In this document: positions 1 to 64,000 of the stretch, one piece after another
How the letters are laid out: each line of letters opens with the position of its first letter
How positions within the stretch are numbered: position 1 is the first letter of the stretch
Assembly: GCA_902790635.1 (NCBI GenBank)
Contig: CADASN010000001.1
Span: 1-64,000, forward strand
DNA from: an uncultured Bacteroidia bacterium
Lineage (GTDB): Bacteria; Bacteroidota; Bacteroidia; Bacteroidales; UBA932
Direction of reading: 5' to 3'
DNA length: 64,000 nucleotides
Made by a program: the position numbers and the translations under genes
Notes under the pieces: model-generated
Databases searched by the model: none
Told to the model about the DNA's origin: nothing
Seen by the model: only the letters and a program-made list of their open reading frames with translations

Positions 1-468
1 CTGAAGGAGAAGGAGCGCACCAAGTTCCGCAAGGGCAACATCGGCTTTGTGTTCCAGAGCTTCAACCTGATCGACGAACTCAATGTGTATGAGAACATTG
101 AGCTGCCGCTGCGCTACCTGAACATCAGTGCCGGCGAACGCAAGGCCAAGGTCACGGACATCATGAAGCGGATGAACATCAGCCACCGGGCCAACCACTT
201 CCCGCAGCAGCTCTCCGGCGGTCAGCAGCAGCGCGTCGCCATCGCCCGTGCCGTCGTGGCCGGCCCGAAGCTGATCCTCGCGGATGAGCCCACCGGTAAC
301 CTGGACTCCAAGAACGGCAAAGAAGTGATGGACCTGCTGAAGGAACTGAACCAGGAAGGCACCACCATCGTGATGGTGACCCACTCCCAGAAGGACGCCG
401 CCTGCGCCCAGCGCACGATTGACCTCTTCGACGGCCAGATTGTTTCCGATGTCAAGAACGAACTCTAA
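1..468 (+). CDS. ABC transporter ATP-binding protein, MacB/LolD type (5' truncated)
   Basis: The frame is open from base 1, so the Walker A half lies outside the window. Visible in order: a Q-loop (FVFQSFNL), the ABC signature LSGGQQQRVAIARA, Walker B with D-loop (LILADEPTGNLD) and the H-loop histidine (MVTHSQ). This pattern is typical of the MacB/LolD/FtsE group, which energises FtsX-type permeases acting on periplasmic or outer-membrane substrates. The two FtsX-like permeases at 996 and 3950 on the same strand are the likely partners. The substrate cannot be read from sequence. The stop is followed after 5 bases by the stop of a convergent gene. Confidence 0.93.
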   Translation: MKEKERTKFRKGNIGFVFQSFNLIDELNVYENIELPLRYLNISAGERKAKVTDIMKRMNISHRANHFPQQLSGGQQQRVAIARAVVAGPKLILADEPTGNLDSKNGKEVMDLLKELNQEGTTIVMVTHSQKDAACAQRTIDLFDGQIVSDVKNEL

Positions 469-473
469 TGATG

Positions 474-974
474 TCACCCGCGGTGTGCTTTTTCCCACCG
501 GAGCAGCCAGTCCTTGCGCTTGAGGCCGGCGGCATAGCCGGTCAAGCTGCCGTCGGCGCCGATGACGCGGTGGCAGGGTACGATGAGCGCAATGGGGTTG
601 TGGCCCACGGCGCCGCCGACTGCCTGGGCGGACATCCGGCAGCGGCCGCTGTCAGCGGCCAGCCGGGTGGCAATCGCCCCATAGCTCATCGTGGCGCCAT
701 AGGGGATCTCGCGCAGGATCGCCCAGACAGCCTGACGGAAAGGCGTTCCCTGCGGGGCCAGCGGCGGCATGAAGTCGGGCACCTGCCCGTGGAAATAGCA
801 TTCGAGCCATCGACAGGTCTCTTCAAATACAGGAAGCCAATGCACAGGCGTATCCACGCCGGCCGGAACGGCAGCGTAAGCCTGACGCTCGAACCAAAGC
901 GCGGCGAGCGCTTTCCCGTCGCCCGCCATCCACATCCTGCCCAATGGCGAATCGTAATGCCAGAATGAATTCAT
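474..974 (-). CDS. ogt: methylated-DNA--[protein]-cysteine S-methyltransferase
   Basis: A 166-residue suicide enzyme that repairs O6-alkylguanine by transferring the alkyl group to its own cysteine. The active-site motif IVPCHRVIG is intact near the C-terminus, and the preceding IPYGATMSYGAIA segment fits the DNA-binding helix-turn-helix. There is no Ada-type N-terminal regulatory domain, so it is the Ogt/MGMT form. The start MNSFWHYDSPLGRM was chosen because a TAnnTTTG box lies 5 bases upstream on the reverse strand; the much longer open frame upstream is only a shadow of the permease gene. It sits head to head with the permease at 996, inside an ABC exporter locus. Confidence 0.92.
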   Translation of the reverse strand: MNSFWHYDSPLGRMWMAGDGKALAALWFERQAYAAVPAGVDTPVHWLPVFEETCRWLECYFHGQVPDFMPPLAPQGTPFRQAVWAILREIPYGATMSYGAIATRLAADSGRCRMSAQAVGGAVGHNPIALIVPCHRVIGADGSLTGYAAGLKRKDWLLRWEKAHRG

Positions 975-979
975 CCTTG

Positions 980-987
980 CAAAGATA
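980..987 (-). promoter_or_regulatory. -7 promoter element of the methyltransferase gene
   Basis: On the reverse strand these bases read TATCTTTG, a perfect TAnnTTTG. The ATG at 974 starts only 5 bases downstream, so the transcript is probably leaderless or nearly so. Confidence 0.55.
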
Positions 988-995
988 GGACAAAA

Positions 996-3296
996 ATGAA
1001 AAGTTACCTCAAATTCCTCTCCCGCAACAAGCTCTACACTGCCATCGAGGCGGTGGGGCTCATCGTAAGCCTGGCGTTCGTGATTATCATCGGCTGCTAC
1101 ACGTGGCAGCAGTTTGCCGTGACCCGGGAAGCGAAGGATTACAAGCGTGTTTATGCGCTGACCAGCGGGAATGAGTGGATTTCCGCCTGGCCCGGAGAAC
1201 TGGCAGCGGTAGTGGACCGTGTCCCGGATGTCGAGGCTGCGGGAAGGATCAATATGCACGGAGCCGCTGCATGGTTTAATGGCGGAAAGGTGCAAGGGAA
1301 TCCTGATGTCTATGAGATCGATCCGGAGATCTTCGAGTTCCTGCCCCAGACCTTCGTCTCCGGGGATGCAAGTGTCTTGCAGGACAGGAACCAGGTGCTG
1401 TTGGGCGAGAAGTTCGCCCGGCGGATCTCTCCGGATATGGATCCGGTGGGCAAGACCATTACGGTACGCAATGACACCTGCATTGTCGGGGGTATCATCC
1501 GGGGGAACGAAAGATCGGTCCTGAAAGAAGGTGACATCTATCGTGCTTTCAAGGAGCCCGATGCGCCATCCACGTCGGAATTCACCATCCCGGTGGACCT
1601 GGTGCTGGTCCGTTTCCGGGAAGGGGCCGATCATCAGGCCGTAAGGACGCTCATCGACACGGTCGTCACCCGGGAATTCTCCCGGATGTACTCGGCCAGG
1701 AAGCCGGAGCGTTCCATGACCATGCCGTTCAAGGATCTCTATTTCTATCATGGGGGGAATGTTACGAAACAGGGCAACTCCTCGCTGGTCTATGCCTTGA
1801 TCGCCGTCGGGATCCTGCTGCTGGCTTCCGCCCTGTTCAACTACATCAACCTCAGTGTGGCCCTCGCGGGCAAACGGGCCAAGGAAATGGCCATCCGTTC
1901 CACGCTGGGAGAGTCCGGAAGCCGGATCCGCTGGCGTTATGTCTCGGAGTCCGTCCTGTTCGTTGCCGTCTGCCTGGCGCTGGCTTTCCTGCTGGCCCGG
2001 GCGCTGGAGCCTGTCTTCAACCGGTACATGGCCGGAGATATCGGTCTCGAGGTGTCCGCTTCGCCGCTTTATCTGGGCGCTTATGCCTTGCTGGCCGTCC
2101 TGATCGGCCTGGTCTCCGGACTGATTCCTGCGTGGATGACTTCCCGTTACAAGCCGGTAGAAGTCATCAAGGGTGAGCAGCGCCGGCAGACAAAGACGGT
2201 CTTGGCCAAAGTCTTCATCATCATCCAGAATGTGATTACCGTTGCACTGATTTCCCTCGTCCTGGTCATGGAACTTCAGTACCATCACCTGGTCAATATG
2301 CCGATAGGGGCGGATGTGGATGAACTTTACTTCATCTCCAGCGGAACGGTGGGGAAAGATATCCTGGCGCAAAAGCCTTATGTCGAGAGGATCGGCACCA
2401 GCAACGGTTTCCCGAGCCAGGGTCAAATGAATCTTTCCACGGCTGTCGACGGGCAGAAAGTCTTCGTGGGTGTACTCCAATGTGACGAGGAGGCTTTCGA
2501 CATGTTCGGTTTCGGGATGGTGAAGGATTTCGGAACCCCGAGGATGAACTCCTTGTGGTTCACGGAATCTGCGGCCAAGGTGTTCTCCCTGGATGAAGAG
2601 AACCCCAGCCTGCCGGAGGCCTTTGCTTTTTTCTTGGGAAACTCTCATGTCGGAGGAATCATAAAAGATTATGCCGTCAAAGGTCCTTCCGAGGTAGAAG
2701 GCAACCAGATCGGCATCGTGTCCATCGAGAATCTGGAGTACAACTCGATGGTCGTCCTGAAGCTGAACCGCTTCGATGACGAAGTCAGAGCCGAACTGAA
2801 AGAGATCGGGCGCAGCGAGAGCCTCCGGCTGACGGGGGAGGAAGAATATGGGGAAAAGCGTTATGGATATATCCCGGAATTGATCGAGAAGAGTATGGAG
2901 ACCACGCGCAACTTCATCAGCCTGATCGAACTCTTCATGCTCCTGGCGACCCTGATCTCCTTGCTGGGCCTGGTTGCGATGAGCGCCTATTATACCGGGA
3001 TGCAGACCCGGAACATCGCCATCCGCAAGGTCTTCGGCGGCACCGTCACCTCCGAGACGGTGCGTTCGGTCCGCGAATACATGATCTTGGTCGGCATCGC
3101 CGTCCTCATCGGCATACCTATTGCTATCTTCCTGTCCGAACGGTATTTGCGCCAGTTCTGGTATCGGATCGACCACTACGGCTGGGTGTTTGTCGCCGGC
3201 GCCCTCATCGCCCTGACCATCTCCTTCCTCGCCGTGCTTTGGCAGACCCTCAAGGCCGCGAAGACCAATCCGGCAGAAGAACTGAAGAAAGAATAG
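996..3296 (+). CDS. FtsX-like ABC permease with MacB-type periplasmic domain (first paralogue)
   Basis: A 766-residue inner-membrane permease. One membrane helix lies near residues 16-36, followed by a periplasmic MacB-like core to about residue 250, a first FtsX block of three helices (about 265-390), a second soluble region and a second FtsX block ending in a C-terminal helix and TNPAEELKKE. This duplicated-FtsX layout is common in Bacteroidetes. It shares the first 18 residues (MKSYLKFLSRNKLYTAIE) and overall architecture with the permease at 3950, so the pair arose by duplication. It likely works with the ATPase at the left edge. Substrate unknown. Confidence 0.88.
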   Translation: MKSYLKFLSRNKLYTAIEAVGLIVSLAFVIIIGCYTWQQFAVTREAKDYKRVYALTSGNEWISAWPGELAAVVDRVPDVEAAGRINMHGAAAWFNGGKVQGNPDVYEIDPEIFEFLPQTFVSGDASVLQDRNQVLLGEKFARRISPDMDPVGKTITVRNDTCIVGGIIRGNERSVLKEGDIYRAFKEPDAPSTSEFTIPVDLVLVRFREGADHQAVRTLIDTVVTREFSRMYSARKPERSMTMPFKDLYFYHGGNVTKQGNSSLVYALIAVGILLLASALFNYINLSVALAGKRAKEMAIRSTLGESGSRIRWRYVSESVLFVAVCLALAFLLARALEPVFNRYMAGDIGLEVSASPLYLGAYALLAVLIGLVSGLIPAWMTSRYKPVEVIKGEQRRQTKTVLAKVFIIIQNVITVALISLVLVMELQYHHLVNMPIGADVDELYFISSGTVGKDILAQKPYVERIGTSNGFPSQGQMNLSTAVDGQKVFVGVLQCDEEAFDMFGFGMVKDFGTPRMNSLWFTESAAKVFSLDEENPSLPEAFAFFLGNSHVGGIIKDYAVKGPSEVEGNQIGIVSIENLEYNSMVVLKLNRFDDEVRAELKEIGRSESLRLTGEEEYGEKRYGYIPELIEKSMETTRNFISLIELFMLLATLISLLGLVAMSAYYTGMQTRNIAIRKVFGGTVTSETVRSVREYMILVGIAVLIGIPIAIFLSERYLRQFWYRIDHYGWVFVAGALIALTISFLAVLWQTLKAAKTNPAEELKKE

Positions 3297-3323
3297 ATCC
3301 TTCGCTTCGCTCAGGATGACAGG

Positions 3324-3905
3324 TCAGTCTCCCATATTCTGCTCAAATCCTATGCGTCGTCTCGGTTCCTTCTTCCTTTCTTCAATACGGGATGATAGTT
3401 CCGCTATGGCCAGGTACAGATTGTCGATGTCTTCCCGGACGTCCTCAGAGAGATCGTTCACGATACCGAGGTTTTCCTCTTGCTGGAGCGATAGCAGATC
3501 CACCTTGGCCCGAAGTTCTTTGATCTCGGCAGACATGGAAGATGCGACGGAAAGATACTCTCTGACCTGCACGAATGCACGCATTATGGCAATATTGGCA
3601 GCAATGGCAATGTCGCTATGCAGGAGACCGGCAAGCATCGCTACCCCCTGTTCGGTAAAGGCAAAAGGTGGCGCAGACTTGGGCCTGGTGGTTGTCATCA
3701 CAGATTGTGATGACATATCAGTCCATTCTTCTTCTGTCAAACGGAACATAAAGTCCGGAGGGAATCGTTTGAGGTTTCTCTTTACGGCTTGGTTTAATGA
3801 CCGCGTTTCTACCTGGTACAGCTTTGCCAGGTCAGAATCCAACATTACTTTTAGTCCTCGAATCTCATAGATGAGGTTTTGTACAAACATCAGATCGTTA
3901 CTCAT
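3324..3905 (-). CDS. ORF6N domain-containing DNA-binding protein
   Basis: A 193-residue protein. Residues 1-90 fit the ORF6N domain (IYEIRGLKVMLDSDLAKLY, then NLKRFPPDFMF and FAFTEQGVAML), a small DNA-binding domain first known from phage antirepressor-like proteins. The C-terminal half looks helical, with a predicted coiled coil around residues 125-170. Such genes are frequent in Bacteroidetes chromosomes, often outside prophages, and their targets are unknown. It is inserted on the opposite strand between the two FtsX paralogues with its own promoter. No other phage gene is nearby. Confidence 0.85.
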   Translation of the reverse strand: MSNDLMFVQNLIYEIRGLKVMLDSDLAKLYQVETRSLNQAVKRNLKRFPPDFMFRLTEEEWTDMSSQSVMTTTRPKSAPPFAFTEQGVAMLAGLLHSDIAIAANIAIMRAFVQVREYLSVASSMSAEIKELRAKVDLLSLQQEENLGIVNDLSEDVREDIDNLYLAIAELSSRIEERKKEPRRRIGFEQNMGD

Positions 3906-3927
3906 AGTTAAACAAGTTTGGTTTCTT

Positions 3928-3935
3928 CAAATATA
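3928..3935 (-). promoter_or_regulatory. -7 promoter element of the ORF6N gene
   Basis: Reads TATATTTG on the reverse strand (perfect TAnnTTTG), with the ATG at 3905 about 22 bases downstream. No clear TTTG is seen at the -33 distance. Confidence 0.45.
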
Positions 3936-3949
3936 CGAAAATTGTTGAA

Positions 3950-6235
3950 ATGAAAAGTTACCTGAAATTCCTCTCCCGCAACAAGCTGTACACCGCCATC
4001 GAGTTCTTCGGGCTGGCGGTGAGTCTGGCGTTCGTGATCATCATCGGCTCCTATGTGTGGCAGCAATATGCCGTGACGCGGGAGAATCCGGATCGGGAGC
4101 GGATCTATCTGCCGGGACTGCCCGATAATCCGGGACTTACCTACGGCTTCCCTGGGGTGGTCACGGAAATACCTGAAATAGAGGAGGTTGCCATGTTGTG
4201 CCCCCTCGGGCTTACCTATAAAGAAAGCGAGGTGCTGTACTGCGCCGCCGTAAACCGCAGTTTTTTCGACCTGTTCCCGAACTATCGTTTTGTGGAAGGA
4301 AGCGCGGACGTGATCTCCTCGAATTCCAATGCCATCGTGTCGGAGTCCTTTGCCCGCAAGAATGACATCTCGGTCGGGGATGATATAAAGCTGAGTGAGA
4401 ATGAATTTAACGTCGCGGCCGTCCTGGAAGATCGGGAAGGAAGCGTTTTCCGGTATTATGAAGTATTTCTGCCCGCAGGACTGTACAAAGACCGGTACGA
4501 TCCCTTCGACAATTTCGGCAGTACCATCACTTTCCTGAAGGTGCGTCCGGGGACGGACCGCAACGTGCTTTATGATAAGTTGGAAACGCTATGCAAGAAG
4601 GTGTATCCGGATATCTACGGACAGAGTTTTTTCGACCGTCTGGATCTGTTCCGCTTCGATGAACTGTTTTTCCGGGACACGGAAATGCGTTTCCGTCATG
4701 GCGACCTGCGAACCATCCGGGTGCTTCTCCTGGTGGGACTCCTGCTCCTGCTTTCCGCCATCTTCAATTATGTCAACCTCTCTCTCGCACTTACGGCGAA
4801 AAGGGCCAGGGAAATGGCTGTGAGGCAGTTATCGGGAGCTTCAAAAGTGCAGATTGTTGGAAAATACATTGCGGAATCCATCCTTTTCACAGCCATGTGT
4901 TTTGGTGCGGGCTTATTGCTGGCCGAAGCTTTCTGCCCGCTCATGAACCGGCTGCTGAGTAATCCGGATATTCCCATCCGGGTCGCCTGGTCACCCGGGT
5001 ACGTCGTTGCCTATGTGGGAATCGTCCTCGCTGTCGGTACGTTGTGTGGCGTCATTCCGGCTGTCATGGCCGGCAGATACAACGCGCTGGAAGTGATGAA
5101 GGGTGGCTACCGGCGCAGGACCAAGATGGTCCTGAGCAAGGTTTTCATCGTGCTGCAGAACGCCCTGGCGGTCATCCTGATAGCCCTCGCCGTCACGATG
5201 GAAGCGCAGATGCGCAAGACCCAGAACCGGCCGATGCATTGCGACATAACGGACAAATTCAATCTTTCCTTCATCACGATGGAAGACCAGACGCCTTTGA
5301 AAGATGCCCTGGATCGCCTCCCGTTCGTGAAACGGATCGGCAAGTGCTCCGGCGTACCCGGCACCAATCCGGGAGGGCAGTACAGCACCACAAGGGATGG
5401 GAAGGACATCCTGTATCGGCTCTTCAGGATGGACAGTACGGCTTTCCGGATGTTCGATTTTGAGATTTTGAAGGATTATAATGCTCCGGTTTTCAACAGC
5501 GTCTGGTTCTCCGACGAAAGTTTCGCGGCCACGGGTTTCGATGACGACTATCAGGATATCAGCGTGCTGTCTCAAAGGACGACCGGGTGCGACCAGCTGG
5601 CGGGTGTTTTCAAGGCTTTTCCTACGAATAGCGCCAACATGGGAGAAGAGGAGTACGCTATCATCTCCGTCGTGCGGCCGGAAGACATCTGGGTCGGCAG
5701 TTTTCTGATCGAGACAAGCGGTGACAGGAAAGAGGCGCAGTCGAAGATCATGGAAGTGTATGAGGAATATGCCAAGGACCGTGAGGTTTACCTGAATTAT
5801 CCTTCGTGGGTAGATGAGAACATAGAGGAGGCGTGGAAGCCTGCCCGGAACAATATGCGCCTGGTAGAGATCTTCATGCTGCTTTCCATCCTGCTTTCCC
5901 TGCTCGGGCTGGTGGCTATGAGCACCTACTATGCCGACGAGAAATCCCGCGACATCGCCGTCCGGAAGGTCTTCGGCGGTACGGTGGATACGGAGGCCTG
6001 GCGCACGATCCGGGACTATATGCTGCTGGTGGGGCTGGCCTGCGTCATCGGTGTCCCGGTTGCGGTCTTTGTGGTTCAGGAGTACCTGAAGGATTTCATA
6101 TATAGGCTGGAAGGCTATTGGTGGATCTTTGTCCTGGCCGTGCTCCTTTCCGGCCTGATCGCCTGGCTCTCGGTCATCTGGCAGGTGCTGAAGGCCGCCC
6201 GGACCAACCCGGCGGTGGAGCTGAAGAAAGAATAA
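3950..6235 (+). CDS. FtsX-like ABC permease with MacB-type periplasmic domain (second paralogue)
   Basis: A 761-residue permease with the same plan as the gene at 996: N-terminal helix, periplasmic core, FtsX block around residues 255-390, second soluble region, second FtsX block, and a C-terminal TNPAVELKKE almost identical to its paralogue. The membrane and terminal parts are conserved between the two copies while the periplasmic parts diverge, suggesting different substrates or partners around one transport mechanism. Its start overlaps the promoter region of the divergent ORF6N gene. Confidence 0.88.
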   Translation: MKSYLKFLSRNKLYTAIEFFGLAVSLAFVIIIGSYVWQQYAVTRENPDRERIYLPGLPDNPGLTYGFPGVVTEIPEIEEVAMLCPLGLTYKESEVLYCAAVNRSFFDLFPNYRFVEGSADVISSNSNAIVSESFARKNDISVGDDIKLSENEFNVAAVLEDREGSVFRYYEVFLPAGLYKDRYDPFDNFGSTITFLKVRPGTDRNVLYDKLETLCKKVYPDIYGQSFFDRLDLFRFDELFFRDTEMRFRHGDLRTIRVLLLVGLLLLLSAIFNYVNLSLALTAKRAREMAVRQLSGASKVQIVGKYIAESILFTAMCFGAGLLLAEAFCPLMNRLLSNPDIPIRVAWSPGYVVAYVGIVLAVGTLCGVIPAVMAGRYNALEVMKGGYRRRTKMVLSKVFIVLQNALAVILIALAVTMEAQMRKTQNRPMHCDITDKFNLSFITMEDQTPLKDALDRLPFVKRIGKCSGVPGTNPGGQYSTTRDGKDILYRLFRMDSTAFRMFDFEILKDYNAPVFNSVWFSDESFAATGFDDDYQDISVLSQRTTGCDQLAGVFKAFPTNSANMGEEEYAIISVVRPEDIWVGSFLIETSGDRKEAQSKIMEVYEEYAKDREVYLNYPSWVDENIEEAWKPARNNMRLVEIFMLLSILLSLLGLVAMSTYYADEKSRDIAVRKVFGGTVDTEAWRTIRDYMLLVGLACVIGVPVAVFVVQEYLKDFIYRLEGYWWIFVLAVLLSGLIAWLSVIWQVLKAARTNPAVELKKE

Positions 6236-6245
6236 TCGCCCGATA

Positions 6246-6276
6246 TTTGCTTTTAATGAAATAATTGATAACTTTG
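6246..6276 (+). promoter_or_regulatory. promoter of the his operon (Bacteroidetes -33/-7)
   Basis: TTTG at 6246-6249 and TAACTTTG at 6269-6276 are separated by exactly 19 bases, an ideal match to the Bacteroidetes housekeeping consensus. The leader ORF begins only 7 bases after the -7 element, so its transcript should start at or just before its own ATG. Confidence 0.75.
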
Positions 6277-6283
6277 TATCCGT

Positions 6284-6325
6284 ATGAAGAAATACAACGC
6301 ATACCACCATCACCACCGAGTCTGA
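6284..6325 (+). CDS. hisL: histidine operon leader peptide
   Basis: A 13-codon ORF reading MKKYNAYHHHHRV and then TGA. Four consecutive His codons (CAC CAT CAC CAC, 6305-6316) lie just before the stop, as in enterobacterial HisL. It is followed by an intrinsic terminator at 6366-6401 and then hisG. A ribosome starved for charged His-tRNA would stall here and free the bases from about 6326 onward. The peptide itself probably has no other function. The composition, position and downstream terminator together make chance unlikely. Confidence 0.8.
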   Translation: MKKYNAYHHHHRV

Positions 6326-6425
6326 GGATCCGGTAGGTCGACGCGTGTATGCGTAAGCGATTGTGCGAGGCTTGCCGGGATGCCGGGAGGCCTCGTTTTT
6401 TGATGTGTCCGGCCAGCAGGCCGGA
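6326..6425 (+). promoter_or_regulatory. his attenuator region (candidate antiterminator segments)
   Basis: GGATCCGG at 6326-6333 can pair imperfectly with CCGGGATGCC at 6375-6384, which is the upper stem of the terminator, so the two folds compete. A further perfect 7-bp hairpin with an AGCA loop (6408-6425) lies between the terminator and the hisG start. The pairing was worked out by eye, without energies. Confidence 0.5.
6366..6401 (+). terminator. intrinsic terminator (attenuator) before hisG
   Basis: CGAGGC at 6366-6371 pairs with GCCTCG at 6390-6395. The helix continues through a T-G wobble and a T-A pair, one mismatch and CCGG/CCGG around a GATG loop. Six Ts follow immediately (6396-6401). 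It lies between the leader peptide stop and hisG, so read-through is needed for expression of the operon. Confidence 0.8.
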
Positions 6426-6450
6426 GGAAACGCAAGTTAGTAGAAAGAAT

Positions 6451-7302
6451 ATGCTCAGATTAGCCATCCAATCCAAGGGGCGCCTCAACGAGGAAAGCAC
6501 CGCCCTGCTGCGCGAGATCGGGATCGACATCGACGATTCGCGCCGGAAGTTCCTGGCCCAGGCCCCGAACTTTCCCCTTGAACTTCTCTATATGCGCGAC
6601 GATGATATCCCGCAGGTTGTCGCCAGCGGCACGGCGGCCCTCGGCATCGTCGGCCTCAATGAAGTCGAAGAACGCGGCTTCGACGTGGAGATCGTCAAGA
6701 AGCTCGGCTTCGGGGCCTGCCGTATCTCCCTGGCCGTCCCCAAGAGCGCAGACTACGACGGACCGCAGTGGTTCGCCGGCAAGCGCATCGCTACCTCTTA
6801 TCCCAAGATTCTCCGCAAATGGTTGGACGAGAACGGCATCCAGGCGCAGATCGAGGTGATCACCGGCTCCGTGGAGATCGCCCCGGCGGCCGACATCGCC
6901 GACGCCATCTTCGATATCGTCTCCTCCGGCGGCACGCTGGTCAGCAACGGCCTGCGCGAAGTGGAGAAGGTTTTCTTCTCCGAAGCCGTGCTCATCTCCA
7001 ACGGCCGGCTGGCCGAAGAGGACCGGCAGACCCTGGACGAGATGCTCTTCCGCATCGAGTCCGCGATGGTGAGCCGCCGCAAGAAATACATCCTGATGAA
7101 CATCCCGCAGGCTTCCGTCGAAGAGGCCACGCGCATCCTGCCTGCCATGCGCAGCCCGACGGTCATGCCGCTGGCCGCCGAAGGCTGGTGCTCCCTGCAC
7201 TCCGTGGTGGAAGAGTCCGAACTCTGGGACAAAATCCGCCTGCTCAAGGCCATCGGCGCCGAGGGTATCCTGGTGCTCAATATCGACAAGATCATTCCGT
7301 AG
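6451..7302 (+). CDS. hisG: ATP phosphoribosyltransferase, long form
   Basis: Catalyses the first step of histidine synthesis, joining ATP and PRPP. At 283 residues it is the long HisG, whose C-terminal ACT-like domain (roughly residues 205-283) mediates histidine feedback inhibition. The N-terminus MLRLAIQSKGRLNEES and the catalytic-domain segment GSVEIAPAADIADAIFD are characteristic. The frame is open upstream to 6349, but that stretch is the attenuator, and the ATG at 6451 matches the family start. First structural gene of the operon; hisD follows after 3 bases. Confidence 0.96.
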   Translation: MLRLAIQSKGRLNEESTALLREIGIDIDDSRRKFLAQAPNFPLELLYMRDDDIPQVVASGTAALGIVGLNEVEERGFDVEIVKKLGFGACRISLAVPKSADYDGPQWFAGKRIATSYPKILRKWLDENGIQAQIEVITGSVEIAPAADIADAIFDIVSSGGTLVSNGLREVEKVFFSEAVLISNGRLAEEDRQTLDEMLFRIESAMVSRRKKYILMNIPQASVEEATRILPAMRSPTVMPLAAEGWCSLHSVVEESELWDKIRLLKAIGAEGILVLNIDKIIP

Positions 7303-7305
7303 GCC

Positions 7306-8592
7306 ATGGAACGCTACGACAATCCTCCGAAATCGCGCTGGGCGGAGCTCTGCCTGCGCCCCGCCAGCGAAAATCCGCTGGTACGGGAGCGCGTGGAAGC
7401 CATCCTGCAGCGCGTGCGCGAACAGGGCGATGAAGCGCTCCGCGCCCTGTCGCTCGAGATAGACCGACGCCCCCTGGACGCAATCGAAGTCACGCCCGGG
7501 GAGATCGAAGCAGCTTGCGTGCAGGTCAGCGACGCTGTCAAGCAGGCCGTCGCGGCGGCCGAATCCAACATCCGGGCCTTCCACGAGGCACAGCAGCCCC
7601 GGGAGGTCTGCGTACTGACCGCCCCGGGCGTGCGCTGCCTCCAGCGGCCCGTCCCCATTGGCAAAGTCGGCCTCTACATCCCCGGCGGGACCGCTCCCCT
7701 CTTCTCCACCGTACTGATGCTCGCCGTTCCGGCCCGCATCGCCGGCTGCCCGGAGGTCGTGCTCTGCACCCCCACGGGACGTGACGGACGGGTCAACGCC
7801 GAAGTCCTCTATACGGCCGCATACTGCGGTGTGCGGCGCATCTTCAAACTCGGCGGCGCCCAGGCTGTCGCCGCGATGGCTTACGGCACGCAGACCGTCC
7901 CCAAGGTGGACAAGATCTTCGGCCCCGGCAACCAATACGTCACCACGGCCAAGCAGCTGCTCTCCGCCGGCACGGTGGCCATCGACATGCCCGCAGGGCC
8001 CTCCGAAGTGATGGTCATCGCCGACAGTACGACGCCCCCGTCCTTCGCCGCGGCCGACCTGCTCTCGCAGGCGGAGCACGGCCCGGACAGCCAGGTGATG
8101 CTGGTCTGCGACAGTTCCGCGACGGCCGATGCCGTCGAGCGGGAGGTAGAGCGGCAGACGGCCTCCCTGCCGCGTGCGGATTTCGCGCTGCAGGCGCTGG
8201 GCAAGAGCCGCTGCGTCATTTTCTCCGCGGAGGAGGATGTCATCGCTTTCGCGAACGCCTATGCCCCCGAGCACCTCATCATCGCCACCCGCGAGCCCTG
8301 GCCCGTCGCGGACCGGATCACGGCGGCCGGCAGCGTCTTCGTGGGCGCCTGGACGCCGGAAAGCGCGGGCGACTATGCCTCCGGCACGAACCACACCCTG
8401 CCCACCTGCGGCTGGGCCCGCTCCTTCAGCGGGGTCAACCTCGACAGCTACTACCGCAAGATGACCCTCCAGGAGCTCACGCCCGCAGGCTTGCAACAGC
8501 TGGCCGGGACCATTGTCACGATGGCGGAAGCCGAAGGCCTGCAGGCCCACGCCCAAGCCGTCAAGATCAGAACCGCCTATGGAGAGAAGTAG
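7306..8592 (+). CDS. hisD: histidinol dehydrogenase
   Basis: A 428-residue zinc enzyme that oxidises L-histidinol to histidine in two NAD-dependent steps. Family hallmarks include PIGKVGLYIPGGTAPLFSTV, KIFGPGNQYVT, PAGPSEVMVIAD, QAEHGPDSQ and the C-terminal SGVNLDSYYRKMT. Length is normal. It starts 3 bases after hisG and overlaps hisC by 14 bases, so translation is probably coupled. Confidence 0.97.
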   Translation: MERYDNPPKSRWAELCLRPASENPLVRERVEAILQRVREQGDEALRALSLEIDRRPLDAIEVTPGEIEAACVQVSDAVKQAVAAAESNIRAFHEAQQPREVCVLTAPGVRCLQRPVPIGKVGLYIPGGTAPLFSTVLMLAVPARIAGCPEVVLCTPTGRDGRVNAEVLYTAAYCGVRRIFKLGGAQAVAAMAYGTQTVPKVDKIFGPGNQYVTTAKQLLSAGTVAIDMPAGPSEVMVIADSTTPPSFAAADLLSQAEHGPDSQVMLVCDSSATADAVEREVERQTASLPRADFALQALGKSRCVIFSAEEDVIAFANAYAPEHLIIATREPWPVADRITAAGSVFVGAWTPESAGDYASGTNHTLPTCGWARSFSGVNLDSYYRKMTLQELTPAGLQQLAGTIVTMAEAEGLQAHAQAVKIRTAYGEK

Positions 8593-9631
8593 CCTCGAAG
8601 CGCTTGTACGCGACAACATCCGCACGCTCTGCCCCTACAGCACGGCGCGCGACGAATACCAGGGCCCGCTGGGCGTCTTCCTGGACGCCAACGAGAGTCC
8701 CTATCCCACGGGATACAACCGCTACCCCGACCCGCATCAGAAAGCCCTCAAGGAGCAGCTCTCTGTGATCAAGGGCCTCCCGGCGGAGAACATCTTCCTC
8801 GGCAACGGCAGTGACGAGGCCATCGACCTGCTCTTCCGCGTATTCTGCGAGCCGGGACGGGACAACGCCGTAGCCATCTCGCCCAGTTACGGGATGTACG
8901 CCGTGGCCGCTGCCATCAACGACGTCGCCGTGCGCAGCGTCCCGCTGGGAGAGGACTTCTCCCTGCCGTCCCGGGCCCTGCTCGACGCCTGCGACGCCCG
9001 CACCAAGCTGCTCTTCCTCTGCAGCCCCAACAACCCTTCGGGAAATGCCTTCCCGCCCGCGGAGCTGGAAGCGCTCGTGCGCAATTTCCCGGGCATCGTG
9101 GTGCTGGATGAGGCCTACGCCGACTTCAGCGCGAAGGGCAGTCTGCGCGCCAAGGTGCTCGAATACCCCAACCTGGTCATTCTCCAGACCCTCTCCAAGG
9201 CCTATGGCCTGGCGGGCCTGCGGCTCGGCATGGCCTTCGCCGACGAATACGTCATCCGGCTGATGTCGATGGTCAAATACCCCTACAACATCAACCAGGC
9301 CACGCAGGAACTCGTCTCGAAAGTGCTGGCGGAGCCGATCGGGCAGAAGGTCGCCGAGACCGTCGCGCAGCGCGCACGCGTCGCGGCGGCGCTCCCGGCC
9401 TTCCGCTTCGTGCGCCGGGTGTATCCGAGCGACGCCAATTTCCTGCTGGTGCAGGTGGACGACGCCGATGCGCTCTACGCGCACCTGCTCGCCGACGGCA
9501 TCATCGTGCGCAACCGCTCCCGGGTGCCGCTCTGCGCGGGCTGCCTGCGCATCACCATCGGACTTCCGTCCGAGAATGACAAGCTTCTCCAATCTCTTGA
9601 CAGATATGAAAAAGGCGATATTCATCGATAG
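8579..9631 (+). CDS. hisC: histidinol-phosphate aminotransferase
   Basis: A 350-residue class I/II PLP enzyme that converts imidazole acetol-phosphate and glutamate to histidinol-phosphate. Seen: DANESPYPTGYNRYPDP near the N-terminus, the CSPNNPSG segment, VLDEAYADF and the PLP-lysine motif LSKAYGLAGLRLG. The start MERSSLEALVRDNI inside the hisD end was preferred to an upstream in-frame ATG at 8513, whose extra residues do not look like HisC. It overlaps hisB by 26 bases. Confidence 0.96.
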   Translation: MERSSLEALVRDNIRTLCPYSTARDEYQGPLGVFLDANESPYPTGYNRYPDPHQKALKEQLSVIKGLPAENIFLGNGSDEAIDLLFRVFCEPGRDNAVAISPSYGMYAVAAAINDVAVRSVPLGEDFSLPSRALLDACDARTKLLFLCSPNNPSGNAFPPAELEALVRNFPGIVVLDEAYADFSAKGSLRAKVLEYPNLVILQTLSKAYGLAGLRLGMAFADEYVIRLMSMVKYPYNINQATQELVSKVLAEPIGQKVAETVAQRARVAAALPAFRFVRRVYPSDANFLLVQVDDADALYAHLLADGIIVRNRSRVPLCAGCLRITIGLPSENDKLLQSLDRYEKGDIHR

Positions 9632-10664
9632 GGACGGCACCCTGCTCCGCGAACCTGCGGACGAGCAGATCGACTCCCTCGACAAAGTCGAGTTCGTGCC
9701 CGGTGCGATCAGCGGCCTGCGTGCCCTGACGGGCCTCGGATACGAATTCGTGATGGCCTCCAACCAGGACGGCCTGGGTACTCCGGCCTTTCCGGAAGCC
9801 GATTTCTGGCCTGCCCAGAACCTGCTTCTGCGCACGCTGGAGGGAGAGGGCATCGTCTTCGACGACATCCTGATCGACCCGTCGTTCCCGGAGGACAAGT
9901 CCCCGAACCGCAAACCCGGTACGGGGATGTTCGGCAAGTACCTCGACGGCAGCTACGACCTGTCCGCCAGCTGGGTCATCGGAGACCGCGAGACCGACCG
10001 CAAGCTGGCGGAGAATCTGGGCGCAAAGGCACTGCTGGTGGGCGAAAAGAGCTGGGCGGAGATCGCCGAGACCATCCGCAGCACCGAGCGCAGCGCCGTG
10101 GTCGCGCGCCGGACCGCCGAGACGGACATCCGGATCCGCGTGGACCTGGACGGCCATGGACCCTCGGGCGTGGACACGGGGCTGAAGTTCTTCGACCACA
10201 TGCTCTCGCAGCTTATCCATCACGGCGGTATCGCCCTGGAGATCAGTTGCAAAGGGGATTTGGAAGTGGACGAGCACCACACCATCGAGGATGTGGGCAT
10301 CGCCCTCGGGGACGCCCTTCGCCAGGCCCTGGGCGACAAACGCGGCGTCGGCCGCTACGGCTTTGCCCTGCCGATGGACGAGAGCCGCGCCCTCGTGCTG
10401 CTGGACTTCGGCGGCCGGAGCGAGCTGGTCTGGGACGTGCAGTTCACCCGCGAATACGTGGGTGACGTGCCCACGGAGATGTTCCGGCACTTCTTCAAGT
10501 CACTCTCCGATGCGATGCGCGCCAACCTCTACATCCAGGCCCGCGGCGAGAACAACCACCACCTCGCCGAAGCCGTCTTCAAGGCGTTCGCCCGCTCGCT
10601 CCGGCAGGCGGTGAGACGCGACGTGTTCAGTTACGAACTTCCTTCCAGCAAAGGCCTGCTATGA
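9606..10664 (+). CDS. hisB: bifunctional histidinol-phosphatase / imidazoleglycerol-phosphate dehydratase
   Basis: A 352-residue fusion as in E. coli. Residues 1 to about 165 form a HAD phosphatase (MKKAIFIDRDGTL, then GDRETDRKLAENLGA). Residues from about 166 form the Mn-dependent dehydratase, with the metal-binding motifs FFDHM, DEHHTIEDVGIALG and ENNHHLAEAVFKA. It supplies two non-consecutive steps. The start at 9606 follows the conserved IDRDG beginning; the longer upstream frame is a hisC shadow. The stop overlaps hisH as ATGA. Confidence 0.97.
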   Translation: MKKAIFIDRDGTLLREPADEQIDSLDKVEFVPGAISGLRALTGLGYEFVMASNQDGLGTPAFPEADFWPAQNLLLRTLEGEGIVFDDILIDPSFPEDKSPNRKPGTGMFGKYLDGSYDLSASWVIGDRETDRKLAENLGAKALLVGEKSWAEIAETIRSTERSAVVARRTAETDIRIRVDLDGHGPSGVDTGLKFFDHMLSQLIHHGGIALEISCKGDLEVDEHHTIEDVGIALGDALRQALGDKRGVGRYGFALPMDESRALVLLDFGGRSELVWDVQFTREYVGDVPTEMFRHFFKSLSDAMRANLYIQARGENNHHLAEAVFKAFARSLRQAVRRDVFSYELPSSKGLL

Positions 10665-11248
10665 TTGCAATCATCGACTACGACGCCGGCAACATCCGCT
10701 CGGTCGGCAACGCCCTTTCGCGCCTCGGCGCGGAATACGAACTCACCGCGGACCCCGCCCGCATCCTCGCGGCCGAGAAGGTCATCCTGCCCGGCGTGGG
10801 CAACGCCGCCGAGGCGATGGCCCGGTTGCGGGACAGCGGTCTGTGCGAACTGATCAAGAGCCTGCGCCGTCCCGTGCTGGGCATCTGCGTGGGTATGCAG
10901 CTGATGTGCCGCGACTCCGAAGAAGGGCCCGTGCAGTGCCTGGGCCTGTTCGACGCCCATGTCAAGCGCTTCCGCGAGACTCCCGAAGCCAAGGTTCCCC
11001 ACATGGGCTGGAATGCCCTGGGCAACCTCGACAGCAAGCTGTTCAAGGGCTTGAAGGGCGGGAGTTTCGTTTACTTCGTCCACTCCTACTACCCGGAGCT
11101 GTGTCCCGACACCATCGCGACCTGCCGCCACGGGGAGCAGCTGTTCAGTGCTGCGCTCAAGTATGAGAATTTCTACGGTACCCAGTTTCATCCCGAGAAG
11201 AGCGGCTCCGTGGGGGCCGCCATTCTCCAAAATTTTCTCGCATTATGA
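10661..11248 (+). CDS. hisH: imidazole glycerol phosphate synthase, glutaminase subunit
   Basis: A 195-residue class I glutamine amidotransferase that feeds ammonia to HisF. The catalytic Cys is in LGICVGMQLM and the His/Glu pair in GTQFHPEKSG. The N-terminus IAIIDYDAGNIRSV is typical. It starts in an ATGA overlap with hisB and ends in another ATGA overlap with hisA. Confidence 0.97.
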   Translation: MIAIIDYDAGNIRSVGNALSRLGAEYELTADPARILAAEKVILPGVGNAAEAMARLRDSGLCELIKSLRRPVLGICVGMQLMCRDSEEGPVQCLGLFDAHVKRFRETPEAKVPHMGWNALGNLDSKLFKGLKGGSFVYFVHSYYPELCPDTIATCRHGEQLFSAALKYENFYGTQFHPEKSGSVGAAILQNFLAL

Positions 11249-11988
11249 TCCGGATTATCCCTGCAATCGACTTGATCGAAGGGCGCTGCGTGCGCCTGAC
11301 GCGCGGTGACTACGCGCAAAAGAAAGTTTATGACGGTTCGCCGGTCGACGTGGCGCGCAGCTATGCCGACTGCGGCGTGGAGCGCATCCACCTCGTGGAC
11401 CTGGACGGAGCCAAACTGGGCGAACCCCACAACCTCAAGATCCTGGAGCAGGTCGCATCGGCGGTCTCCTGCGAGATCGAATGGGGCGGCGGCATCGCTA
11501 ACGATGCCGCGCTCTCCAGCGTTTTCGACGCGGGCGCGACGCACGCCATCGTCGGCAGCATCGCCGCGCTCCAGCCGGAGCAGTTCGCCTCCTGGCTGTC
11601 CCGCTACGGCGGGAAAATGATCCTCGGCGCCGATGTGCGGGATGACCGGATCGCCATCAAGGGCTGGCAGGATTCGACCCCGCTGGGGATCGACGACCTG
11701 CTGCGGCGTTTCCAGCCCCTGGGGCTGAAGGAGTGCATCGCCACGGAGATCTCCCGGGACGGGACGCTCCTGGGACCGGCCTCTTCGATGTATATCCGCC
11801 TGCAGCGGGAGTTCCCCGAAGTCAGCTTCACTGTCAGCGGAGGCATCAGCAGCATGAATGACATCCGCGCCCTGGATGCCCTGAAGCTGAAGAAAGTCAT
11901 CATCGGCATGGCCCTGTACGAGGGCCAGATCACCTTGGAAGAGATTGCAGCATGGTCGCAAAACGCATCATCCCCTGCCTCGATGTAA
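11245..11988 (+). CDS. hisA: ProFAR isomerase (HisA)
   Basis: A 247-residue (beta/alpha)8 isomerase acting on the ProFAR intermediate. Seen: IPAIDLIEGRCVRLTRGDY, with the catalytic Asp in AIDL, then IEWGGGIAN, TEISRDGTL (second catalytic Asp) and VSGGISSMNDI. Its last 37 bases overlap the start of hisF, an unusually long overlap for this tightly packed operon. Confidence 0.96.
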   Translation: MIRIIPAIDLIEGRCVRLTRGDYAQKKVYDGSPVDVARSYADCGVERIHLVDLDGAKLGEPHNLKILEQVASAVSCEIEWGGGIANDAALSSVFDAGATHAIVGSIAALQPEQFASWLSRYGGKMILGADVRDDRIAIKGWQDSTPLGIDDLLRRFQPLGLKECIATEISRDGTLLGPASSMYIRLQREFPEVSFTVSGGISSMNDIRALDALKLKKVIIGMALYEGQITLEEIAAWSQNASSPASM

Positions 11989-12707
11989 AGGACGGGCAGG
12001 TCGTCAAAGGCATCAACTTCGAGGGGCTCCGCGAAGTCGGGGACGCTGTCGGGATGGGCGTGCAATATGCCCGGGACGGTGCCGACGAGCTGGTTTACCT
12101 CGACATCAGCGCTTCGCGCGAGGGACGCCATACCTTCGCCGGTCTGGTGGAGCGGATCGCCCTCGGCATCGACATTCCGTTCACGGTGGGCGGCGGCATC
12201 AGCACGCTGGACGACGCCGCACGGCTGCTGGATGCCGGGGCCGACAAGATCTCGGTCAACAGCGCCGCCATCGCGGATCCGACCCTGATCAGCCGCATTG
12301 CGGACAAATACGGCAGCCAGTTCGTCGTGGTGGCGATTGACGCCAAGTGCATCGCCGGCCGCTGGACCTGCACCACCCACGGCGGATCCCGGCTGACGGA
12401 GCTGGAGCTGTTCGCCTGGGCCCGCGAGGCACAGGAGCGCGGCGCTGGCGAGATCCTGTTTACGTCGATGGACCACGACGGCACACGTGCCGGCTATGCT
12501 GATGCGGTCTATGCGCGCCTGTCGGAGGAGCTGACCATCCCGGTCATCGCCTCCGGCGGTGCCGGTTCCATCGAGGACATCCGCCGCGTGCTCACGGAAG
12601 GCCGCGCCGACGCCGCCCTCGCCGCAAGCATCTTCCATTACGGGCAGATTCCGATCCCTCAGCTGAAAAAAGCCCTCCTGGAAGCAGGGGTCAACGTCAG
12701 AATGTAG
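11952..12707 (+). CDS. hisF: imidazole glycerol phosphate synthase, cyclase subunit
   Basis: A 251-residue barrel that cyclises PRFAR with ammonia from HisH, giving imidazole glycerol-phosphate and AICAR. Motifs: IIPCLDVKDGQVVKGINF (catalytic Asp), VGGGISTLDDA, LFTSMDHDGTRAGY (second catalytic Asp) and IASGGAGSIEDI. The start lies inside hisA, and hisIE follows after 3 bases. Confidence 0.97.
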   Translation: MVAKRIIPCLDVKDGQVVKGINFEGLREVGDAVGMGVQYARDGADELVYLDISASREGRHTFAGLVERIALGIDIPFTVGGGISTLDDAARLLDAGADKISVNSAAIADPTLISRIADKYGSQFVVVAIDAKCIAGRWTCTTHGGSRLTELELFAWAREAQERGAGEILFTSMDHDGTRAGYADAVYARLSEELTIPVIASGGAGSIEDIRRVLTEGRADAALAASIFHYGQIPIPQLKKALLEAGVNVRM

Positions 12708-12710
12708 CGT

Positions 12711-13310
12711 ATGAAATTCAGTGATTTTAAACTAGACAAGACCGGAGACGGACTGCTTCCGGTGATCATCCAGGATGCCTGCACCCTGAAGGTGCTGATG
12801 CTGGGATATATGAATGAAGCGGCCTTCGACAAGACGGTTTCCGACGGCCTCGTGACCTTCTGGTCCCGCAGCCGCCAGGCACTCTGGACCAAGGGCGAGA
12901 CCAGCGGCAATTTCCTTCACGTGGTGGAGATGTTTGCCGACTGCGATGCCGATACCCTGCTCATCAAGGCCCGTCCCGACGGCCCCACCTGCCACCGCGG
13001 CACCACGGCCTGCTTCGACACGCCGGAGGACGAAGGCTTTATCCGCACCCTGCAGGCCGTCGTCGCCGGCCGACACGCGCAGATGCCCGAAGGTTCCTAT
13101 ACCACCAAGCTTTTCATCAAGGGTCCCAAGGTGATCGGCAAGAAGGTCCTCGAAGAGGCCGGCGAAGCGGTCATCGAAGCCGTGGACGGCAACCGGGACC
13201 GCTTCATCTACGAAGCCTCCGACTTGGTGTACCATCTGCTCGTCCTGCTTGAGCAGCAGGGCGTCACGCCCGCCGACCTCGAACACGAACTCGCCCTGCG
13301 GCACCGTTAG
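12711..13310 (+). CDS. hisI: bifunctional phosphoribosyl-AMP cyclohydrolase / phosphoribosyl-ATP pyrophosphatase
   Basis: A 199-residue HisIE fusion covering steps 2 and 3. The N-terminal cyclohydrolase half shows the zinc-site pattern DCDADTLLIKA and CHRGTTACF. The C-terminal helical pyrophosphatase half shows KKVLEEAGEAVIEA and SDLVYHLLVLL. Last gene of the operon. The 32 bases to the convergent HAD gene contain no obvious terminator. Confidence 0.96.
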   Translation: MKFSDFKLDKTGDGLLPVIIQDACTLKVLMLGYMNEAAFDKTVSDGLVTFWSRSRQALWTKGETSGNFLHVVEMFADCDADTLLIKARPDGPTCHRGTTACFDTPEDEGFIRTLQAVVAGRHAQMPEGSYTTKLFIKGPKVIGKKVLEEAGEAVIEAVDGNRDRFIYEASDLVYHLLVLLEQQGVTPADLEHELALRHR

Positions 13311-13342
13311 GCATCGCAGGGCGAAATCATCCGTCCAGGGAC

Positions 13343-13990
13343 TTATCCTTCCGCGACCACGTCCAGCAGGGCGGGGAAGCGGTCGATGATCCAGTCGGGC
13401 GAGACGGTGGCGAGTTCGGCGCGGGTCTGGTTGCCGAAACTCACGCCGCAGACCCGGCAGCCGGCGTTCTGTCCCATTTTCAAGTCAAATACCGTGTCGC
13501 CGATGACGATGGTCTCCTCCGGCCGGGCGCCGAGCCGTTCCATCAGCAGGAGGGCAAGGTCGGGCGCCGGCTTGGGGTTCCGGACGGCCTCCGTGGCCGC
13601 GAGTTCGCAGAAATATTCCCCGATGCCGAGGACCGACAGGAGCATCAGCAGCGAGGCGCCGCTGCGCGAAGTGGCGATGGAGAGGCGCAGGCCGCGGTCA
13701 TGCAGGTCCTGCAGGGTTTGCATGACCCCGTCGAAGAGGACGACGTGGGGCACGGCGACGTCGTCGAAGAGGCGGCGGTAGGTCACGACGGCTTCGTCCA
13801 GCCGCTCCTCCGGGGTGTCGGTGCCCAGTTCGAAGCAGGTGCGGAGCGGCAGGCCGATGGTAGCCTGGATACGCTCTTCCGCGGCCACGGGCAGCCCCAT
13901 CTCCCGGAGGGTGGCCTGGGTGCAGAGGATGATCCCCCGCGTGGTGTCGGCGATGGTGCCGTCGAAGTCGAAAATCAGGTTCCGGATCAT
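13343..13990 (-). CDS. HAD-superfamily hydrolase, phosphoglycolate phosphatase-like
   Basis: A 215-residue haloacid dehalogenase-type phosphatase. Motif I is DFDGTIADT near the N-terminus, motif II the SIATSRSG segment and motif III/IV KPAPDLA with VIGDTVFDLKMGQNAG. A helical cap (about residues 15-80) fits Gph/PgmB-type enzymes. The start MIRNLIFDFDG lies 4 bases downstream of the GH2 stop, so it is co-transcribed with the glycosidase genes. It may act on a sugar phosphate from that pathway, but specificity cannot be read. Confidence 0.85.
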   Translation of the reverse strand: MIRNLIFDFDGTIADTTRGIILCTQATLREMGLPVAAEERIQATIGLPLRTCFELGTDTPEERLDEAVVTYRRLFDDVAVPHVVLFDGVMQTLQDLHDRGLRLSIATSRSGASLLMLLSVLGIGEYFCELAATEAVRNPKPAPDLALLLMERLGARPEETIVIGDTVFDLKMGQNAGCRVCGVSFGNQTRAELATVSPDWIIDRFPALLDVVAEG

Positions 13991-13994
13991 CAGG

Positions 13995-15809
13995 CTAGAA
14001 CGATAAATACCAGTTTTGCAGTGTGTAGAAGGCATCTTTCTTCTCTCCCTTCTCGGAGACGAGGCCCTTGCGGTTGAAGTCGTCCTGGATGCCTTCCAGC
14101 GCGCGGCGGGGCGAGCGGAAGTCCTTGAGGATCCAGGGGGTGCAGCCGGCGAGGCCCGGGATGCGCTGCATCATGGAGATGTTCTTCTCGTAGAGGCGGA
14201 CGAGATACTCCTCCGTGAAGCGCTCGTTGACATTCCCGTGGCGGCCGTACTTGGCGCCGCCGCCCAGTTCGGACAGGATCACGGGCTTCTCGACCGGGAA
14301 GGTCCATACCACGCGGTCACATTTGTCGGCGTCGCCGTCGTACCAGCCGACGTACTGGTTGAAACTCAGCAGGTCCGTCTTGTACATCAGCTCGTCCACA
14401 AGGGTCAGCTGCCCCGGCGAAGTCTCGTCCTTCTCCATCGCGGCGGAGACAAGCCGGGTGGGGTCGAGGGCGCGGGTCTTGTCGATGAGCCGGCCCAGGA
14501 ACGCGAGGCGCTCCGGCGAGCGCGGCGTCTCGTTGGCCACGGACCAGATGATGATGCTGGCGCGGTTGTGGTCGCGGGCAATCATCTCGCAGAGCTGGTT
14601 CTCGGCGTTGGCGTAGGTGTCGGGATCGTCCCAGGCAATGGTCCAGTAGACAGGGATCTCCGACCAGACGAGCATGCCCATCTCGTCGGCCATCCGGACC
14701 ATCTCTTCGTTGTGGGGATAGTGCGCGAGGCGCACGAAATTGCATCCCAGCTCCTTGGCCCAGCCGAGGGTGGTGCGTGCATGCTCCGCGCTGAACGCGC
14801 GACCTGCCGCAGCCCCGGGCCGCTCGTCGTGGATGGAGATGCCGCGCAGGAAGATCTCCTGCCCGTTGAGCAGGATCTTGCTGCCCGACGTACTCACGGT
14901 CTTGAATCCGATCCGGTCGCTGACGCGGTCCTGGCCGGCGGCCAGGACGACCTCATAGCATTTCGGATCTTCCGGGCACCACAGGCGGATGCCGGACTTG
15001 CGGGGCAGGGGAACGATGAAGGATGCACGGCCGTCCGCACCGGTCCGGGCGCTGACGCGCCAGTTCAGTTCGGGGATCTCCACGCTGACCTGCTGCTCCG
15101 GGGCGTTCCCGTCCAGCTGGATCCAGCCCTCGACGGACTTCCGGTCGGCGGACAGGCGCACGACATAGTCGCGGATGAAGGTCTCCGGGACTTCGACGAG
15201 CCGTACGCTGCGCGTGATGCCGCCGTAGTTCCACCAGTCGGTGTTGATGGTGGGCACGCCGTTCTCGTGGCGTTTGTTGTCCACTTTGACGATCAAGGAG
15301 TTCTGACCTGCGCGCAGCTGCTTCGTGACTTCGAAGTCGAAGGCGGTGAAGCCCCCGGTGTGCTTGCCGATGATCTCCCCGTTGAGTGCGGCGATGGTCT
15401 CGTAGTTGGCGCCGTCGAAGTGGATGAAATAGCGGCAGCCGGGCTTGGGCTGGGCGTCGAACAGGCGGCGGTACCAGACCGTCCCTTCGTAGTAGTAGAG
15501 CTTCTCGCGCTGGGTGTTCCAGTCGCCGGGGACCTCCAGGGTGCCCGCCGCATCGAAATCGTATTCGACGAGTTTCGTGGGATCGGCATAGAAATGCCGG
15601 TCCGCAAAGAAGGTGTCGCCCGTGCGCATCGGCTGCATCCGGTAGTTGTAGTAGCCGTTCTCGTAGGGATCGACGATGGCGCGCCAGGTCCCGTCGAGGG
15701 ACTGTCCGGCGCGGCCGCATGCATGCTGGATGACCGGGGCTGCCCCGGCCAGGAAAGGCAGCAGCACCGCCAGGGCGATGCTGCTGAAAATGAATTGCTT
15801 ATTTGACAT
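13995..15809 (-). CDS. glycoside hydrolase family 2 (beta-galactosidase/beta-glucuronidase-like), secreted
   Basis: A 604-residue GH2 enzyme with a signal peptide (MSNKQFIFSSIALAVLLPFL). Order: sugar-binding beta-sandwich (about 35-205), immunoglobulin-like domain (about 205-300), then the TIM barrel. The acid/base Glu is about residue 427 (SVANE) and the nucleophile Glu about residue 514 (VILSELGG). At this length it resembles beta-glucuronidase more than long LacZ enzymes. It overlaps the GH105-CE12 gene by 11 bases, so it probably removes galactosyl or glucuronyl side groups from pectic rhamnogalacturonan. The exact substrate is inference. Confidence 0.87.
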   Translation of the reverse strand: MSNKQFIFSSIALAVLLPFLAGAAPVIQHACGRAGQSLDGTWRAIVDPYENGYYNYRMQPMRTGDTFFADRHFYADPTKLVEYDFDAAGTLEVPGDWNTQREKLYYYEGTVWYRRLFDAQPKPGCRYFIHFDGANYETIAALNGEIIGKHTGGFTAFDFEVTKQLRAGQNSLIVKVDNKRHENGVPTINTDWWNYGGITRSVRLVEVPETFIRDYVVRLSADRKSVEGWIQLDGNAPEQQVSVEIPELNWRVSARTGADGRASFIVPLPRKSGIRLWCPEDPKCYEVVLAAGQDRVSDRIGFKTVSTSGSKILLNGQEIFLRGISIHDERPGAAAGRAFSAEHARTTLGWAKELGCNFVRLAHYPHNEEMVRMADEMGMLVWSEIPVYWTIAWDDPDTYANAENQLCEMIARDHNRASIIIWSVANETPRSPERLAFLGRLIDKTRALDPTRLVSAAMEKDETSPGQLTLVDELMYKTDLLSFNQYVGWYDGDADKCDRVVWTFPVEKPVILSELGGGAKYGRHGNVNERFTEEYLVRLYEKNISMMQRIPGLAGCTPWILKDFRSPRRALEGIQDDFNRKGLVSEKGEKKDAFYTLQNWYLSF

Positions 15810-17841
15810 ATTTGGCAAGCGGGGTATTCTGGTCCCGGAGGGCTTTGGAGAGCGTCTGGCAATAGAGGCGTGCGCCCTTCTCGCGGGTGTGGACGACGTC
15901 GGCGAAATAGTCCTTCCCGGCCTGGGCCTGGCCGATCCGCTCATATTCGGTGGCCAGGAGTTCGTTGAGGTCGATGAAGGGAACTCCTTCCTCGGCGGCG
16001 ACCTGACGGCTCCAAGCGTTGTAGGTGTCGGTGAAGCGCTGGATCTTGCCGCCCTCCCAGCGGTTCTGCGGCGTAGGGGAGACGATGACGGGGGTGGCGC
16101 CGCGCATCTTGGCCTGGCGGACCATCATCCGGAGATAGTGGCCGAAGGAATAGACCTGCTCCGGAGAGCCGTCCTTTTCCATGACGAAGGTCTTGGGCGT
16201 GTCGTCGGTGCCTTCCATCGTGCCGCGGGCGCGGCCGCTGTTGATGGGGGACATGTCGTTGTGGCCGAACTGGATCAGGACAAAGTCTCCCGGCTGGATG
16301 TTGTCCCGGATGCTGTCCCAGCGGCCCTTGAAATAGGTGCGGCTGCTCAGGCCGCTGACGGCCAGGTTCTTGACGGAGACGGCGTCGGTGAGATATTCGC
16401 CGAAGAAGCTGCCCCAGCCCCAGAGGCTGTTCGGGTCGTTGCCGTAGCCCTGGGCGCAGGTGGAGTCGCCGGCGAGCCAGACGACGGGCTTGCCTGCTTC
16501 GCGTGGGATGGGGGCGGCGGCCCCGGCAGGACGCCAGGAGGGCGTCGGCGCGGGAGCGGTCTGGTACATCTTGATCATCTCGGCGGCGGCGAGCAGGACG
16601 GGGCCGTATCCGTGGGCGGCGAACACGCTCACCGGACGGCTCTCATAGAAGGTGTTGGTCCAGCCCAGGCCGGTGCCCACGCAGGTGTTCTCGACCTGGC
16701 CTTTCTCATTGACCTGCTTCGCCACGCCGGCCCAGCCGGAGCGGGCGATGTCCTGGTAGGCGGTGCGGTCAAGCCAGCCCTTGTTGATGGCATGGGCGTA
16801 TCCATAGACGTACATGGCGCTGGCGCTGGTCTCCAGGTAGGACTCGGTCTTGTCGATGAGCTGGTGCCAGGTGCCTTCCGGGGACTGGTAGGCCGCGAGT
16901 CCGCGCAGCAGGCTGACCAGCAGGTCGCGGACCTCGGTCCAGCCCTGGGTGCGCTCGGGCACGGCGTCAAGTACGTCGCACATCGTCAGCACGGCCCAGC
17001 CGTTGGCGCGGGCCCAGTGGTAATTCGGGTGCTCGGCCATCCCCTCGATCCAGCCGTGGCGGTAGTAGTTCTTCTCGGGGACCCAGAGGTATTTCTTGAA
17101 GAGGAGGACCTGGTTGATGGCCTCGTTGTAGTATTTCTGCGTGAGGTCGCCGCGCTCGGCCTGGCTGAGCTTGCCGCGGTAGGCGATCGGGGTGATGCCC
17201 ATGTACATGTCGTCCAGCCAGACGGAATTGGGGGCCGGACGCAGGCGGGCCAGGATCCCGTCACCGAGACGGTACTCCTTGTACATCACGAAGTTGAACC
17301 AGTTGTCCAGCAGGGGACGGAAGACCTTGGCCTGCTCGGGATCCGCCAGGGTGGCCTTGATCATCGCCGCTGTCATGGCGCCGCAGTCATCCAGCCACTT
17401 GGGGTTTTCCATGGCGCCGAGGCGCATCTGGTAGCCGTTCTCGTCCCAATACTTCTTCACGTAAGGATAGACTTCGCCGAGGAGTTTGAGCCGGTCGAAG
17501 GTGTACTTTGTGTATTTGGGATCGCCGGTGACCTCGCTGGCGAGGAGCATGCCGGAGTAGGTCACGCCCCATTCATAGGTGTTGATGCCGAAGTCGCCTT
17601 TCTGCAGGGTGCTCTTCTCGTCGATTTTCCGGAGGTCTTTGATGGGCTTGCCGTCGGCATCCACCACGGCCGCGGGGGTGCAGCCGTCCAGGTAGTTGTA
17701 GATGCGGTCGATGACTTGCTTGAGTTCGGTGACCGGGTCCGGGCGCTGGGAGCGCTGCTGGGCCTGCTGGGCCCGGGCGGAGCCGGCAAGGCACAGCAGG
17801 AGCGCTGCGCCGGCGAGTGCTTTTCTGAATAACGGTTTCAT
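15799..17841 (-). CDS. GH105 unsaturated rhamnogalacturonyl hydrolase fused to CE12-like rhamnogalacturonan acetylesterase
   Basis: A 680-residue secreted two-domain enzyme. After a signal peptide (residues 1-25, ending SARAQ), residues about 35-420 form an (alpha/alpha)6 GH105-like domain (DFGINTYEWGVTYSGML, WLDDMYMGI, GWIEGMAEHPNYHWARANGW, GTWHQLIDK). A linker rich in Ala and Pro follows. Residues about 450-680 form an SGNH esterase with Ser about 460 (AGDSTCAQGYG), Asn in FGHND about 528, and Asp/His in DVVH about 648-651. Together they would remove acetyl groups and the terminal unsaturated galacturonate from rhamnogalacturonan oligosaccharides. First gene of this reverse-strand operon. 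Confidence 0.88.
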   Translation of the reverse strand: MKPLFRKALAGAALLLCLAGSARAQQAQQRSQRPDPVTELKQVIDRIYNYLDGCTPAAVVDADGKPIKDLRKIDEKSTLQKGDFGINTYEWGVTYSGMLLASEVTGDPKYTKYTFDRLKLLGEVYPYVKKYWDENGYQMRLGAMENPKWLDDCGAMTAAMIKATLADPEQAKVFRPLLDNWFNFVMYKEYRLGDGILARLRPAPNSVWLDDMYMGITPIAYRGKLSQAERGDLTQKYYNEAINQVLLFKKYLWVPEKNYYRHGWIEGMAEHPNYHWARANGWAVLTMCDVLDAVPERTQGWTEVRDLLVSLLRGLAAYQSPEGTWHQLIDKTESYLETSASAMYVYGYAHAINKGWLDRTAYQDIARSGWAGVAKQVNEKGQVENTCVGTGLGWTNTFYESRPVSVFAAHGYGPVLLAAAEMIKMYQTAPAPTPSWRPAGAAAPIPREAGKPVVWLAGDSTCAQGYGNDPNSLWGWGSFFGEYLTDAVSVKNLAVSGLSSRTYFKGRWDSIRDNIQPGDFVLIQFGHNDMSPINSGRARGTMEGTDDTPKTFVMEKDGSPEQVYSFGHYLRMMVRQAKMRGATPVIVSPTPQNRWEGGKIQRFTDTYNAWSRQVAAEEGVPFIDLNELLATEYERIGQAQAGKDYFADVVHTREKGARLYCQTLSKALRDQNTPLAKYVK

Positions 17842-17892
17842 ATCGGTGTGGTTTTGTGTTGGTATATTGTTACAAATTTACAAGAAATAATC

Positions 17893-17900
17893 TAAATTTG
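17893..17900 (+). promoter_or_regulatory. -7 promoter element of the thrE-like gene
   Basis: TAAATTTG, a perfect TAnnTTTG, lies 5 bases before the ATG at 17906, implying a leaderless transcript. It sits in an AT-rich 65-base gap between divergent genes. Confidence 0.5.
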
Positions 17901-17905
17901 TACGT

Positions 17906-19204
17906 ATGCTAGAAGATCAAGTTCAAACCAACCTGGCTGAAGTGCTGGAAGTGGCCTCCGAAGCGGGCCACATCCTGCTGGAGAACGGAGCGGAAATTTC
18001 GCGCGTGGAGGACATCATGACCCGGATTTCCACCCATTTCGGGGTGGACCAGAGCCATTTTTTCGTACTCAGCAACGGGATTTTCACGACCGGATCGCTT
18101 GACAAGATCCGCCAGGGCGGACAGACCGAGACCTATGCCAATGTCGAGTTCATCCCCATCCGGGGCATCCAGTTGTCCAAGGTGGTGGCTGTGAACCGTC
18201 TGAGCTATGATATTTCTTACGGGCTGTGCACGCTGGACCAGGCCCGCGAGCGCCTGCGGCTGATCCGCAATTCCCCCGCCAAGCCGGCCTGGGAGCAGAT
18301 TCTCGGATCCGCCTTCGGCGCCGCCGGCTTTGCCATCGTGTTCGGCGGCGGCTGGATGGACAGTGCGGCTGCCTTTGTCGTCGGCGCCCTGCTTTACCTG
18401 TACATTCTCTTTTTCAGCAGCCGCTTCCTGTCGAAAATCGTGGGCGGAGTGACCAACGCCCTGCTGGCTACGTTCCTCTGCCTGCTGTTTCACCGGATCG
18501 GGTTCGGCGACAGCCTGAGCAACGTCATCATCGGCGCCATCATGCCGCTGATCCCCGGGGTTCCTTTCGTCAACGGGGTGCGCGACCTGGCCAATTCGGA
18601 CTACATCGCCGGCCTGACGCGCCTGACGGACGCGATGCTGGGCTTTTTCTGCATTGCCCTCGGCGTGGCGTTCAGTTTCATCCTGGACGGCTGGCTCTTC
18701 GGCGGAATGGTCGAACTGACCGGGATGACCGTCAATCCGGAGACGGCCGGCCTGGCCGTCCAGGCCGCCGCCGCTTTCGTGGGTACGTTCGCCTTCGCCG
18801 ACCTGTTCGGCGTGCCGCGCGCCCAATACGCCACCTCAGGCGTGATCGGCGCGATCGGCTGGGCCCTGTACCTGGTGCTGGTGCGGATGGCCGGAGCCAG
18901 CCCGGCGATCGCCATTGTGCTCTCTTCGGTGCTGATCTGCTTCCTGTCGCGTATCGCTGCCGTCTGGCAGAAATGCCCGGCGCAGGTCTTCCTGCTCTGC
19001 GGGATCTTCCCGCTCGTGCCGGGTGCCGGGATCTTCTGGTGCACATACTACCTGGTGTCGGCGCAGCTGCCGCTCGCGCTGGACACCGGATTCGATGCCT
19101 TCAAGGCTGCAGTCGCCATCGTACTCGGCATCATCCTTGCGATGGAACTTCCGCAGCGCCTGTTCTCCGGCCGCAGGCCCCACATCGGCCGGACCATCCA
19201 TTGA
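17906..19204 (+). CDS. threonine/serine exporter, ThrE family
   Basis: A 432-residue membrane protein that joins the ThrE N-domain (formerly DUF1212, about residues 10-250) and ThrE_2 (formerly DUF3815, about 280-425). The soluble N-terminal GHILLENGAEISRVEDIM and LSNGIFTT segments are typical. About ten hydrophobic helices follow. In Corynebacterium, ThrE exports threonine and serine by proton motive force, and the presence of a thr operon in this window fits that role. The next gene follows after 19 bases on the same strand. Confidence 0.88.
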   Translation: MLEDQVQTNLAEVLEVASEAGHILLENGAEISRVEDIMTRISTHFGVDQSHFFVLSNGIFTTGSLDKIRQGGQTETYANVEFIPIRGIQLSKVVAVNRLSYDISYGLCTLDQARERLRLIRNSPAKPAWEQILGSAFGAAGFAIVFGGGWMDSAAAFVVGALLYLYILFFSSRFLSKIVGGVTNALLATFLCLLFHRIGFGDSLSNVIIGAIMPLIPGVPFVNGVRDLANSDYIAGLTRLTDAMLGFFCIALGVAFSFILDGWLFGGMVELTGMTVNPETAGLAVQAAAAFVGTFAFADLFGVPRAQYATSGVIGAIGWALYLVLVRMAGASPAIAIVLSSVLICFLSRIAAVWQKCPAQVFLLCGIFPLVPGAGIFWCTYYLVSAQLPLALDTGFDAFKAAVAIVLGIILAMELPQRLFSGRRPHIGRTIH

Positions 19205-19223
19205 TTTGTCAAATCCTTAGGAT

Positions 19224-20684
19224 ATGAAACGTTTCCTTCTTTCTTTACTGGCCCTGGCGGCACTTCCGTGCCTGCTGCATGCCAACGGCGATCCGGTCAT
19301 CTCTTATTCTGCCTCCATCCGCTCCTGCAATCCCGTGCCGCTCAAGGTGTCGGAGGTGCAGGTGGTCCGCGAAGACCTCAATATCAAAATGGGGCTTCCT
19401 TACACGGATGTGAGGGTAGCCTACCGGCTCAAGAACAACTCCGCACGGGACATCCATGTCGACTACGGCTTCCCGGTGGATTTTTCCGGTCGCATGGACA
19501 CGCCGGAGGGCTTCGGGACGGGCGGCGAATATGAGTCCCTGCATGAGACGGGCATCGCTGGACGGGCGGTGCGCGGCGTGCATTTCCGCCTGGACGGCCG
19601 GGAACTGGAATGGACCCGGTCCGACGAGATTGTCCGGCATGAAATCGAGGTGGATGAAGCGGATCTGGAAGAGGGGGAGGACAATTTCTGGGAGGAGTGC
19701 CGCCTGTGGACCTACACGGTGCTGGACATCCCGGCCGGTGCCACGGTGACCCTCGAGGTGGATTATTCCGTGCTGAGCTGCCACAGCATTGCCATGGGCG
19801 GGCTGGCGGCGTCCCCGCTTTCGCGCTATTTCTATGACGACCTCAGTTTCGAATATGACCTTTCCCCGGCACAGCACTGGGGCGACGGCAGTGCCGGCGA
19901 ACTCCACATCAAAGTGGATTGTACCGCCCTGCCCGACGGCCTCGACATGTCGGTCGGCGCCAACTGGCTGCAGCGCAACGGCAAGGTCTTCACGGTGACC
20001 GAGCGGAGTTTCGATTTCGCGCAGTCGGACATCTTGCTGGCAGGAGGGTTCTACCGGGAATACGGCGACCCCGACAAGCGCTTCCCGTCCTGGGGCGATC
20101 CGCTGAAAACGCTTGTCGTCCCTTCTTCCGAATACCGGCTCTCCGTGTCCGGCGCTCAGGACAAATACCCTGCCTCCAACCTTCAGGACGACGACCTGGC
20201 GACGGCCTGGGTGGCCCCCGGCAACGGTGTGGGAGCCACGGTCAGCATCGACTTCCCGACGCCGCGCCGCGTCTCCGACATCGGCATCTGGAACGGCTAC
20301 CACAAATCCGCCTCGCTCTGGGCAGCCAACAGCCGGATCCGGCGCATGCGCGTGGAAGTCACCCGGGCTGACGGTTATGTAGATACCTGGGAGACCGATC
20401 CGGAGGACTGGGGCTGGAATAACACCTATACGCTGTATGAAAGCAGGACCCCGCGTTTCGGGGAGATTACCCTGCTTCCCGTGACCAACCTGCTCCGGCA
20501 GATGGATGGACGGGAGACGGGCGTCGATGAAGACGGCATCTACCAGTATGACAAGGTCCCCTTCACTTCCGAATACGTGTCCCGCATCCGCCTGACGGTC
20601 CTCGAAGTCGATCCCGGCACGAAATACAAAGACCTCTGCCTGTCGGATCTGATCGTCCTGGACGGCTTCCGGATCCTGGAGTAA
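19224..20684 (+). CDS. secreted protein with DUF4424-like N-terminus and NADase-type glycan-binding-like C-terminus
   Basis: A 486-residue exported protein (signal peptide about 1-20, ending LLHA). Residues about 25-290 resemble the DUF4424 pattern (VREDLNIKMGLPYTDVRVAYRLKNNS in two parts, then FPVDFSGRMD). Residues about 305-480 resemble the NADase-type glycan-binding domain, a discoidin-like beta-sandwich (DDDLATAWVAPG, IGIWNGYHKSASLW, NSRIRRMRVEV). I infer a cell-surface or periplasmic carbohydrate-binding role. No enzymatic motif was recognised. A terminator follows the stop. Confidence 0.6.
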   Translation: MKRFLLSLLALAALPCLLHANGDPVISYSASIRSCNPVPLKVSEVQVVREDLNIKMGLPYTDVRVAYRLKNNSARDIHVDYGFPVDFSGRMDTPEGFGTGGEYESLHETGIAGRAVRGVHFRLDGRELEWTRSDEIVRHEIEVDEADLEEGEDNFWEECRLWTYTVLDIPAGATVTLEVDYSVLSCHSIAMGGLAASPLSRYFYDDLSFEYDLSPAQHWGDGSAGELHIKVDCTALPDGLDMSVGANWLQRNGKVFTVTERSFDFAQSDILLAGGFYREYGDPDKRFPSWGDPLKTLVVPSSEYRLSVSGAQDKYPASNLQDDDLATAWVAPGNGVGATVSIDFPTPRRVSDIGIWNGYHKSASLWAANSRIRRMRVEVTRADGYVDTWETDPEDWGWNNTYTLYESRTPRFGEITLLPVTNLLRQMDGRETGVDEDGIYQYDKVPFTSEYVSRIRLTVLEVDPGTKYKDLCLSDLIVLDGFRILE

Positions 20685-20707
20685 TATGTCCTGAACGGAC
20701 GTTGATG

Positions 20708-20736
20708 TCGGGGGCCGGAGACGGCTCCCGATTTCT
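20708..20736 (+). terminator. intrinsic terminator after the glycan-binding-like gene
   Basis: TCGGGGGCCG (20708-20717) and CGGCTCCCGA (20722-20731) form a 10-bp stem with one wobble around GAGA, followed by TTTCT. It reaches into the stop of the convergent nucleosidase gene. Confidence 0.65.
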
Positions 20737-21358
20737 ATAAGGTGTCTAGGAGTTGGCGCAGGAAGGCGAAGGAATCGTCGCCGACCCGCTTCCAGAAATC
20801 CTGGTAGGTGGCTTCCGTCTCCTCCCGGGAGGTGTGCACGTCGCTGATCACCCGGAAGCCCAGGAAAGGTACGCCGTAGTGCCGGCACACCTGGGCCACG
20901 GCGGCGGATTCCATGTCGCAGGCCAGGGCGTCGGGATACATTCCCAGCACACGGGCGTCGTCTTCGGGGGTGGTGAGGAACTGGTCGCCGGAGCAGATGA
21001 GCCCGCAGTGCAGCGGTCGCTCCGTCTGCAGCGAGCGGGCGGTGCGCACGAGTGCCGGATCGGCGTCGAAACGCTGCGGCATGTCCTGGAGCTGCCCGGG
21101 CAGGCTCCCTTCGCCGCACCATACGTCATGATAGGCCGCCTGGGCGGCGATGACGATGTCGAATACCTGCAGGCCCGGGGCGATGCCCCCGGCACAGCCG
21201 GAATTGATGATGCAGTCGGGGCGGTCCCGCAGGATGAGTTCCGTGGCGGTGCGGGCAGCATCGGCCTTGCCGATGCCGGATTTCACCACGCCATGCACCC
21301 CGGCGCGGCGCAGGGCCTCGTATTCCGAGGTCATGGCGACGATCAGACCTGCCTTCAT
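20735..21358 (-). CDS. mtnN: 5'-methylthioadenosine/S-adenosylhomocysteine nucleosidase
   Basis: A 207-residue PNP-superfamily enzyme that cleaves adenine from MTA or SAH (or, in related enzymes, aminofutalosine). Motifs: SGCAGGIAPGLQVFDIV (phosphorylase-fold glycine loop), SGDQF, CDMESAAVAQVC with the ribose-binding Met-Glu, and FRVISD with the catalytic Asp. The start MKAGLIVAMTSEYEAL is typical. It overlaps the upstream metallohydrolase gene by 4 bases. A futalosine hydrolase role in menaquinone synthesis is possible but no men gene is visible here. Confidence 0.88.
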   Translation of the reverse strand: MKAGLIVAMTSEYEALRRAGVHGVVKSGIGKADAARTATELILRDRPDCIINSGCAGGIAPGLQVFDIVIAAQAAYHDVWCGEGSLPGQLQDMPQRFDADPALVRTARSLQTERPLHCGLICSGDQFLTTPEDDARVLGMYPDALACDMESAAVAQVCRHYGVPFLGFRVISDVHTSREETEATYQDFWKRVGDDSFAFLRQLLDTL

Positions 21359-22098
21359 CGCAGCTCTTCGAAGAGCCGGACCTCGATGCCGGAATCGTTG
21401 GTGTCCAGGACGGTCTTGATCTCCTGCATGTCGGTATCGGACAGGTGGTAGGGGATCAGGACCTTGGGCTGGAGGGTCATCGCGGCCTCGACGCACTGGG
21501 TGGTGGTCATCGTGTAGGGCTGGTTGGCCGACAGGAAGGCGACGTCCAGCGGGCCGAAGCCGGCCATCTCGTCGATATCTTCCGTGTCGCCGGAGACATA
21601 GATCCGCAGCCCGTCAAAGTCGAGGATGTAGCCGTTGTCCCGACCCTTTGGGTGGAACTGGAGATGGTCCTCGGAGATGTTGTAGGCCGGTACGGCGATA
21701 ATCCCGACAGGTCCGACACGGAGCGTGTCGCCGTTGGAGACCACTTCGCCGCGGCCGAGCTTGGCCTGGCTGGCCGGGTTCAGCAGGATGCGGGTGCCGT
21801 CCTTGGAGAGCAGGTCGATGGCGGCCGGGTCGAGATGGTCGCCGTGCTCATGGGTGACGAGGATGAGGTCGGCCTTGGGGAAGCAGGTATAGTCGATCTC
21901 GGTGCCCCCCATCTTGGCTACAGGGTCGATCTGGATATGGAATCCTTTATAGCTCAGGGCCAGGGAGCCGTGGTGGATCATGGCCACGGAGACCGCTTCT
22001 CCGGAAGGCGTTTCGAACTGCTCGATGGGGTAGGGCAGGTCACGGGAGCAGGTGCCGGCAATGGCTGCGGCAAAGAGGAAGGGAAACAGCTTGGTCAT
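21355..22098 (-). CDS. metallo-beta-lactamase-fold hydrolase, secreted (UlaG/YtkL-like)
   Basis: A 247-residue MBL-fold protein with an N-terminal signal (MTKLFPFLFAAAIAG). The metal-binding motif THEHGDHLD is intact, and YVSGDTEDI and YHLSD provide later ligands. Family members are phosphodiesterases or lactonases, and the substrate here is unknown. The 4-base overlap with the downstream nucleosidase gene suggests one transcript. Confidence 0.82.
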   Translation of the reverse strand: MTKLFPFLFAAAIAGTCSRDLPYPIEQFETPSGEAVSVAMIHHGSLALSYKGFHIQIDPVAKMGGTEIDYTCFPKADLILVTHEHGDHLDPAAIDLLSKDGTRILLNPASQAKLGRGEVVSNGDTLRVGPVGIIAVPAYNISEDHLQFHPKGRDNGYILDFDGLRIYVSGDTEDIDEMAGFGPLDVAFLSANQPYTMTTTQCVEAAMTLQPKVLIPYHLSDTDMQEIKTVLDTNDSGIEVRLFEELR

Positions 22099-22138
22099 AA
22101 CATCAGTCTTAGCAAGAAACGAATATAAGGATTATTTT

Positions 22139-22146
22139 TAAATTTG
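22139..22146 (+). promoter_or_regulatory. -7 promoter element of the nhaC-like gene
   Basis: TAAATTTG lies 19 bases before the ATG at 22166, giving a short untranslated leader of roughly 12-15 bases. Confidence 0.45.
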
Positions 22147-22165
22147 CAGGCAGATAGAAGCAAAA

Positions 22166-23443
22166 ATGGTAAAAGGCAACCTCTCCAAAGGCCTGCTGGC
22201 CATCAGTCCGCTCGCAGTGTTCCTTCTCGTGTACCTCGTATCCTCGCTGGTTGCGGGCGACTTCTACAAAGTCCCCGTCTCGGCGGCGTTCCTGGTGGCG
22301 GGGGTGTATGCCGTGATCGTGGCGGATGGCCCGTTGCGGGAGCGCCTGGCGACATTTTCCCGCGGAGCGGGACACCCCAACGTGCTGCTGATGATCTGGA
22401 TCTTCCTGCTGGCTGGAGCTTTTGCCGAGACGGCCCGGACCATCGGGGCCGTGGACGCGACGGTCTCGCTGATGCTCGCCGCCGTGCCGGCCCGCTGGCT
22501 GCTCGCCGGCCTGTTCGTCACGGCCTGCTTCCTGTCTATGGCCATGGGTACGAGCGTGGGCACCATCGTGGCGCTGGTCCCCATCGGCGCGGGCATCGCC
22601 ACGCAGTGCGGCATCCCCATGCCCTACATGACCGCCGTGATCGTGGGCGGATCCTTTTTCGGGGACAATCTCTCTTTCATCTCGGACACTACTATCGCTG
22701 CTACGCGGGCTGCGGGCTGCGAGATGCGCGACAAGTTCCGTGCGAACCTGCGCATCGTGCTGCCGGCCTTCGTCGCGGTGGTCGTCATCTATTTCATCCG
22801 GGGCGGGGAAGTGACAGAGCCGCCGCAGATCAGTGCGGTCCAATGGTATCTCGCCCTGCCGTATCTGCTGATCATCATCCTGGCCCTGTGCGGACTTGAC
22901 GTGACCCTGGTCCTGTCGACCGGCATCCTGTCCGTCGCCGTGCTCGGCTTCGTCACCGGGCGGCTCGACTGGACGGGATGGCTCGGTGCCGTGGGCACCG
23001 GGATCTCCGGGATGTCGGACCTGATCATCGTGACCCTGCTGGCCGGCGGCCTGCTGGAGCTGATCCGCACGGGCGGGGGACTGGACCTGATCATCCGGGG
23101 ACTCTCGAAGGGGATCAAGGGCCGGAAAGGAGCGGAGGCGGCCATTGCCGGCATCGTCAGTATGGCGAACCTCTGTACGGCGAACAATACGGTCGCCATT
23201 ATCACCACCGGCGGCATCGCGCACGACATCGCGCAGCGCTTCGGCGTCCCGCCGAAGAAAACGGCCAGCCTGCTGGATACTTTCTCCTGCCTGGTGCAGG
23301 GGCTGATTCCTTACGGAGCCCAGCTGCTGATGGCTTCCGGCCTCGCGGCCATCTCTCCGGCCGCCATCATCCCCTTCCTCTACTATCCCTTCCTGATGGG
23401 CCTCTGCGCCATCCTGTCCATCCTCTTCGAACGCTCGTCATAA
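22166..23443 (+). CDS. Na+/H+ antiporter, NhaC family
   Basis: A 425-residue inner-membrane protein with about 11 hydrophobic helices. Segments such as SMAMGTSVGTIVALVPIG, VGGSFFGDNLSFISDTTIAA and the later CTANNTVAIITTGGIA match the NhaC/Na_H_antiporter repeat pattern. It would exchange cytoplasmic Na+ for protons, although relatives transport amino acids or malate with Na+. Single-gene unit ending at a strong hairpin. Confidence 0.87.
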   Translation: MVKGNLSKGLLAISPLAVFLLVYLVSSLVAGDFYKVPVSAAFLVAGVYAVIVADGPLRERLATFSRGAGHPNVLLMIWIFLLAGAFAETARTIGAVDATVSLMLAAVPARWLLAGLFVTACFLSMAMGTSVGTIVALVPIGAGIATQCGIPMPYMTAVIVGGSFFGDNLSFISDTTIAATRAAGCEMRDKFRANLRIVLPAFVAVVVIYFIRGGEVTEPPQISAVQWYLALPYLLIIILALCGLDVTLVLSTGILSVAVLGFVTGRLDWTGWLGAVGTGISGMSDLIIVTLLAGGLLELIRTGGGLDLIIRGLSKGIKGRKGAEAAIAGIVSMANLCTANNTVAIITTGGIAHDIAQRFGVPPKKTASLLDTFSCLVQGLIPYGAQLLMASGLAAISPAAIIPFLYYPFLMGLCAILSILFERSS

Positions 23444-23444
23444 A

Positions 23445-23487
23445 GAAAGAATCGGTTGTCTAAATACTTTAGACAACCGATTCTTTC
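23445..23487. terminator. bidirectional terminator, 18-bp perfect stem
   Basis: 23445-23462 and 23470-23487 are perfectly complementary around a 7-base loop. The outer stem is GAAAGAAT/ATTCTTTC, giving short T-rich runs on either strand. It separates the convergent nhaC-like and hsp20 genes. Confidence 0.75.
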
Positions 23488-23505
23488 AAGTTGGTATCGA
23501 ATGTT

Positions 23506-23937
23506 TTACTCGATGGCGATGTGACGGGAGGCAGGGATCTGCTTCTCCGGGGTCTTCTTGGGCAGGACGATGCCCAGTACGCCGTTGGTCATGTTGGCCT
23601 TGATGGCCTCGATGTCGATGTTGTCGGGCAGGGTGAAGGCCTGGTGGTAGGACGTGTAGGAGAACTCGCGGCGGAGGTAGTTCTCATTCTTCTTCTCCTC
23701 CTTGTGATCGTTCTTTTTCTCCAGGGCAATCACCAGTTCTTCGTCGTTGTCCACGCGGATGGCGAAATCGTCTTTGGTCATGCCCGGGGCAGCGATCTCG
23801 ATCTCGAAGGCTGCATCGGTCTCTTTGATGTTGACGGCAGGGGATGCGAACTGCTTGGCAGGCATCACTGCGAAATCATCGAACAAATCTCCGAAAATGC
23901 TCGGAATCCAAGCTTGGTTTCTACGAACGGGATACAT
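23506..23937 (-). CDS. Hsp20/alpha-crystallin family small heat shock protein
   Basis: A 143-residue ATP-independent chaperone that holds unfolding proteins. The alpha-crystallin domain covers about residues 35-130 (NIKETDAAFEIEIAAPGM, then YLRREFSYTSYHQAFTLP and the conserved GVLGIVLPK). The ATG start MYPVRRNQ is preferred to a TTG two codons upstream, and a GGAG sequence lies about 10 bases before it. Two GACATTTTGTC dyads lie 100-150 bases upstream. Confidence 0.92.
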   Translation of the reverse strand: MYPVRRNQAWIPSIFGDLFDDFAVMPAKQFASPAVNIKETDAAFEIEIAAPGMTKDDFAIRVDNDEELVIALEKKNDHKEEKKNENYLRREFSYTSYHQAFTLPDNIDIEAIKANMTNGVLGIVLPKKTPEKQIPASRHIAIE

Positions 23938-24037
23938 AATCAAATCTCCTATTTTTAAATCTTGTTTAACTTTTTATCTTCGTCCCGACCGGGGGACGCC
24001 TTAGTTGATTACAATCCCCGGACCACTTGCCTTTTTG

Positions 24038-24092
24038 GGACATTTTGTCCTAAAATCAACTATAAACATTTGATTATCAAGACATTTTGTCA
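24038..24092. promoter_or_regulatory. paired operator-like dyads upstream of hsp20
   Basis: GGACATTTTGTCC at 24038-24050 is a perfect 5-bp dyad with a 3-base centre, and the core GACATTTTGTC recurs at 24081-24091. The copies are 42 bases apart, about four helical turns, which would put two dimers on one DNA face. AATCAA and TTGATT form a further small dyad between them. A regulator for hsp20 is inference. Confidence 0.5.
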
Positions 24093-24132
24093 AAAATGCT
24101 GACAATTTTGCAGTCTTGATTCTCCGGCTTCG

Positions 24133-24260
24133 CTGCAGCGGCAGCCCGCCTCCGGTGCACGTAGCCACCCTCGGCTCGTAAGAGGGGGGACCACAAGCGA
24201 AGCGCAGTGGTGGGGTCGAGCGAAGCGAGACGGCATCCGGAGGCGGGCTGCCGGCTGCAG
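24133..24260. repeat. long-hairpin intergenic element 1
   Basis: CTGCAG plus a 17-base arm at 24139-24155 is complementary to 24237-24253 plus CTGCAG (24255-24260), a stem of about 23 bp with one bulge. The 81-base centre begins CGTAGCC and ends with a GAGCGAAGCGA motif. Element 2 has the same plan and a similar centre, but unrelated arms. No protein-like frame is evident. Confidence 0.6.
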
Positions 24261-24321
24261 CTTGCGCGTGAAGAATTGGATCGAGCTGCCGGCTGCAGCT
24301 TGAGCTTGAAGAATTGGATCG
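24247..24321. repeat. tandem repeat, two 37-bp copies
   Basis: 24247-24283 and 24285-24321 differ at only two positions and begin GCTGCCGGCTGCAGCTTG. The first copy contains the right end of element 1 and the second leads directly into element 2, so the repeat may be a by-product of how the elements were duplicated. Confidence 0.7.
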
Positions 24322-24323
24322 GG

Positions 24324-24451
24324 CGGACAGGCAGCTGCCCAGGCAAACCGTAGCCGCCCGTGGCTCATGAACGGGAGGGGCCCACGCAGAGCGTGGGAGG
24401 GATGGAGTGAGCGAAGCGAACGGAAGGTTTGCGGGGCAAGCTGCCTGTCCG
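24324..24451. repeat. long-hairpin intergenic element 2
   Basis: CGGACAGGCAG (24324-24334) pairs with CTGCCTGTCCG (24441-24451), and GCAAACC (24343-24349) pairs with GGTTTGC (24426-24432), with GCCC/GGGC between them. The centre starts CGTAGCC, contains a small CCCACGC/GCGTGGG hairpin, and ends GAGCGAAGCGAA, like element 1. Confidence 0.6.
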
Positions 24452-24508
24452 CGAGAGGGGAAGATGAAAAAACAATGCAGAATAGAAGTGTTTTTCGAGT
24501 ATTTTTCT

Positions 24509-24516
24509 TATATTTG
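24509..24516 (+). promoter_or_regulatory. -7 promoter element of gdhA
   Basis: TATATTTG matches TAnnTTTG, with the ATG at 24543 26 bases downstream. The -33 region has only a T-run (24491-24495) rather than TTTG. Confidence 0.5.
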
Positions 24517-24542
24517 AATCCGGTTAGTTAATTTCCCTCATT

Positions 24543-25898
24543 ATGGACAAATTCACACAGAACTTCGTCGATCGCTTCATGCACGAGCTGATCGCGCGTA
24601 ATCCTGGCGAGAAGGAATTCCACCAGGCTGTCCGGGAGGTGGTCGAAAGTGTAGCACCTTATGTCACCTCTTACCCCTATTTGATGGATCTCAAGATCCT
24701 TGAGCGGATGGTTGAACCGGAACGGGTCATCATGTTCCGGGTCCCCTGGACCGACGACAAGGGCGAGATCCATATCAATCGCGGCTACCGTGTACAGATG
24801 AACAGCGCCCTCGGCCCGTACAAAGGCGGTATCCGCTTCCACGCCAGCGTCAATCTCAGCATCCTGAAATTCCTCGCTTTCGAGCAGACCTTCAAGAACT
24901 CCCTGACCACGCTCCCGATGGGCGGCGGCAAGGGTGGCTCTGACTTCAGCCCGCGCGGCAAGTCCGACGCGGAAGTGATGCGCTTCTGCCAGAGCTTCAT
25001 GACCGAACTTCAGCGCCACATCGGAGCCGATACCGACGTGCCTGCCGGTGACATCGGCGTGGGCGGCCGTGAGATCGGCTACATGTTCGGACAGTACAAG
25101 CGTCTCCGTGACGAGTTCACGGGCACGCTGACCGGCAAGGGTCTCGCCTGGGGCGGCAGCCTCCTCCGTCCGGAAGCTACCGGCTACGGCGTGTGCTATT
25201 TCGCCCAGGAGATGCTCGCTACGCGCAACGAAAGCTTCGAGGGCAAGACCGTGGTCATCTCCGGCTCCGGCAACGTGGCCCAGTATGCGACCCAGAAGGC
25301 CATGCGCCTGGGCGCCAAGGTCGTGACCCTGTCCGACTCCGACGGTTTCATTTATGACCCGGACGGCATCGACGAGGAGAAGCATAAATTCGTGCTCGAA
25401 CTCAAGAACATCCGCCGCGGCCGTATCAAAGAATATGCAGCCAAATATCCCAACGCCCAGTACTTCCCGGGTGAGCGCCCCTGGCGCATCCCCTGCGACA
25501 TCGCCCTCCCTTGCGCTACGCAGAACGAGATCGAGAAGGCTGATGCCGAGAATCTGGTGAAAGGTGGCTGCTGGTGCGTCGTCGAGGGTGCCAACATGCC
25601 CTCCACGCCCGAAGCCATCGCCATCTTCCAGAGCAACAAGATGCTCTACTCGCCGGGCAAGGCGTCCAACGCCGGCGGCGTCGCGACATCCGGCCTGGAG
25701 ATGACCCAGAACTCCATCCGCCAGAAGTGGACCTCCGAGGAAGTGGACGAGCACCTGCACCGCATCATGTCCGACATCCACGCCGCCTGCATCAAGTACG
25801 GCACGGAAGAGGACGGATACATCAACTACGTCAAGGGTGCCAACATCGCCGGCTTCATCAAGGTGGCCAACGCGATGGTGGACCAGGGACTGGTCTAA
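24543..25898 (+). CDS. gdhA: NADP-type glutamate dehydrogenase
   Basis: A 451-residue hexameric family I enzyme. It assimilates ammonia by reductive amination of 2-oxoglutarate. The substrate-site Lys residues lie in [10 protein letters not shown] and [11 protein letters not shown], with the catalytic Asp in [16 protein letters not shown]. The Rossmann loop is [10 protein letters not shown]. Length and motifs match the NADPH-linked biosynthetic group. The next gene begins 7 bases after the stop. With glutamine synthetase III at the window's end, it covers both main ammonia-assimilation steps. Confidence 0.96.
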
Positions 25899-25905
25899 AC
25901 CGAAT

Positions 25906-28848
25906 ATGAGCAACAACACGGATTATACCCAGCTGATGGCCAGGAGGATTCGCCGAATCCTCCTGGTTTGTAACAACTATGACAGTTTCTCCCTCGAGGA
26001 GGACGGGCACATCGAGGCCCAGATCACCCAGGAATACGCCGGGCTCAACCTGAGCAACCCGCCCGCCATCGTGCGGGCCGAGTCCACGGTGGAGGCGCTG
26101 GAGGTGCTCGCGCAGGACAACCATTTCGACCTCATCATCACGATGTACAACGTCGGGAAGATGGACGTCTTCGGCTTCTCGCTGGAAGCCAAGAAACTGG
26201 CGCCGGACACCCCGATCGTCCTGTTGAGTTCCTTCTCCCGGGAGATCTACCGCCGCATCACGGAGCATGACCATGAGGGCATTGACTACGTCTTCTGCTG
26301 GAACAGCAGCACGGACGTGCTCATCGCCATCATCAAGCTCCTGGAGGACAAGCTCAACGCCGAGCACGACTGCCTCCAGATGGGTGCCCGCGTCATCCTG
26401 CTGGTGGAAGATTCCGTGCGCTACTATTCGACTTACCTGCCGCTGCTCTACAAACTGGTCCTCCAGCAGAACAGCGAGGCGGTGCGCGACGCGCTCAACG
26501 AGGAGCAGCAGTTCCTGCGCAAGCGCGCCCGCCCCAAGATCCTGATGGCCACCTGTTACGACGAGGCAGTCGAATACTACCAGAAGTACCGCACCAACAT
26601 CCTCGGCATCATCTCCGACATCGGATTCGTCATCCACAAGGACGACAAGCCCGAGATGGAGAAGAGCGATGCGGGTATCGACCTCTGCCGCCTCGTGCGT
26701 GCGCAGGACCCGATGATGCCCTTCCTGATGCAGTCCTCGCAGCAGAGCATGCGTGCCGTGGCCGCCCAGCTCGGGGTGGGTTTCGTACACAAGCGTTCCA
26801 AGACCCTCACCCAGGAGCTGTCGGAATACATCGGCCGCGAGTTCGGATTCGGTGATTTCATCGTGACCAATCCTGCGACGGGGCGCGTGACGGCCCGGGC
26901 GCGCAATCTCTACGAGTTCGAGCAGCTTATCGCCCGCATGTCCGACAGCGCCCTGCGCGATCTCGCCAACAAGAACTACATCTCCCGCTGGCTCTACGGC
27001 CGCGGTATTTTCGCTATCGGCGACCTGTTCCGCCCGATCCGCATCCATACCAACGAAGACGTCGCCGAGGTGCGCGAGATGAACCTCCGCATGATCCGCG
27101 ATTACCGCATCGCCCAGGGCCTGGGCGTGGTGGCGCGCTTCGATCCCGCCACCTACAATGACGCCATCTGGTTCGCCCGCCTCGGTTCGGGATCCATGGG
27201 CGGCAAGGCGCGCGGCCTGGCCTTCCTGAACCACATCCTGCAGAAATACGACCTCTATGACAAGTGGGAGGACGTTCGCGTCCTGGTGCCGCGTACCCTG
27301 GTGATCACCGGCGAATATTTCGACCGCTTCATCCAGGAGAACGGCCTCAAATACGTCATCAAGTCCGACCTGTCGGACGCCGAGATCCTCTCGGAGTTTG
27401 TGGCGTCCACGCTCCCGCAGGAGCTGACCGACGCGCTGCGCGTGTTCATCCGCAACGTGCAGAAGCCCCTCGCGGTGCGCTCCTCCTCGAAGCTGGAAGA
27501 CTCTTACTATCAGCCATTCGCGGGCGTGTATTCGACCTACATGATCCCGCACACGGAGAACGAGGACCAGCAGCTCCGCCTGCTCTCCAAGGCCATCAAG
27601 AGCGTCTATGCCTCCGTGTATTTCGCCTCGTCCCGCGGCTACATCACGGCCACGGCCAACGTCCTCTCGGAAGAGAAGATGGCCATCGTCCTGCAGGAGA
27701 TCTGCGGCACGGAAGACCAGGGTTACTTCTTCCCGACCTTCTCGGGCGTGGCCCGCTCGGTCAATTTCTATCCGCTCGGCTACGAGAAGCCGGAAGACGG
27801 CGTGGCCAAGCTGGCCTTCGGCCTGGGCAAGGCCGTCGTGGACGGCGACCAGGTGCTCCGTTTCTCTCCGAAGTACCCGCGCAACATCCTTCAGACTTCG
27901 ACCCCGGAGCTGACGATGAGCGAGACCCAGCAGGCGATGTTCGCCCTGGACCTGCAGCCGGACAAATTCAAGACTTCCGTCGATGACGGGATCAACCTGG
28001 AGCGTATCCCGGTCACCGACTGCGGCAAGTTCCGCACCTTCAGCAAGGTCGTGTCCACCTATGACTATGAGAACATGCGCATGGTGGATTCCCCGGCCCC
28101 GAAGGGCCCGAAATTCGTCACCTTCGCGCACATCCTCAAGTACAATACCTTCCCGCTTGCGGACATCCTCAACGAACTGCTGGGCATCATGCAGCGGGAG
28201 GTCAAATGCGGCGTGGAGATCGAGTTCGCCGCCAACCTGGACGTCGATGCGGACAGCCCCGCCATCTTCAACGTCCTGCAGGTACGGCCCATCTCGGTCG
28301 ACGGCCTGGACGCCGAAGTGGACTGGAACGACATCGACACGGACGATGCCATCATCACTTCCGGCAGCGCCATCGGCCCCGGCTGGATCACGGGCGTACG
28401 CGACTTCGTGTACCTGAAGGAGTCGGCTTTCGACGTGCTCAAGACCCGCGAGATGGCTGCCGAGCTCCGGGATCTCAACAACCGCATGCGCACCGAAGGG
28501 CGCAATTACGTCCTGGTGGGCTACGGCCGCTGGGGCTCCAGCATCCCTTCGCTGGGCGTGCCCGTGCAGTGGAGCGACATCTCCGAGGCGCGCGCCATCG
28601 TGGAGTGCTGCCTGGACCATTTCCGGGTGGATCCCAGCCAGGGGACGCATTTCTTCCAGAACATGACTTCCTTCAACGCCGGCTACGTCAATGTCAATCC
28701 CTTTGCCCGCGAAGGGGAAAGCTTCGACGTGAAGCGGCTGGATGCGATGCCGGCCGAATGGGAATCCGCATACCTTCGCCTGGTCCGCTTCCCGGAGGAC
28801 CTGAAGATCTGCATCGACGGCCGCACGGGACGGGCGCTGATCAAATAA
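25906..28848 (+). CDS. PEP synthase/PPDK ATP-binding domain protein with receiver-like N-terminal region
   Basis: A 980-residue cytoplasmic protein. Residues about 15-150 resemble a response-regulator fold (RRILLVCNNYDSFSLEEDG, DLIITMYNVGKMDVFGF, PIVLLSSFS), and residues about 160-320 look like a second, more divergent copy (ARVILLVEDSVRYYST, GIISDIGFVIH). From about residue 426 there is a pyruvate-phosphate dikinase N-terminal ATP-grasp domain (GSGSMGGKARGLAFL, AVRSSSKLEDSYYQPFAGVY). I see no phospho-histidine swivel domain or PEP-binding barrel, so normal PEP synthase chemistry is doubtful. Similar proteins are annotated as PEP/pyruvate-binding in Bacteroidetes. It sits 7 bases after gdhA. 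Confidence 0.72.
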   Translation: MSNNTDYTQLMARRIRRILLVCNNYDSFSLEEDGHIEAQITQEYAGLNLSNPPAIVRAESTVEALEVLAQDNHFDLIITMYNVGKMDVFGFSLEAKKLAPDTPIVLLSSFSREIYRRITEHDHEGIDYVFCWNSSTDVLIAIIKLLEDKLNAEHDCLQMGARVILLVEDSVRYYSTYLPLLYKLVLQQNSEAVRDALNEEQQFLRKRARPKILMATCYDEAVEYYQKYRTNILGIISDIGFVIHKDDKPEMEKSDAGIDLCRLVRAQDPMMPFLMQSSQQSMRAVAAQLGVGFVHKRSKTLTQELSEYIGREFGFGDFIVTNPATGRVTARARNLYEFEQLIARMSDSALRDLANKNYISRWLYGRGIFAIGDLFRPIRIHTNEDVAEVREMNLRMIRDYRIAQGLGVVARFDPATYNDAIWFARLGSGSMGGKARGLAFLNHILQKYDLYDKWEDVRVLVPRTLVITGEYFDRFIQENGLKYVIKSDLSDAEILSEFVASTLPQELTDALRVFIRNVQKPLAVRSSSKLEDSYYQPFAGVYSTYMIPHTENEDQQLRLLSKAIKSVYASVYFASSRGYITATANVLSEEKMAIVLQEICGTEDQGYFFPTFSGVARSVNFYPLGYEKPEDGVAKLAFGLGKAVVDGDQVLRFSPKYPRNILQTSTPELTMSETQQAMFALDLQPDKFKTSVDDGINLERIPVTDCGKFRTFSKVVSTYDYENMRMVDSPAPKGPKFVTFAHILKYNTFPLADILNELLGIMQREVKCGVEIEFAANLDVDADSPAIFNVLQVRPISVDGLDAEVDWNDIDTDDAIITSGSAIGPGWITGVRDFVYLKESAFDVLKTREMAAELRDLNNRMRTEGRNYVLVGYGRWGSSIPSLGVPVQWSDISEARAIVECCLDHFRVDPSQGTHFFQNMTSFNAGYVNVNPFAREGESFDVKRLDAMPAEWESAYLRLVRFPEDLKICIDGRTGRALIK

Positions 28849-28902
28849 GCGCGGGAAGGATCCCCCGGGCCCCCTCGGTCGCTGACGCTAAGAATCAGTT
28901 TG

Positions 28903-29793
28903 ATGAATATGATAAAAAGAATACTGCTGATCACCAGCCTGCTGCTGTCATGGACGCTTTCGGCGCAGCAGCCTTACGAGTCCACTGCCGAGGATATCGC
29001 CCTCGGCGAGATGATCCTCCGGGATCTCAGTACTGCGGCCGCCACCCAGGACGGCTCCGAACTGATGGTCCGGGCTGCCCGGGCGATGCTGGGGCAGGAG
29101 TATGTGCCCAACACGCAGGAGGGCAGGGAAGAGAAGCTCCGCATCTACCTGACCAAAACGGACTGTATCCTCTTCGTGGACAACACCCTGGGCCTGGTGC
29201 GGACGGCGCAGCAGTACCGGGACCAGGCCAGTTTCGAGCACCTGGCGGAGCTGCTGGAGCCGATGCGCTTCGACGAAGTCCGCCGAGTGAAAGGCTACGA
29301 GCCCTATGCCACCCGCGTCCACTACGTGACGGAGTGGATCGCCCGCGGTGTGGCGCGGGACATCTTCCGCGATCTCACGCCCGAACTGGGCGGCGTGCCC
29401 GACACGCGCAAGATCGATTTTATGTTCATGCATCCGGACAGCTACGCCGCACTGACGGGAGAGTCCCCGACCGCGGCAGTCAACCGGCGGGACATCGCCC
29501 GGATGGAGGATGAGTTGGACTGGATCCCGCGCAGCTACATCCCGAAAGACAAAGTCCCCGGCATAGAGAGTCAGATCCGGAGCGGGGACATCCTCTGTTT
29601 CGCCACCAGCATCGACGGACTGGACTATTCCCACGTGGTAATCGCCTACCGGGCGAAAAAGGGAGACCGCCTCAGCTTTATCCACGCGTCTTCCGCCGCG
29701 GGGAAAGTCATCATCGAGCCGCGCACCCTGGAGGCTTATCTCCAGGCGCACGGAAAGATCAGCGGTATCTCGGTACTGAGGCTAAATCAATAG
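28903..29793 (+). CDS. DUF1460 (NlpC/P60-like amidase) family protein, exported
   Basis: A 296-residue protein with a signal peptide (residues 1-21, ending TLSAQ). DUF1460 proteins adopt an NlpC/P60-like fold and are regarded as N-acetylmuramoyl-L-alanine amidase-like. The candidate catalytic Cys is about residue 88 (TKTDCILFVDN) and the His about 244 (DYSHVVIAYR). The start at 28903 (ATG) is preferred to the TTG just before it. A role in cell-wall turnover or peptidoglycan fragment processing is inference. Confidence 0.78.
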   Translation: MNMIKRILLITSLLLSWTLSAQQPYESTAEDIALGEMILRDLSTAAATQDGSELMVRAARAMLGQEYVPNTQEGREEKLRIYLTKTDCILFVDNTLGLVRTAQQYRDQASFEHLAELLEPMRFDEVRRVKGYEPYATRVHYVTEWIARGVARDIFRDLTPELGGVPDTRKIDFMFMHPDSYAALTGESPTAAVNRRDIARMEDELDWIPRSYIPKDKVPGIESQIRSGDILCFATSIDGLDYSHVVIAYRAKKGDRLSFIHASSAAGKVIIEPRTLEAYLQAHGKISGISVLRLNQ

Positions 29794-29794
29794 T

Positions 29795-31612
29795 TCAGGA
29801 GAACAAGTCTAACAGCGTGTCTTTCTTGAGGTCCCGAAGGTCAAGTTCGGGATCTTTTGCTTCCGTGAATCCAGCTTCGAGCAGGATCTCCCGCAGGGGA
29901 AGGAAACTGTGCGCCTTGCGTTCGAGGACGGCTTCTTTCAGTCCGGCATCTTCTCCGTCGGAGACGCGTCCCGACCCGACGCCGAAATCGCACAGCCAGA
30001 TGCGTCCGCTGCAGACCACGGCGACCATTTTCGCTCGGCGGTCGGAGACCAGTTCCTCCCGGATCAGGACACAGTTGGGATCGACCATGTAGTTCTCGTG
30101 CAGGTCGACGATCTCCTGCTGTCCGAAGAAGAACTGCAGCCGGCTGCCGGCCTCGCCGTCATAGCGGTGGACGTACACGGTGCCGTTCGGGCAATGCTCC
30201 TTGCAGTAGATGAGCTCGACGGCTTCCGGGTCGGCGTCGGTCATGTCGCCGGAGTAGAGGGTCTCTCCGGTGTTGTAGGCTTCGTTCCAGCCGGTTTTGC
30301 GTCCGGTCCAGTCCACGAAGCTGAGATCGAAATCTTCCGTGCCCCAGGCTGCCCGCCAGTAGATTCCGAAGAAGTTATGCTCCGAGATGGGATAGCTGGA
30401 GCCAAAGGGGAGGTTGCCGATGAAATTCTTCTCCGATGCGGGGCAGGTGAGGGTCAGATCCGCCGGGAAACGGACACTGCAGGCCTTGGCCGACAGGTTG
30501 CGGACCAGGCGTTCGTGCAGGATGCGCTCCAGCATGCGGAGATAGTCGTGCCGGTCGCTGCGTTCCGGAGCAGTCCGGAACCAGACGCTGCCGTTGCGGA
30601 TGGGATACATCGCGTTGTCCCCGGGCGCGAGCAGCAGACGCTCGCGGATGGCTTGCAGGAGCGTGACCAGCTTGAAGTTGGACACGCCGTCCAGCTGCGT
30701 CCGCACTTCCTCCTCAGAGGCGTCGCCGGCGAGCACGCTTTCCCAGAAGCCTGCTCGCATCGGGACGTGCAGGCGGACCGCCGCCCGGCGCAGGCGGTTG
30801 ATGACCGGCCGGTTATAGGAATGCTCGATGACCCAGACGCTTCGTTTGGGGTCGTGGTACTCCCGTGTCCGGAAGGCAAGGAAGAGCTTCTTGAAGCGGT
30901 AGAAGATGCTGGCGAGACCGTCGAGTTCCGCCTGGCTGAGCTGGCGGAAATCATAAGGGTTCGCCTGCACGCGGATCCGCCGCAGCATGTCGTCGGACTG
31001 GATCAGCAGGGTCTGCCCGGTTGTCTCATAGACGATATAGCGAAGCAGCTCGACCGGAGCGGAAGGGCGCCGGCCGAGGGCTTTGCACAGGATGCTGAGG
31101 CCTTCGCGGTTGCGGATGGTGTCGATATTGAAGGGGGCGTCGGGATGCGCCGCCAGGTAATCCGTGACGGCCTGGCAGAGCGCGGCGACCGTCCGGCTCT
31201 TGAGGGCGGCCCCGCCCTGGAGCATCGACAGGCAGCGCCGGTAGAGCTCCTGCCCACTGATGGGGGTGATGAAGGTATATTCCCGGAAGTCCGGGGCTTC
31301 GGAGCCGTCGTTGGGCACATAGCCGTTGCCCTCTTGGGTGTGCCCGGTGCCATAGGTGGAGGCGTAGTGCCGGATCTGGTCGAGGTAAAGCTCGAAACGA
31401 TTCTTCTCCACGATGTCCTGCCAGCGCTTGTAGAAGGTCGAATTGAGGTCCTTCGGCTGCAGGGCGACGAAGATCTCGACGTCCCGGTTGAGCAGGTCGG
31501 GATGGATGATGAAGCCGCGGCTGAAGGCGTCCGCCTGCAGCCCCCGGGGGTCTGCGGCAGCCTGCCCGCCGGGCACCGCCGCCTTGAAAAACTGGATCAA
31601 TAACGGGTCCAT
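29795..31612 (-). CDS. uncharacterised 605-residue protein, possible TerD-like C-terminal region
   Basis: I do not recognise the family with confidence. The protein is soluble, without signal peptide or membrane helices. It has a mostly helical N-terminal and middle part (NREGLSILCKALGRRPSAPV, LRRAAVRLHVPMRAGFWESV) and a beta-rich end. Residues about 440-540 (WGTEDFDLSFVDWTGRKTGW, LYSGDMTDADPEAVELIY) follow a DxDLS...SGDxT pattern reminiscent of TerD-type stress proteins; this is a tentative reading. The start MDPLLIQFF was chosen because a promoter lies upstream at 31680-31711. It is convergent with the DUF1460 gene, with 1 base between the stops. Confidence 0.75.
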   Translation of the reverse strand: MDPLLIQFFKAAVPGGQAAADPRGLQADAFSRGFIIHPDLLNRDVEIFVALQPKDLNSTFYKRWQDIVEKNRFELYLDQIRHYASTYGTGHTQEGNGYVPNDGSEAPDFREYTFITPISGQELYRRCLSMLQGGAALKSRTVAALCQAVTDYLAAHPDAPFNIDTIRNREGLSILCKALGRRPSAPVELLRYIVYETTGQTLLIQSDDMLRRIRVQANPYDFRQLSQAELDGLASIFYRFKKLFLAFRTREYHDPKRSVWVIEHSYNRPVINRLRRAAVRLHVPMRAGFWESVLAGDASEEEVRTQLDGVSNFKLVTLLQAIRERLLLAPGDNAMYPIRNGSVWFRTAPERSDRHDYLRMLERILHERLVRNLSAKACSVRFPADLTLTCPASEKNFIGNLPFGSSYPISEHNFFGIYWRAAWGTEDFDLSFVDWTGRKTGWNEAYNTGETLYSGDMTDADPEAVELIYCKEHCPNGTVYVHRYDGEAGSRLQFFFGQQEIVDLHENYMVDPNCVLIREELVSDRRAKMVAVVCSGRIWLCDFGVGSGRVSDGEDAGLKEAVLERKAHSFLPLREILLEAGFTEAKDPELDLRDLKKDTLLDLFS

Positions 31613-31679
31613 AATCAAAAAAGAGATCGCGGAAAGTAAGTCAGGAAATGAATAGGAACTTTCTATGCGATCTCTTCCA

Positions 31680-31711
31680 CAAAAGTAGTATAATTCTTTT
31701 AGAATTGCAAA
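31680..31711 (-). promoter_or_regulatory. promoter of the uncharacterised 605-residue protein gene
   Basis: On the reverse strand TTTG (31711-31708) and TACTTTTG (31687-31680) are 20 bases apart, a good Bacteroidetes promoter. The untranslated leader would be about 60 bases. Confidence 0.6.
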
Positions 31712-31734
31712 CAAAAACAACTTTGTTACATTTA

Positions 31735-31825
31735 GGGAGGCCGTCCGGAAAGACCCCTTGGGAGGCCTACGAAAATAACAAAAATGTTATTGCTGCTGAA
31801 GTGTACCAGCGGCGGTTTTTTTGTT
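31735..31825 (+). ncRNA. candidate small RNA or orphan terminated transcript upstream of pgeF
   Basis: A weak promoter (ATTG at 31704, 19 bases, TACATTTA at 31727-31734) is followed by a structured stretch. It contains AGGCC/GGCCT and AATAAC/GTTATT stems, and it ends in a hairpin GCTGCTG/CAGCGGC with seven Ts (to 31823). The pgeF promoter lies only after this terminator. No gene on this strand ends upstream, so the terminator must belong to an RNA starting in this gap. No known RNA family was recognised. Confidence 0.4.
31792..31823 (+). terminator. intrinsic terminator upstream of pgeF
   Basis: GCTGCTG and CAGCGGC form a 7-bp stem around an 8-base loop, followed by GG and a run of seven Ts. 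Confidence 0.55.
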
Positions 31826-31833
31826 TAAATTTG
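31826..31833 (+). promoter_or_regulatory. -7 promoter element of pgeF
   Basis: TAAATTTG, a perfect TAnnTTTG, ends 7 bases before the ATG at 31841, so pgeF mRNA is probably leaderless. Confidence 0.5.
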
Positions 31834-31840
31834 TTTCGAG

Positions 31841-32524
31841 ATGACCACAGAAGACACTTTACTCCGGTATGATTTAGGCCCTGGTGCCGAAGCTTTTTCG
31901 ACGCGCCGGGACTCCGTTTTACCCTTTCCCGTAATCCAGGGACACCAGGTCCACGGCTTCCGCGTGGGCATCGTGGACCGTCCCGACATGCGCAAGGAAG
32001 AATTGAACGGCTACGATGCGCTGGTGACCGCGCTGCCCGGGTGCGCCATCGGCGTCCACACGGCGGACTGCGTTCCCATCCTGCTCTACAACCCCCAGCG
32101 GCGGGTCGTCGCCGCCATCCATTCCGGTTGGAAGGGGACGGTGCAGCGAATCTCCCAGAAAGTGCTCTTCGTGCTGAAGCAGGAGTTCGGCGGGCGACCG
32201 GAAGAGGTGCGTGCGGTAATCGGCCCGGCAATCGGCCCGGACAGTTTCCAGGTCGGCGAAGAGGTGGTCCAGTTTTTCAAGGAGCAGAATTTCCCGCTGG
32301 AGGACATCTGGTCCTTCCGGCCGGGACGCAGCGGGATTCCGATGGCCGACGGTCATCATATAGACCTGTTCAAGGCGAACCGCTGGCTGCTGGAGGAAGC
32401 CGGTGTGCCTGCTGCCAGCATCCAGGTTGCCGGCATTGATTCGTACACGGATCCATCCTTCTTCTCCGCCCGCCGGGAAGGCCTGTCCTGCGGGCGCACC
32501 ATCAGCGTCATCCGGCTGGTGTAG
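31841..32524 (+). CDS. pgeF: peptidoglycan editing factor PgeF / multicopper polyphenol oxidase (YfiH, LACC1 family)
   Basis: A 227-residue protein. Metal-site motifs HTADCVPILLYNP and IHSGWKGT, together with the earlier QGHQVHG, are those of the YfiH/LACC1 family. Members act on purine nucleosides in vitro, and in E. coli YfiH keeps wrong amino acids out of peptidoglycan precursors. The near-leaderless start and intergenic terminator upstream are notable. The DUF4251 gene follows 42 bases later. Confidence 0.9.
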   Translation: MTTEDTLLRYDLGPGAEAFSTRRDSVLPFPVIQGHQVHGFRVGIVDRPDMRKEELNGYDALVTALPGCAIGVHTADCVPILLYNPQRRVVAAIHSGWKGTVQRISQKVLFVLKQEFGGRPEEVRAVIGPAIGPDSFQVGEEVVQFFKEQNFPLEDIWSFRPGRSGIPMADGHHIDLFKANRWLLEEAGVPAASIQVAGIDSYTDPSFFSARREGLSCGRTISVIRLV

Positions 32525-32566
32525 TGTATCGTCCTGTGCACTTTGATTCCTTAAATAAAACGAGTT

Positions 32567-33103
32567 ATGAAAAACAGCATCATTCTTTCGCGATTCGGGG
32601 CCGTGTTGATGGCGGCTGCGGTCCTGATGTGCACTTCATGCGGTGCGAGCCGGAATTCCGGCCGGAAAACGGCGGATGAGGCACGCGTCGAACGTCTCAT
32701 ACAGGAGCGTCTGGACGCCCGGAGTTTCCGGGTGGACGTGGACCGGATGCTCCCCATCCGGGGTGGCAGCCAGGTGCTGACTTCCCCTTATTCCATCACC
32801 GTGGACGGGTCCCGGCTGCTCTCGCACCTGCCGTACATGGGGGTAGCGTACAATGTGCCTTACGGCGGCGGGAAAGTCCTGGGTTTCGAGGCTGATATCG
32901 CCAGCTACCGGGAAGAGGCCGCCGGGCCGGACAGCCGCAAGATCATCCTGACGACGGACAACGGCGAGGACCTGCTGACCTACACCCTGACCGTGTTCAC
33001 GAACGGCAAGGCTACAGTGGATGTGATGTCGCGCAACCGGGAGCCGATCTCCTTCCTGGGTTCGCTCAATCCCGAATTCGATCCCCGGCAGCCGGAGGAG
33101 TAG
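32567..33103 (+). CDS. DUF4251 family lipoprotein
   Basis: A 178-residue protein with a lipoprotein signal (MCTSCGAS, lipid-anchored Cys about residue 25). The body carries the DUF4251 hallmarks SPYSITVDGSRLLSHLPYMG and VAYNVPYGGGKVLGFE. The family is common in Bacteroidetes, and its function is unknown. The small beta-rich domain suggests a periplasmic binding or structural role. It is convergent with the channel gene, with 14 bases between the stops. Confidence 0.85.
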   Translation: MKNSIILSRFGAVLMAAAVLMCTSCGASRNSGRKTADEARVERLIQERLDARSFRVDVDRMLPIRGGSQVLTSPYSITVDGSRLLSHLPYMGVAYNVPYGGGKVLGFEADIASYREEAAGPDSRKIILTTDNGEDLLTYTLTVFTNGKATVDVMSRNREPISFLGSLNPEFDPRQPEE

Positions 33104-33117
33104 GAGGGAAGAAGCGG

Positions 33118-33921
33118 CTAGGAAGGCTTATTTTCTGAATTCCCGTCCTCCGAGGGCTTGTCCTGTCCGGGGGACGGTTTGTTTTTGTGGGAGCGTCGGC
33201 TGCGCAGCTCGTCCAGGTAGCTGGCCGTGATGACACCGGAGGGCAGGGCGATGATGGCCACGCCGAACAGGGAAGAGAGCATGCTGATCAGCCGTCCGAT
33301 GTCCGTGACCGGGGTGAGGTCGCCGTAGCCGACCGTGGTTAGGGTCACCGTGGCCCAGTACAGGGCATCGAAGAAACTCGCGAAGGTCGGCTGTCCCGTG
33401 ATCGGGCTGATGTGCGGCTCGGCATTGAACATGATCAGGCCCGTGACGAAAATGTAGAAGATGCAGAATCCGAGCACGGTCAGCAGTACGTTCTTCTCGC
33501 GCTTGATGACGTGCCAGAGGAGCTCGAACTTGTCGGAATAGCGGAAGAACTTGAAGATGCGCAGCAGGCGGAGGAGGCGGTTGAGACGGAAGAGCTTGAA
33601 GCCCTGGGAGAGGATGCTCAGCGCCGGCAGGATCGAGAGGATATCGATGATGGCGGCCGGAGTGAAAGGGTAGATCAGGAAGGACCAGGCACCCTTGCCG
33701 AGTTTGTAATCGGCCGTGCACCAGCGCAGGATATAATCGATGACGAAGACGGAGACCGTGACGATCTCGATGACGTGGAAGATGGGGTAAGTCTTGGCAA
33801 AGCACAGCGGAAGGATGCTGAGGCTGATCATGATCAGCATGAAAGTGTCGTAAATGACGCTGCTGCGTTCCTTGCCGACGCGCGGTTCGACGATATCGTA
33901 GATCCTTTTTCTGAATGACAT
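33118..33921 (-). CDS. voltage-gated-type potassium channel (six-TM ion transport protein)
   Basis: A 267-residue inner-membrane channel with six helices. The selectivity filter TVGYGD sits near residues 193-198, with S5 and S6 either side, and the S4-like segment FKLFRLNRLLRLLRIFKFF carries regularly spaced Arg and Lys, suggesting voltage sensing. It resembles KvAP/Kch-like bacterial channels. The C-terminal 40 residues are charged and low-complexity. It is divergent from the gene at 34062. Confidence 0.92.
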   Translation of the reverse strand: MSFRKRIYDIVEPRVGKERSSVIYDTFMLIMISLSILPLCFAKTYPIFHVIEIVTVSVFVIDYILRWCTADYKLGKGAWSFLIYPFTPAAIIDILSILPALSILSQGFKLFRLNRLLRLLRIFKFFRYSDKFELLWHVIKREKNVLLTVLGFCIFYIFVTGLIMFNAEPHISPITGQPTFASFFDALYWATVTLTTVGYGDLTPVTDIGRLISMLSSLFGVAIIALPSGVITASYLDELRSRRSHKNKPSPGQDKPSEDGNSENKPS

Positions 33922-33949
33922 AGTGTTCTGGATTGGGCTTGGTTGCAGA

Positions 33950-33957
33950 CAAAGATA
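33950..33957 (-). promoter_or_regulatory. -7 promoter element of the potassium channel gene
   Basis: Reads TATCTTTG on the reverse strand, 28 bases before the ATG at 33921. Confidence 0.45.
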
Positions 33958-34012
33958 AGCCTTTTTATGATGATTCTCGCCCCTTGTTGGTGCGGATATG
34001 CTGAAAAAATGC

Positions 34013-34020
34013 TACTTTTG
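34013..34020 (+). promoter_or_regulatory. -7 promoter element of the gene at 34062
   Basis: TACTTTTG matches TAnnTTTG; a TTGG-type -33 match lies about 22 bases upstream. The leader would be about 35 bases. Confidence 0.45.
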
Positions 34021-34061
34021 CATGTTAGAACAACATAACAAACACTAAAATCTTTAACCCT

Positions 34062-35156
34062 ATGTTCTTCCAAGTCTATGGCGAGCATGCTCTCGCCCAG
34101 TGGGGGATGCTTCTGGTGGTCCTGTTGGGCCTCATCCTCCTCAATGAATTCGCCCGTCGCACCAAGCTGGGCGGCATCATCACCTTCTTTGCCATCCCCG
34201 TGGCCCTCACCGCCTATTTCATCGCCATCTGGCTGGGTGTCCGGTCCGGCGCACAGTGGGCCCTGGAGAACCAGACGCACATCTACATGCAGGGCTGGTT
34301 CCACTATGCCAAACTGTATGCGGCAACGGCGGGGTGCATCGGCTTCATGATGATCAAGTACAAGTGGGGCATCGGTGCCAAGCACTGGTTCAAGCCCTTC
34401 CCGTTCGTGATCGTCGGCATCAACATCCTCATTGCCTGCGTGTCCGACTTCGAATCGGCCGTGATGGGCTGGAACAAGTGGTGGCTCACTTCCGAGGGTG
34501 TGTGGCAGTACGGTGGCTGGCACAATGTGATGAACGGCGTCGCCGGTCTGGTCAACATCATGTGCATGACCGCTTGGTGGAACGTCTATCCTTCCAAGGA
34601 CAAGAAAGATATGATCTGGGCTGACATGACCTGGGTGTACATCGTCATCTACGACATCTGGAACTTCGCCTACACCTACAACTGCCTGCCTACGCACAGC
34701 TGGTACTGCGGTATCGCCCTGCTGCTCGCTCCGACCGTGGCCGCCCTGTGCTGGAACCGCGGCGGCTGGATCCAGAACCGTGCCAACACCCTGGCCATCT
34801 GGTGCATGTTCGCGCAGGTGTTCCCGCTCTTCCAGGAGACCTTCAAGAACGGTCAGCAGTGGTTCAGCTGGGCCACGCTGCCGGTGCTCTATCCGGAAGG
34901 CGTCGATACCATCAGCAAGCTCTATGAGGCGGCAGGCGGAGAGGCCGCAGTCGTGGGAACCACGGTCGATCCTTCCGTCGTGGCAGCCAACCCGACCATG
35001 ATGACCGTGATCAGCGCCCTGGCCCTCGTGACCAACATCGTCGCGATCTGCTACATCATCGCCCAGAGCAAGAAGCGTCACATCAACCCGTACAAGGAAG
35101 ACGTGTTCGTCAATCAGAAATACTACAAGGACGCCATGGCCCGCGCCGACGTCTAA
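34062..35156 (+). CDS. polytopic membrane protein, DUF5692-like
   Basis: A 364-residue protein with eight or nine hydrophobic helices and many Trp residues. Segments: GMLLVVLLGLILLNEF, TFFAIPVALTAYFIAIWLGV, WADMTWVYIVIYDIWNFAYT, SWYCGIALLLAPTVAALCW. It resembles the DUF5692 family by my reading. No catalytic or transport motif is recognisable. It has its own promoter and terminator. Function unknown. Confidence 0.7.
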   Translation: MFFQVYGEHALAQWGMLLVVLLGLILLNEFARRTKLGGIITFFAIPVALTAYFIAIWLGVRSGAQWALENQTHIYMQGWFHYAKLYAATAGCIGFMMIKYKWGIGAKHWFKPFPFVIVGINILIACVSDFESAVMGWNKWWLTSEGVWQYGGWHNVMNGVAGLVNIMCMTAWWNVYPSKDKKDMIWADMTWVYIVIYDIWNFAYTYNCLPTHSWYCGIALLLAPTVAALCWNRGGWIQNRANTLAIWCMFAQVFPLFQETFKNGQQWFSWATLPVLYPEGVDTISKLYEAAGGEAAVVGTTVDPSVVAANPTMMTVISALALVTNIVAICYIIAQSKKRHINPYKEDVFVNQKYYKDAMARADV

Positions 35157-35170
35157 GGATCCTTTCAGAG

Positions 35171-35208
35171 AAAAAAAGCGTGACCGCCCGGCGGCCACGC
35201 TTTTTTTT
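35171..35208. terminator. bidirectional terminator between convergent genes
   Basis: AAAAAAAGCGTG (35171-35182) pairs with CACGCTTTTTTTT (35196-35208), with a small GC hairpin in the loop. The A-run and T-run give a tract for both strands, serving the gene at 34062 and asd. Confidence 0.8.
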
Positions 35209-35210
35209 GA

Positions 35211-36212
35211 TTATTTCGCCTGTATCAAATACTCTGCGATCTGCACGGCGTTGAGGGCGGCGCCTTTCTTGATCTGGTCGCCGGAGAGCCAGAGGGTGAT
35301 GCCGTTGTCGTTGGCGAGGTCCTTGCGGACGCGGCCTACATAAACATCGTCCTTGCCGCCGGTGAACAGCGGCATCGGATAGGTCTGCGTGGATGGATCG
35401 TCCTGCAGGGTCACACCGGGCGCGGCGGCGAGGGCCGCCTGCACCTGCTCCACCGTCAGCGGCTTCTCCGTCTCGATCCACACGGCTTCGGAGTGGGAGC
35501 GCAGCGAGGAGATGCGCACGCACATCGCGGAGCAGCGGACGTCGGAGTGGAGGATCTTGCGGGTCTCGTTGAACATCTTCATCTCCTCTTTGGTATAACC
35601 GTTGTCCTGGAAGACATCGATCTGGGGGATGACGTTGTAGGCCAGCTGGTAAGCGAACTTCTTGACGGTCACGGGCTTGCCTTCGACGATCTGCTGATAC
35701 TGCTGCTGCAGCTCGGCCATGGCCTGGGCCCCGGCGCCGGAGGCGGACTGGTAGCTGGCCACGTGGATGCGGGTGATGTGCGAGAGGGCCTCGATGGGCT
35801 TGAGCACCACCACCATCATGATGGTCGTGCAGTTGGGGTTGGCGATGATGCCGCGCGGCCGTACCAGGGCATCGGCGGCGTTGCATTCGGGCACCACGAG
35901 GGGCACGTCGGGCTCCATGCGGAAGGCGCTGGAGTTGTCGATCATGACGGCGCCGTATTTCGTGATGGTCCCGGCGAACTCCTTGGAAGTCCCGGCGCCT
36001 GCGGAAACGAAGGCGTAATCGACATCCTTGAAGTCGTCGTTGTGCTGCAGAAGCTGCACTTCATATTCCTTCCCGCGGAAGGTGTATCGCGTCCCTGCAC
36101 TGCGGCTGGAGCCGAAAAGCACCAGCTCATCCAGGGGGAAATTGCGTTCGTCGAGGACTCGCAGGAACTCCTGTCCTACGGCTCCGCTGGCACCTACGAT
36201 GGCTACTTTCAT
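35211..36212 (-). CDS. asd: aspartate-semialdehyde dehydrogenase
   Basis: A 333-residue NADPH enzyme that reduces aspartyl phosphate to the semialdehyde, the branch point to lysine, threonine and methionine. Seen: the Rossmann start [20 protein letters not shown], catalytic Cys in [11 protein letters not shown], the substrate Gln in SYQSASGAG and the His in RSHSEAV. The start was set at the GAS-loop Met rather than the upstream extension. Last gene of the thr operon, 13 bases after thrC. Confidence 0.96.
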
Positions 36213-36225
36213 GAGAGAAATGATT

Positions 36226-37530
36226 TTATTTGAGTTGTGACAGATAGAACTTGAAGGAGGCATAGTCGCTGCCCATCGGCACGCTCTGCTTGAGTCCGCG
36301 CATGAAGGCGGCCAGGCGCTCGGGCACGCGGACGCGCACGCCGGCGGCGTCCTCGACGATGTCCTTGAATTTGGCGGGATGCGCCGTCTCGCAGATCACG
36401 GCGGATTCGCCCGGCGCGAGTTTGTGGTACACGCCCCGGAAGGCGCAGGCACCGTGCGGGTCGAGCAGGTAGCCGTACTGGCGGTGGCAGTCCGCGATGG
36501 CGTTGCGGATCTCCAGGTCGCTGGAGCGGCAGCCGGAGATATCGGCTGTGAGGGTCTCCCAGTCATGGCCGTAGAGCTCCAGGATGCGGGCGAAGTTGCT
36601 CGGGTCGCCCACATCCATCGCATTCGCGAGGGTCGGAATGCTGGGACGCGGGGCGTAGGCGCCGGTATTCAGGTACTGGAAGAAAACGTCATTGGCATTG
36701 TTGGCGGCGACGAAGCGCTTGACGGGAAGTCCCATCCGCTTCGCGATCAGGGCGGCGCAAAGGTTGCCGAAATTGCCGCTGGGCACGCAGATGACGAGCT
36801 GCTCCGCAAGGCCCAGGCGCTTCATCTGCGCATAGGCGTGGAAATAGTAGAACGACTGCGGCAGGAGCCGCGCGACGTTGATGCTGTTGGCGGAGGTGAG
36901 GCGCAGCCGCTCCAGGTCCGGATCCATGAAGGCGTTCTTGACCAGGGCCTGGCAGTCGTCGAAGGTGCCGTCCACCGCCAGGGCGGTGATGTTCTGCCCC
37001 AGGGTGGTGAACTGGCTCTCCTGGATGGGGCTGACCTTGCCCTTGGGATAGAGGACATGCACCTGCACGCCCTCGACGCCGAGGAAACCGTTGGCCACGG
37101 CGCTGCCCGTGTCGCCGGAAGTGGCCACGAGCACGTGGATGGTGCGGCGGTCCTGGGAAGCCCGGGTGAAATAGCTCAGCAGCCGCGCCATGAAGCGTGC
37201 GCCTACGTCCTTGAAAGCCAGGGTAGGACCGTGGAAGAGCTCCAGCGCACCGATGCTGCGCGTGACGGGGACTACGGGGCAGTCGAAACTGAGCGTCTCC
37301 TTGACGATGCGGTGCAGCTCCTTGGCACGGACGTCCCCGCGGAAGAGTGCGTCCGCAACCGTGCAGGCGATCTCCTGGAAGGTGAGGGTCTGGATGTGGG
37401 CGTAGAAGTCGTCCGGCAGGACAGGGATCTGCTCGGGCATGTAAAGCCCGCGATCTTCGGCGAGGCCCCGCACCACGGCCTTTTCGAGGCTGGCGAGGGG
37501 TGCTTTTCCGTTGGTGCTGTGGTACATCAT
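36226..37530 (-). CDS. thrC: threonine synthase
   Basis: A 434-residue fold-type II PLP enzyme that converts O-phosphohomoserine to threonine. The N-terminus [22 protein letters not shown] and the PLP-lysine motif [12 protein letters not shown] are diagnostic, with [15 protein letters not shown] and [12 protein letters not shown] binding phosphate. It lies 4 bases after thrB. Two adjacent Met codons offer alternative starts. Confidence 0.96.
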
Positions 37531-37534
37531 AAGG

Positions 37535-38461
37535 CTATGCGATCAGGCGGGCGCCCTTGTTGGACACCTTGACTACGTAGGTTTCGAATTGGATGCCGTG
37601 CCGGGTGAAATGCCGCTCCATGACCGAGGCGGCCCGCTGGGCCAGGTCGGCCCGGCTGGCGAGGGCGAAGACCGAAGGACCCGAACCGCTGATGTTCAGG
37701 GCCAGGGCTCCGGCGGCGAGGAGCTCCTGCCGGAGCTCGTCGAAGCCGGGGATGAACTGCTTGCGGTACGGCTCCGCCACCACGTCGCGCATCGCGCGGC
37801 CTACCAGCTCGATGTTGCCGGTGCAGAGGCCGGCCACGAGCCCGCCGACGTTGCCCCACTGCGTGATGGCGGTGTGCATCGGGATCTCCTTGGGGAGGAT
37901 GCTGCGCGCCGCTTTGGTGGAGACCATCAGGTGCGGGTGGATGACGGGGCAGTAGAGATTGCCCGGAACGGGCAGTTTGATGATGTCCAGCGGGTCGTAG
38001 CCGCGGATGAGGGTAATGCCGCCCATCACGGCGGGCGCCGCGTTGTCGGCGTGGTAGCCGCCGCTGGCGAGGTTCTCACCTTCCATGGCGCACACGACCA
38101 CGGCTTCCTCGTCCAGCGGGGCGCCGAAGAGCTCGTTGATGCCGAAGGCGGCCGCGGCGCTGGAGGCGGCGCTGGACCCGATGCCGGATCCGGGATAGAT
38201 CTTCTTGAGGACGCGCACTTGCACGCGGCCGTGGCGGCCGGTTATTTCGAAGAATTTGCGCAGCACGGGCGTGATGACGTTGTCTTCGATGTCTTCCGGC
38301 AGGGGGACACTGGTCTCGTTGGTAATGGCGATCCCCTCGCCGTCCTCGTCCAGGGTCATTTCGAGCACGTCCCCGACTTCGTCGAGGGCCATGCCCATGA
38401 CGTCGAATCCGCAGCCGAGGTTGGCGATGGAAGCCGGAGCGAATACTTTGATCTTTTTCAT
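37535..38461 (-). CDS. thrB: homoserine kinase
   Basis: A 308-residue GHMP kinase that phosphorylates homoserine. The ATP-binding motif PGSGIGSSAASSAAAAFGIN is intact. The N-terminus MKKIKVFAPASIANLGCGFD is typical, and the third GHMP motif appears in LALNISGSGPSVFALAS. It follows thrA after 12 bases. Confidence 0.96.
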   Translation of the reverse strand: MKKIKVFAPASIANLGCGFDVMGMALDEVGDVLEMTLDEDGEGIAITNETSVPLPEDIEDNVITPVLRKFFEITGRHGRVQVRVLKKIYPGSGIGSSAASSAAAAFGINELFGAPLDEEAVVVCAMEGENLASGGYHADNAAPAVMGGITLIRGYDPLDIIKLPVPGNLYCPVIHPHLMVSTKAARSILPKEIPMHTAITQWGNVGGLVAGLCTGNIELVGRAMRDVVAEPYRKQFIPGFDELRQELLAAGALALNISGSGPSVFALASRADLAQRAASVMERHFTRHGIQFETYVVKVSNKGARLIA

Positions 38462-38473
38462 GGCGAACAGCGG

Positions 38474-40915
38474 CTAGATGTTGGCAATGCTCATGATGTC
38501 GGCGAAGACACCTGCCGCCGTCACGTCGGCGCCGGCCCCGTAGCCCTGGATGAGCATCGGGTGGCGGTTGTAGCGCTCCGTCGTCAGGAGGATGATGTTG
38601 TTGGAGCCGTCCAGCACATAGAAGGAGTGCTGGTTCTCCACGGCGCGCAGGCACACGGAGAGCTTGCCTTCCTCCATCTTGGCCACGAATCTCCAGCGCT
38701 TGCCTTCGGCCTCGAGCTGCCGGCGGCGCGCCTCGAAATCGGCGTCGAGGGAGGGGAGACGATCCCAGAACTCCTGCTCGCTGCAGGTAAAGAACTCCTT
38801 GGGGATGAAGAGGTTGGCCTCTACGTCCTCTTGGTTTACTTTATATCCCGCCTCGCGGGAGAGGATGACCAATTTGCGGATGACATCCTTGCCCGAAAGG
38901 TCGATGCGCGGGTCGGGTTCGGAGAAGCCCTGCTCCTGGGCCATCTTCACGGTGCGGCTGAAGGGGATGTCGGCGGAGATGGTGTTGAAGATGAAGTTGA
39001 GCGTGCCGCTCAGCACGGCCTCCATCTTGAGGATGCGGTCGCCGGAATTGCGCAGGTCGTTGATGGTGCCGATGATCGGCAGGCCCGCGCCGACGTTGGT
39101 TTCGAAGAGCCATTTGACCCCGCGCTTGCGGGCGAGATCCTTGAGGTGCCGGTAGTTGGCGTAGTCGGAGGAGGCGGCGATCTTGTTGGCCGCCACCACG
39201 GAGATGCCGTGGTCGAAGAAATCGCCGTACAGGGCGGCCACGTCGGCGCTGGCGGTGCAGTCCACGAACACGGAGTTGAAGATGTTCATTCCGAGGACCT
39301 CCTCGCGGAGCCGCTGCGTATCGATGGGGATGGCGTCCTGCCGGAGGATCTCCTCCCAACGGGAAAGGTCGATCCCGCCGCGGTCGAAGACGGCGCAGCT
39401 GCTGCGGGCGATGCCCACGATATTGATTTTGAGCCCGCGGGAGCGCATCAGGCGCTCGCGTTGCCGGGCGATCTGGCCGATCAGGCGGCCTCCCACCGTG
39501 CCAATGCCGCAGATGAAGAGGTTGAGCTCCTGGTATTCGGAGAGGAAGAAGCTGTCGTGGATGACGTTGAGGGACTTGCGCAGCTGGCGGCGCTCCACGA
39601 TGAAGGAGATGTTGGACTCCGCGGCGCCCTGGGCGAGGGCGATCACGCTGATGCCGTTGCGTCCCAGGGTGGTGAACAGTTTGCCGGCGATACCGGCGTG
39701 CTGCTTCATGTTCTCGCCGATCACGGCCACGGCGGCCAGTTCGTTGCGCACTTCGACGGGGTTGATGGCCCCGCTCGCGATCTCCCGCTCGAAAGCCTCG
39801 GAGAGAACCGCCTGCGCGCGGTCGGCGTCAGCGCGGCTCACGCCGATGGAGATGCCGGTCTCGGAGGCCGACTGGCTGACGAGGAAGGCGCTGATCTGCT
39901 CCTGGGCGAGGGCGGCGAAGATGCGGCTGTCCACACCCACGATACCGACCATCGAGGTGCCGGAGAGGGTGATCAGGCTGATGTCGTCGATGGATGAGAT
40001 TCCTTTGATGGAAGTGGTGCCGGGAGCGACGGTTTTTTTCACGATCGTGCCCGGTGCTTTCAAATTGAAAGTATTTTTGATCAGGATCGGAATGCCTTTC
40101 GCGCAGACCGGATAGAGGGTCGGCGGGTAGATGACTTTCGCCCCGAAATTGCACAACTCCATCGCCTCTTCATAGGTCATCTCCTTGATGACGTAGGAGG
40201 TCTTGATGATGCGCGGATCGGCGGTCATGAAGCCGTCCACGTCGGTCCAGATCTCGAGCTGGGCGGCGTCCAGGGCGGCAGCGATCAGGCTGGCCGTGTA
40301 GTCGGAGCCCCCGCGTCCGAGGGTGGTGGCCTCTCCGGTGACGGCGTCGGAAGCGACGAAACCCGGCACGACGGCTGTCGCGCCGGAGGCGCTCCAGTCA
40401 CGGAAAGTATTCTGTATCAGTTGGTAAGTAAGATCCTGATCGACGATGTCCCGATTGCCCTGGCGGTGGGTCTTGATGAAGGCGGTGGCATCGTAGCGGA
40501 CGGCCCCGGGCAGCACGGCGGCGATGATGCGGGAGGAGAGCTGCTCCCCGAAGCCCATCACCTCATGCGCCGTCTTGGGCGGCAGGACATGCAGCAGGAA
40601 AATCCCCTCGCAGATGCGCTCCAGCTGGGAAAGCAGCCCGTCCAGTTCCGCCTCGAGGGCGCTGCGCTGCGCCGTGTCCTCCAGCAGGCCTTCGCAGACC
40701 CGGCGGTGGCGCTCCCGCAGCTGCACGATCTCATCGCGGAACGCGGTGTCGCCCCGCTCGGCGAGCCGGGACGTCCGGATCAGCTGGTCCGTGACGCCGC
40801 CCAGGGCCGAGACGACCACGATGGAAGGCTCTTGTCGGGAACTTACGATTTCTTTGACTTTGCAGATGCTCTCCGGGGTACCCACCGAAGATCCGCCGAA
40901 TTTGAGGATTTTCAT
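38474..40915 (-). CDS. thrA: bifunctional aspartokinase / homoserine dehydrogenase
   Basis: An 813-residue fusion. Residues 1 to about 300 are the kinase (MKILKFGGSSVGTPESI, later LGRGGSDYTASLIAAAL), about 305-455 tandem ACT domains (SIDDISLITLSGTSMVGI, VAVIGENMKQHAGIAGKLF) for threonine feedback, and about 465-813 homoserine dehydrogenase (FICGIGTVGGRLIGQ, DCTASADVAALY, GAGLPIIGTINDL). It makes both the entry and homoserine steps. A second, monofunctional aspartokinase is at 55469, so the window holds two differently paired isozymes. Confidence 0.97.
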   Translation of the reverse strand: MKILKFGGSSVGTPESICKVKEIVSSRQEPSIVVVSALGGVTDQLIRTSRLAERGDTAFRDEIVQLRERHRRVCEGLLEDTAQRSALEAELDGLLSQLERICEGIFLLHVLPPKTAHEVMGFGEQLSSRIIAAVLPGAVRYDATAFIKTHRQGNRDIVDQDLTYQLIQNTFRDWSASGATAVVPGFVASDAVTGEATTLGRGGSDYTASLIAAALDAAQLEIWTDVDGFMTADPRIIKTSYVIKEMTYEEAMELCNFGAKVIYPPTLYPVCAKGIPILIKNTFNLKAPGTIVKKTVAPGTTSIKGISSIDDISLITLSGTSMVGIVGVDSRIFAALAQEQISAFLVSQSASETGISIGVSRADADRAQAVLSEAFEREIASGAINPVEVRNELAAVAVIGENMKQHAGIAGKLFTTLGRNGISVIALAQGAAESNISFIVERRQLRKSLNVIHDSFFLSEYQELNLFICGIGTVGGRLIGQIARQRERLMRSRGLKINIVGIARSSCAVFDRGGIDLSRWEEILRQDAIPIDTQRLREEVLGMNIFNSVFVDCTASADVAALYGDFFDHGISVVAANKIAASSDYANYRHLKDLARKRGVKWLFETNVGAGLPIIGTINDLRNSGDRILKMEAVLSGTLNFIFNTISADIPFSRTVKMAQEQGFSEPDPRIDLSGKDVIRKLVILSREAGYKVNQEDVEANLFIPKEFFTCSEQEFWDRLPSLDADFEARRRQLEAEGKRWRFVAKMEEGKLSVCLRAVENQHSFYVLDGSNNIILLTTERYNRHPMLIQGYGAGADVTAAGVFADIMSIANI

Positions 40916-40939
40916 AAACTAACTAACACGTTTGCATCC

Positions 40940-40970
40940 CAAAGTAAAGCATTTTTAAGATTTTTTCAAA
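40940..40970 (-). promoter_or_regulatory. promoter of the thr operon
   Basis: On the reverse strand TTTG (40970-40967), 19 bases, then TTACTTTG (40947-40940), one mismatch from TAnnTTTG. Transcription would start about 20 bases before the thrA ATG, leaving no room for a leader peptide or attenuator. Confidence 0.6.
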
Positions 40971-41053
40971 ATATTTTGCAGTGTTCCTTGCATTTTCGGC
41001 AAAAATTCCCGAATTTCGTGACCGTTATGGGGCTTTTGTGCCCAGGTTAGATT

Positions 41054-42883
41054 ATGGATTATCGTAGTAGTGTTACCTTTGACGGCCGCAGGATGGCCGG
41101 GGCCCGGGCGCTGTGGATGGCGAACGGGATGAAGCGGGCCCAGTTCGGCAAGCCGGTCATCGCCATTGCCAATTCCTTCACGCAGTTTGTTCCGGGACAC
41201 ACCCACCTCCACGAGGCGGGCCAGATCGTCAAGGCCGAGATCGAGAAGCTCGGCTGCTTCGCCGCGGAGTTCAATACCATTGCCGTCGACGACGGCATCG
41301 CCATGGGCCACGACGGGATGCTGTATTCGCTCCCTTCCCGCGACATCATCGCGGACAGCGTAGAATATATGGTCAATGCGCACAAGGCCGACGCACTGGT
41401 GTGCATCAGCAACTGTGACAAGATCACCCCCGGTATGATGCTGGCCGCGATGCGGCTCAACATCCCGACCATTTTCGTGTCGGGCGGCCCGATGGAGGCC
41501 GGTACGCTGGGGGAGGCGAAGCTGGACCTGATCGACGCGATGGTCAAGTCGGCCGACCCGTCCGTCAGCGACGCGGAGGTGGCGCAGATCGAGGCCAACG
41601 CCTGCCCGACCTGCGGCAGCTGCTCGGGCATGTTCACGGCCAATTCGATGAACTGTCTCGCCGAAGCCATCGGCCTGGCCCTGCCCGGCAACGGCACCAT
41701 CCTCGCCACGCACGCGATGCGCGCGGAACTCTTCCGCAAGGCTGCCAGGCAAATCGTCGAGAATACGTATAAATATTATCAGGACGGCGACGAGTCCGTC
41801 CTGCCCCGCAGCATCGTCTCCCGTCCCGCCCTGCTCAATGCCATGACGCTGGATATCGCGATGGGCGGATCGACCAATACGGTCCTGCACCTGCTGGCCG
41901 TGGCTGCCGAGGCCGGCGCCTCCTTCCGGATGGCCGACATCGACGCCCTGTCCCGCAAGGTGCCCTGCATCTGCAAGGTGGCGCCGAATACGGCGAAATA
42001 TCATATCCAGGATGTGGGCCGGGCCGGCGGCATCGTCGCGATCATGGCGGAGCTGGCCGCCGCCGGGCTGGTGGACACTTCCCTCAAGCGCGTGGACGGC
42101 CTGACCCTTGCCGAGGAGATCGACCGCTGGTGCATCCTCTCGCCTAACTGCACCGACGAGGCGCGCAAGACCTTCCGCGTAGCCCCCTGCGGCCGCTTCA
42201 ATATCGAACTGGGCTCGCAGAAGATGTACTACGACGGTTTCGATACCGACCGGGAGAACGGCTGCATCCGCGATGTGGAGCACGCCTACACCCGCGACGG
42301 CGGCCTGGCCGTGCTTTTCGGCAATATTGCCCGGGACGGCTGCATCATCAAGACGGCCGGCGTGGACGAGAGCATTTTCCATTTCGAGGGTCCGGCCCGC
42401 GTGTTCGATTCCCAGGAGGCGGCCTGCGAGGGCATCCTCGGAGGCAAGGTAGCCAGCGGCGACGTGGTGGTCATCACCTACGAAGGTCCGAAGGGCGGCC
42501 CCGGCATGCAGGAGATGCTGTATCCGACCTCCTATATCAAATCGATGCACCTGGGCAAGGAGTGTGCCCTGCTGACGGACGGCCGTTTCAGCGGAGGCAC
42601 CTCCGGCCTGAGCATCGGTCATATCTCTCCGGAAGCGGCTTCGGGCGGCAACATCGCCCTGGTCCGTGACGGGGACATCATCGTCATCGACATCCCTTCG
42701 CGCCGCATCGACGTGCGCCTGTCGGCCGAGGATCTCTCGCAGCGCCGCCGCGAGGAGGAGTCCCGGGGCGCGCGGGCGTTCACCCCGCCGCACCGTCATC
42801 GTACCGTGTCCAAGAGCCTCAAGGCCTACGCCTCGATGGTCAGCAGCGCGGACAAGGGAGCTGTCAGGATCATAGAAGATTAG
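41054..42883 (+). CDS. ilvD: dihydroxy-acid dehydratase
   Basis: A 609-residue Fe-S dehydratase producing the 2-keto acids of valine and isoleucine. Cluster ligands are visible in [10 protein letters not shown] and [19 protein letters not shown]. The C-terminal [13 protein letters not shown] and [17 protein letters not shown] segments are conserved. First gene of a long biosynthetic run; ilvB begins 3 bases later. The 138-base divergent gap to thrA contains no clear TAnnTTTG on this strand. Confidence 0.97.
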
Positions 42884-42886
42884 CGT

Positions 42887-44605
42887 ATGGGGCAGCGGTT
42901 GACAGGAGCGGAGATTCTGCTGGAATCCCTTCTCGCCGAGGGCGTCGATACGGTCTTCGGCTATCCGGGCGGTTCGATCATCACCGTCTATGACAAGATG
43001 TACGGCTATTCCGACCGCTTGCGGCACATCCTCGTGCGCCACGAGCAGGGAGCCATCCATGCCGCGCAGGGTTATGCCCGCGCGACTTCCCGGCCCGGCG
43101 TGGTCATCGTGACCTCCGGCCCGGGCGCCACCAACGTGATCACCGGCGTGGCCGATGCGATGGTGGATTCGACCCCGGTCATCGTGATCACGGGCCAGGT
43201 AGGCAATGCGATGCTCGGCACCGACGCCTTCCAGGAGACCGATGTGGTGGGCATGACCGGCCCGATCGACAAGTGGACCTTCCAGATCCGCCGCCCCGAA
43301 GATGTGGCGCCTGCGGTGGCGAAGGCTTTCCATATCGCTTCCACGGGCCGTCCCGGCCCCGTGGTGCTGGATTTCACCCGCGATGCGCAGGTGGGTCTGG
43401 CGGATTTCGAATATCACCCGTGCACCCACATCCGCAGCTACTCCCTGCCGGCTCCCGCCGATGAGGCGGCCATCGAGGCGGCCGCGAAGCTGATCGACGA
43501 TGCGGAACGCCCCTTCGTGGTGTTCGGCCAGGGGGTGGTGCTCTCGCACGCCGAGGAGCAGCTCAAGGCCTTCCTCAAGAAGGGCGGCATCCCGGCGGCA
43601 TCCACCATGCTGGGCCTGAGCGCCCTGCCGTCCGACTTCCCGTATTATGTGGGCATGGCGGGCATGCACGGCAATATCGCCTCCAACATGATGACCCAGC
43701 AGTGCGATGTGCTGATCGCCGTCGGCATGCGCTTCAGCGACCGCGTGACGGGCAATCCTTTCACCTACGCCCCCAAAGCGAAGGTGATCCACATCGATGT
43801 GGACCGCACGGAGATCGGCAAGATCATCCCCGTGGCGGTGGGCATCCTGGGCGACGCCGCCGAGGTGCTGGGCCGCCTGACGGAACGGATCCGTTTCTCG
43901 TTCCACGACGAGTGGGCTGCGCTTGCGCGCCGCTACGACCGCGTGGAGGAGGAGCGGGTGGCCATCCCCGAGACCCGTCCCCAGGAGGGGCCGGTCAACA
44001 TGGGCGAAGTGGTCGCCAAGGTGGCGGAACTGTCCGGCCGGAAGGCGATCATCGTCACGGACGTGGGGCAGAACCAGCTGATGGGCGCCCGCTATTCGCG
44101 CTTCGCGCAGACGCGCAGCTTCATCACTTCCGGCGGCCTGGGCACGATGGGCTTCGGTCTGCCCGCCGCCATCGGCGCCAAGACCGGCGCGCCGGACCGC
44201 CAGGTGTGCGTGTTCGTGGGCGACGGCGGCATCCAGATGACCATCCAGGAGTTCGGCACCATCATGCAGGAGGGGACGGCGGTCAAGATCGTCCTGCTCA
44301 ACAACAACTGGCTGGGCAACGTCCGCCAGTGGCAGGAGCTCTTCTACGGCAAGCGTTATTCGCAGACGCACATGTTGAATCCGGATTATTCCCTGATCGC
44401 CAAGGCCTACGGCATCCGCTACCGCTGCGTGGAGGACCGCGCTGAACTGGAAGATGCCGTGCGGGAGATGCTCGACGCCGACGAGGCTTTCCTGCTGGAC
44501 GTCCACGTGCGCCAGGAAGGCATGGTCTATCCGATGGTCCCCGGCGGCCGCCGGATGGACGAGATCCTGTTGAACAATGAAGAATGGTATCGCGATGGAG
44601 AATAG
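42887..44605 (+). CDS. ilvB: acetolactate synthase, large (catalytic) subunit
   Basis: A 572-residue TPP enzyme that condenses pyruvate with pyruvate or 2-oxobutanoate. Order: Pyr domain with the catalytic Glu in VRHEQGAIHAAQGYARA, central FAD-binding-type domain, and PP domain with GDGGIQMTIQEFGT plus LLNNNWLGNVRQWQE binding TPP and Mg. Its end overlaps the small subunit gene. Confidence 0.96.
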   Translation: MGQRLTGAEILLESLLAEGVDTVFGYPGGSIITVYDKMYGYSDRLRHILVRHEQGAIHAAQGYARATSRPGVVIVTSGPGATNVITGVADAMVDSTPVIVITGQVGNAMLGTDAFQETDVVGMTGPIDKWTFQIRRPEDVAPAVAKAFHIASTGRPGPVVLDFTRDAQVGLADFEYHPCTHIRSYSLPAPADEAAIEAAAKLIDDAERPFVVFGQGVVLSHAEEQLKAFLKKGGIPAASTMLGLSALPSDFPYYVGMAGMHGNIASNMMTQQCDVLIAVGMRFSDRVTGNPFTYAPKAKVIHIDVDRTEIGKIIPVAVGILGDAAEVLGRLTERIRFSFHDEWAALARRYDRVEEERVAIPETRPQEGPVNMGEVVAKVAELSGRKAIIVTDVGQNQLMGARYSRFAQTRSFITSGGLGTMGFGLPAAIGAKTGAPDRQVCVFVGDGGIQMTIQEFGTIMQEGTAVKIVLLNNNWLGNVRQWQELFYGKRYSQTHMLNPDYSLIAKAYGIRYRCVEDRAELEDAVREMLDADEAFLLDVHVRQEGMVYPMVPGGRRMDEILLNNEEWYRDGE

Positions 44606-44906
44606 CAGCATGTATATCATCTCGGTGTACTCCGAGAACCAGGTGGGTCTGTTGAGTTCGATTTCCAACATTTTCACCCGCCGCGGCATCAACATCGAGA
44701 GCCTGACGGTCTTCCCGTCGGAGTTCCCCGGCATCCACCATTTCACCTTCCGGGCCATCACCACCGAGCGCGCCGCGCAGCAGGTGGTGGGCTTCATCGA
44801 GAAGAAGGTCGAGGTGGTGCGGGCCTTCTGCTTCCCGGACAACCTCACCAGTGCCGCGGAGCACGGACTGATCGAAGAATACCTGAATAAGAATAGAAAC
44901 CAATAA
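44595..44906 (+). CDS. ilvN: acetolactate synthase, small (regulatory) subunit
   Basis: A 103-residue ACT-domain subunit (MYIISVYSENQVGLLSSISN, RRGINIESLTVFPSE) that confers valine feedback on IlvB. It is short, lacking the C-terminal half of E. coli IlvH, as in other compact forms. Starts at 44577 and 44595 are both possible; the latter gives an 11-base overlap with ilvB and keeps the ACT domain intact. Confidence 0.92.
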   Translation: MENSSMYIISVYSENQVGLLSSISNIFTRRGINIESLTVFPSEFPGIHHFTFRAITTERAAQQVVGFIEKKVEVVRAFCFPDNLTSAAEHGLIEEYLNKNRNQ

Positions 44907-44919
44907 AAGACAAAAGAGT

Positions 44920-45963
44920 ATGGCAAAGATGAATTTCGGCGGCGTGGTCGAGAATGTGGTCACCCGCGATGAGTTTACGGTTGAAAAGGCACGCGAAGTC
45001 CTCAAGGACGAGGTCGTGGCCATCATCGGCTATGGTATCCAGGGACCCGGACAGGCCCTGAACCTCAAGGACAACGGCATCAATGTCATCGTCGGCCAGC
45101 GCGCCGGCAAGACCTTCGACAAGGCCGTCGGCGACGGCTGGGTGCCCGGCAAGACCCTTTTCAGCATCGAGGAAGCCTGCGAGAAGGCGACCGTGATCGA
45201 ATACCTGCTCTCCGACGCCGCCCAGATCGAGCAGTGGCCCGTGGTCAAGAAGCACCTGACCCCCGGCAAGGCCCTGTATTTCTCCCACGGCTTCGGCATC
45301 ACCTTCAATGACCGCACCGGCATCGTCCCGCCGAAGGACGTGGACGTGATCATGGTGGCCCCGAAGGGCTCCGGCACCTCCGTGCGCCGGCTGTTCCTGC
45401 AGGGACGCGGCATCAACTCTTCCTTCGCCGTGTATCAGGACGCCACGGGCCGCGCGCTGGAGCGCACCCTGGCCCTCGGCATCGCCATCGGTTCCGGCTA
45501 CCTCTTCGAGACGGACTTCAAGCGTGAGGTCTATTCCGACCTGACCGGTGAGCGCGGCACCCTGATGGGCGCCATCCAGGGCATCCTGTCTGCCCAGTAC
45601 GAAGTGCTCCGCGAGCATGGACACAGCCCTTCGGAGGCCTTCAACGAGACCGTCGAGGAGCTGACCCAGTCCCTGATGCCGCTCTTCGCGGAGAAAGGCA
45701 TGGACTGGATGTATGCCAACTGCTCCACCACGGCGCAGCGCGGCGCCCTCGACTGGATGGGCCCGTTCCACGACGCCACCAAGCCGGTCTTCGAGAAGCT
45801 CTACAACGAAGTGGCCTGCGGCAATGAAGCCCAGCGCTCCATCGACTCCAATTCCAAGCCCGACTACCGCGAAGGCCTGGAGAAGGAGCTGAAGGCCCTG
45901 CGCGAGAGCGAGCTCTGGCGCACCGGCGCTGCCGTCCGCGAACTCCGTCCCGAGAACAAATAA
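44920..45963 (+). CDS. ilvC: ketol-acid reductoisomerase
   Basis: A 347-residue NADPH-dependent isomeroreductase. The dinucleotide loop [17 protein letters not shown] and phosphate-binding [12 protein letters not shown] suggest NADPH use. Metal-binding acidic residues appear in [17 protein letters not shown] and SDAAQIEQW. The length fits class I enzymes of Bacteroidetes. It lies 13 bases after ilvN and 4 before leuA. Confidence 0.96.
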
Positions 45964-45967
45964 TCCT

Positions 45968-47467
45968 ATGGACAACAACCGGATATATATCTTCGACACC
46001 ACCCTGCGCGACGGCGAACAGGTGCCCGGCTGCCAGCTCAACACCGTGGAGAAAATCCAGGTGGCCAAGGCGCTGGAGGAGCTCGGCGTGGACGTGATCG
46101 AGGCCGGGTTCCCGGTCTCGAGTCCCGGCGACTTCAACTCGGTCGTGGAGATCTCCAAGGCCGTGACCTGGCCGACCATCTGCGCGCTCACGCGGGCGGT
46201 GCAGAAGGATATCGACGTGGCCGTGGACGCGCTCAAATACGCCAAGCACAAGCGTATCCACACCGGCATCGGCACTTCCGACTCGCACATCCGTTACAAG
46301 TTCAACTCCACCCGCGAGGAGATCCTGGAGCGGGCCGTGCGTGCGGTGAAGTACGCCAAGCAGTTCGTCGAGGACATCGAGTTCTACGCCGAGGATGCGG
46401 GCCGTACCGACAACGAATACCTCGCCCGGGTGGTGGAGGCCGTGATTGCGGCCGGCGCGACGGTGGTCAACATTCCCGACACGACGGGCTACTGTCTGCC
46501 GGAGGAGTATGCCGCCAAGATCCGCTACCTGGTGGAGCACGTGGACGGCATCGACAAGGCCATCCTCTCCACCCACTGCCACAACGACCTCGGGATGGCC
46601 ACGGCCAACACCATGTCCGGCCTGCTGGCCGGGGCACGCCAGTGCGAAGTCACGATCAACGGCGTGGGTGAGCGTGCCGGCAACACGGCCCTCGAGGAGA
46701 TTGCGATGATCCTGAAGAGCCACTCCGACATCCCCCTGACCACCAACATCAACACCACGCGCATCTATCCGGTCAGCCGGATGGTGTCGAGCCTGATGAA
46801 CATGCCCGTGCAGGCCAACAAGGCCATCGTGGGGCGCAATGCCTTCGCGCACTCGTCCGGCATCCACCAGGACGGCGTGCTCAAGGAGGTCAGCACCTAT
46901 GAGATCATCGATCCCAAGGATATCGGCCTGGACGACAACAACATCGTGCTGACGGCCCGCAGCGGCCACGCCGCCCTGCGCTTCCGCCTGGAGACCCTGG
47001 GCATCAAGCTCTCGGACGAGAAGCTGGACGCCTTCTACCAGGAGTTCCTCAAGCTGGCGGACAAGAAGAAGCAGGTGAACGACGACGACCTGCTGGTGCT
47101 GGCCGGCGCCGAGCGTGCCGAGGTGGCCCATGTCAAGCTGGATTACCTCCAGGTCACGAGCGGCAAGGGGCTCAAGCCCGTCGCCAGCATCGGTCTGGAC
47201 ATCGCGGGGGAGAAATTCGAGGCCGCAGCCAAGGGCAACGGCCCCGTGGACGCCGCGATCAATGCCCTCAAGTGCATCATCAAGCGTACGATGGTGATCA
47301 AGGAATTCACCATCCAGAACATCACCAAGGGCTCCGACGACGTGGCCAAGGTCCACATGCAGGTGGAGCACGACGGACATGTCTATTACGGCTTCGGTGC
47401 CAACACCGACATCGTGACCGGGTCTGTCGAGGCCTATATCGACTGTATCAACAAATTCAAGAGCTGA
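45968..47467 (+). CDS. leuA: 2-isopropylmalate synthase
   Basis: A 499-residue enzyme that condenses acetyl-CoA with 2-ketoisovalerate. The HMGL-like barrel begins [16 protein letters not shown] and has the metal ligands [10 protein letters not shown]. The C-terminal LeuA_dimer domain (from about 370) is the leucine feedback site, with [20 protein letters not shown]. It overlaps leuC by one base (TGATG). A second, related synthase gene lies at 49408. Confidence 0.95.
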
Positions 47468-48834
47468 TGAATACGCTTTTCGACAAAATCTGGGATGCCC
47501 ACGTGGTCTCGCTCATCGAGGACGGCCCGACCCAGCTCTACATAGACCGGCTCTACTGCCATGAGGTGACGAGCCCGCAGGCCTTCGACGGCTTGCGCGA
47601 GCGCGGCATCGGGTGCCTGCGTCCGAAGCAGATTTTCTGTATGCCGGACCACAACACGCCGACCCATGACCAGGACAAGCCGATCGAGGATCCCGTATCC
47701 AAGGCCCAGGTGGATGCGCTGGCGCGCAATGCCGCGGAATTCGGCCTGACGCACTACGGGATGATGAGTCCGGACAACGGTATCATCCACGTGGTGGGCC
47801 CGGAGAAAGGCCTCTCGCTGCCGGGAATGACCATCGTCTGCGGCGACTCCCACACCTCCACGCATGGCGCCATGGGCGCCGTGGCCTTCGGCATCGGTAC
47901 GAGCGAAGTGGAGATGGTGCTGGCCTCGCAGTGCATCCTGCAGCAGAAGCCCAAGTCGATGAGCATCCGTATCGAAGGGACGCTGGGGCCCGGTGTGACC
48001 GCCAAGGACATCGCTCTCTACCTGATGATGAAGCTCACGACGAGCGGTGCCACGGGCTACTTCGTGGAGTATCGCGGCAGCGCGGTGCGTGCGCTCACGA
48101 TGGAAGGCCGCCTGACGCTGTGCAACCTCTCCATCGAGATGGGAGCCCGCGGCGGCTTCGTGGCTCCGGACGAGACTACCTTCGCCTACCTGAAAGGGCG
48201 CGAATACGCCCCGAAAGGGGAAGCCTGGGACCAGGCCGTGGCGTACTGGAAGACGCTGCAGAGCGGCGAAGACGCCGTATTTGACAAGGAACTCGTCTTC
48301 GATGCGGCGGACATCCGTCCCATGATCACCTACGGGACCAACCCGGGGATGGGAATGCCGATTGACGGAAGCATTCCTTTAGATGCTTCTCCAAAAGCGT
48401 TGTCTTATATGGACTTCCATGCAGGACAAAAGCTGCTTGGACATCCGGTTGACTATGTTTTCCTCGGGGCCTGCACCAACGGGCGCATCGAGGATTTCCG
48501 AGCCTTCGCGTCGCTGGTCCGGGGCCGCCGCAAGGCGCCCGGCGTGACCGCCTGGCTGGTTCCCGGCTCCTGGGCCGTGAAGCGCCAGATCGAGGCGGAA
48601 GGACTGGACCGCGAGCTGGCGGAAGCCGGCTTCGAAGTCCGGCAGCCCGGCTGCTCGGCCTGCCTGGCGATGAACGACGACAAGATTCCCGCCGGGAAAT
48701 ATGCCGTTTCCACGAGCAACCGCAATTTCGAGGGCCGTCAGGGCCCGGGTTCCCGTACGCTGCTGGCCAGTCCGCTCACTGCGGCTGCTGCTGCCGTGAC
48801 GGGTGTCGTAACCGATCCCAGAACCTTGTTATGA
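47467..48834 (+). CDS. leuC: 3-isopropylmalate dehydratase, large subunit
   Basis: A 455-residue aconitase-family subunit. 4Fe-4S ligands are in [11 protein letters not shown] and PGCSACLAM, with [18 protein letters not shown] near the active site. The start [14 protein letters not shown] is standard; the long upstream frame is a leuA shadow. About 100 bases around 48358-48465 use AT-rich codons (TTA, TCT, CCA, GGA) unlike the rest of the gene. Confidence 0.95.
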
Positions 48835-49424
48835 AACAGAAATTCGACATCATCGAGAGCACCTGCGTGCCCCTCCCGCTGGAGAACGTAGATACGGACC
48901 AGATCATCCCGGCCCGTTTCCTCAAGGCGACGACCCGCGACGAGAAGTTCTTCGGGGACAATCTGTTCCGGGACTGGCGCTACAACGCCGACGGCTCGCC
49001 GAAGGCGGATTTCGTGCTGAACGATCCGCGCTACGGCGGCTGCATCCTCGTGGCCGGCAAGAATTTCGGCTCCGGCTCCAGCCGGGAGCACGCGGCCTGG
49101 GCCATCGCCGGCTACGGTTTCCGCGTGGTCATCTCCAGCTTCTTCGCCGACATCCACAAGAACAACGAACTCAACAACTTCGTGCTGCCCGTGGTGGTGT
49201 CCGAAGCGTTCCTGTCCGAACTCTTCGCCAGCATCGCCGCCGATCCCGGCATGAAGGTGCGCGTGGATGTGCCGGCGCAGACCGTGACCAACATGGCCAC
49301 CGGCCGAAGTGAGCGTTTCGAGCTCAACGCATATAAGAAATATTGTTTGACCCATGCTTTAGATGATATAGACTATCTTCTTGAGCAAAAGGACAAAATC
49401 GAGAAGTTTGAACAAAGTAGATAA
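48831..49424 (+). CDS. leuD: 3-isopropylmalate dehydratase, small subunit
   Basis: A 197-residue partner of LeuC. Seen: [19 protein letters not shown] and [20 protein letters not shown], with the conserved substrate-contact Ser/Arg. It starts in an ATGA overlap with leuC. The last 35 codons are AT-rich relative to neighbours, and the end overlaps the next gene. Confidence 0.95.
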
Positions 49425-50970
49425 CAAGCCTGCAGTGATCGAACTGCTGGACACCACCCTTCGCGACGGCGAGCAGACCGCCGGCGTCTCGTTCAATGCG
49501 GACGAGAAGCTGGCCATTGCGCAGCTGCTCCTCGAGGAGCTGCGCGTCGATCGCGTGGAGGTGGCTTCCGCCCGGGTGTCGAAGGGCGAGACCGAGGCTT
49601 TCCGGCGCATCTGCGCCTGGGCGGCTTCGGCCGGCTGTCTGGAACGCGTCGAGGCCCTGGGCTTCGTGGACGGAGGCGTGTCGGTGGACTGGATCGCCGA
49701 GGCCGGCGGCAAGGTGGTCAACATCCTCGCCAAAGGGTCCCTGCGCCACCTGGAGAAGCAGCTGAAGAAGACGCCGGAGCAGCACGCCGAGGACATCATC
49801 CGCGTGATCGACCACGCCGGCGTTCGCGGCCTGTCGGTCAACCTCTACCTGGAGGACTGGTCCAACGGCATGGCGGACTCGCCGGAGTACGTGTTCGGCC
49901 TGCTGGACCGCCTGCGTTTCCAGCCGGTGCGGCGCGTGATGCTGCCCGATACCCTGGGGGTGCTTAATCCCTGGCAGGTGGAGGAGAACATCCGGCAGAT
50001 GCGCGGGCGTTTCCCGCAGATGCGCTTTGATTTCCATGCGCACAACGATTACGGCCTCGCCGTGGCCAATACGCTGGCCGCCGTCCGGGCGGGCGTGTGC
50101 GGCGTCCATACGACCGTCAACGGCCTGGGTGAACGCAGCGGCAATGCCCCCGTCGCAAGCGTCGTGGCCGCCCTGCGGGACCAGCTCGGCTGCACCCTCG
50201 CGGCGGATGAGACGAAGCTCACGCACGTCTGCAAATACGTGGAGAGCATCTCCGGCATCCGCATCCCGGACAACGAGCCGGTGGTGGGGGAGAATGTCTT
50301 CACGCAGAGCAGCGGCGTGCATGCCGACGGCGACAACAAGGCCGACCTCTACGCCAACCGGCTCCTGCCGCAGCGCTTCGGGCGCGAGCGCAGTTATGCG
50401 CTCGGCAAGATGAGCGGCAAGGCCAACATCGTCAAGAACCTCGACAAACTGGGCATCCGCCTGACCCCCGAACAGGTCAAGCTCGTCACGCAGCGGGTCG
50501 TCGAACTGGGCGACAAGAAGGAATCCCTCGCGGCGGAGGACCTCCCTTTCATCATCGCCGACGTGCTCAAGACGGCGCACGCCGCCACGCAGGACAACAT
50601 CCACATTGTCAATTACTCCCTCCAACTGGCCCGCGGGATGCGCCCGGTGGCCATCGTCAAGGTCAGCATCCACGGGGAGGAATACGAAGCCGCGGCGCCC
50701 GGCGACGGCCAGTATGACGCCTTCATGAAGGCCCTCTGGATCATCTACGAGAAGCTCGGCAAATCCCACCCGGTCCTGACCGATTACCAGGTCACGATCC
50801 CGCCGGGGGGCAAGACCGACGCCCTCGTGTCGGCGAGCATCGCCTGGAAGAAAGGCGACTACGAGTTCAAGACGCGCGGCATCGACTCCGATCAGACGGA
50901 GGCGGCCATCAAGGCGACGGTCAAGATGCTCAACATCATCGAAAACATGGATCTAAATCAGCTCAAATGA
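49408..50970 (+). CDS. alpha-isopropylmalate/citramalate synthase family enzyme
   Basis: About 520 residues with the HMGL-like barrel ([56 protein letters not shown]) and a LeuA_dimer regulatory domain after about residue 390. It differs from LeuA at 45968 and resembles CimA-like enzymes, which form citramalate from pyruvate and acetyl-CoA for isoleucine synthesis. No ATG is available near the family N-terminus: the start must be TTG, at 49408 or 49381, inside leuD. Position between leuD and leuB suggests shared use of LeuCD and LeuB in both pathways. Substrate is inference. Confidence 0.78.
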
Positions 50971-52025
50971 AATTGAATATTGCCTTACTGCCCGGGGACG
51001 GCATCGGCCCCGAGGTCATCAGCCAGGCGGTCAAGTCCGTGGACGCCGTCTGCCGGAAGTTCGGACACGACGTGTCCTACCATTTCGCGTATGCGGGCGC
51101 TTGCGCCATCGACCGTTTCGGCGACGCCTTCCCGGAGGTCACTTACAAAACCTGCCTGGAGTGTGACGCGGTGCTGTTCGGTGCCGTGGGCGACCCCAAG
51201 TACGACAACGACCCGACGGCCAAGGTGCGTCCGGAGCAGGGTCTGCTGGCCATGCGCAAGCAGCTCGGACTCTATGCCAACCTGCGCCCGGTGGAGACAT
51301 TCAAGTCCCTGGTCCACAAATCCCCCCTCAAGGAGGAGCTGGTGGACGGGGCGGATTTCCTCTGCATCCGCGAGCTGACCGGCGGCATGTATTTCGGGGA
51401 GAAGGGCCGTCTGGACGGCGGTGACACTGCTTATGACACCAACATCTACCACCGCTTCGAGATCGAGCGCATCCTCAAGCAGGCGTTCGAGTTCGCGATG
51501 CGCCGGCGCAGGCACCTCACGGTCGTGGACAAGGCCAACGTGCTGGAGTCCTCCCGCCTGTGGCGCCAGATCGCGCAGGAGATGGCCCCGCAGTATCCGG
51601 AAGTCACGACGGACTACATGTTCGTGGACAACGCCGCGATGAAGCTCATCACGGGTCCCAAGTTCTTCGACGTGATCGTGACGGAGAATACCTTCGGGGA
51701 CATCCTGACCGACGAGGCCAGCGTGGTCTCCGGCTCGATGGGGCTGCTGGCTTCCGCCTCCATCGGCGAGAAGACCGGCGTCTATGAGCCGATCCACGGA
51801 TCCTACCCCCAGGCAGCCGGAAAAAACATCGCAAACCCGCTCGCGACCATCCTTTCGGCGGCGATGATGTTCGAATATGCCTTCGGTTTGATGGAGGAAG
51901 GAGCCGCAATTCGTAAAGCGGTGAATGCCAGCATAGAAAACAATATTGTCACCGAAGATTTGGCCACTTCCGGACGCGTTTATTCGACCTCCGAAGTGGG
52001 GGATTGGGTGGCTGAACACATCTAA
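50967..52025 (+). CDS. leuB: 3-isopropylmalate dehydrogenase
   Basis: A 352-residue NAD-dependent decarboxylating dehydrogenase. The start is [14 protein letters not shown]. The substrate-binding segment is [13 protein letters not shown], catalytic Tyr/Lys are in [14 protein letters not shown], and Mg-binding Asp lies in [19 protein letters not shown]. It overlaps the previous gene as ATGA. The last 40 codons turn AT-rich. Confidence 0.96.
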
Positions 52026-52049
52026 AAACAGGTATTATAAGTAAATATT

Positions 52050-53087
52050 ATGGCACAGATTGATTGGGATACTTTGGGCTTTGACGCCTATCGCACACGC
52101 ACCGTCGTCGTGGCACAATACCGGGATGGAGCCTGGTCTGACATCGAATGCACCGAGACCTTCTCCTTCACCATCGACCCGTTCATGCAGGGCCTCCACT
52201 ATGCGATCTCCTGCTTCGAGGGACTGAAGGCTTTCCGTCGCAAGGACGGCAGCATCGGGATGTTCCGCCCGGACAAGAACGCAGCCCGTATGGCCCGTTC
52301 AGCCAAGTTCTTAGGGCTTCCCGCGCCGCCTCAGGGCATGTTTATCCGCATGTGTGAGCTGTGCGTGAAGAACAATCTGGAATTCCTCCCGCCCTACGGC
52401 CACCAGGCTTCGTTGTACCTGCGTCCGCTGCTTTTCGCCCCGCATCCGCAGATGCAGCTCGTCCCGTATCCGGAGGTGACTTTCGCCGTGATGTGCGCGC
52501 CGGCGGGCTCTTACTACGGCGCCCACCTGCGCTCCGCCGCCGCCGTGATCCCCGGCGATTTCGACCGCGCTGCGCCGAAGGGAACGGGCAGCTACAAGCT
52601 CAGTGCGAACTATGCCGGTACCTTCGTTCCCTACAAAATCGCCCACGAACAGGGCTATGCGGAGCTCCTGTACCTCAACTCCGCAACCCGTGAGTACGTC
52701 GATGAGTTCGGTTCTTCCAACTTCTTCGGAATCAAGGATGGAAACAAATATGTTACCCCTCTTTCCGATAGTGTTCTGCCCTCGATTACGAACCTGACGC
52801 TGCAGGAAGTGGCCGCAGATTTCGGCATGACGGTCTTCCGCCGTCCGGTGCCTCTCGAGGAGCTCGCCGAATTCGAGGAAGCGGGCGGTTGCGGTACGGC
52901 CGTGGTGATCACGCCGATGTCCCACATCGACATCAAGCCCGTCCTGGCGGAGCCGGTGGTGACCCGCAGCTTCCGCTATGAGCCCGACGGCGAAGTCGGT
53001 CCTGTCTGTACGAAGCTTTACAAGCAGATCACGGGCATCCAGTTCGGTGAGATCGAAGACTCCCACGGCTGGTGCTATATCATCTAG
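52050..53087 (+). CDS. ilvE: branched-chain amino acid aminotransferase
   Basis: A 345-residue fold-type IV PLP enzyme performing the last step of Val, Leu and Ile synthesis. The PLP Lys is in APKGTGSYKLSANYAG, and FEEAGGCGTAVVITPM and FGSSNFFGIKDGNKYVTP are typical. It lies 24 AT-rich bases after leuB and 6 bases before the next gene. Confidence 0.94.
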   Translation: MAQIDWDTLGFDAYRTRTVVVAQYRDGAWSDIECTETFSFTIDPFMQGLHYAISCFEGLKAFRRKDGSIGMFRPDKNAARMARSAKFLGLPAPPQGMFIRMCELCVKNNLEFLPPYGHQASLYLRPLLFAPHPQMQLVPYPEVTFAVMCAPAGSYYGAHLRSAAAVIPGDFDRAAPKGTGSYKLSANYAGTFVPYKIAHEQGYAELLYLNSATREYVDEFGSSNFFGIKDGNKYVTPLSDSVLPSITNLTLQEVAADFGMTVFRRPVPLEELAEFEEAGGCGTAVVITPMSHIDIKPVLAEPVVTRSFRYEPDGEVGPVCTKLYKQITGIQFGEIEDSHGWCYII

Positions 53088-53093
53088 GAAAGC

Positions 53094-54410
53094 ATGAAGA
53101 TTTTCAGTGATGCGCTGGTCGCCGAGGCCTGCCGCGTGAACAGCATCGCGGACCTGTCCACCGCCACGATCGGGGAGATCCTCCTGGCTGCCCAGTACCT
53201 GGAGCAGAAGACGGGGATCCCCTTCATCCGGATGGACCAGGGTTCGCCGGGCCTGCCCGTCAACCGCTTCGGCGTGGAGGCGGAGAAGCGTGCGCTGGAC
53301 CGCGGCGTCGGATCGCAGTATCCGGCCGCGGCGGGCGTACCCGAACTCAAGCAGGCGGCTTCGGAATTCATCAAAGCCTTCATCGACGTGTCGGTGAGCC
53401 CGCGTTCGTGCGTGCCGACCACCGGCTCCGTCGCAGCCTCTTTCGGCTCGTTCATTGCCTGCACGCAGCGCGTCCCGGGCAAGGACAAGGTCCTTTTCAT
53501 CGACCCGGGCTTCCCGATCCAGAAATCGCAGCTGCGCGTGCTCGGCGTCGGCTGGCGCGAGTTCGACATTTTCGCCTGGCGGGGCGCCGCACGGCTGCGG
53601 GAGCGGCTGGAGCAGGAGCTGGCGGCGGGAGACATCGCCGCGGTGGTCTATTCCAACCCCAACAATCCCGCCTGGATCTGCCTGGAAGAGGAGGAACTGC
53701 AGGTGATCGGTGAACTCGCTACGAAGTACGATGTCGTTGTGATGGAGGACCTGGCGTATTTCTGCATGGACTACCGCCGGGAGCTCGGCCATCCTTACCG
53801 GCCGCCTTTCGTGCCCACGGTGGCGCGCTACACGGACAATTACATCCTGATGCTCTCGGCGTCCAAGATTTTCAGCTACGCCGGGCAGCGCATCGCGCTC
53901 TGCTGCATCGGGGACAAGCTTTACGAGCAGCAGTATCCGGCCCTCGCGGAGCGTTACCAGGATGCCGGCGTGTTCGGCGTGACGCTGACTGCGTCCATCC
54001 TCTACATGATCACGAGCGGCTGCACGGCTACCACGCAGTACGGCTATGCCGAGATGCTGCGCCTGTCGTGCGAAGGCAAAATCGACTTCGTCTCCGACAC
54101 GCGGGAGTACGAACGACGCGCGAATCGCATGAAAGAGATCTTCTGCCGCCACGGCTTCACCGTGGTCTATGACCGCGACGTGACGCGCGAGGTGGGGGAC
54201 GGCTTCTTCTTTACCCTCGGTTACGAGGGGCTCAGCGGTGACGCGCTGGTCGTCGAACTGATGCACTACGGCGTCAGCAGCATCTCCCTCTCCACGACGG
54301 GCAGCCGCCAGCAGGGCGTGCGCGGCTGCACGAGCCGGATGCGCGAGGAGTTGTACCCCGTGCTGGAAGAGCGGATGGCCGAATTCGAGCGCGATCATCC
54401 CAAGAAATAG
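53094..54410 (+). CDS. class I/II PLP-dependent aminotransferase, specificity unknown
   Basis: A 438-residue aminotransferase. The fold-type I signature is clear: YPAAAGVPELKQAASEFI, VVYSNPNNPAWICL and the PLP-lysine motif MLSASKIFSYAGQRIAL. It is not HisC or IlvE and does not show the N-terminal pattern of LL-diaminopimelate aminotransferase. Its place between ilvE and metX, 6 bases after one and 5 before the other, suggests a role in branched-chain, methionine or lysine synthesis. That is the only clue to its substrate. Confidence 0.8.
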   Translation: MKIFSDALVAEACRVNSIADLSTATIGEILLAAQYLEQKTGIPFIRMDQGSPGLPVNRFGVEAEKRALDRGVGSQYPAAAGVPELKQAASEFIKAFIDVSVSPRSCVPTTGSVAASFGSFIACTQRVPGKDKVLFIDPGFPIQKSQLRVLGVGWREFDIFAWRGAARLRERLEQELAAGDIAAVVYSNPNNPAWICLEEEELQVIGELATKYDVVVMEDLAYFCMDYRRELGHPYRPPFVPTVARYTDNYILMLSASKIFSYAGQRIALCCIGDKLYEQQYPALAERYQDAGVFGVTLTASILYMITSGCTATTQYGYAEMLRLSCEGKIDFVSDTREYERRANRMKEIFCRHGFTVVYDRDVTREVGDGFFFTLGYEGLSGDALVVELMHYGVSSISLSTTGSRQQGVRGCTSRMREELYPVLEERMAEFERDHPKK

Positions 54411-54415
54411 TTAAG

Positions 54416-55438
54416 ATGAGATACAATAAACTTGTCATAGATAAACCTTTCCATTTCGAGTCAGGAGGTCGTATCAACCACCTGGACCTGGTGTATTACA
54501 CCTCGGACCGGGATTACCGTCCCGGAGACACGGTGGTGTGGGTCTGCCACGCGCTGACGGGCAACGCCAACCCCGAGGACTGGTGGCCGCAGCTGGTGGG
54601 GAAAGACAAGTTTTTTGATCCGGACAAGTATTTCATCGTGTGCGTGTCCATGCTCTGTTCCCCCTACGGGGAGACGGGGCCCGCATCCGTCAATCCGGCC
54701 ACCGGACGGCCGTATCTGTTTGATTTCCCGATGACGACGGTGCGTGACATCGTGAACGCCGAGATCCTGGTGCGCAAGCACCTGGGCATCGAGCGGATCG
54801 ACCTGATGCTCGGTCCGTCGATCGGAGGTTTCCAGGCCCTGGAATGGGTCATCATGGAGCCGAAAGTGGTCCGGAACGTGGTGTTCCTGGCCACGGCCAC
54901 GCGCGTCACGCCTTTCATGACGGCGTTCAACGAGTCGCAGCGGATGGCCCTCGAGGCCGATCCCAGCTTCCGCGCCGCGAAGGATTTGTCCGGAGGACGT
55001 GCCGGACTCGCGTGCGCGCGCTCCATCGCCCTGATCTCCTACCGGACCTATGCCGGCTACAACATGACCCAGGCGGAACCGGAGGAGGATACGCTTTTCG
55101 CGGACAGGGCCGCATCGTACCAGCGCTACCAGGGAGAGAAGCTACTCCGGCGCGATTTTGACGCCTACAGCTACTGGTACCTGACCTATGCGCTGGACAG
55201 CATGAACGTGGGCCGTGGACGGGGCGGGGTGGAGGCTGCGCTCTCGCGCATCCAGGCCCGTTGCATGATGATCAGCATCGACAGCGACGTGCTGTTCCCG
55301 CCCAGCCACGGACGGGCCACGGTGGCGGCGCTCAAGGATGCCGCCTACCGGGAGATCAGCTCGGCTTTCGGGCACGACGGTTTCCTGGTGGAGAACGACC
55401 AGTTGATGGACATCCTGCGGCCGTTGCTGGAGAAGTAA
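54416..55438 (+). CDS. metX: homoserine O-acetyltransferase
   Basis: A 340-residue alpha/beta-hydrolase-fold enzyme that acetylates homoserine for methionine synthesis. Seen: VVWVCHALTGNANPEDWW, the nucleophile elbow LGPSIGGFQALEW (Ser), and catalytic Asp/His in ISIDSDVLFPP and FGHDGFLVEN. The elbow reads GPSIGG, where GGSMGG is more usual in MetX. It links the aspartate family to this operon and would use homoserine made by thrA. Confidence 0.91.
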   Translation: MRYNKLVIDKPFHFESGGRINHLDLVYYTSDRDYRPGDTVVWVCHALTGNANPEDWWPQLVGKDKFFDPDKYFIVCVSMLCSPYGETGPASVNPATGRPYLFDFPMTTVRDIVNAEILVRKHLGIERIDLMLGPSIGGFQALEWVIMEPKVVRNVVFLATATRVTPFMTAFNESQRMALEADPSFRAAKDLSGGRAGLACARSIALISYRTYAGYNMTQAEPEEDTLFADRAASYQRYQGEKLLRRDFDAYSYWYLTYALDSMNVGRGRGGVEAALSRIQARCMMISIDSDVLFPPSHGRATVAALKDAAYREISSAFGHDGFLVENDQLMDILRPLLEK

Positions 55439-55468
55439 TTGTTGGTTTAGATAATATAGTGTAAGTCT

Positions 55469-56782
55469 ATGAAAGTAATGAAATTCGGAGGTACCTCCGT
55501 GGGCTCCGCACAGCGGATGCAGCACGTGGCTGACCTCGTCTGCCGCGGAGGGCGCAATATCGTCGTCCTGTCGGCTATGTCCGGCACGACCAATTCCTTG
55601 GTGGAGATCTCGGATTACCTCTACAACCGCAATGTGGAAGGGGCCCGCGAGACCATCGACCGCCTGGCGGGCAAGTACCGTGCGACCATCGGCGAACTGT
55701 ATGGCACGGCCGAGTCCCGCGAGAAGGCCCAGCAATACGCCGACGGCGTGTTCGCCTACATCAAGACCTTCACCAAGAAGCTTTTCACGCAGGTGGAGTC
55801 CAAGATTATCATCGGCCAGGGCGAACTGCTCTCCACAATGATGATGACCCTCTATCTGCAGGAGCGGGGCGTGGCGGCCGAGCTGCTGCCTGCGCTCGAT
55901 TTCATGAAGATCGACGCCCATGGCGAGCCGGATGCCGACTACATCCGCGAGAAGCTCAGCGCCCTGTTGGAAAAACATGCCAAAGCGCCCCTATACATCA
56001 CCCAGGGCTTCATTTGCCGCAACACCCACGACGAGATCGACAACCTGCAGCGCGGCGGTTCCGACTACACGGCTTCCCTGATCGGCGCGGCCATCGGTGC
56101 GGAGGAGATCCAGATCTGGACCGACATCGACGGGATGCACAACAATGATCCCCGCATCGTGGACCACACCGCCGCCGTCCGCCACCTGCATTTCGAGGAG
56201 GCTGCGGAGCTGGGGTATTTCGGGGCCAAGATCCTGCATCCGACCTGCATCCAGCCGGCGAAGTTCGCCGGCATTCCGGTGCTGCTGCTCAACACGATGG
56301 ACCCGGATGCGCCTGGGACCCTGATTGACAACGTCCCCGAGTCCGGCACCATCAAGGCCATCGCGGCCAAGGACAACATCACGGCCATCCGCATCAAGTC
56401 CTCGCGGATGCTGCTTGCACACGGCTTCCTGCGCAAGGTGTTCGAGATTTTCGAGAGCTGGCAGACCTCGATCGACATGATCTGCACCTCGGAGGTAGGC
56501 GTGTCGATGTCCATCGACAATACCCGCCATCTGGGCGAGATCGTGCACGATCTCAAGAAATACGGTACCGTGGGCGTGGACCTCGACATGTGCATCATCT
56601 GCGTGGTCGGCGACATGGACTGGGAGAACGTGGGTTTCGAGTCCCGGGCACTGGACGCGATGAAGGACATTCCCGTCCGCATGATCTCCTACGGCGGCAG
56701 CAACTACAACATTTCCTTCCTCGTGAAGGGAGAGGACAAGGCGCGCGCGCTGCGTTCGCTGAGCAAATGCCTGTTTGAGTAA
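55469..56782 (+). CDS. lysC: aspartate kinase (monofunctional)
   Basis: A 437-residue aspartokinase with MKVMKFGGTSVGSAQRM, the substrate loop LQRGGSDYTASLIGAAIG and C-terminal tandem ACT domains (DNITAIRIKSSRML, CTSEVGVSMSIDN, YNISFLVKGEDKARAL). Such enzymes are usually lysine-inhibited. It overlaps lysA by one base (TAATG), consistent with a lysine-specific isozyme beside the ThrA fusion. A 30-base AT-rich gap precedes it and may hold a promoter. Confidence 0.95.
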   Translation: MKVMKFGGTSVGSAQRMQHVADLVCRGGRNIVVLSAMSGTTNSLVEISDYLYNRNVEGARETIDRLAGKYRATIGELYGTAESREKAQQYADGVFAYIKTFTKKLFTQVESKIIIGQGELLSTMMMTLYLQERGVAAELLPALDFMKIDAHGEPDADYIREKLSALLEKHAKAPLYITQGFICRNTHDEIDNLQRGGSDYTASLIGAAIGAEEIQIWTDIDGMHNNDPRIVDHTAAVRHLHFEEAAELGYFGAKILHPTCIQPAKFAGIPVLLLNTMDPDAPGTLIDNVPESGTIKAIAAKDNITAIRIKSSRMLLAHGFLRKVFEIFESWQTSIDMICTSEVGVSMSIDNTRHLGEIVHDLKKYGTVGVDLDMCIICVVGDMDWENVGFESRALDAMKDIPVRMISYGGSNYNISFLVKGEDKARALRSLSKCLFE

Positions 56783-57939
56783 TGCTGAAGGGAGAGTTTC
56801 CGGTAGATCGTTTCGCTGCGCTGCGGACGCCCTTTTATTTCTACGACCTGCCCCTGCTGCGACGGACCCTCGATGCAGTGCAGGAGCAGCTCGACCGCAG
56901 TCCGGATTTCCACGTGCATTACGCCGTCAAGGCGAATTACAACCCGCGCATCCTTGCGGAGATCGCTGCGCGCGGGTTTGGTGCCGACTGCGTGAGCGGC
57001 GGCGAGGTGCAGGCGGCGCTGGAGGCCGGTTTCCCCGCAGAGGGGATCGTCTATGCCGGGGTGGGCAAGAGCGACGAGGAAATCCGTCTCGCCCTGCGGG
57101 CGGGGATTTCGCGTTTCAACGTGGAGTCCGCCGCCGAGCTGGAGGTCATCGAGGAACTGGCCGGGGAAATGGGCTGCGTCGCACCTGTGAGCCTGCGGAT
57201 CAATCCCGACATCGGCGCGCATACCCATGCAGGCATCACCACCGGCTTGGCTGAGAACAAGTTCGGCATCAATTACGAACAGCTGGACGAGGTGATGGAC
57301 CTGGCGCTCAGCCTGCCGCATGTCCGCTATTGCGGCCTGCATTTCCATATCGGATCGCAGATCCTGGACATGAGCGATTTCGTGGCGCTCTGCAACCGGA
57401 TCAACGAATTGGTCGTCCGCCTGTCACGCGGCGGCCGGCCGGTCGGGGATATCAATGTCGGCGGCGGCCTGGGGATCAACTACCAGCATCCCAACCATCT
57501 GCCGATCGCGGATTTCGCCGCCTATTTCGATACTTTCCGCATGCATCTCAAGCTGCCGATGGGCACGCCGGTGCATTTCGAACTGGGACGGAGCATCGTC
57601 GCGCCCTGCGGATCGCTGATTTCCCGCGTGCTCTATGTCAAGCAGGGAACGCACAAGCAGTTCGCCATCATCGACGGGAGCATGACCGAGCTGGTCCGGC
57701 CCGCGATGTACCGGGCGTATCACCGTGTCGAGAATCTCAGCTCAGACGAGCCGGAGGAGGTGTATGACGTGGTAGGCCCTGTGTGCGAGAGCTCTGATGT
57801 GTTCGTCAAGGAATTCGCCATCGACAAGTGTCACCGCGGCGACTTCGTCGCCATCCGCTCGGCCGGTGCCTACGGCGAAGCGATGGCCTCGCGATACAAC
57901 TGCCACCCGCTGCCGGAGGCATTTTTCTGGGAAGGATAG
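56782..57939 (+). CDS. lysA: diaminopimelate decarboxylase
   Basis: A 385-residue fold-type III PLP enzyme that makes lysine from meso-diaminopimelate. The PLP Lys is in VHYAVKANYNPRIL, and HFHIGSQILD, NVGGGLGINY and the catalytic Cys in GPVCESSDVF are all present. The other dap genes are not in this window. A very long hairpin follows the stop. Confidence 0.94.
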   Translation: MLKGEFPVDRFAALRTPFYFYDLPLLRRTLDAVQEQLDRSPDFHVHYAVKANYNPRILAEIAARGFGADCVSGGEVQAALEAGFPAEGIVYAGVGKSDEEIRLALRAGISRFNVESAAELEVIEELAGEMGCVAPVSLRINPDIGAHTHAGITTGLAENKFGINYEQLDEVMDLALSLPHVRYCGLHFHIGSQILDMSDFVALCNRINELVVRLSRGGRPVGDINVGGGLGINYQHPNHLPIADFAAYFDTFRMHLKLPMGTPVHFELGRSIVAPCGSLISRVLYVKQGTHKQFAIIDGSMTELVRPAMYRAYHRVENLSSDEPEEVYDVVGPVCESSDVFVKEFAIDKCHRGDFVAIRSAGAYGEAMASRYNCHPLPEAFFWEG

Positions 57940-57947
57940 TTTTTACC

Positions 57948-58029
57948 GCGGTGGGCAGCAGGCTCTCCCCGACGGGCATTTAGCGATAGCTGTTTTTTTG
58001 CCCGTCGGGGAGAGCCTGCTGCCCGCCGC
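57948..58029. terminator. 30-bp hairpin, bidirectional terminator after lysA
   Basis: 57948-57977 is complementary to 58000-58029 over 30 bases with a single T-G wobble. The 22-base loop contains seven Ts beside the right arm. The right arm ends on the first base of the convergent thioesterase stop codon. The length greatly exceeds a normal terminator. Confidence 0.7.
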
Positions 58030-58433
58030 TATTCAGCTTCCATCATCGCCCGATAGAGTTCGGGGAAGCGTTCAGCGATGACGGCGGGACGGCCGCCGTC
58101 GAAGAAGCAGTGGGTACTCTCGGCGGTACAGACGAGCTGGCCCCTGACCCGCATCGTATAGGCGAGGGTGAGGCGGATTTCGCTGAGTTGCTTGACCTTG
58201 AGTGTCACTTCAATCACATCCTTGAAGGTTGTGGTTTTCTTATAGTTGCAGGTTACGGAAGTGACGGGGGAGACAATCCCTTCGGCTTCCATGCGCTCGA
58301 AGCCGTAACCCAGCTGGTCCATCCAGTCCAGCCGGGCTTCTTCCATGATGCGGATGTAGTTGGAATGATGGGTTACGCCCATCTTGTCGGTCTCGTAGTA
58401 TCTGACTTCGTGGTGGTAGGGTTGCAGGGTCAT
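58029..58433 (-). CDS. acyl-CoA thioesterase, YbgC/FadM (4HBT) family
   Basis: A 134-residue hot-dog-fold thioesterase. The catalytic-site motif is YYETDKMGVTHHSNYIRIMEEARLDW, read in two parts, with the conserved Asp. It would hydrolyse acyl-CoA or acyl-ACP; the chain length is unknown. It overlaps the AGCS symporter gene by 4 bases (ATGA on the reverse strand). Confidence 0.88.
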   Translation of the reverse strand: MTLQPYHHEVRYYETDKMGVTHHSNYIRIMEEARLDWMDQLGYGFERMEAEGIVSPVTSVTCNYKKTTTFKDVIEVTLKVKQLSEIRLTLAYTMRVRGQLVCTAESTHCFFDGGRPAVIAERFPELYRAMMEAE

Positions 58434-59839
58434 TTCCTGGGAGTTTTCTGGATAAAAGATTCGTATTCCCGCAGGGCCCGGATGGCCTGAGGACAGAGAA
58501 GCAGCAGCACGATGACATTGATCCAGGCCGTCAGGCCCACGCCCACGTCACCCAGCTGCCAGATGACATTCGCCTCACGCAGGGCGCCGAATACGACCAT
58601 GCCCAGCAGCGAGAAGCGGAATACCCAGATACAGATCCGCTCGGGGCGCTTGTCCGTCCTTCCTGCGAAGATCTGCATGATGCTGGATTCACCATAGAAA
58701 TAATAGGCCATAATGGTCGTGAAGACGAAGAATACCAGTGCGATGCTCACAAAGGTGCCGCCGAAGCCCATCAGCACCGAGTCCACGGCGGCCTGGGTGA
58801 AGCCGACATAATTCTCGCCGAGCTGCGGAGCGTTCGAAACCAGCATCTCGCCGGTCTTGGCATCGATGATGTTGTACGTGCCCGAGCAGAGAATCATCAG
58901 AGCCGTGGCGGTGCAGATGAGCAGGGTGTCCACATAGACGGAGAACGCCTGCGCCAGTCCCTGCTTTGCCGGATGCGAGACGGCGGCGGAGGCGGAGACG
59001 ATGGCACCGCCGCCCTGGCCGGCCTCATTGGAGAAAATCCCGCGCTTGACGCCCATCATAATCGTGGAGCCGAGGATCCCGCCCGCCAGCGGGTGGATGC
59101 CGAAAGCATTGGTGACGATGGCGCCCAGCACGCCTGGCACGGCGTCGATATGCTGCGCAATCACGATGACCGTGATCACGATATAGCCCAGCGCCATGAA
59201 GGGCGTCACGATGGATGCCACGCGGGCGATACTCTTGATGCCGCCGATGATGACGAGGCCCAACATAAAGGCGAGGCCGAGTCCGGAGGCGAGGGGCGGC
59301 AGCTGGAAAGAATTGCCCAGCGCTCCGGCCATGCCGTTGGCCTGTACCGTGGGCAGGAAGGTACCGTAGCCGATGAGGACCAGGATGGAAAACAGAATGC
59401 CCAGCCAGCGGGCCTTGAGTCCTTTCTCGATATAGGATGCGGGGCCGCCGCGGAAACCTGAAGCGTGCTCGAACTTGTACTGCTGTGCGAGGGTGGACTC
59501 CACGAAGGCCGTGGAAGCACCGAAAAAGGCGATGATCCACATCCAGAAGATGGCGCCCGGGCCGCCTAGGGCGATGGCTGTGGCCACGCCCACGATGTTT
59601 CCCGTGCCCACGCGGCCCGACAGGGCCACGCAGAAAGCTTCAAAAGAGGAGATACCTTGTTTCCGTCCGTCTTCAGATTTCTCCGCGGAAGCAAAGAGCG
59701 AGCGGACCATCAGGCCGAAGCGGCGCACCTGGACGAAACGGGTGCGGATGGAGAAATACAGCCCCGCACCCACCAGGAGCACGACCAGGACGGGACTCCA
59801 GATGATGTCGTTGAGTGCGGAGACGATTTTCTCGAACAT
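58430..59839 (-). CDS. sodium:alanine/glycine symporter, AGCS family
   Basis: A 469-residue inner-membrane transporter with about 11 helices. The AGCS signature is clear in ALSGRVGTGNIVGVATAIAL and GGPGAIFWMWIIAFFGASTA. Later segments FSNEAGQGGGAIVSASAAVS and TFVSIALVFFVFTTIMAYYF fit. It imports alanine or glycine with Na+. It begins 3 bases after nadE. Confidence 0.92.
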   Translation of the reverse strand: MFEKIVSALNDIIWSPVLVVLLVGAGLYFSIRTRFVQVRRFGLMVRSLFASAEKSEDGRKQGISSFEAFCVALSGRVGTGNIVGVATAIALGGPGAIFWMWIIAFFGASTAFVESTLAQQYKFEHASGFRGGPASYIEKGLKARWLGILFSILVLIGYGTFLPTVQANGMAGALGNSFQLPPLASGLGLAFMLGLVIIGGIKSIARVASIVTPFMALGYIVITVIVIAQHIDAVPGVLGAIVTNAFGIHPLAGGILGSTIMMGVKRGIFSNEAGQGGGAIVSASAAVSHPAKQGLAQAFSVYVDTLLICTATALMILCSGTYNIIDAKTGEMLVSNAPQLGENYVGFTQAAVDSVLMGFGGTFVSIALVFFVFTTIMAYYFYGESSIMQIFAGRTDKRPERICIWVFRFSLLGMVVFGALREANVIWQLGDVGVGLTAWINVIVLLLLCPQAIRALREYESFIQKTPRK

Positions 59840-59842
59840 CGT

Positions 59843-61777
59843 TTAGTCGTTGAGCGGCCACCAGGTCTCAAGGTCGGAGGGCATGCGCCAGTCGCCGCGC
59901 GGCGACAGCGACACGGAGCCTACCTTGGGTCCGTCGGGCAGGCAGGAACGCTTGAACTGCTGGCGGAAGAATCGCTTGAGGAAGGTCTCCAGCCATTTCC
60001 GGAGGGTGGCGTCGTCATAGACGCCGGCGAAGGCCTTGCGGGCCAGGAAGAGAAGTTTGTCCGGATCGGCTCCGGAGCGGAAGAAGTGGTACAGGAAGAA
60101 ATCGTGCAGTTCGTACGGACCGACGGTATCCTCGGTCTTCTGGGCGATCTTGCCGTCCTTGTCGGCGGGCAGCAGCTCCGGGCTGATGGGCGTGTCCACG
60201 ATGTCCAGTAGGGTCTTGTGGATGTCCCCGGTGGTGTCGAACTTGTTGTCGGCCGCCCAGCGGACGAGCGTGCGGACGAGCGTCTTGGGCACACTGCCAT
60301 TGACCCCATACATGGACATGTGGTCTCCGTTGTAGGTGCACCAGCCGAGGGCGAGTTCGGACAGGTCGCCCGTGCCGACGACGATGCCGCCTTCCTTGCC
60401 CGCGATGTCCATGAGGAGCTGCGTCCGTTCGCGCGCCTGGCAGTTCTCGTAAGTGAGGTCATGATTATTCTCGTCCTGGCCGATGTCGGCGAAATGCTGC
60501 CGCACGGCGGGCACGATGGAGATCTCGCGGGCCGTGATGCCGAGTTCGCGCATCAGGTCCACGGAATTGTCGTGGGTGCGGTGCGTGGTGCCGAACCCGG
60601 GCATCGTGACGCCGATGATGTTTTCACGGGGAATGCCGAGGGTATCGAATGCAAGGGCGGTCACGAGCAGTGCGAGGGTGGAGTCCAGACCGCCGGACAC
60701 GCCGATCACGGCCTTCCGGCAGTGAATGTGCTCCAGCCGCGTGACCAGGCCCGCCACCTGCGCAGCGAGGATCTCGCGGCAGCGCACACCGAGCGCCTCG
60801 GGGTCGCCCTGCGGGACGAAAGGATGCGGCTCGATGCGGCGCAGCAGGCTCGCCTCGAAGTCCGTCGGAGCGGCTTCGCCCGCGTCCTGGACGCAGAAGG
60901 TCGGGACCGGCCCTTCAAAGCCGAAACTGTGCTCTTTGGCGCGCAGCGTCTCCAGGCGCTGGATGTCTACGTCCGCCAGGATGAAGCGGCTGCCGCGTGC
61001 GAAACGCTCGCTTTCGGCAAGGAAAGAACCATTCTCGCAAATCAGCGAGGCGCCTGCCCAGACGAGGTCCGTGGTGGACTCGCCTTCGGCGCAGGAGCAA
61101 TAGAGATAAGCGGCGTAGAGCCGGGACGCGGTGGCGGAAACGAGGCTCTTGCGGTATTCGTGTTTGAAAAGGTAATCGTTGCTGGCGGACAGGTTGATCA
61201 GCAGCTGCGCGCCCGCGAGAGCGGCTTGCGAGCTGGGCGGGATGGGGACCCAGAGATCCTGGCAGATTTCGATGGCGGCCGTCGCGTCGCCGATGCGGAA
61301 GAGCTGGCGCGTGCCCAGCAGGATGTCATCCTGCCCGGCATAGCGGATGCGGACGCCGGCAGGGGAGAGCACCCGGGCGGAGGCGAACCAGCGCGGCTCG
61401 TAGAACTCGTTGTTGCCGGCGAGATAGGTCTTGGGGACGATGCCGAGGATGCGGCCGCCACGTGCCGCAACGGCGCAGTTGAACAGCCGGCCGGCGTGGC
61501 GTACAGGGGCACCGAAGACGATCATCGGCTCCAGTCTGGCGCTGGCGGCGACGATTTCGGCCACGGCGGCCTCCGCATCCGCCAGCAGGCGGTTCTGCCC
61601 GAACAGGTCGGCGCAGGTGTAACCGGTCACGCTGAGTTCCGGGAAAACGACGACGGAAGGCGCCTGCTCCGCAAGCTTTCCGCAAAGATCCAGGATCTCC
61701 CGGGCATTCGCCGCCGGGTCGGCCACATGCACGCGCGGCATCGCCGCCGCCACACGGATCAGTCCATATTGCTTCAT
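59843..61777 (-). CDS. nadE: glutamine-dependent NAD+ synthase
   Basis: A 644-residue two-domain enzyme. Residues 1 to about 290 are a nitrilase-type glutaminase with the Glu-Lys-Cys triad in VVFPELSVTGYTC, GIVPKTYL and IEICQDLWVP. Residues about 320-644 are the NAD synthetase with the ATP pyrophosphatase P-loop SGGLDSTLAL (about 360). It amidates nicotinate adenine dinucleotide using glutamine nitrogen. First gene of a three-gene reverse operon. Confidence 0.95.
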   Translation of the reverse strand: MKQYGLIRVAAAMPRVHVADPAANAREILDLCGKLAEQAPSVVVFPELSVTGYTCADLFGQNRLLADAEAAVAEIVAASARLEPMIVFGAPVRHAGRLFNCAVAARGGRILGIVPKTYLAGNNEFYEPRWFASARVLSPAGVRIRYAGQDDILLGTRQLFRIGDATAAIEICQDLWVPIPPSSQAALAGAQLLINLSASNDYLFKHEYRKSLVSATASRLYAAYLYCSCAEGESTTDLVWAGASLICENGSFLAESERFARGSRFILADVDIQRLETLRAKEHSFGFEGPVPTFCVQDAGEAAPTDFEASLLRRIEPHPFVPQGDPEALGVRCREILAAQVAGLVTRLEHIHCRKAVIGVSGGLDSTLALLVTALAFDTLGIPRENIIGVTMPGFGTTHRTHDNSVDLMRELGITAREISIVPAVRQHFADIGQDENNHDLTYENCQARERTQLLMDIAGKEGGIVVGTGDLSELALGWCTYNGDHMSMYGVNGSVPKTLVRTLVRWAADNKFDTTGDIHKTLLDIVDTPISPELLPADKDGKIAQKTEDTVGPYELHDFFLYHFFRSGADPDKLLFLARKAFAGVYDDATLRKWLETFLKRFFRQQFKRSCLPDGPKVGSVSLSPRGDWRMPSDLETWWPLND

Positions 61778-61826
61778 ATCAGTCTCCCATTTGGGCAGCC
61801 TCTCGCGGCTTGCCGGGTTGTGGAAA

Positions 61827-61834
61827 CAAATTTA
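61827..61834 (-). promoter_or_regulatory. -7 promoter element of nadE
   Basis: Reads TAAATTTG on the reverse strand, 49 bases before the nadE start. Confidence 0.45.
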
Positions 61835-61887
61835 GTAAAAATGTTGGAGAATAGAAGAAAACAGACAAACGGAGAAGCATCCGTTAC

Positions 61888-61901
61888 AAAGACCGGTCTT
61901 T
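61888..61901. promoter_or_regulatory. 14-bp perfect palindrome in the nadE-rhomboid gap
   Basis: AAAGACCGGTCTTT is fully self-complementary. It lies 54 bases upstream of the nadE -7 element and 53 upstream of the rhomboid -7 element, so it is almost centred between divergent promoters. An operator is inference. Confidence 0.35.
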
Positions 61902-61953
61902 CTCAGACATTAAGTTAAGCAGAATCTGTGACCTCTCCTTCGCGAAAAAGCAT

Positions 61954-61961
61954 TACATTTG
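61954..61961 (+). promoter_or_regulatory. -7 promoter element of the rhomboid gene
   Basis: TACATTTG matches TAnnTTTG and ends 6 bases before the ATG at 61968, implying a leaderless mRNA. Confidence 0.5.
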
Positions 61962-61967
61962 TACGAT

Positions 61968-62579
61968 ATGATCACCCTGATCCTCATAGCGGTCACGGCC
62001 CTGGTGAGCATCCTGTGCTTCTCCGGGAAGCTTGATATCCATACGCTACTGTTCAATGCCTGGATGGTCCGGCACCGGGGCCAATGGTACCGGTTGCTGA
62101 CCTACGGACTCGTGCACGGCGGCTGGGGACACCTGATCTTCAATATGCTCACCCTGTTCTTCTTCGGACCGGTGGTGGAGCAGTATTTCTCGACCGTTTT
62201 CGGAGTGCCGGCCGGTCGGATCCTCTACGCCGTCCTGTATGTCTCGGCCCTTGTCATCTCCTCGGTCGGGGACCTGATCAAATACCGGGACGACCCAAAC
62301 TACAATGCCGTGGGGGCATCCGGCGCCGTGTCCGCCATCCTCTTCGCCTCGATTCTTTTCGAACCGAAAATGGGTATCTACATCTTCATGGTGCCCATTC
62401 CGGTGCCCGGCTATATCTTCGCTCCGCTGTATTTGCTGTATTGTTGGTATATGGCGCGGCGCAACATGGACAACATCGGCCACAGCGCGCATTTCTGGGG
62501 TGCTGTGTACGGACTGGCATTCCCGCTTATCTGCCGCCCTTCCATCCTCACCCATTTCCTCTCGCAACTCGGCCTCTGA
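61968..62579 (+). CDS. rhomboid family intramembrane serine protease
   Basis: A 203-residue membrane protease with six predicted helices. The catalytic Ser is in VGASGAVSAILFAS and the His in NIGHSAHFWGAVYG. The early YGLVHGGWGHLIFNML carries the conserved His and Asn of the oxyanion region. The substrate is unknown. An upstream TTG frame exists, but the promoter position favours the ATG at 61968. The next gene follows 13 bases later. Confidence 0.93.
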   Translation: MITLILIAVTALVSILCFSGKLDIHTLLFNAWMVRHRGQWYRLLTYGLVHGGWGHLIFNMLTLFFFGPVVEQYFSTVFGVPAGRILYAVLYVSALVISSVGDLIKYRDDPNYNAVGASGAVSAILFASILFEPKMGIYIFMVPIPVPGYIFAPLYLLYCWYMARRNMDNIGHSAHFWGAVYGLAFPLICRPSILTHFLSQLGL

Positions 62580-62592
62580 CAATTATTTCCCT

Positions 62593-63216
62593 ATGAGAAT
62601 CTGCAAACTCCTCTTCCTTCTTCTCGTTCCTCTTTTTGCGGAATGCCAGCCCTCGGCGACCGAGCAGGCCATCCGGCAACAGCTGCAGGACTACCCGCAG
62701 TCCCAGGTACAGGATATCTACAAGAGCTTCTGCCAGGACAACCTCGGCCCGGGGCACCTGATCCCGGATGCGGAGTATGCCCGGAACTATCTGAAGGAGG
62801 AGCTCGCGGCTTTCCGGGAGGACATGGACAGTCTCCGCTACGGGGCTCCGGAGCGCAGGTACTATCCCACGGGTGACTTGGGTAACTTTGTCCGCGTGGA
62901 TCTCTCCGTGGTGCTGGACGGCCTGGTCAGCGAAGAGGAGCTGCTGGATGCATTCGTGCGGAGCGCAAATGAAGGAAGGACCGTCAGCCCGGAGCAGTGG
63001 GTTGCCAAATGGAAAGACGTTGCCGGGACCATCCGGAAGAGATTCCCGGGCATACCCGATGCAGAAGAGAGCCTCCGGCGGATTGACTCCCTGATCCTGG
63101 AGGGACATCTCATTCTGCACCATAGCCCGGAGTTCGAGCAGGCCTACCATCCCCATTACCGGATTGTCACGAAGGAAATCTTCGAGTCAGAACTCAAACC
63201 TTTGATCGATCGCTGA
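62593..63216 (+). CDS. uncharacterised exported protein, probable lipoprotein
   Basis: A 207-residue protein, family not recognised. The N-terminus MRICKLLFLLLVPLFAECQP reads as a lipoprotein-type signal with the Cys about residue 18. A conserved-looking block DNLGPGHLIPDAEYARNYLK lies near residues 50-70, and the rest is mainly helical and charged. It probably shares a transcript with the rhomboid protease upstream and could be periplasmic. No function is proposed. Confidence 0.75.
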   Translation: MRICKLLFLLLVPLFAECQPSATEQAIRQQLQDYPQSQVQDIYKSFCQDNLGPGHLIPDAEYARNYLKEELAAFREDMDSLRYGAPERRYYPTGDLGNFVRVDLSVVLDGLVSEEELLDAFVRSANEGRTVSPEQWVAKWKDVAGTIRKRFPGIPDAEESLRRIDSLILEGHLILHHSPEFEQAYHPHYRIVTKEIFESELKPLIDR

Positions 63217-63261
63217 AGTCCACTTGCAAGTATTTCGTGAATCAAAAAACATGAAAAAACT

Positions 63262-63292
63262 CTTGCATTTCCGGATTTTCTTCGTAAATTGC
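63262..63292 (+). promoter_or_regulatory. candidate promoter of the leader-glnN transcript
   Basis: CTTG at 63262-63265 and TAAATTGC at 63285-63292 are 19 bases apart. The -7 element lacks one T of the consensus, but the following GCACTCG context is promoter-like. An alternative -7 (AATTTTTG, 63298-63305) has no -33 partner. Confidence 0.4.
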
Positions 63293-63316
63293 ACTCGAAT
63301 TTTTGGTTTTGTAGTA

Positions 63317-63394
63317 GTGGCACGCACGTTCAACAATCAGCAGAATCAGCAGTCCCAGTCCCAGCAGGTCTGGTCTGTTTCTGTGTGCGTATAA
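63317..63394 (+). CDS. candidate glutamine/asparagine-rich leader peptide of glnN
   Basis: From a GTG start the frame reads V/M-ARTFNNQQNQQSQSQQVWSV and ends VCV-TAA. Seven CAG (Gln) and three Asn codons occur within twelve codons (63332-63367). The downstream gene is glutamine synthetase III, so Gln stalling would match the operon product. The same frame is open back to an ATG at 63251 (47 residues), but that start would precede the likely promoter. The start is therefore uncertain. Not a recognised protein family. Confidence 0.5.
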   Translation: MARTFNNQQNQQSQSQQVWSVSVCV

Positions 63395-63444
63395 TCCAGC
63401 CGTATGCGACACCTTATTGATAGAAACAAAAGATAAATCAGATA

Positions 63445-63473
63445 GAGAGGCTGGTCCGGCGGACCAGCCTCTC
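63445..63473 (+). promoter_or_regulatory. 13-bp perfect hairpin between the leader ORF and glnN
   Basis: 63445-63457 pairs perfectly with 63461-63473 around a GGC loop. No T-run follows, so it is not a textbook intrinsic terminator. GGTCTGGTC at 63367-63375, directly after the Gln codons, can pair with GACCAGCC (63462-63469) of its right arm with one bulge, giving an alternative fold. ATTGATAGAAA flanks it as a direct repeat at 63416-63426 and 63476-63486. Confidence 0.5.
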
Positions 63474-63516
63474 GCATTGATAGAAAGTAGTTAGTTTAAC
63501 AAATAAGTGTATTGTT

Positions 63517-64000
63517 ATGGACAGAATTGATTTGGTCAAGGAATCCTTCGAAAGGAAAGAGGTTCCGGCAGAAGTCCCCGCTGGCAAGACTTCCGAGTAT
63601 TTCGGCGAACTCGTGTTCGACCGCAAGAAGATGTGCAAATACCTGGATGCCGACAGCCTCCAGGCGCTCCTGGCCTGCATCGAAGGCGGTGAGCCGCTCG
63701 ACCGCAAAACGGCCGACGGCGTGGCCCGCGGCATGAAGGAATGGGCCATGGAGCATGGTGTGACCCATGTCACCCACTGGTTCCAGCCGCTCACCGAAGG
63801 CACCGCCGAGAAGCATGACTCCCTGATCGACTATGACGGCAAAGGCGGCGTGATCGAGACCTTCGACGGCAAGATGCTTGCCCAGCAGGAGCCGGACGCC
63901 TCGTCCTTCCCCAGCGGCGGCATCCGCGCCACCTTCGAAGCCCGCGGCTATACCGCCTGGGATCCGACCTCCCCGGTCTTCATCCTCGACGACACGCTTT
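63517..64000 (+). CDS. glnN: glutamine synthetase type III (3' truncated by window end)
   Basis: The frame runs from [20 protein letters not shown] to the window edge, 161 codons without a stop. [20 protein letters not shown] and [19 protein letters not shown] are characteristic of the GSIII N-terminal region, the large dodecameric enzyme common in Bacteroides. It makes glutamine from glutamate, ammonia and ATP. It has a 300-base upstream region with a Gln-rich leader ORF and hairpin. The catalytic C-terminal part is outside the window. Confidence 0.94.

Follow-up and report, generated by a model that had tools for sequence, protein, structure and literature searches.

A candidate glutamine/asparagine leader-peptide attenuator ahead of a glnN nitrogen-assimilation operon in an uncultured Bacteroidales bacterium

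The leader region and the operon behind it

The 64,000-nucleotide stretch of Bacteroidales DNA analysed here (the window) ends within glnN, which encodes a type III glutamine synthetase (GSIII) and is preceded by a short open reading frame dense in glutamine and asparagine codons. An earlier note, made from the letters alone, had named this gene, and a Pfam match confirms the assignment; the gene starts at 63517. The features of the region and of the contig beyond the window are as follows.

63262..63292, + strand: promoter-like site CTTG-N19-TAAATTGC of the Bacteroidetes -33/-7 type, placed weakly, by eye
63317..63394, + strand: leader ORF of 25 amino acids, VARTFNNQQNQQSQSQQVWSVSVCV, with a probable GTG start and a TAA stop, from comparison with relatives
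63332..63367, + strand: putative regulatory codon run, 10 of 12 codons Gln or Asn (7 CAG, 2 AAT, 1 AAC), content conserved
63377..63427, + strand: outer stem of predicted hairpin P1, GTTTCT (63377-63382) with AGAAAC (63422-63427), with co-variation
63383..63412, + strand: inner stem of P1, GTGTGCGTATA (63383-63393) with TATGCGACAC (63403-63412), 10 pairs and one bulge
63396..63401, + strand: putative antiterminator motif CCAGCC in the P1 loop, complementary to GGCTGG (63449-63454)
63445..63473, + strand: terminator-like hairpin GAGAGGCTGGTCC-GGC-GGACCAGCCTCTC, 13 bp with a 3-nt loop and here no U-tract
63517..64000, running past the window, + strand: glnN, type III glutamine synthetase, first gene of the operon (Pfam GSIII_N, E 1.3e-59)
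65743-70218, same orientation as glnN: gltB (NCBIfam)
70225-71571, same orientation: gltD (NCBIfam)
71568-73193, same orientation: pyrG, CTP synthase (NCBIfam)
73174-74919, same orientation: purF-like gene, amidophosphoribosyltransferase-like (PurF model matched below cut-off)
75035-75382, same orientation: glnK, PII (NCBIfam below cut-off, above the Pfam cut-off)
75424-76641, same orientation: amtB, ammonium transporter (NCBIfam)
76653-78320 (contig coordinates), same orientation: asnB, asparagine synthetase B (NCBIfam)

The genes lie head to tail in the order glnN-gltB-gltD-pyrG-purF-like-glnK-amtB-asnB, and their spacing suggests that one transcript would carry glnN to asnB. Judged by their annotations, the products would make glutamine, glutamate and asparagine and would also use glutamine. 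In Prevotella ruminicola 23, transcripts of glnN-2, gltBD, glnK, amtB and asnB shift strongly with ammonium (PMC5552732), in a direction that this paper gives inconsistently, as induction by limitation in one passage and by excess in others; the words "leader" and "attenuat-" are absent from its main text.

The earlier note counted 10 Gln or Asn codons among 12 in the frame ending at 63394, and the count is correct: codons 6-17 read N N Q Q N Q Q S Q S Q Q (7 Gln, 3 Asn, 2 Ser). Such a density exceeds that of shuffled sequence, since the best 12-codon count averaged 3.8 and peaked at 7 when the 420 nt ahead of GSIII were shuffled 1000 times with dinucleotides preserved. At least 7 Gln or Asn in 12 codons occur in 45 of 100 full-length GSIII upstream regions and in 0 of 1000 shuffles (10 per region). 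The leader frame averages 8.9 Gln and Asn per 12 codons across 39 distinct windows, compared with 0.05 and 0.28 in the other two frames; because leader windows were selected for Gln and Asn, the shuffles rather than the other frames are the fair control. The start codon, which the earlier note had left uncertain, can now be placed with some likelihood: relatives have an ATG or GTG a few codons 5' of the run, at matching places in the nearest ones, which points to GTG at 63317 and a leader of 25 residues.

Codon choice within the leaders is biased. In the 39 distinct windows, Gln is encoded by 226 CAG and 0 CAA codons (534 CAG and 50 CAA in 32 long ORFs of the window) and Asn by 81 AAT and 40 AAC (143 AAT and 274 AAC in the same long ORFs). 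Leader Asn codons favour AAT while ordinary genes favour AAC, and the leader Gln codons counted are CAG only. This CAG/AAT bias may serve either the sensing of tRNA charging or the folding of the RNA.

The Bacteroidetes promoter consensus is TTTG-N19..21-TANNTTTG. Sites scoring at least 9 in a promoter scan occur in 19% of 48 leader regions and in 1.8% of shuffles, a comparison with weak statistics. The best-scoring site of the window (score 8) is a different one from 63262..63292, and the placement of the promoter there is thus weak.

The leader among relatives and before other nitrogen genes

The window's genus is rich in species, and 300 of them were sampled; 103 GSIII upstream regions of the genus, the window's included, were analysed. 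Calling a leader where at least 6 of 12 codons are Gln or Asn and the frame ends 60-200 nt before GSIII, we find one in 48 of the 103 regions and none in 55. Where GSIII begins with the window-like M[DE]RxxLV, 38 of 46 regions have a leader; two groups whose GSIII begins differently have one in 5 of 31 and in 5 of 26 regions. In L014 and L110, whose GSIII genes have no leader, one lies instead before asnB, further up the same contig. Example leaders are MAYTVYNQQQNQQSQGNQSGVVSACV (L002), MSFVVLNNNNQNNNQNQQVLIASV (L012) and MNGFYHHFSGYSAQQQKQDQGQQALGVALCIR (L017, with a GSIII 64% identical). Composition is conserved while the order of residues shuffles between relatives, and despite this shuffling the distance from run to stop is 20 codons in many leaders.

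A covariance model built from 21 glnN leaders only was run on the window's own genome and on 151 genomes of the genus. The own genome has one strong match, the glnN leader itself; weak matches there (L117, L119, L120, L122-L124) were read as ordinary terminators and set aside. Some match at E <= 0.05 occurs in 129 of the 151 genomes, most of them weak. We read 50 matches, 30 with loci and 20 picked from those ranked next (E 3.4e-6 to 2.9e-5, omitting antisense twins and some other rows of that range). Thirty-six combine a Gln/Asn leader with a nitrogen gene, 14 have neither and none is mixed. The genes behind the 36 leaders are glnN (25, many of these matches being training sequences of the model), asnB (6), glnK (3), gltB (1) and a purF-like gene (1). 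A separately fetched locus, L155, has an 11/12 run before glnK-amtB.

The leader also heads other gene orders: leader-asnB-glnN-gltB-gltD (L159), leader-asnB-glnK-amtB (L157), leader-glnK-amtB-gltB (L158) and leader-gltB-gltD (L156). The earlier note had assigned the device to GSIII; it does precede GSIII, and it also heads a nitrogen-assimilation operon and stands before other nitrogen genes. Leaders before glnN are Gln-rich and those before other nitrogen genes are Asn-rich, the Gln share of Gln plus Asn being 0.68 in distinct glnN leaders (n = 40) and 0.33 in the others (n = 9), with p = 1.3e-5 when kinship is ignored. Asn codons probably count as well as Gln codons in sensing.

These comparisons bear on the possibility that the leader is an arrest peptide, sensing free glutamine through ligand-dependent stalling of the nascent chain rather than through tRNA charging. 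The C-terminal part of the leader (QQVxxxSxCV, for example) is alike among near relatives, as an arrest peptide might require, but it differs in more distant members. The run is moreover conserved in composition and in neither sequence nor register, and its Asn/Gln share varies with the downstream gene, all of which makes us consider an arrest peptide very unlikely and keep to a leader read through tRNA charging.

The device also occurs in named records. By eye, it stands before GSIII in three of them, L217, L221 and L227, which are metagenome-assembled genomes (MAGs) deposited as Prevotellaceae, Muribaculaceae and Bacteroidaceae and may or may not belong to the window's genus. Among the matches listed in named records are at least 80 GSIII loci, of which 8 reach 6 Gln/Asn (L210, L214, L215, L217, L221, L226, L227 and L253); L226, which is partly masked, and L253 were dismissed. 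In L227, judged by eye, the leader is followed within the 480 nt ahead of GSIII by two distinct terminator-like hairpins in series, with GGCTGG in both left arms. Twenty-nine further GSIII loci of the order yielded 27 that could be scored (L364 and L369 have no located start). Two of these, L344 and L345, come from a single genus of another family, one genome each, reach 6/12 and carry related leaders, an Asn/Lys-rich version of the device. L361 has 7/12 Gln/Asn in a frame that ends at the GSIII start and was dismissed.

Model R1 matches 82 of 159 genomes at the level of the order (E <= 0.001), and none of its best 19 order-level loci besides the window's has at least 6/12 Gln/Asn or is followed by any nitrogen gene found in the window's operon. 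Of the 29 PII loci listed for the order outside the window's genome, the 28 scored (all but L189) gave no further clear leader; their upstream regions reach 7/12 in L171, 6/12 in L188 and 5 or fewer in the rest, and L174 belongs to the window's genus. Among at least 30 asnB loci of the order, the window's included, none reaches 7/12 and three (L296, L302 and L310) have 6; the start of asnB is misplaced at L316. It is the lack of a further clear case in these PII, asnB and R1 samples that makes the device look patchy outside its home genus. At L302, in another family, asnB (locus position 1501) is preceded within 420 nt by an ORF rich in Asn, MFILNNFNLLINNNPFER, together with a terminator-like hairpin that has a T6. 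This ORF may be an independent asparagine leader.

Pairing segments between the leader and glnN

The earlier note reported a perfect 13-bp hairpin at 63445-63473, which is exact. It further proposed that 63367-63375, directly behind the Gln codons, can pair with the right arm of this hairpin and so forms the switch. By eye, the letters of the window allow such a stem (CTGGTC with GACCAG), yet relatives do not conserve it: across 41 sequences it scores 12.59 within species and 12.51 between species paired at random (p = 0.40). We replace it with a pairing to the left arm, between CCAGCC (63396-63401) and GGCTGG (63449-63454). Of what relatives had been expected to share, comparison upholds the Gln/Asn content and the frame, and it supports the CCAGCC stem with the left arm in place of the one with the right arm.

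For these comparisons the 48 leaders were reduced to 41 distinct trimmed ones (6 identical sequences were dropped, as was L053, whose motif was left unassigned). Alignment A1 holds 34 of the 41, omitting L017, L038, L040, L052, L058, L081 and L082 and keeping about six badly aligned rows, and alignment A2 holds 21 leaders. In the 34 aligned distinct sequences, the outer stem of P1 is paired in 75.0% of cells with 4 of 6 pairs changed on both sides, the inner stem in 80.9% (4 of 7) and the terminator stem in 97.4% (5 of 9). The motif and the left arm of the terminator pair in 97.3% of cells, and at one position 5 of 34 rows show a compensatory exchange of A-U for G-C; in these five rows the loop motif, left arm and right arm change jointly (A/U/A to G/C/G). 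The motif consensus among relatives is CCRGYC. The window's CCAGCC starts 2 nt past the stop codon of the leader. Some relatives have the stop 3' of the motif, so that a translating ribosome would pass over it.

Permutation between 41 species favours the same pairings. Within-species scores exceed permuted ones for the motif with the left arm (16.29 vs 14.89, with 0 of 2000 permutations as high), for the arms of P1 (14.80 vs 13.15) and for the arms of the terminator (30.17 vs 22.48), 0 of 2000 permutations reaching the observed value in the latter two cases. The inner P1 stem has at least 5 pairs in 43 of 49 sequences, and its mean score lies above all 1000 between-species permutations. The tests also flag pairings outside the proposed model (motif with right arm, p = 0.01; leader start with the right strand of P1, 0/2000), and because the species are related they are inflated by relatedness. 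One slid control has 11 pairs changed on both sides compared with 9 in the structure with the motif, and 9 such pairs are reached by 32 of 500 shuffles; the remaining measures favour the structure.

The linkers within the P1 loop are short. A search allowing 1-8 nt before the motif and 0-4 nt after it found 2-4 nt before in 39 of 49 sequences and 0-1 nt after in 39 of 49; the window's own linkers are 2 and 1 nt. Short loop linkers suit an H-type pseudoknot as a general rule. The position of the motif, inside the loop of the co-varying P1 hairpin, is the one it would have in an H-type pseudoknot, a physical structure that these patterns suggest.

Folding programs give a partial picture. From the 34-row alignment RNAalifold predicts the terminator only. 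Folds of single sequences lie just a little lower than those of shuffles (mean z -0.8) and leave the motif wholly unpaired in 27 of 41. When the window RNA is folded without a ribosome, the left strand of P1 pairs with the start of the leader; positions 63323-63330, at the leader start, are complementary to this strand (GTGTGCGT). The pairing has p = 0.012 and is strong in the window's subclade only, where it is suggestive of the leader start acting as a fourth pairing segment.

The earlier note listed the absent T-run as a weak point. In the window this is true, the longest T-run around the end of the right arm being 2, yet among 41 distinct leaders 30 carry at least 4 Ts in a row there and 11, the window's among them, at most 3. 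A hairpin without a U-tract would fit a different account, in which the region constitutively terminates part of transcription, or is a structured 5' segment that binds a protein or controls translation, and the CAG repeats act as RNA or DNA and not as codons. That every Gln codon in the 39 distinct leader windows is CAG would fit it too. Conservation of the frame, and mostly of the distance to the stop, argues against it, as do the Asn codons interspersed with Gln and, by eye, the use of CAA alongside CAG in the leader of the MAG L221. We regard this account as quite unlikely and return to reading the run as codons.

A proposed attenuator and its relation to known systems

We interpret the region as a transcription attenuator of the ribosome-mediated type, standing in front of a nitrogen-assimilation operon and sensing the charging of tRNA-Gln and probably that of tRNA-Asn as well; we give this reading a probability of roughly 0.8. 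Comparison of sequences supports the leader with its frame and codon content, P1 and the pairing that competes with the terminator, the stem of the terminator itself, the order of the genes and the presence of the device before other nitrogen genes. The locus has an ORF with a codon run and comparative evidence of translation, downstream genes predicted to make glutamine and asparagine, and an exclusive alternative pairing that a ribosome at the stop codon could mask. The earlier note's idea of amino-acid attenuation is thereby retained in its leader, terminator-like hairpin, exclusive alternative pairing and Gln/Asn-making operon, and changed in its switch stem. From these parts we infer a single transcript, ribosome stalling, a direction of response and a physical pseudoknot, as set out below.

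Transcription would begin just 5' of the leader. With glutamine and asparagine plentiful, the leading ribosome would reach the stop codon (63392-63394) and mask CCAGCC and the left strand of P1, whereupon the GAGGCTGG...CCAGCCTC hairpin would fold behind RNA polymerase and transcription would terminate. With charged tRNA-Gln or tRNA-Asn scarce, the ribosome would stall in the codon run, leaving the inner P1 stem and the motif free (by general knowledge of the ribosome footprint). P1 would then fold ahead of it and display CCAGCC in its loop, and the looped motif would pair with the emerging GGCTGG, block the terminator and allow glnN-gltBD-pyrG-purF-like-glnK-amtB-asnB to be transcribed. The antiterminator pairing has 6 bp and the terminator 13 bp, so the former would have to win by timing.

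This inequality also lends itself to an opposite role for P1, whereby its loop hides CCAGCC as an anti-antiterminator and stalling favours termination, or whereby P1 is a pause hairpin that couples polymerase and ribosome. P1 and the terminator do not overlap and could coexist, as that role would have it. Glutamine synthesis would then drop when glutamine is scarce, however, and the motif sits in a loop with short pseudoknot-like linkers and co-varies with the left arm. We consider the opposite role unlikely and favour P1 as the element that presents the antiterminator.

The window contains a second leader. A His leader, MKKYNAYHHHHRV (6284-6325, + strand), precedes hisG (6451) and is followed by a strong hairpin at about 6365-6395 and by T6 at 6396-6401; the region 6284-6401 looks like an ordinary histidine attenuator and suggests that the lineage uses leader attenuation. 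The 450 nt upstream of ilvD (window 40604-41053) show no leader peptide. Rfam covariance models for amino-acid leaders, T-boxes and glutamine riboswitches, at gathering score, have 0 matches in the 64-kb window; as they also miss the window's own his leader, this says little against the general kind.

Leader-peptide attenuators of the trp/his/leu/thr type are known in Proteobacteria. With these and with the window's his leader the proposed device shares a short leader rich in the regulated amino acid, a terminator before the first gene and a competing pairing. It differs from them in that the amino acids are glutamine and asparagine, that the operon is one for nitrogen assimilation and includes PII and an ammonium transporter, and that the antiterminator would form by pairing of a hairpin loop with a terminator arm instead of as a long stem. 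Firmicutes have T-box riboswitches specific for Gln or Asn. They likewise sense tRNA charging and use a terminator and antiterminator, but they read the tRNA directly, have no leader ORF and find no Rfam match in the window. Glutamine riboswitches, the glnA and Downstream-peptide RNAs, occur in cyanobacteria. Together with the gltD motif (PMC8632094) they resemble the device as RNA control of glutamine or glutamate metabolism; unlike it, they are presumed to be ligand-binding RNAs that have no regulatory codon run, and the window has no Rfam match to them.

In the same phylum, clues of leader attenuation before amino-acid operons have been described for Flavobacterium psychrophilum (PMC9723704). 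These too are leader peptides before amino-acid biosynthesis operons, whereas the passages on them mention neither a glutamine nor an asparagine example. For Bacteroides thetaiotaomicron, short ORFs that resemble leaders are mentioned in PMC7366714. The earlier note knew of no established glutamine leader peptide, and our searches agree: we found no glutamine or asparagine leader peptide in Rfam or among the open-licence PMC papers listed, an earlier mention elsewhere being possible (e.g. Lopatovskaya et al. 2010). This kind of control is thus known; what looks new is the choice of amino acids, the regulon it serves and probably its pseudoknot form.

A wider reading extends to the whole of nitrogen assimilation in this lineage. 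It holds that GSIII, GOGAT, PII, the ammonium transporter, asparagine synthetase and glutamine-using enzymes all answer to one family of attenuators that have Gln/Asn codons and a pseudoknot antiterminator, that tRNA charging does the work done elsewhere by NtrC, TnrA/GlnR or NtcA, and that the Gln:Asn codon ratio is tuned to the first gene of each operon. We put this at slightly under even odds.

Bacteroidales are abundant in the gut and rumen, glutamine is a common nitrogen signal in bacteria and, to our knowledge, nitrogen sensing in Bacteroidales is poorly known. If the proposed attenuator is real, a switch responding to the charging of tRNA with glutamine would be a type of sensor not found in the literature searched, and one RNA device would have stayed at the head of nitrogen operons through changes of gene order. 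The device would also offer a searchable mark for the nitrogen operons of uncultured species.
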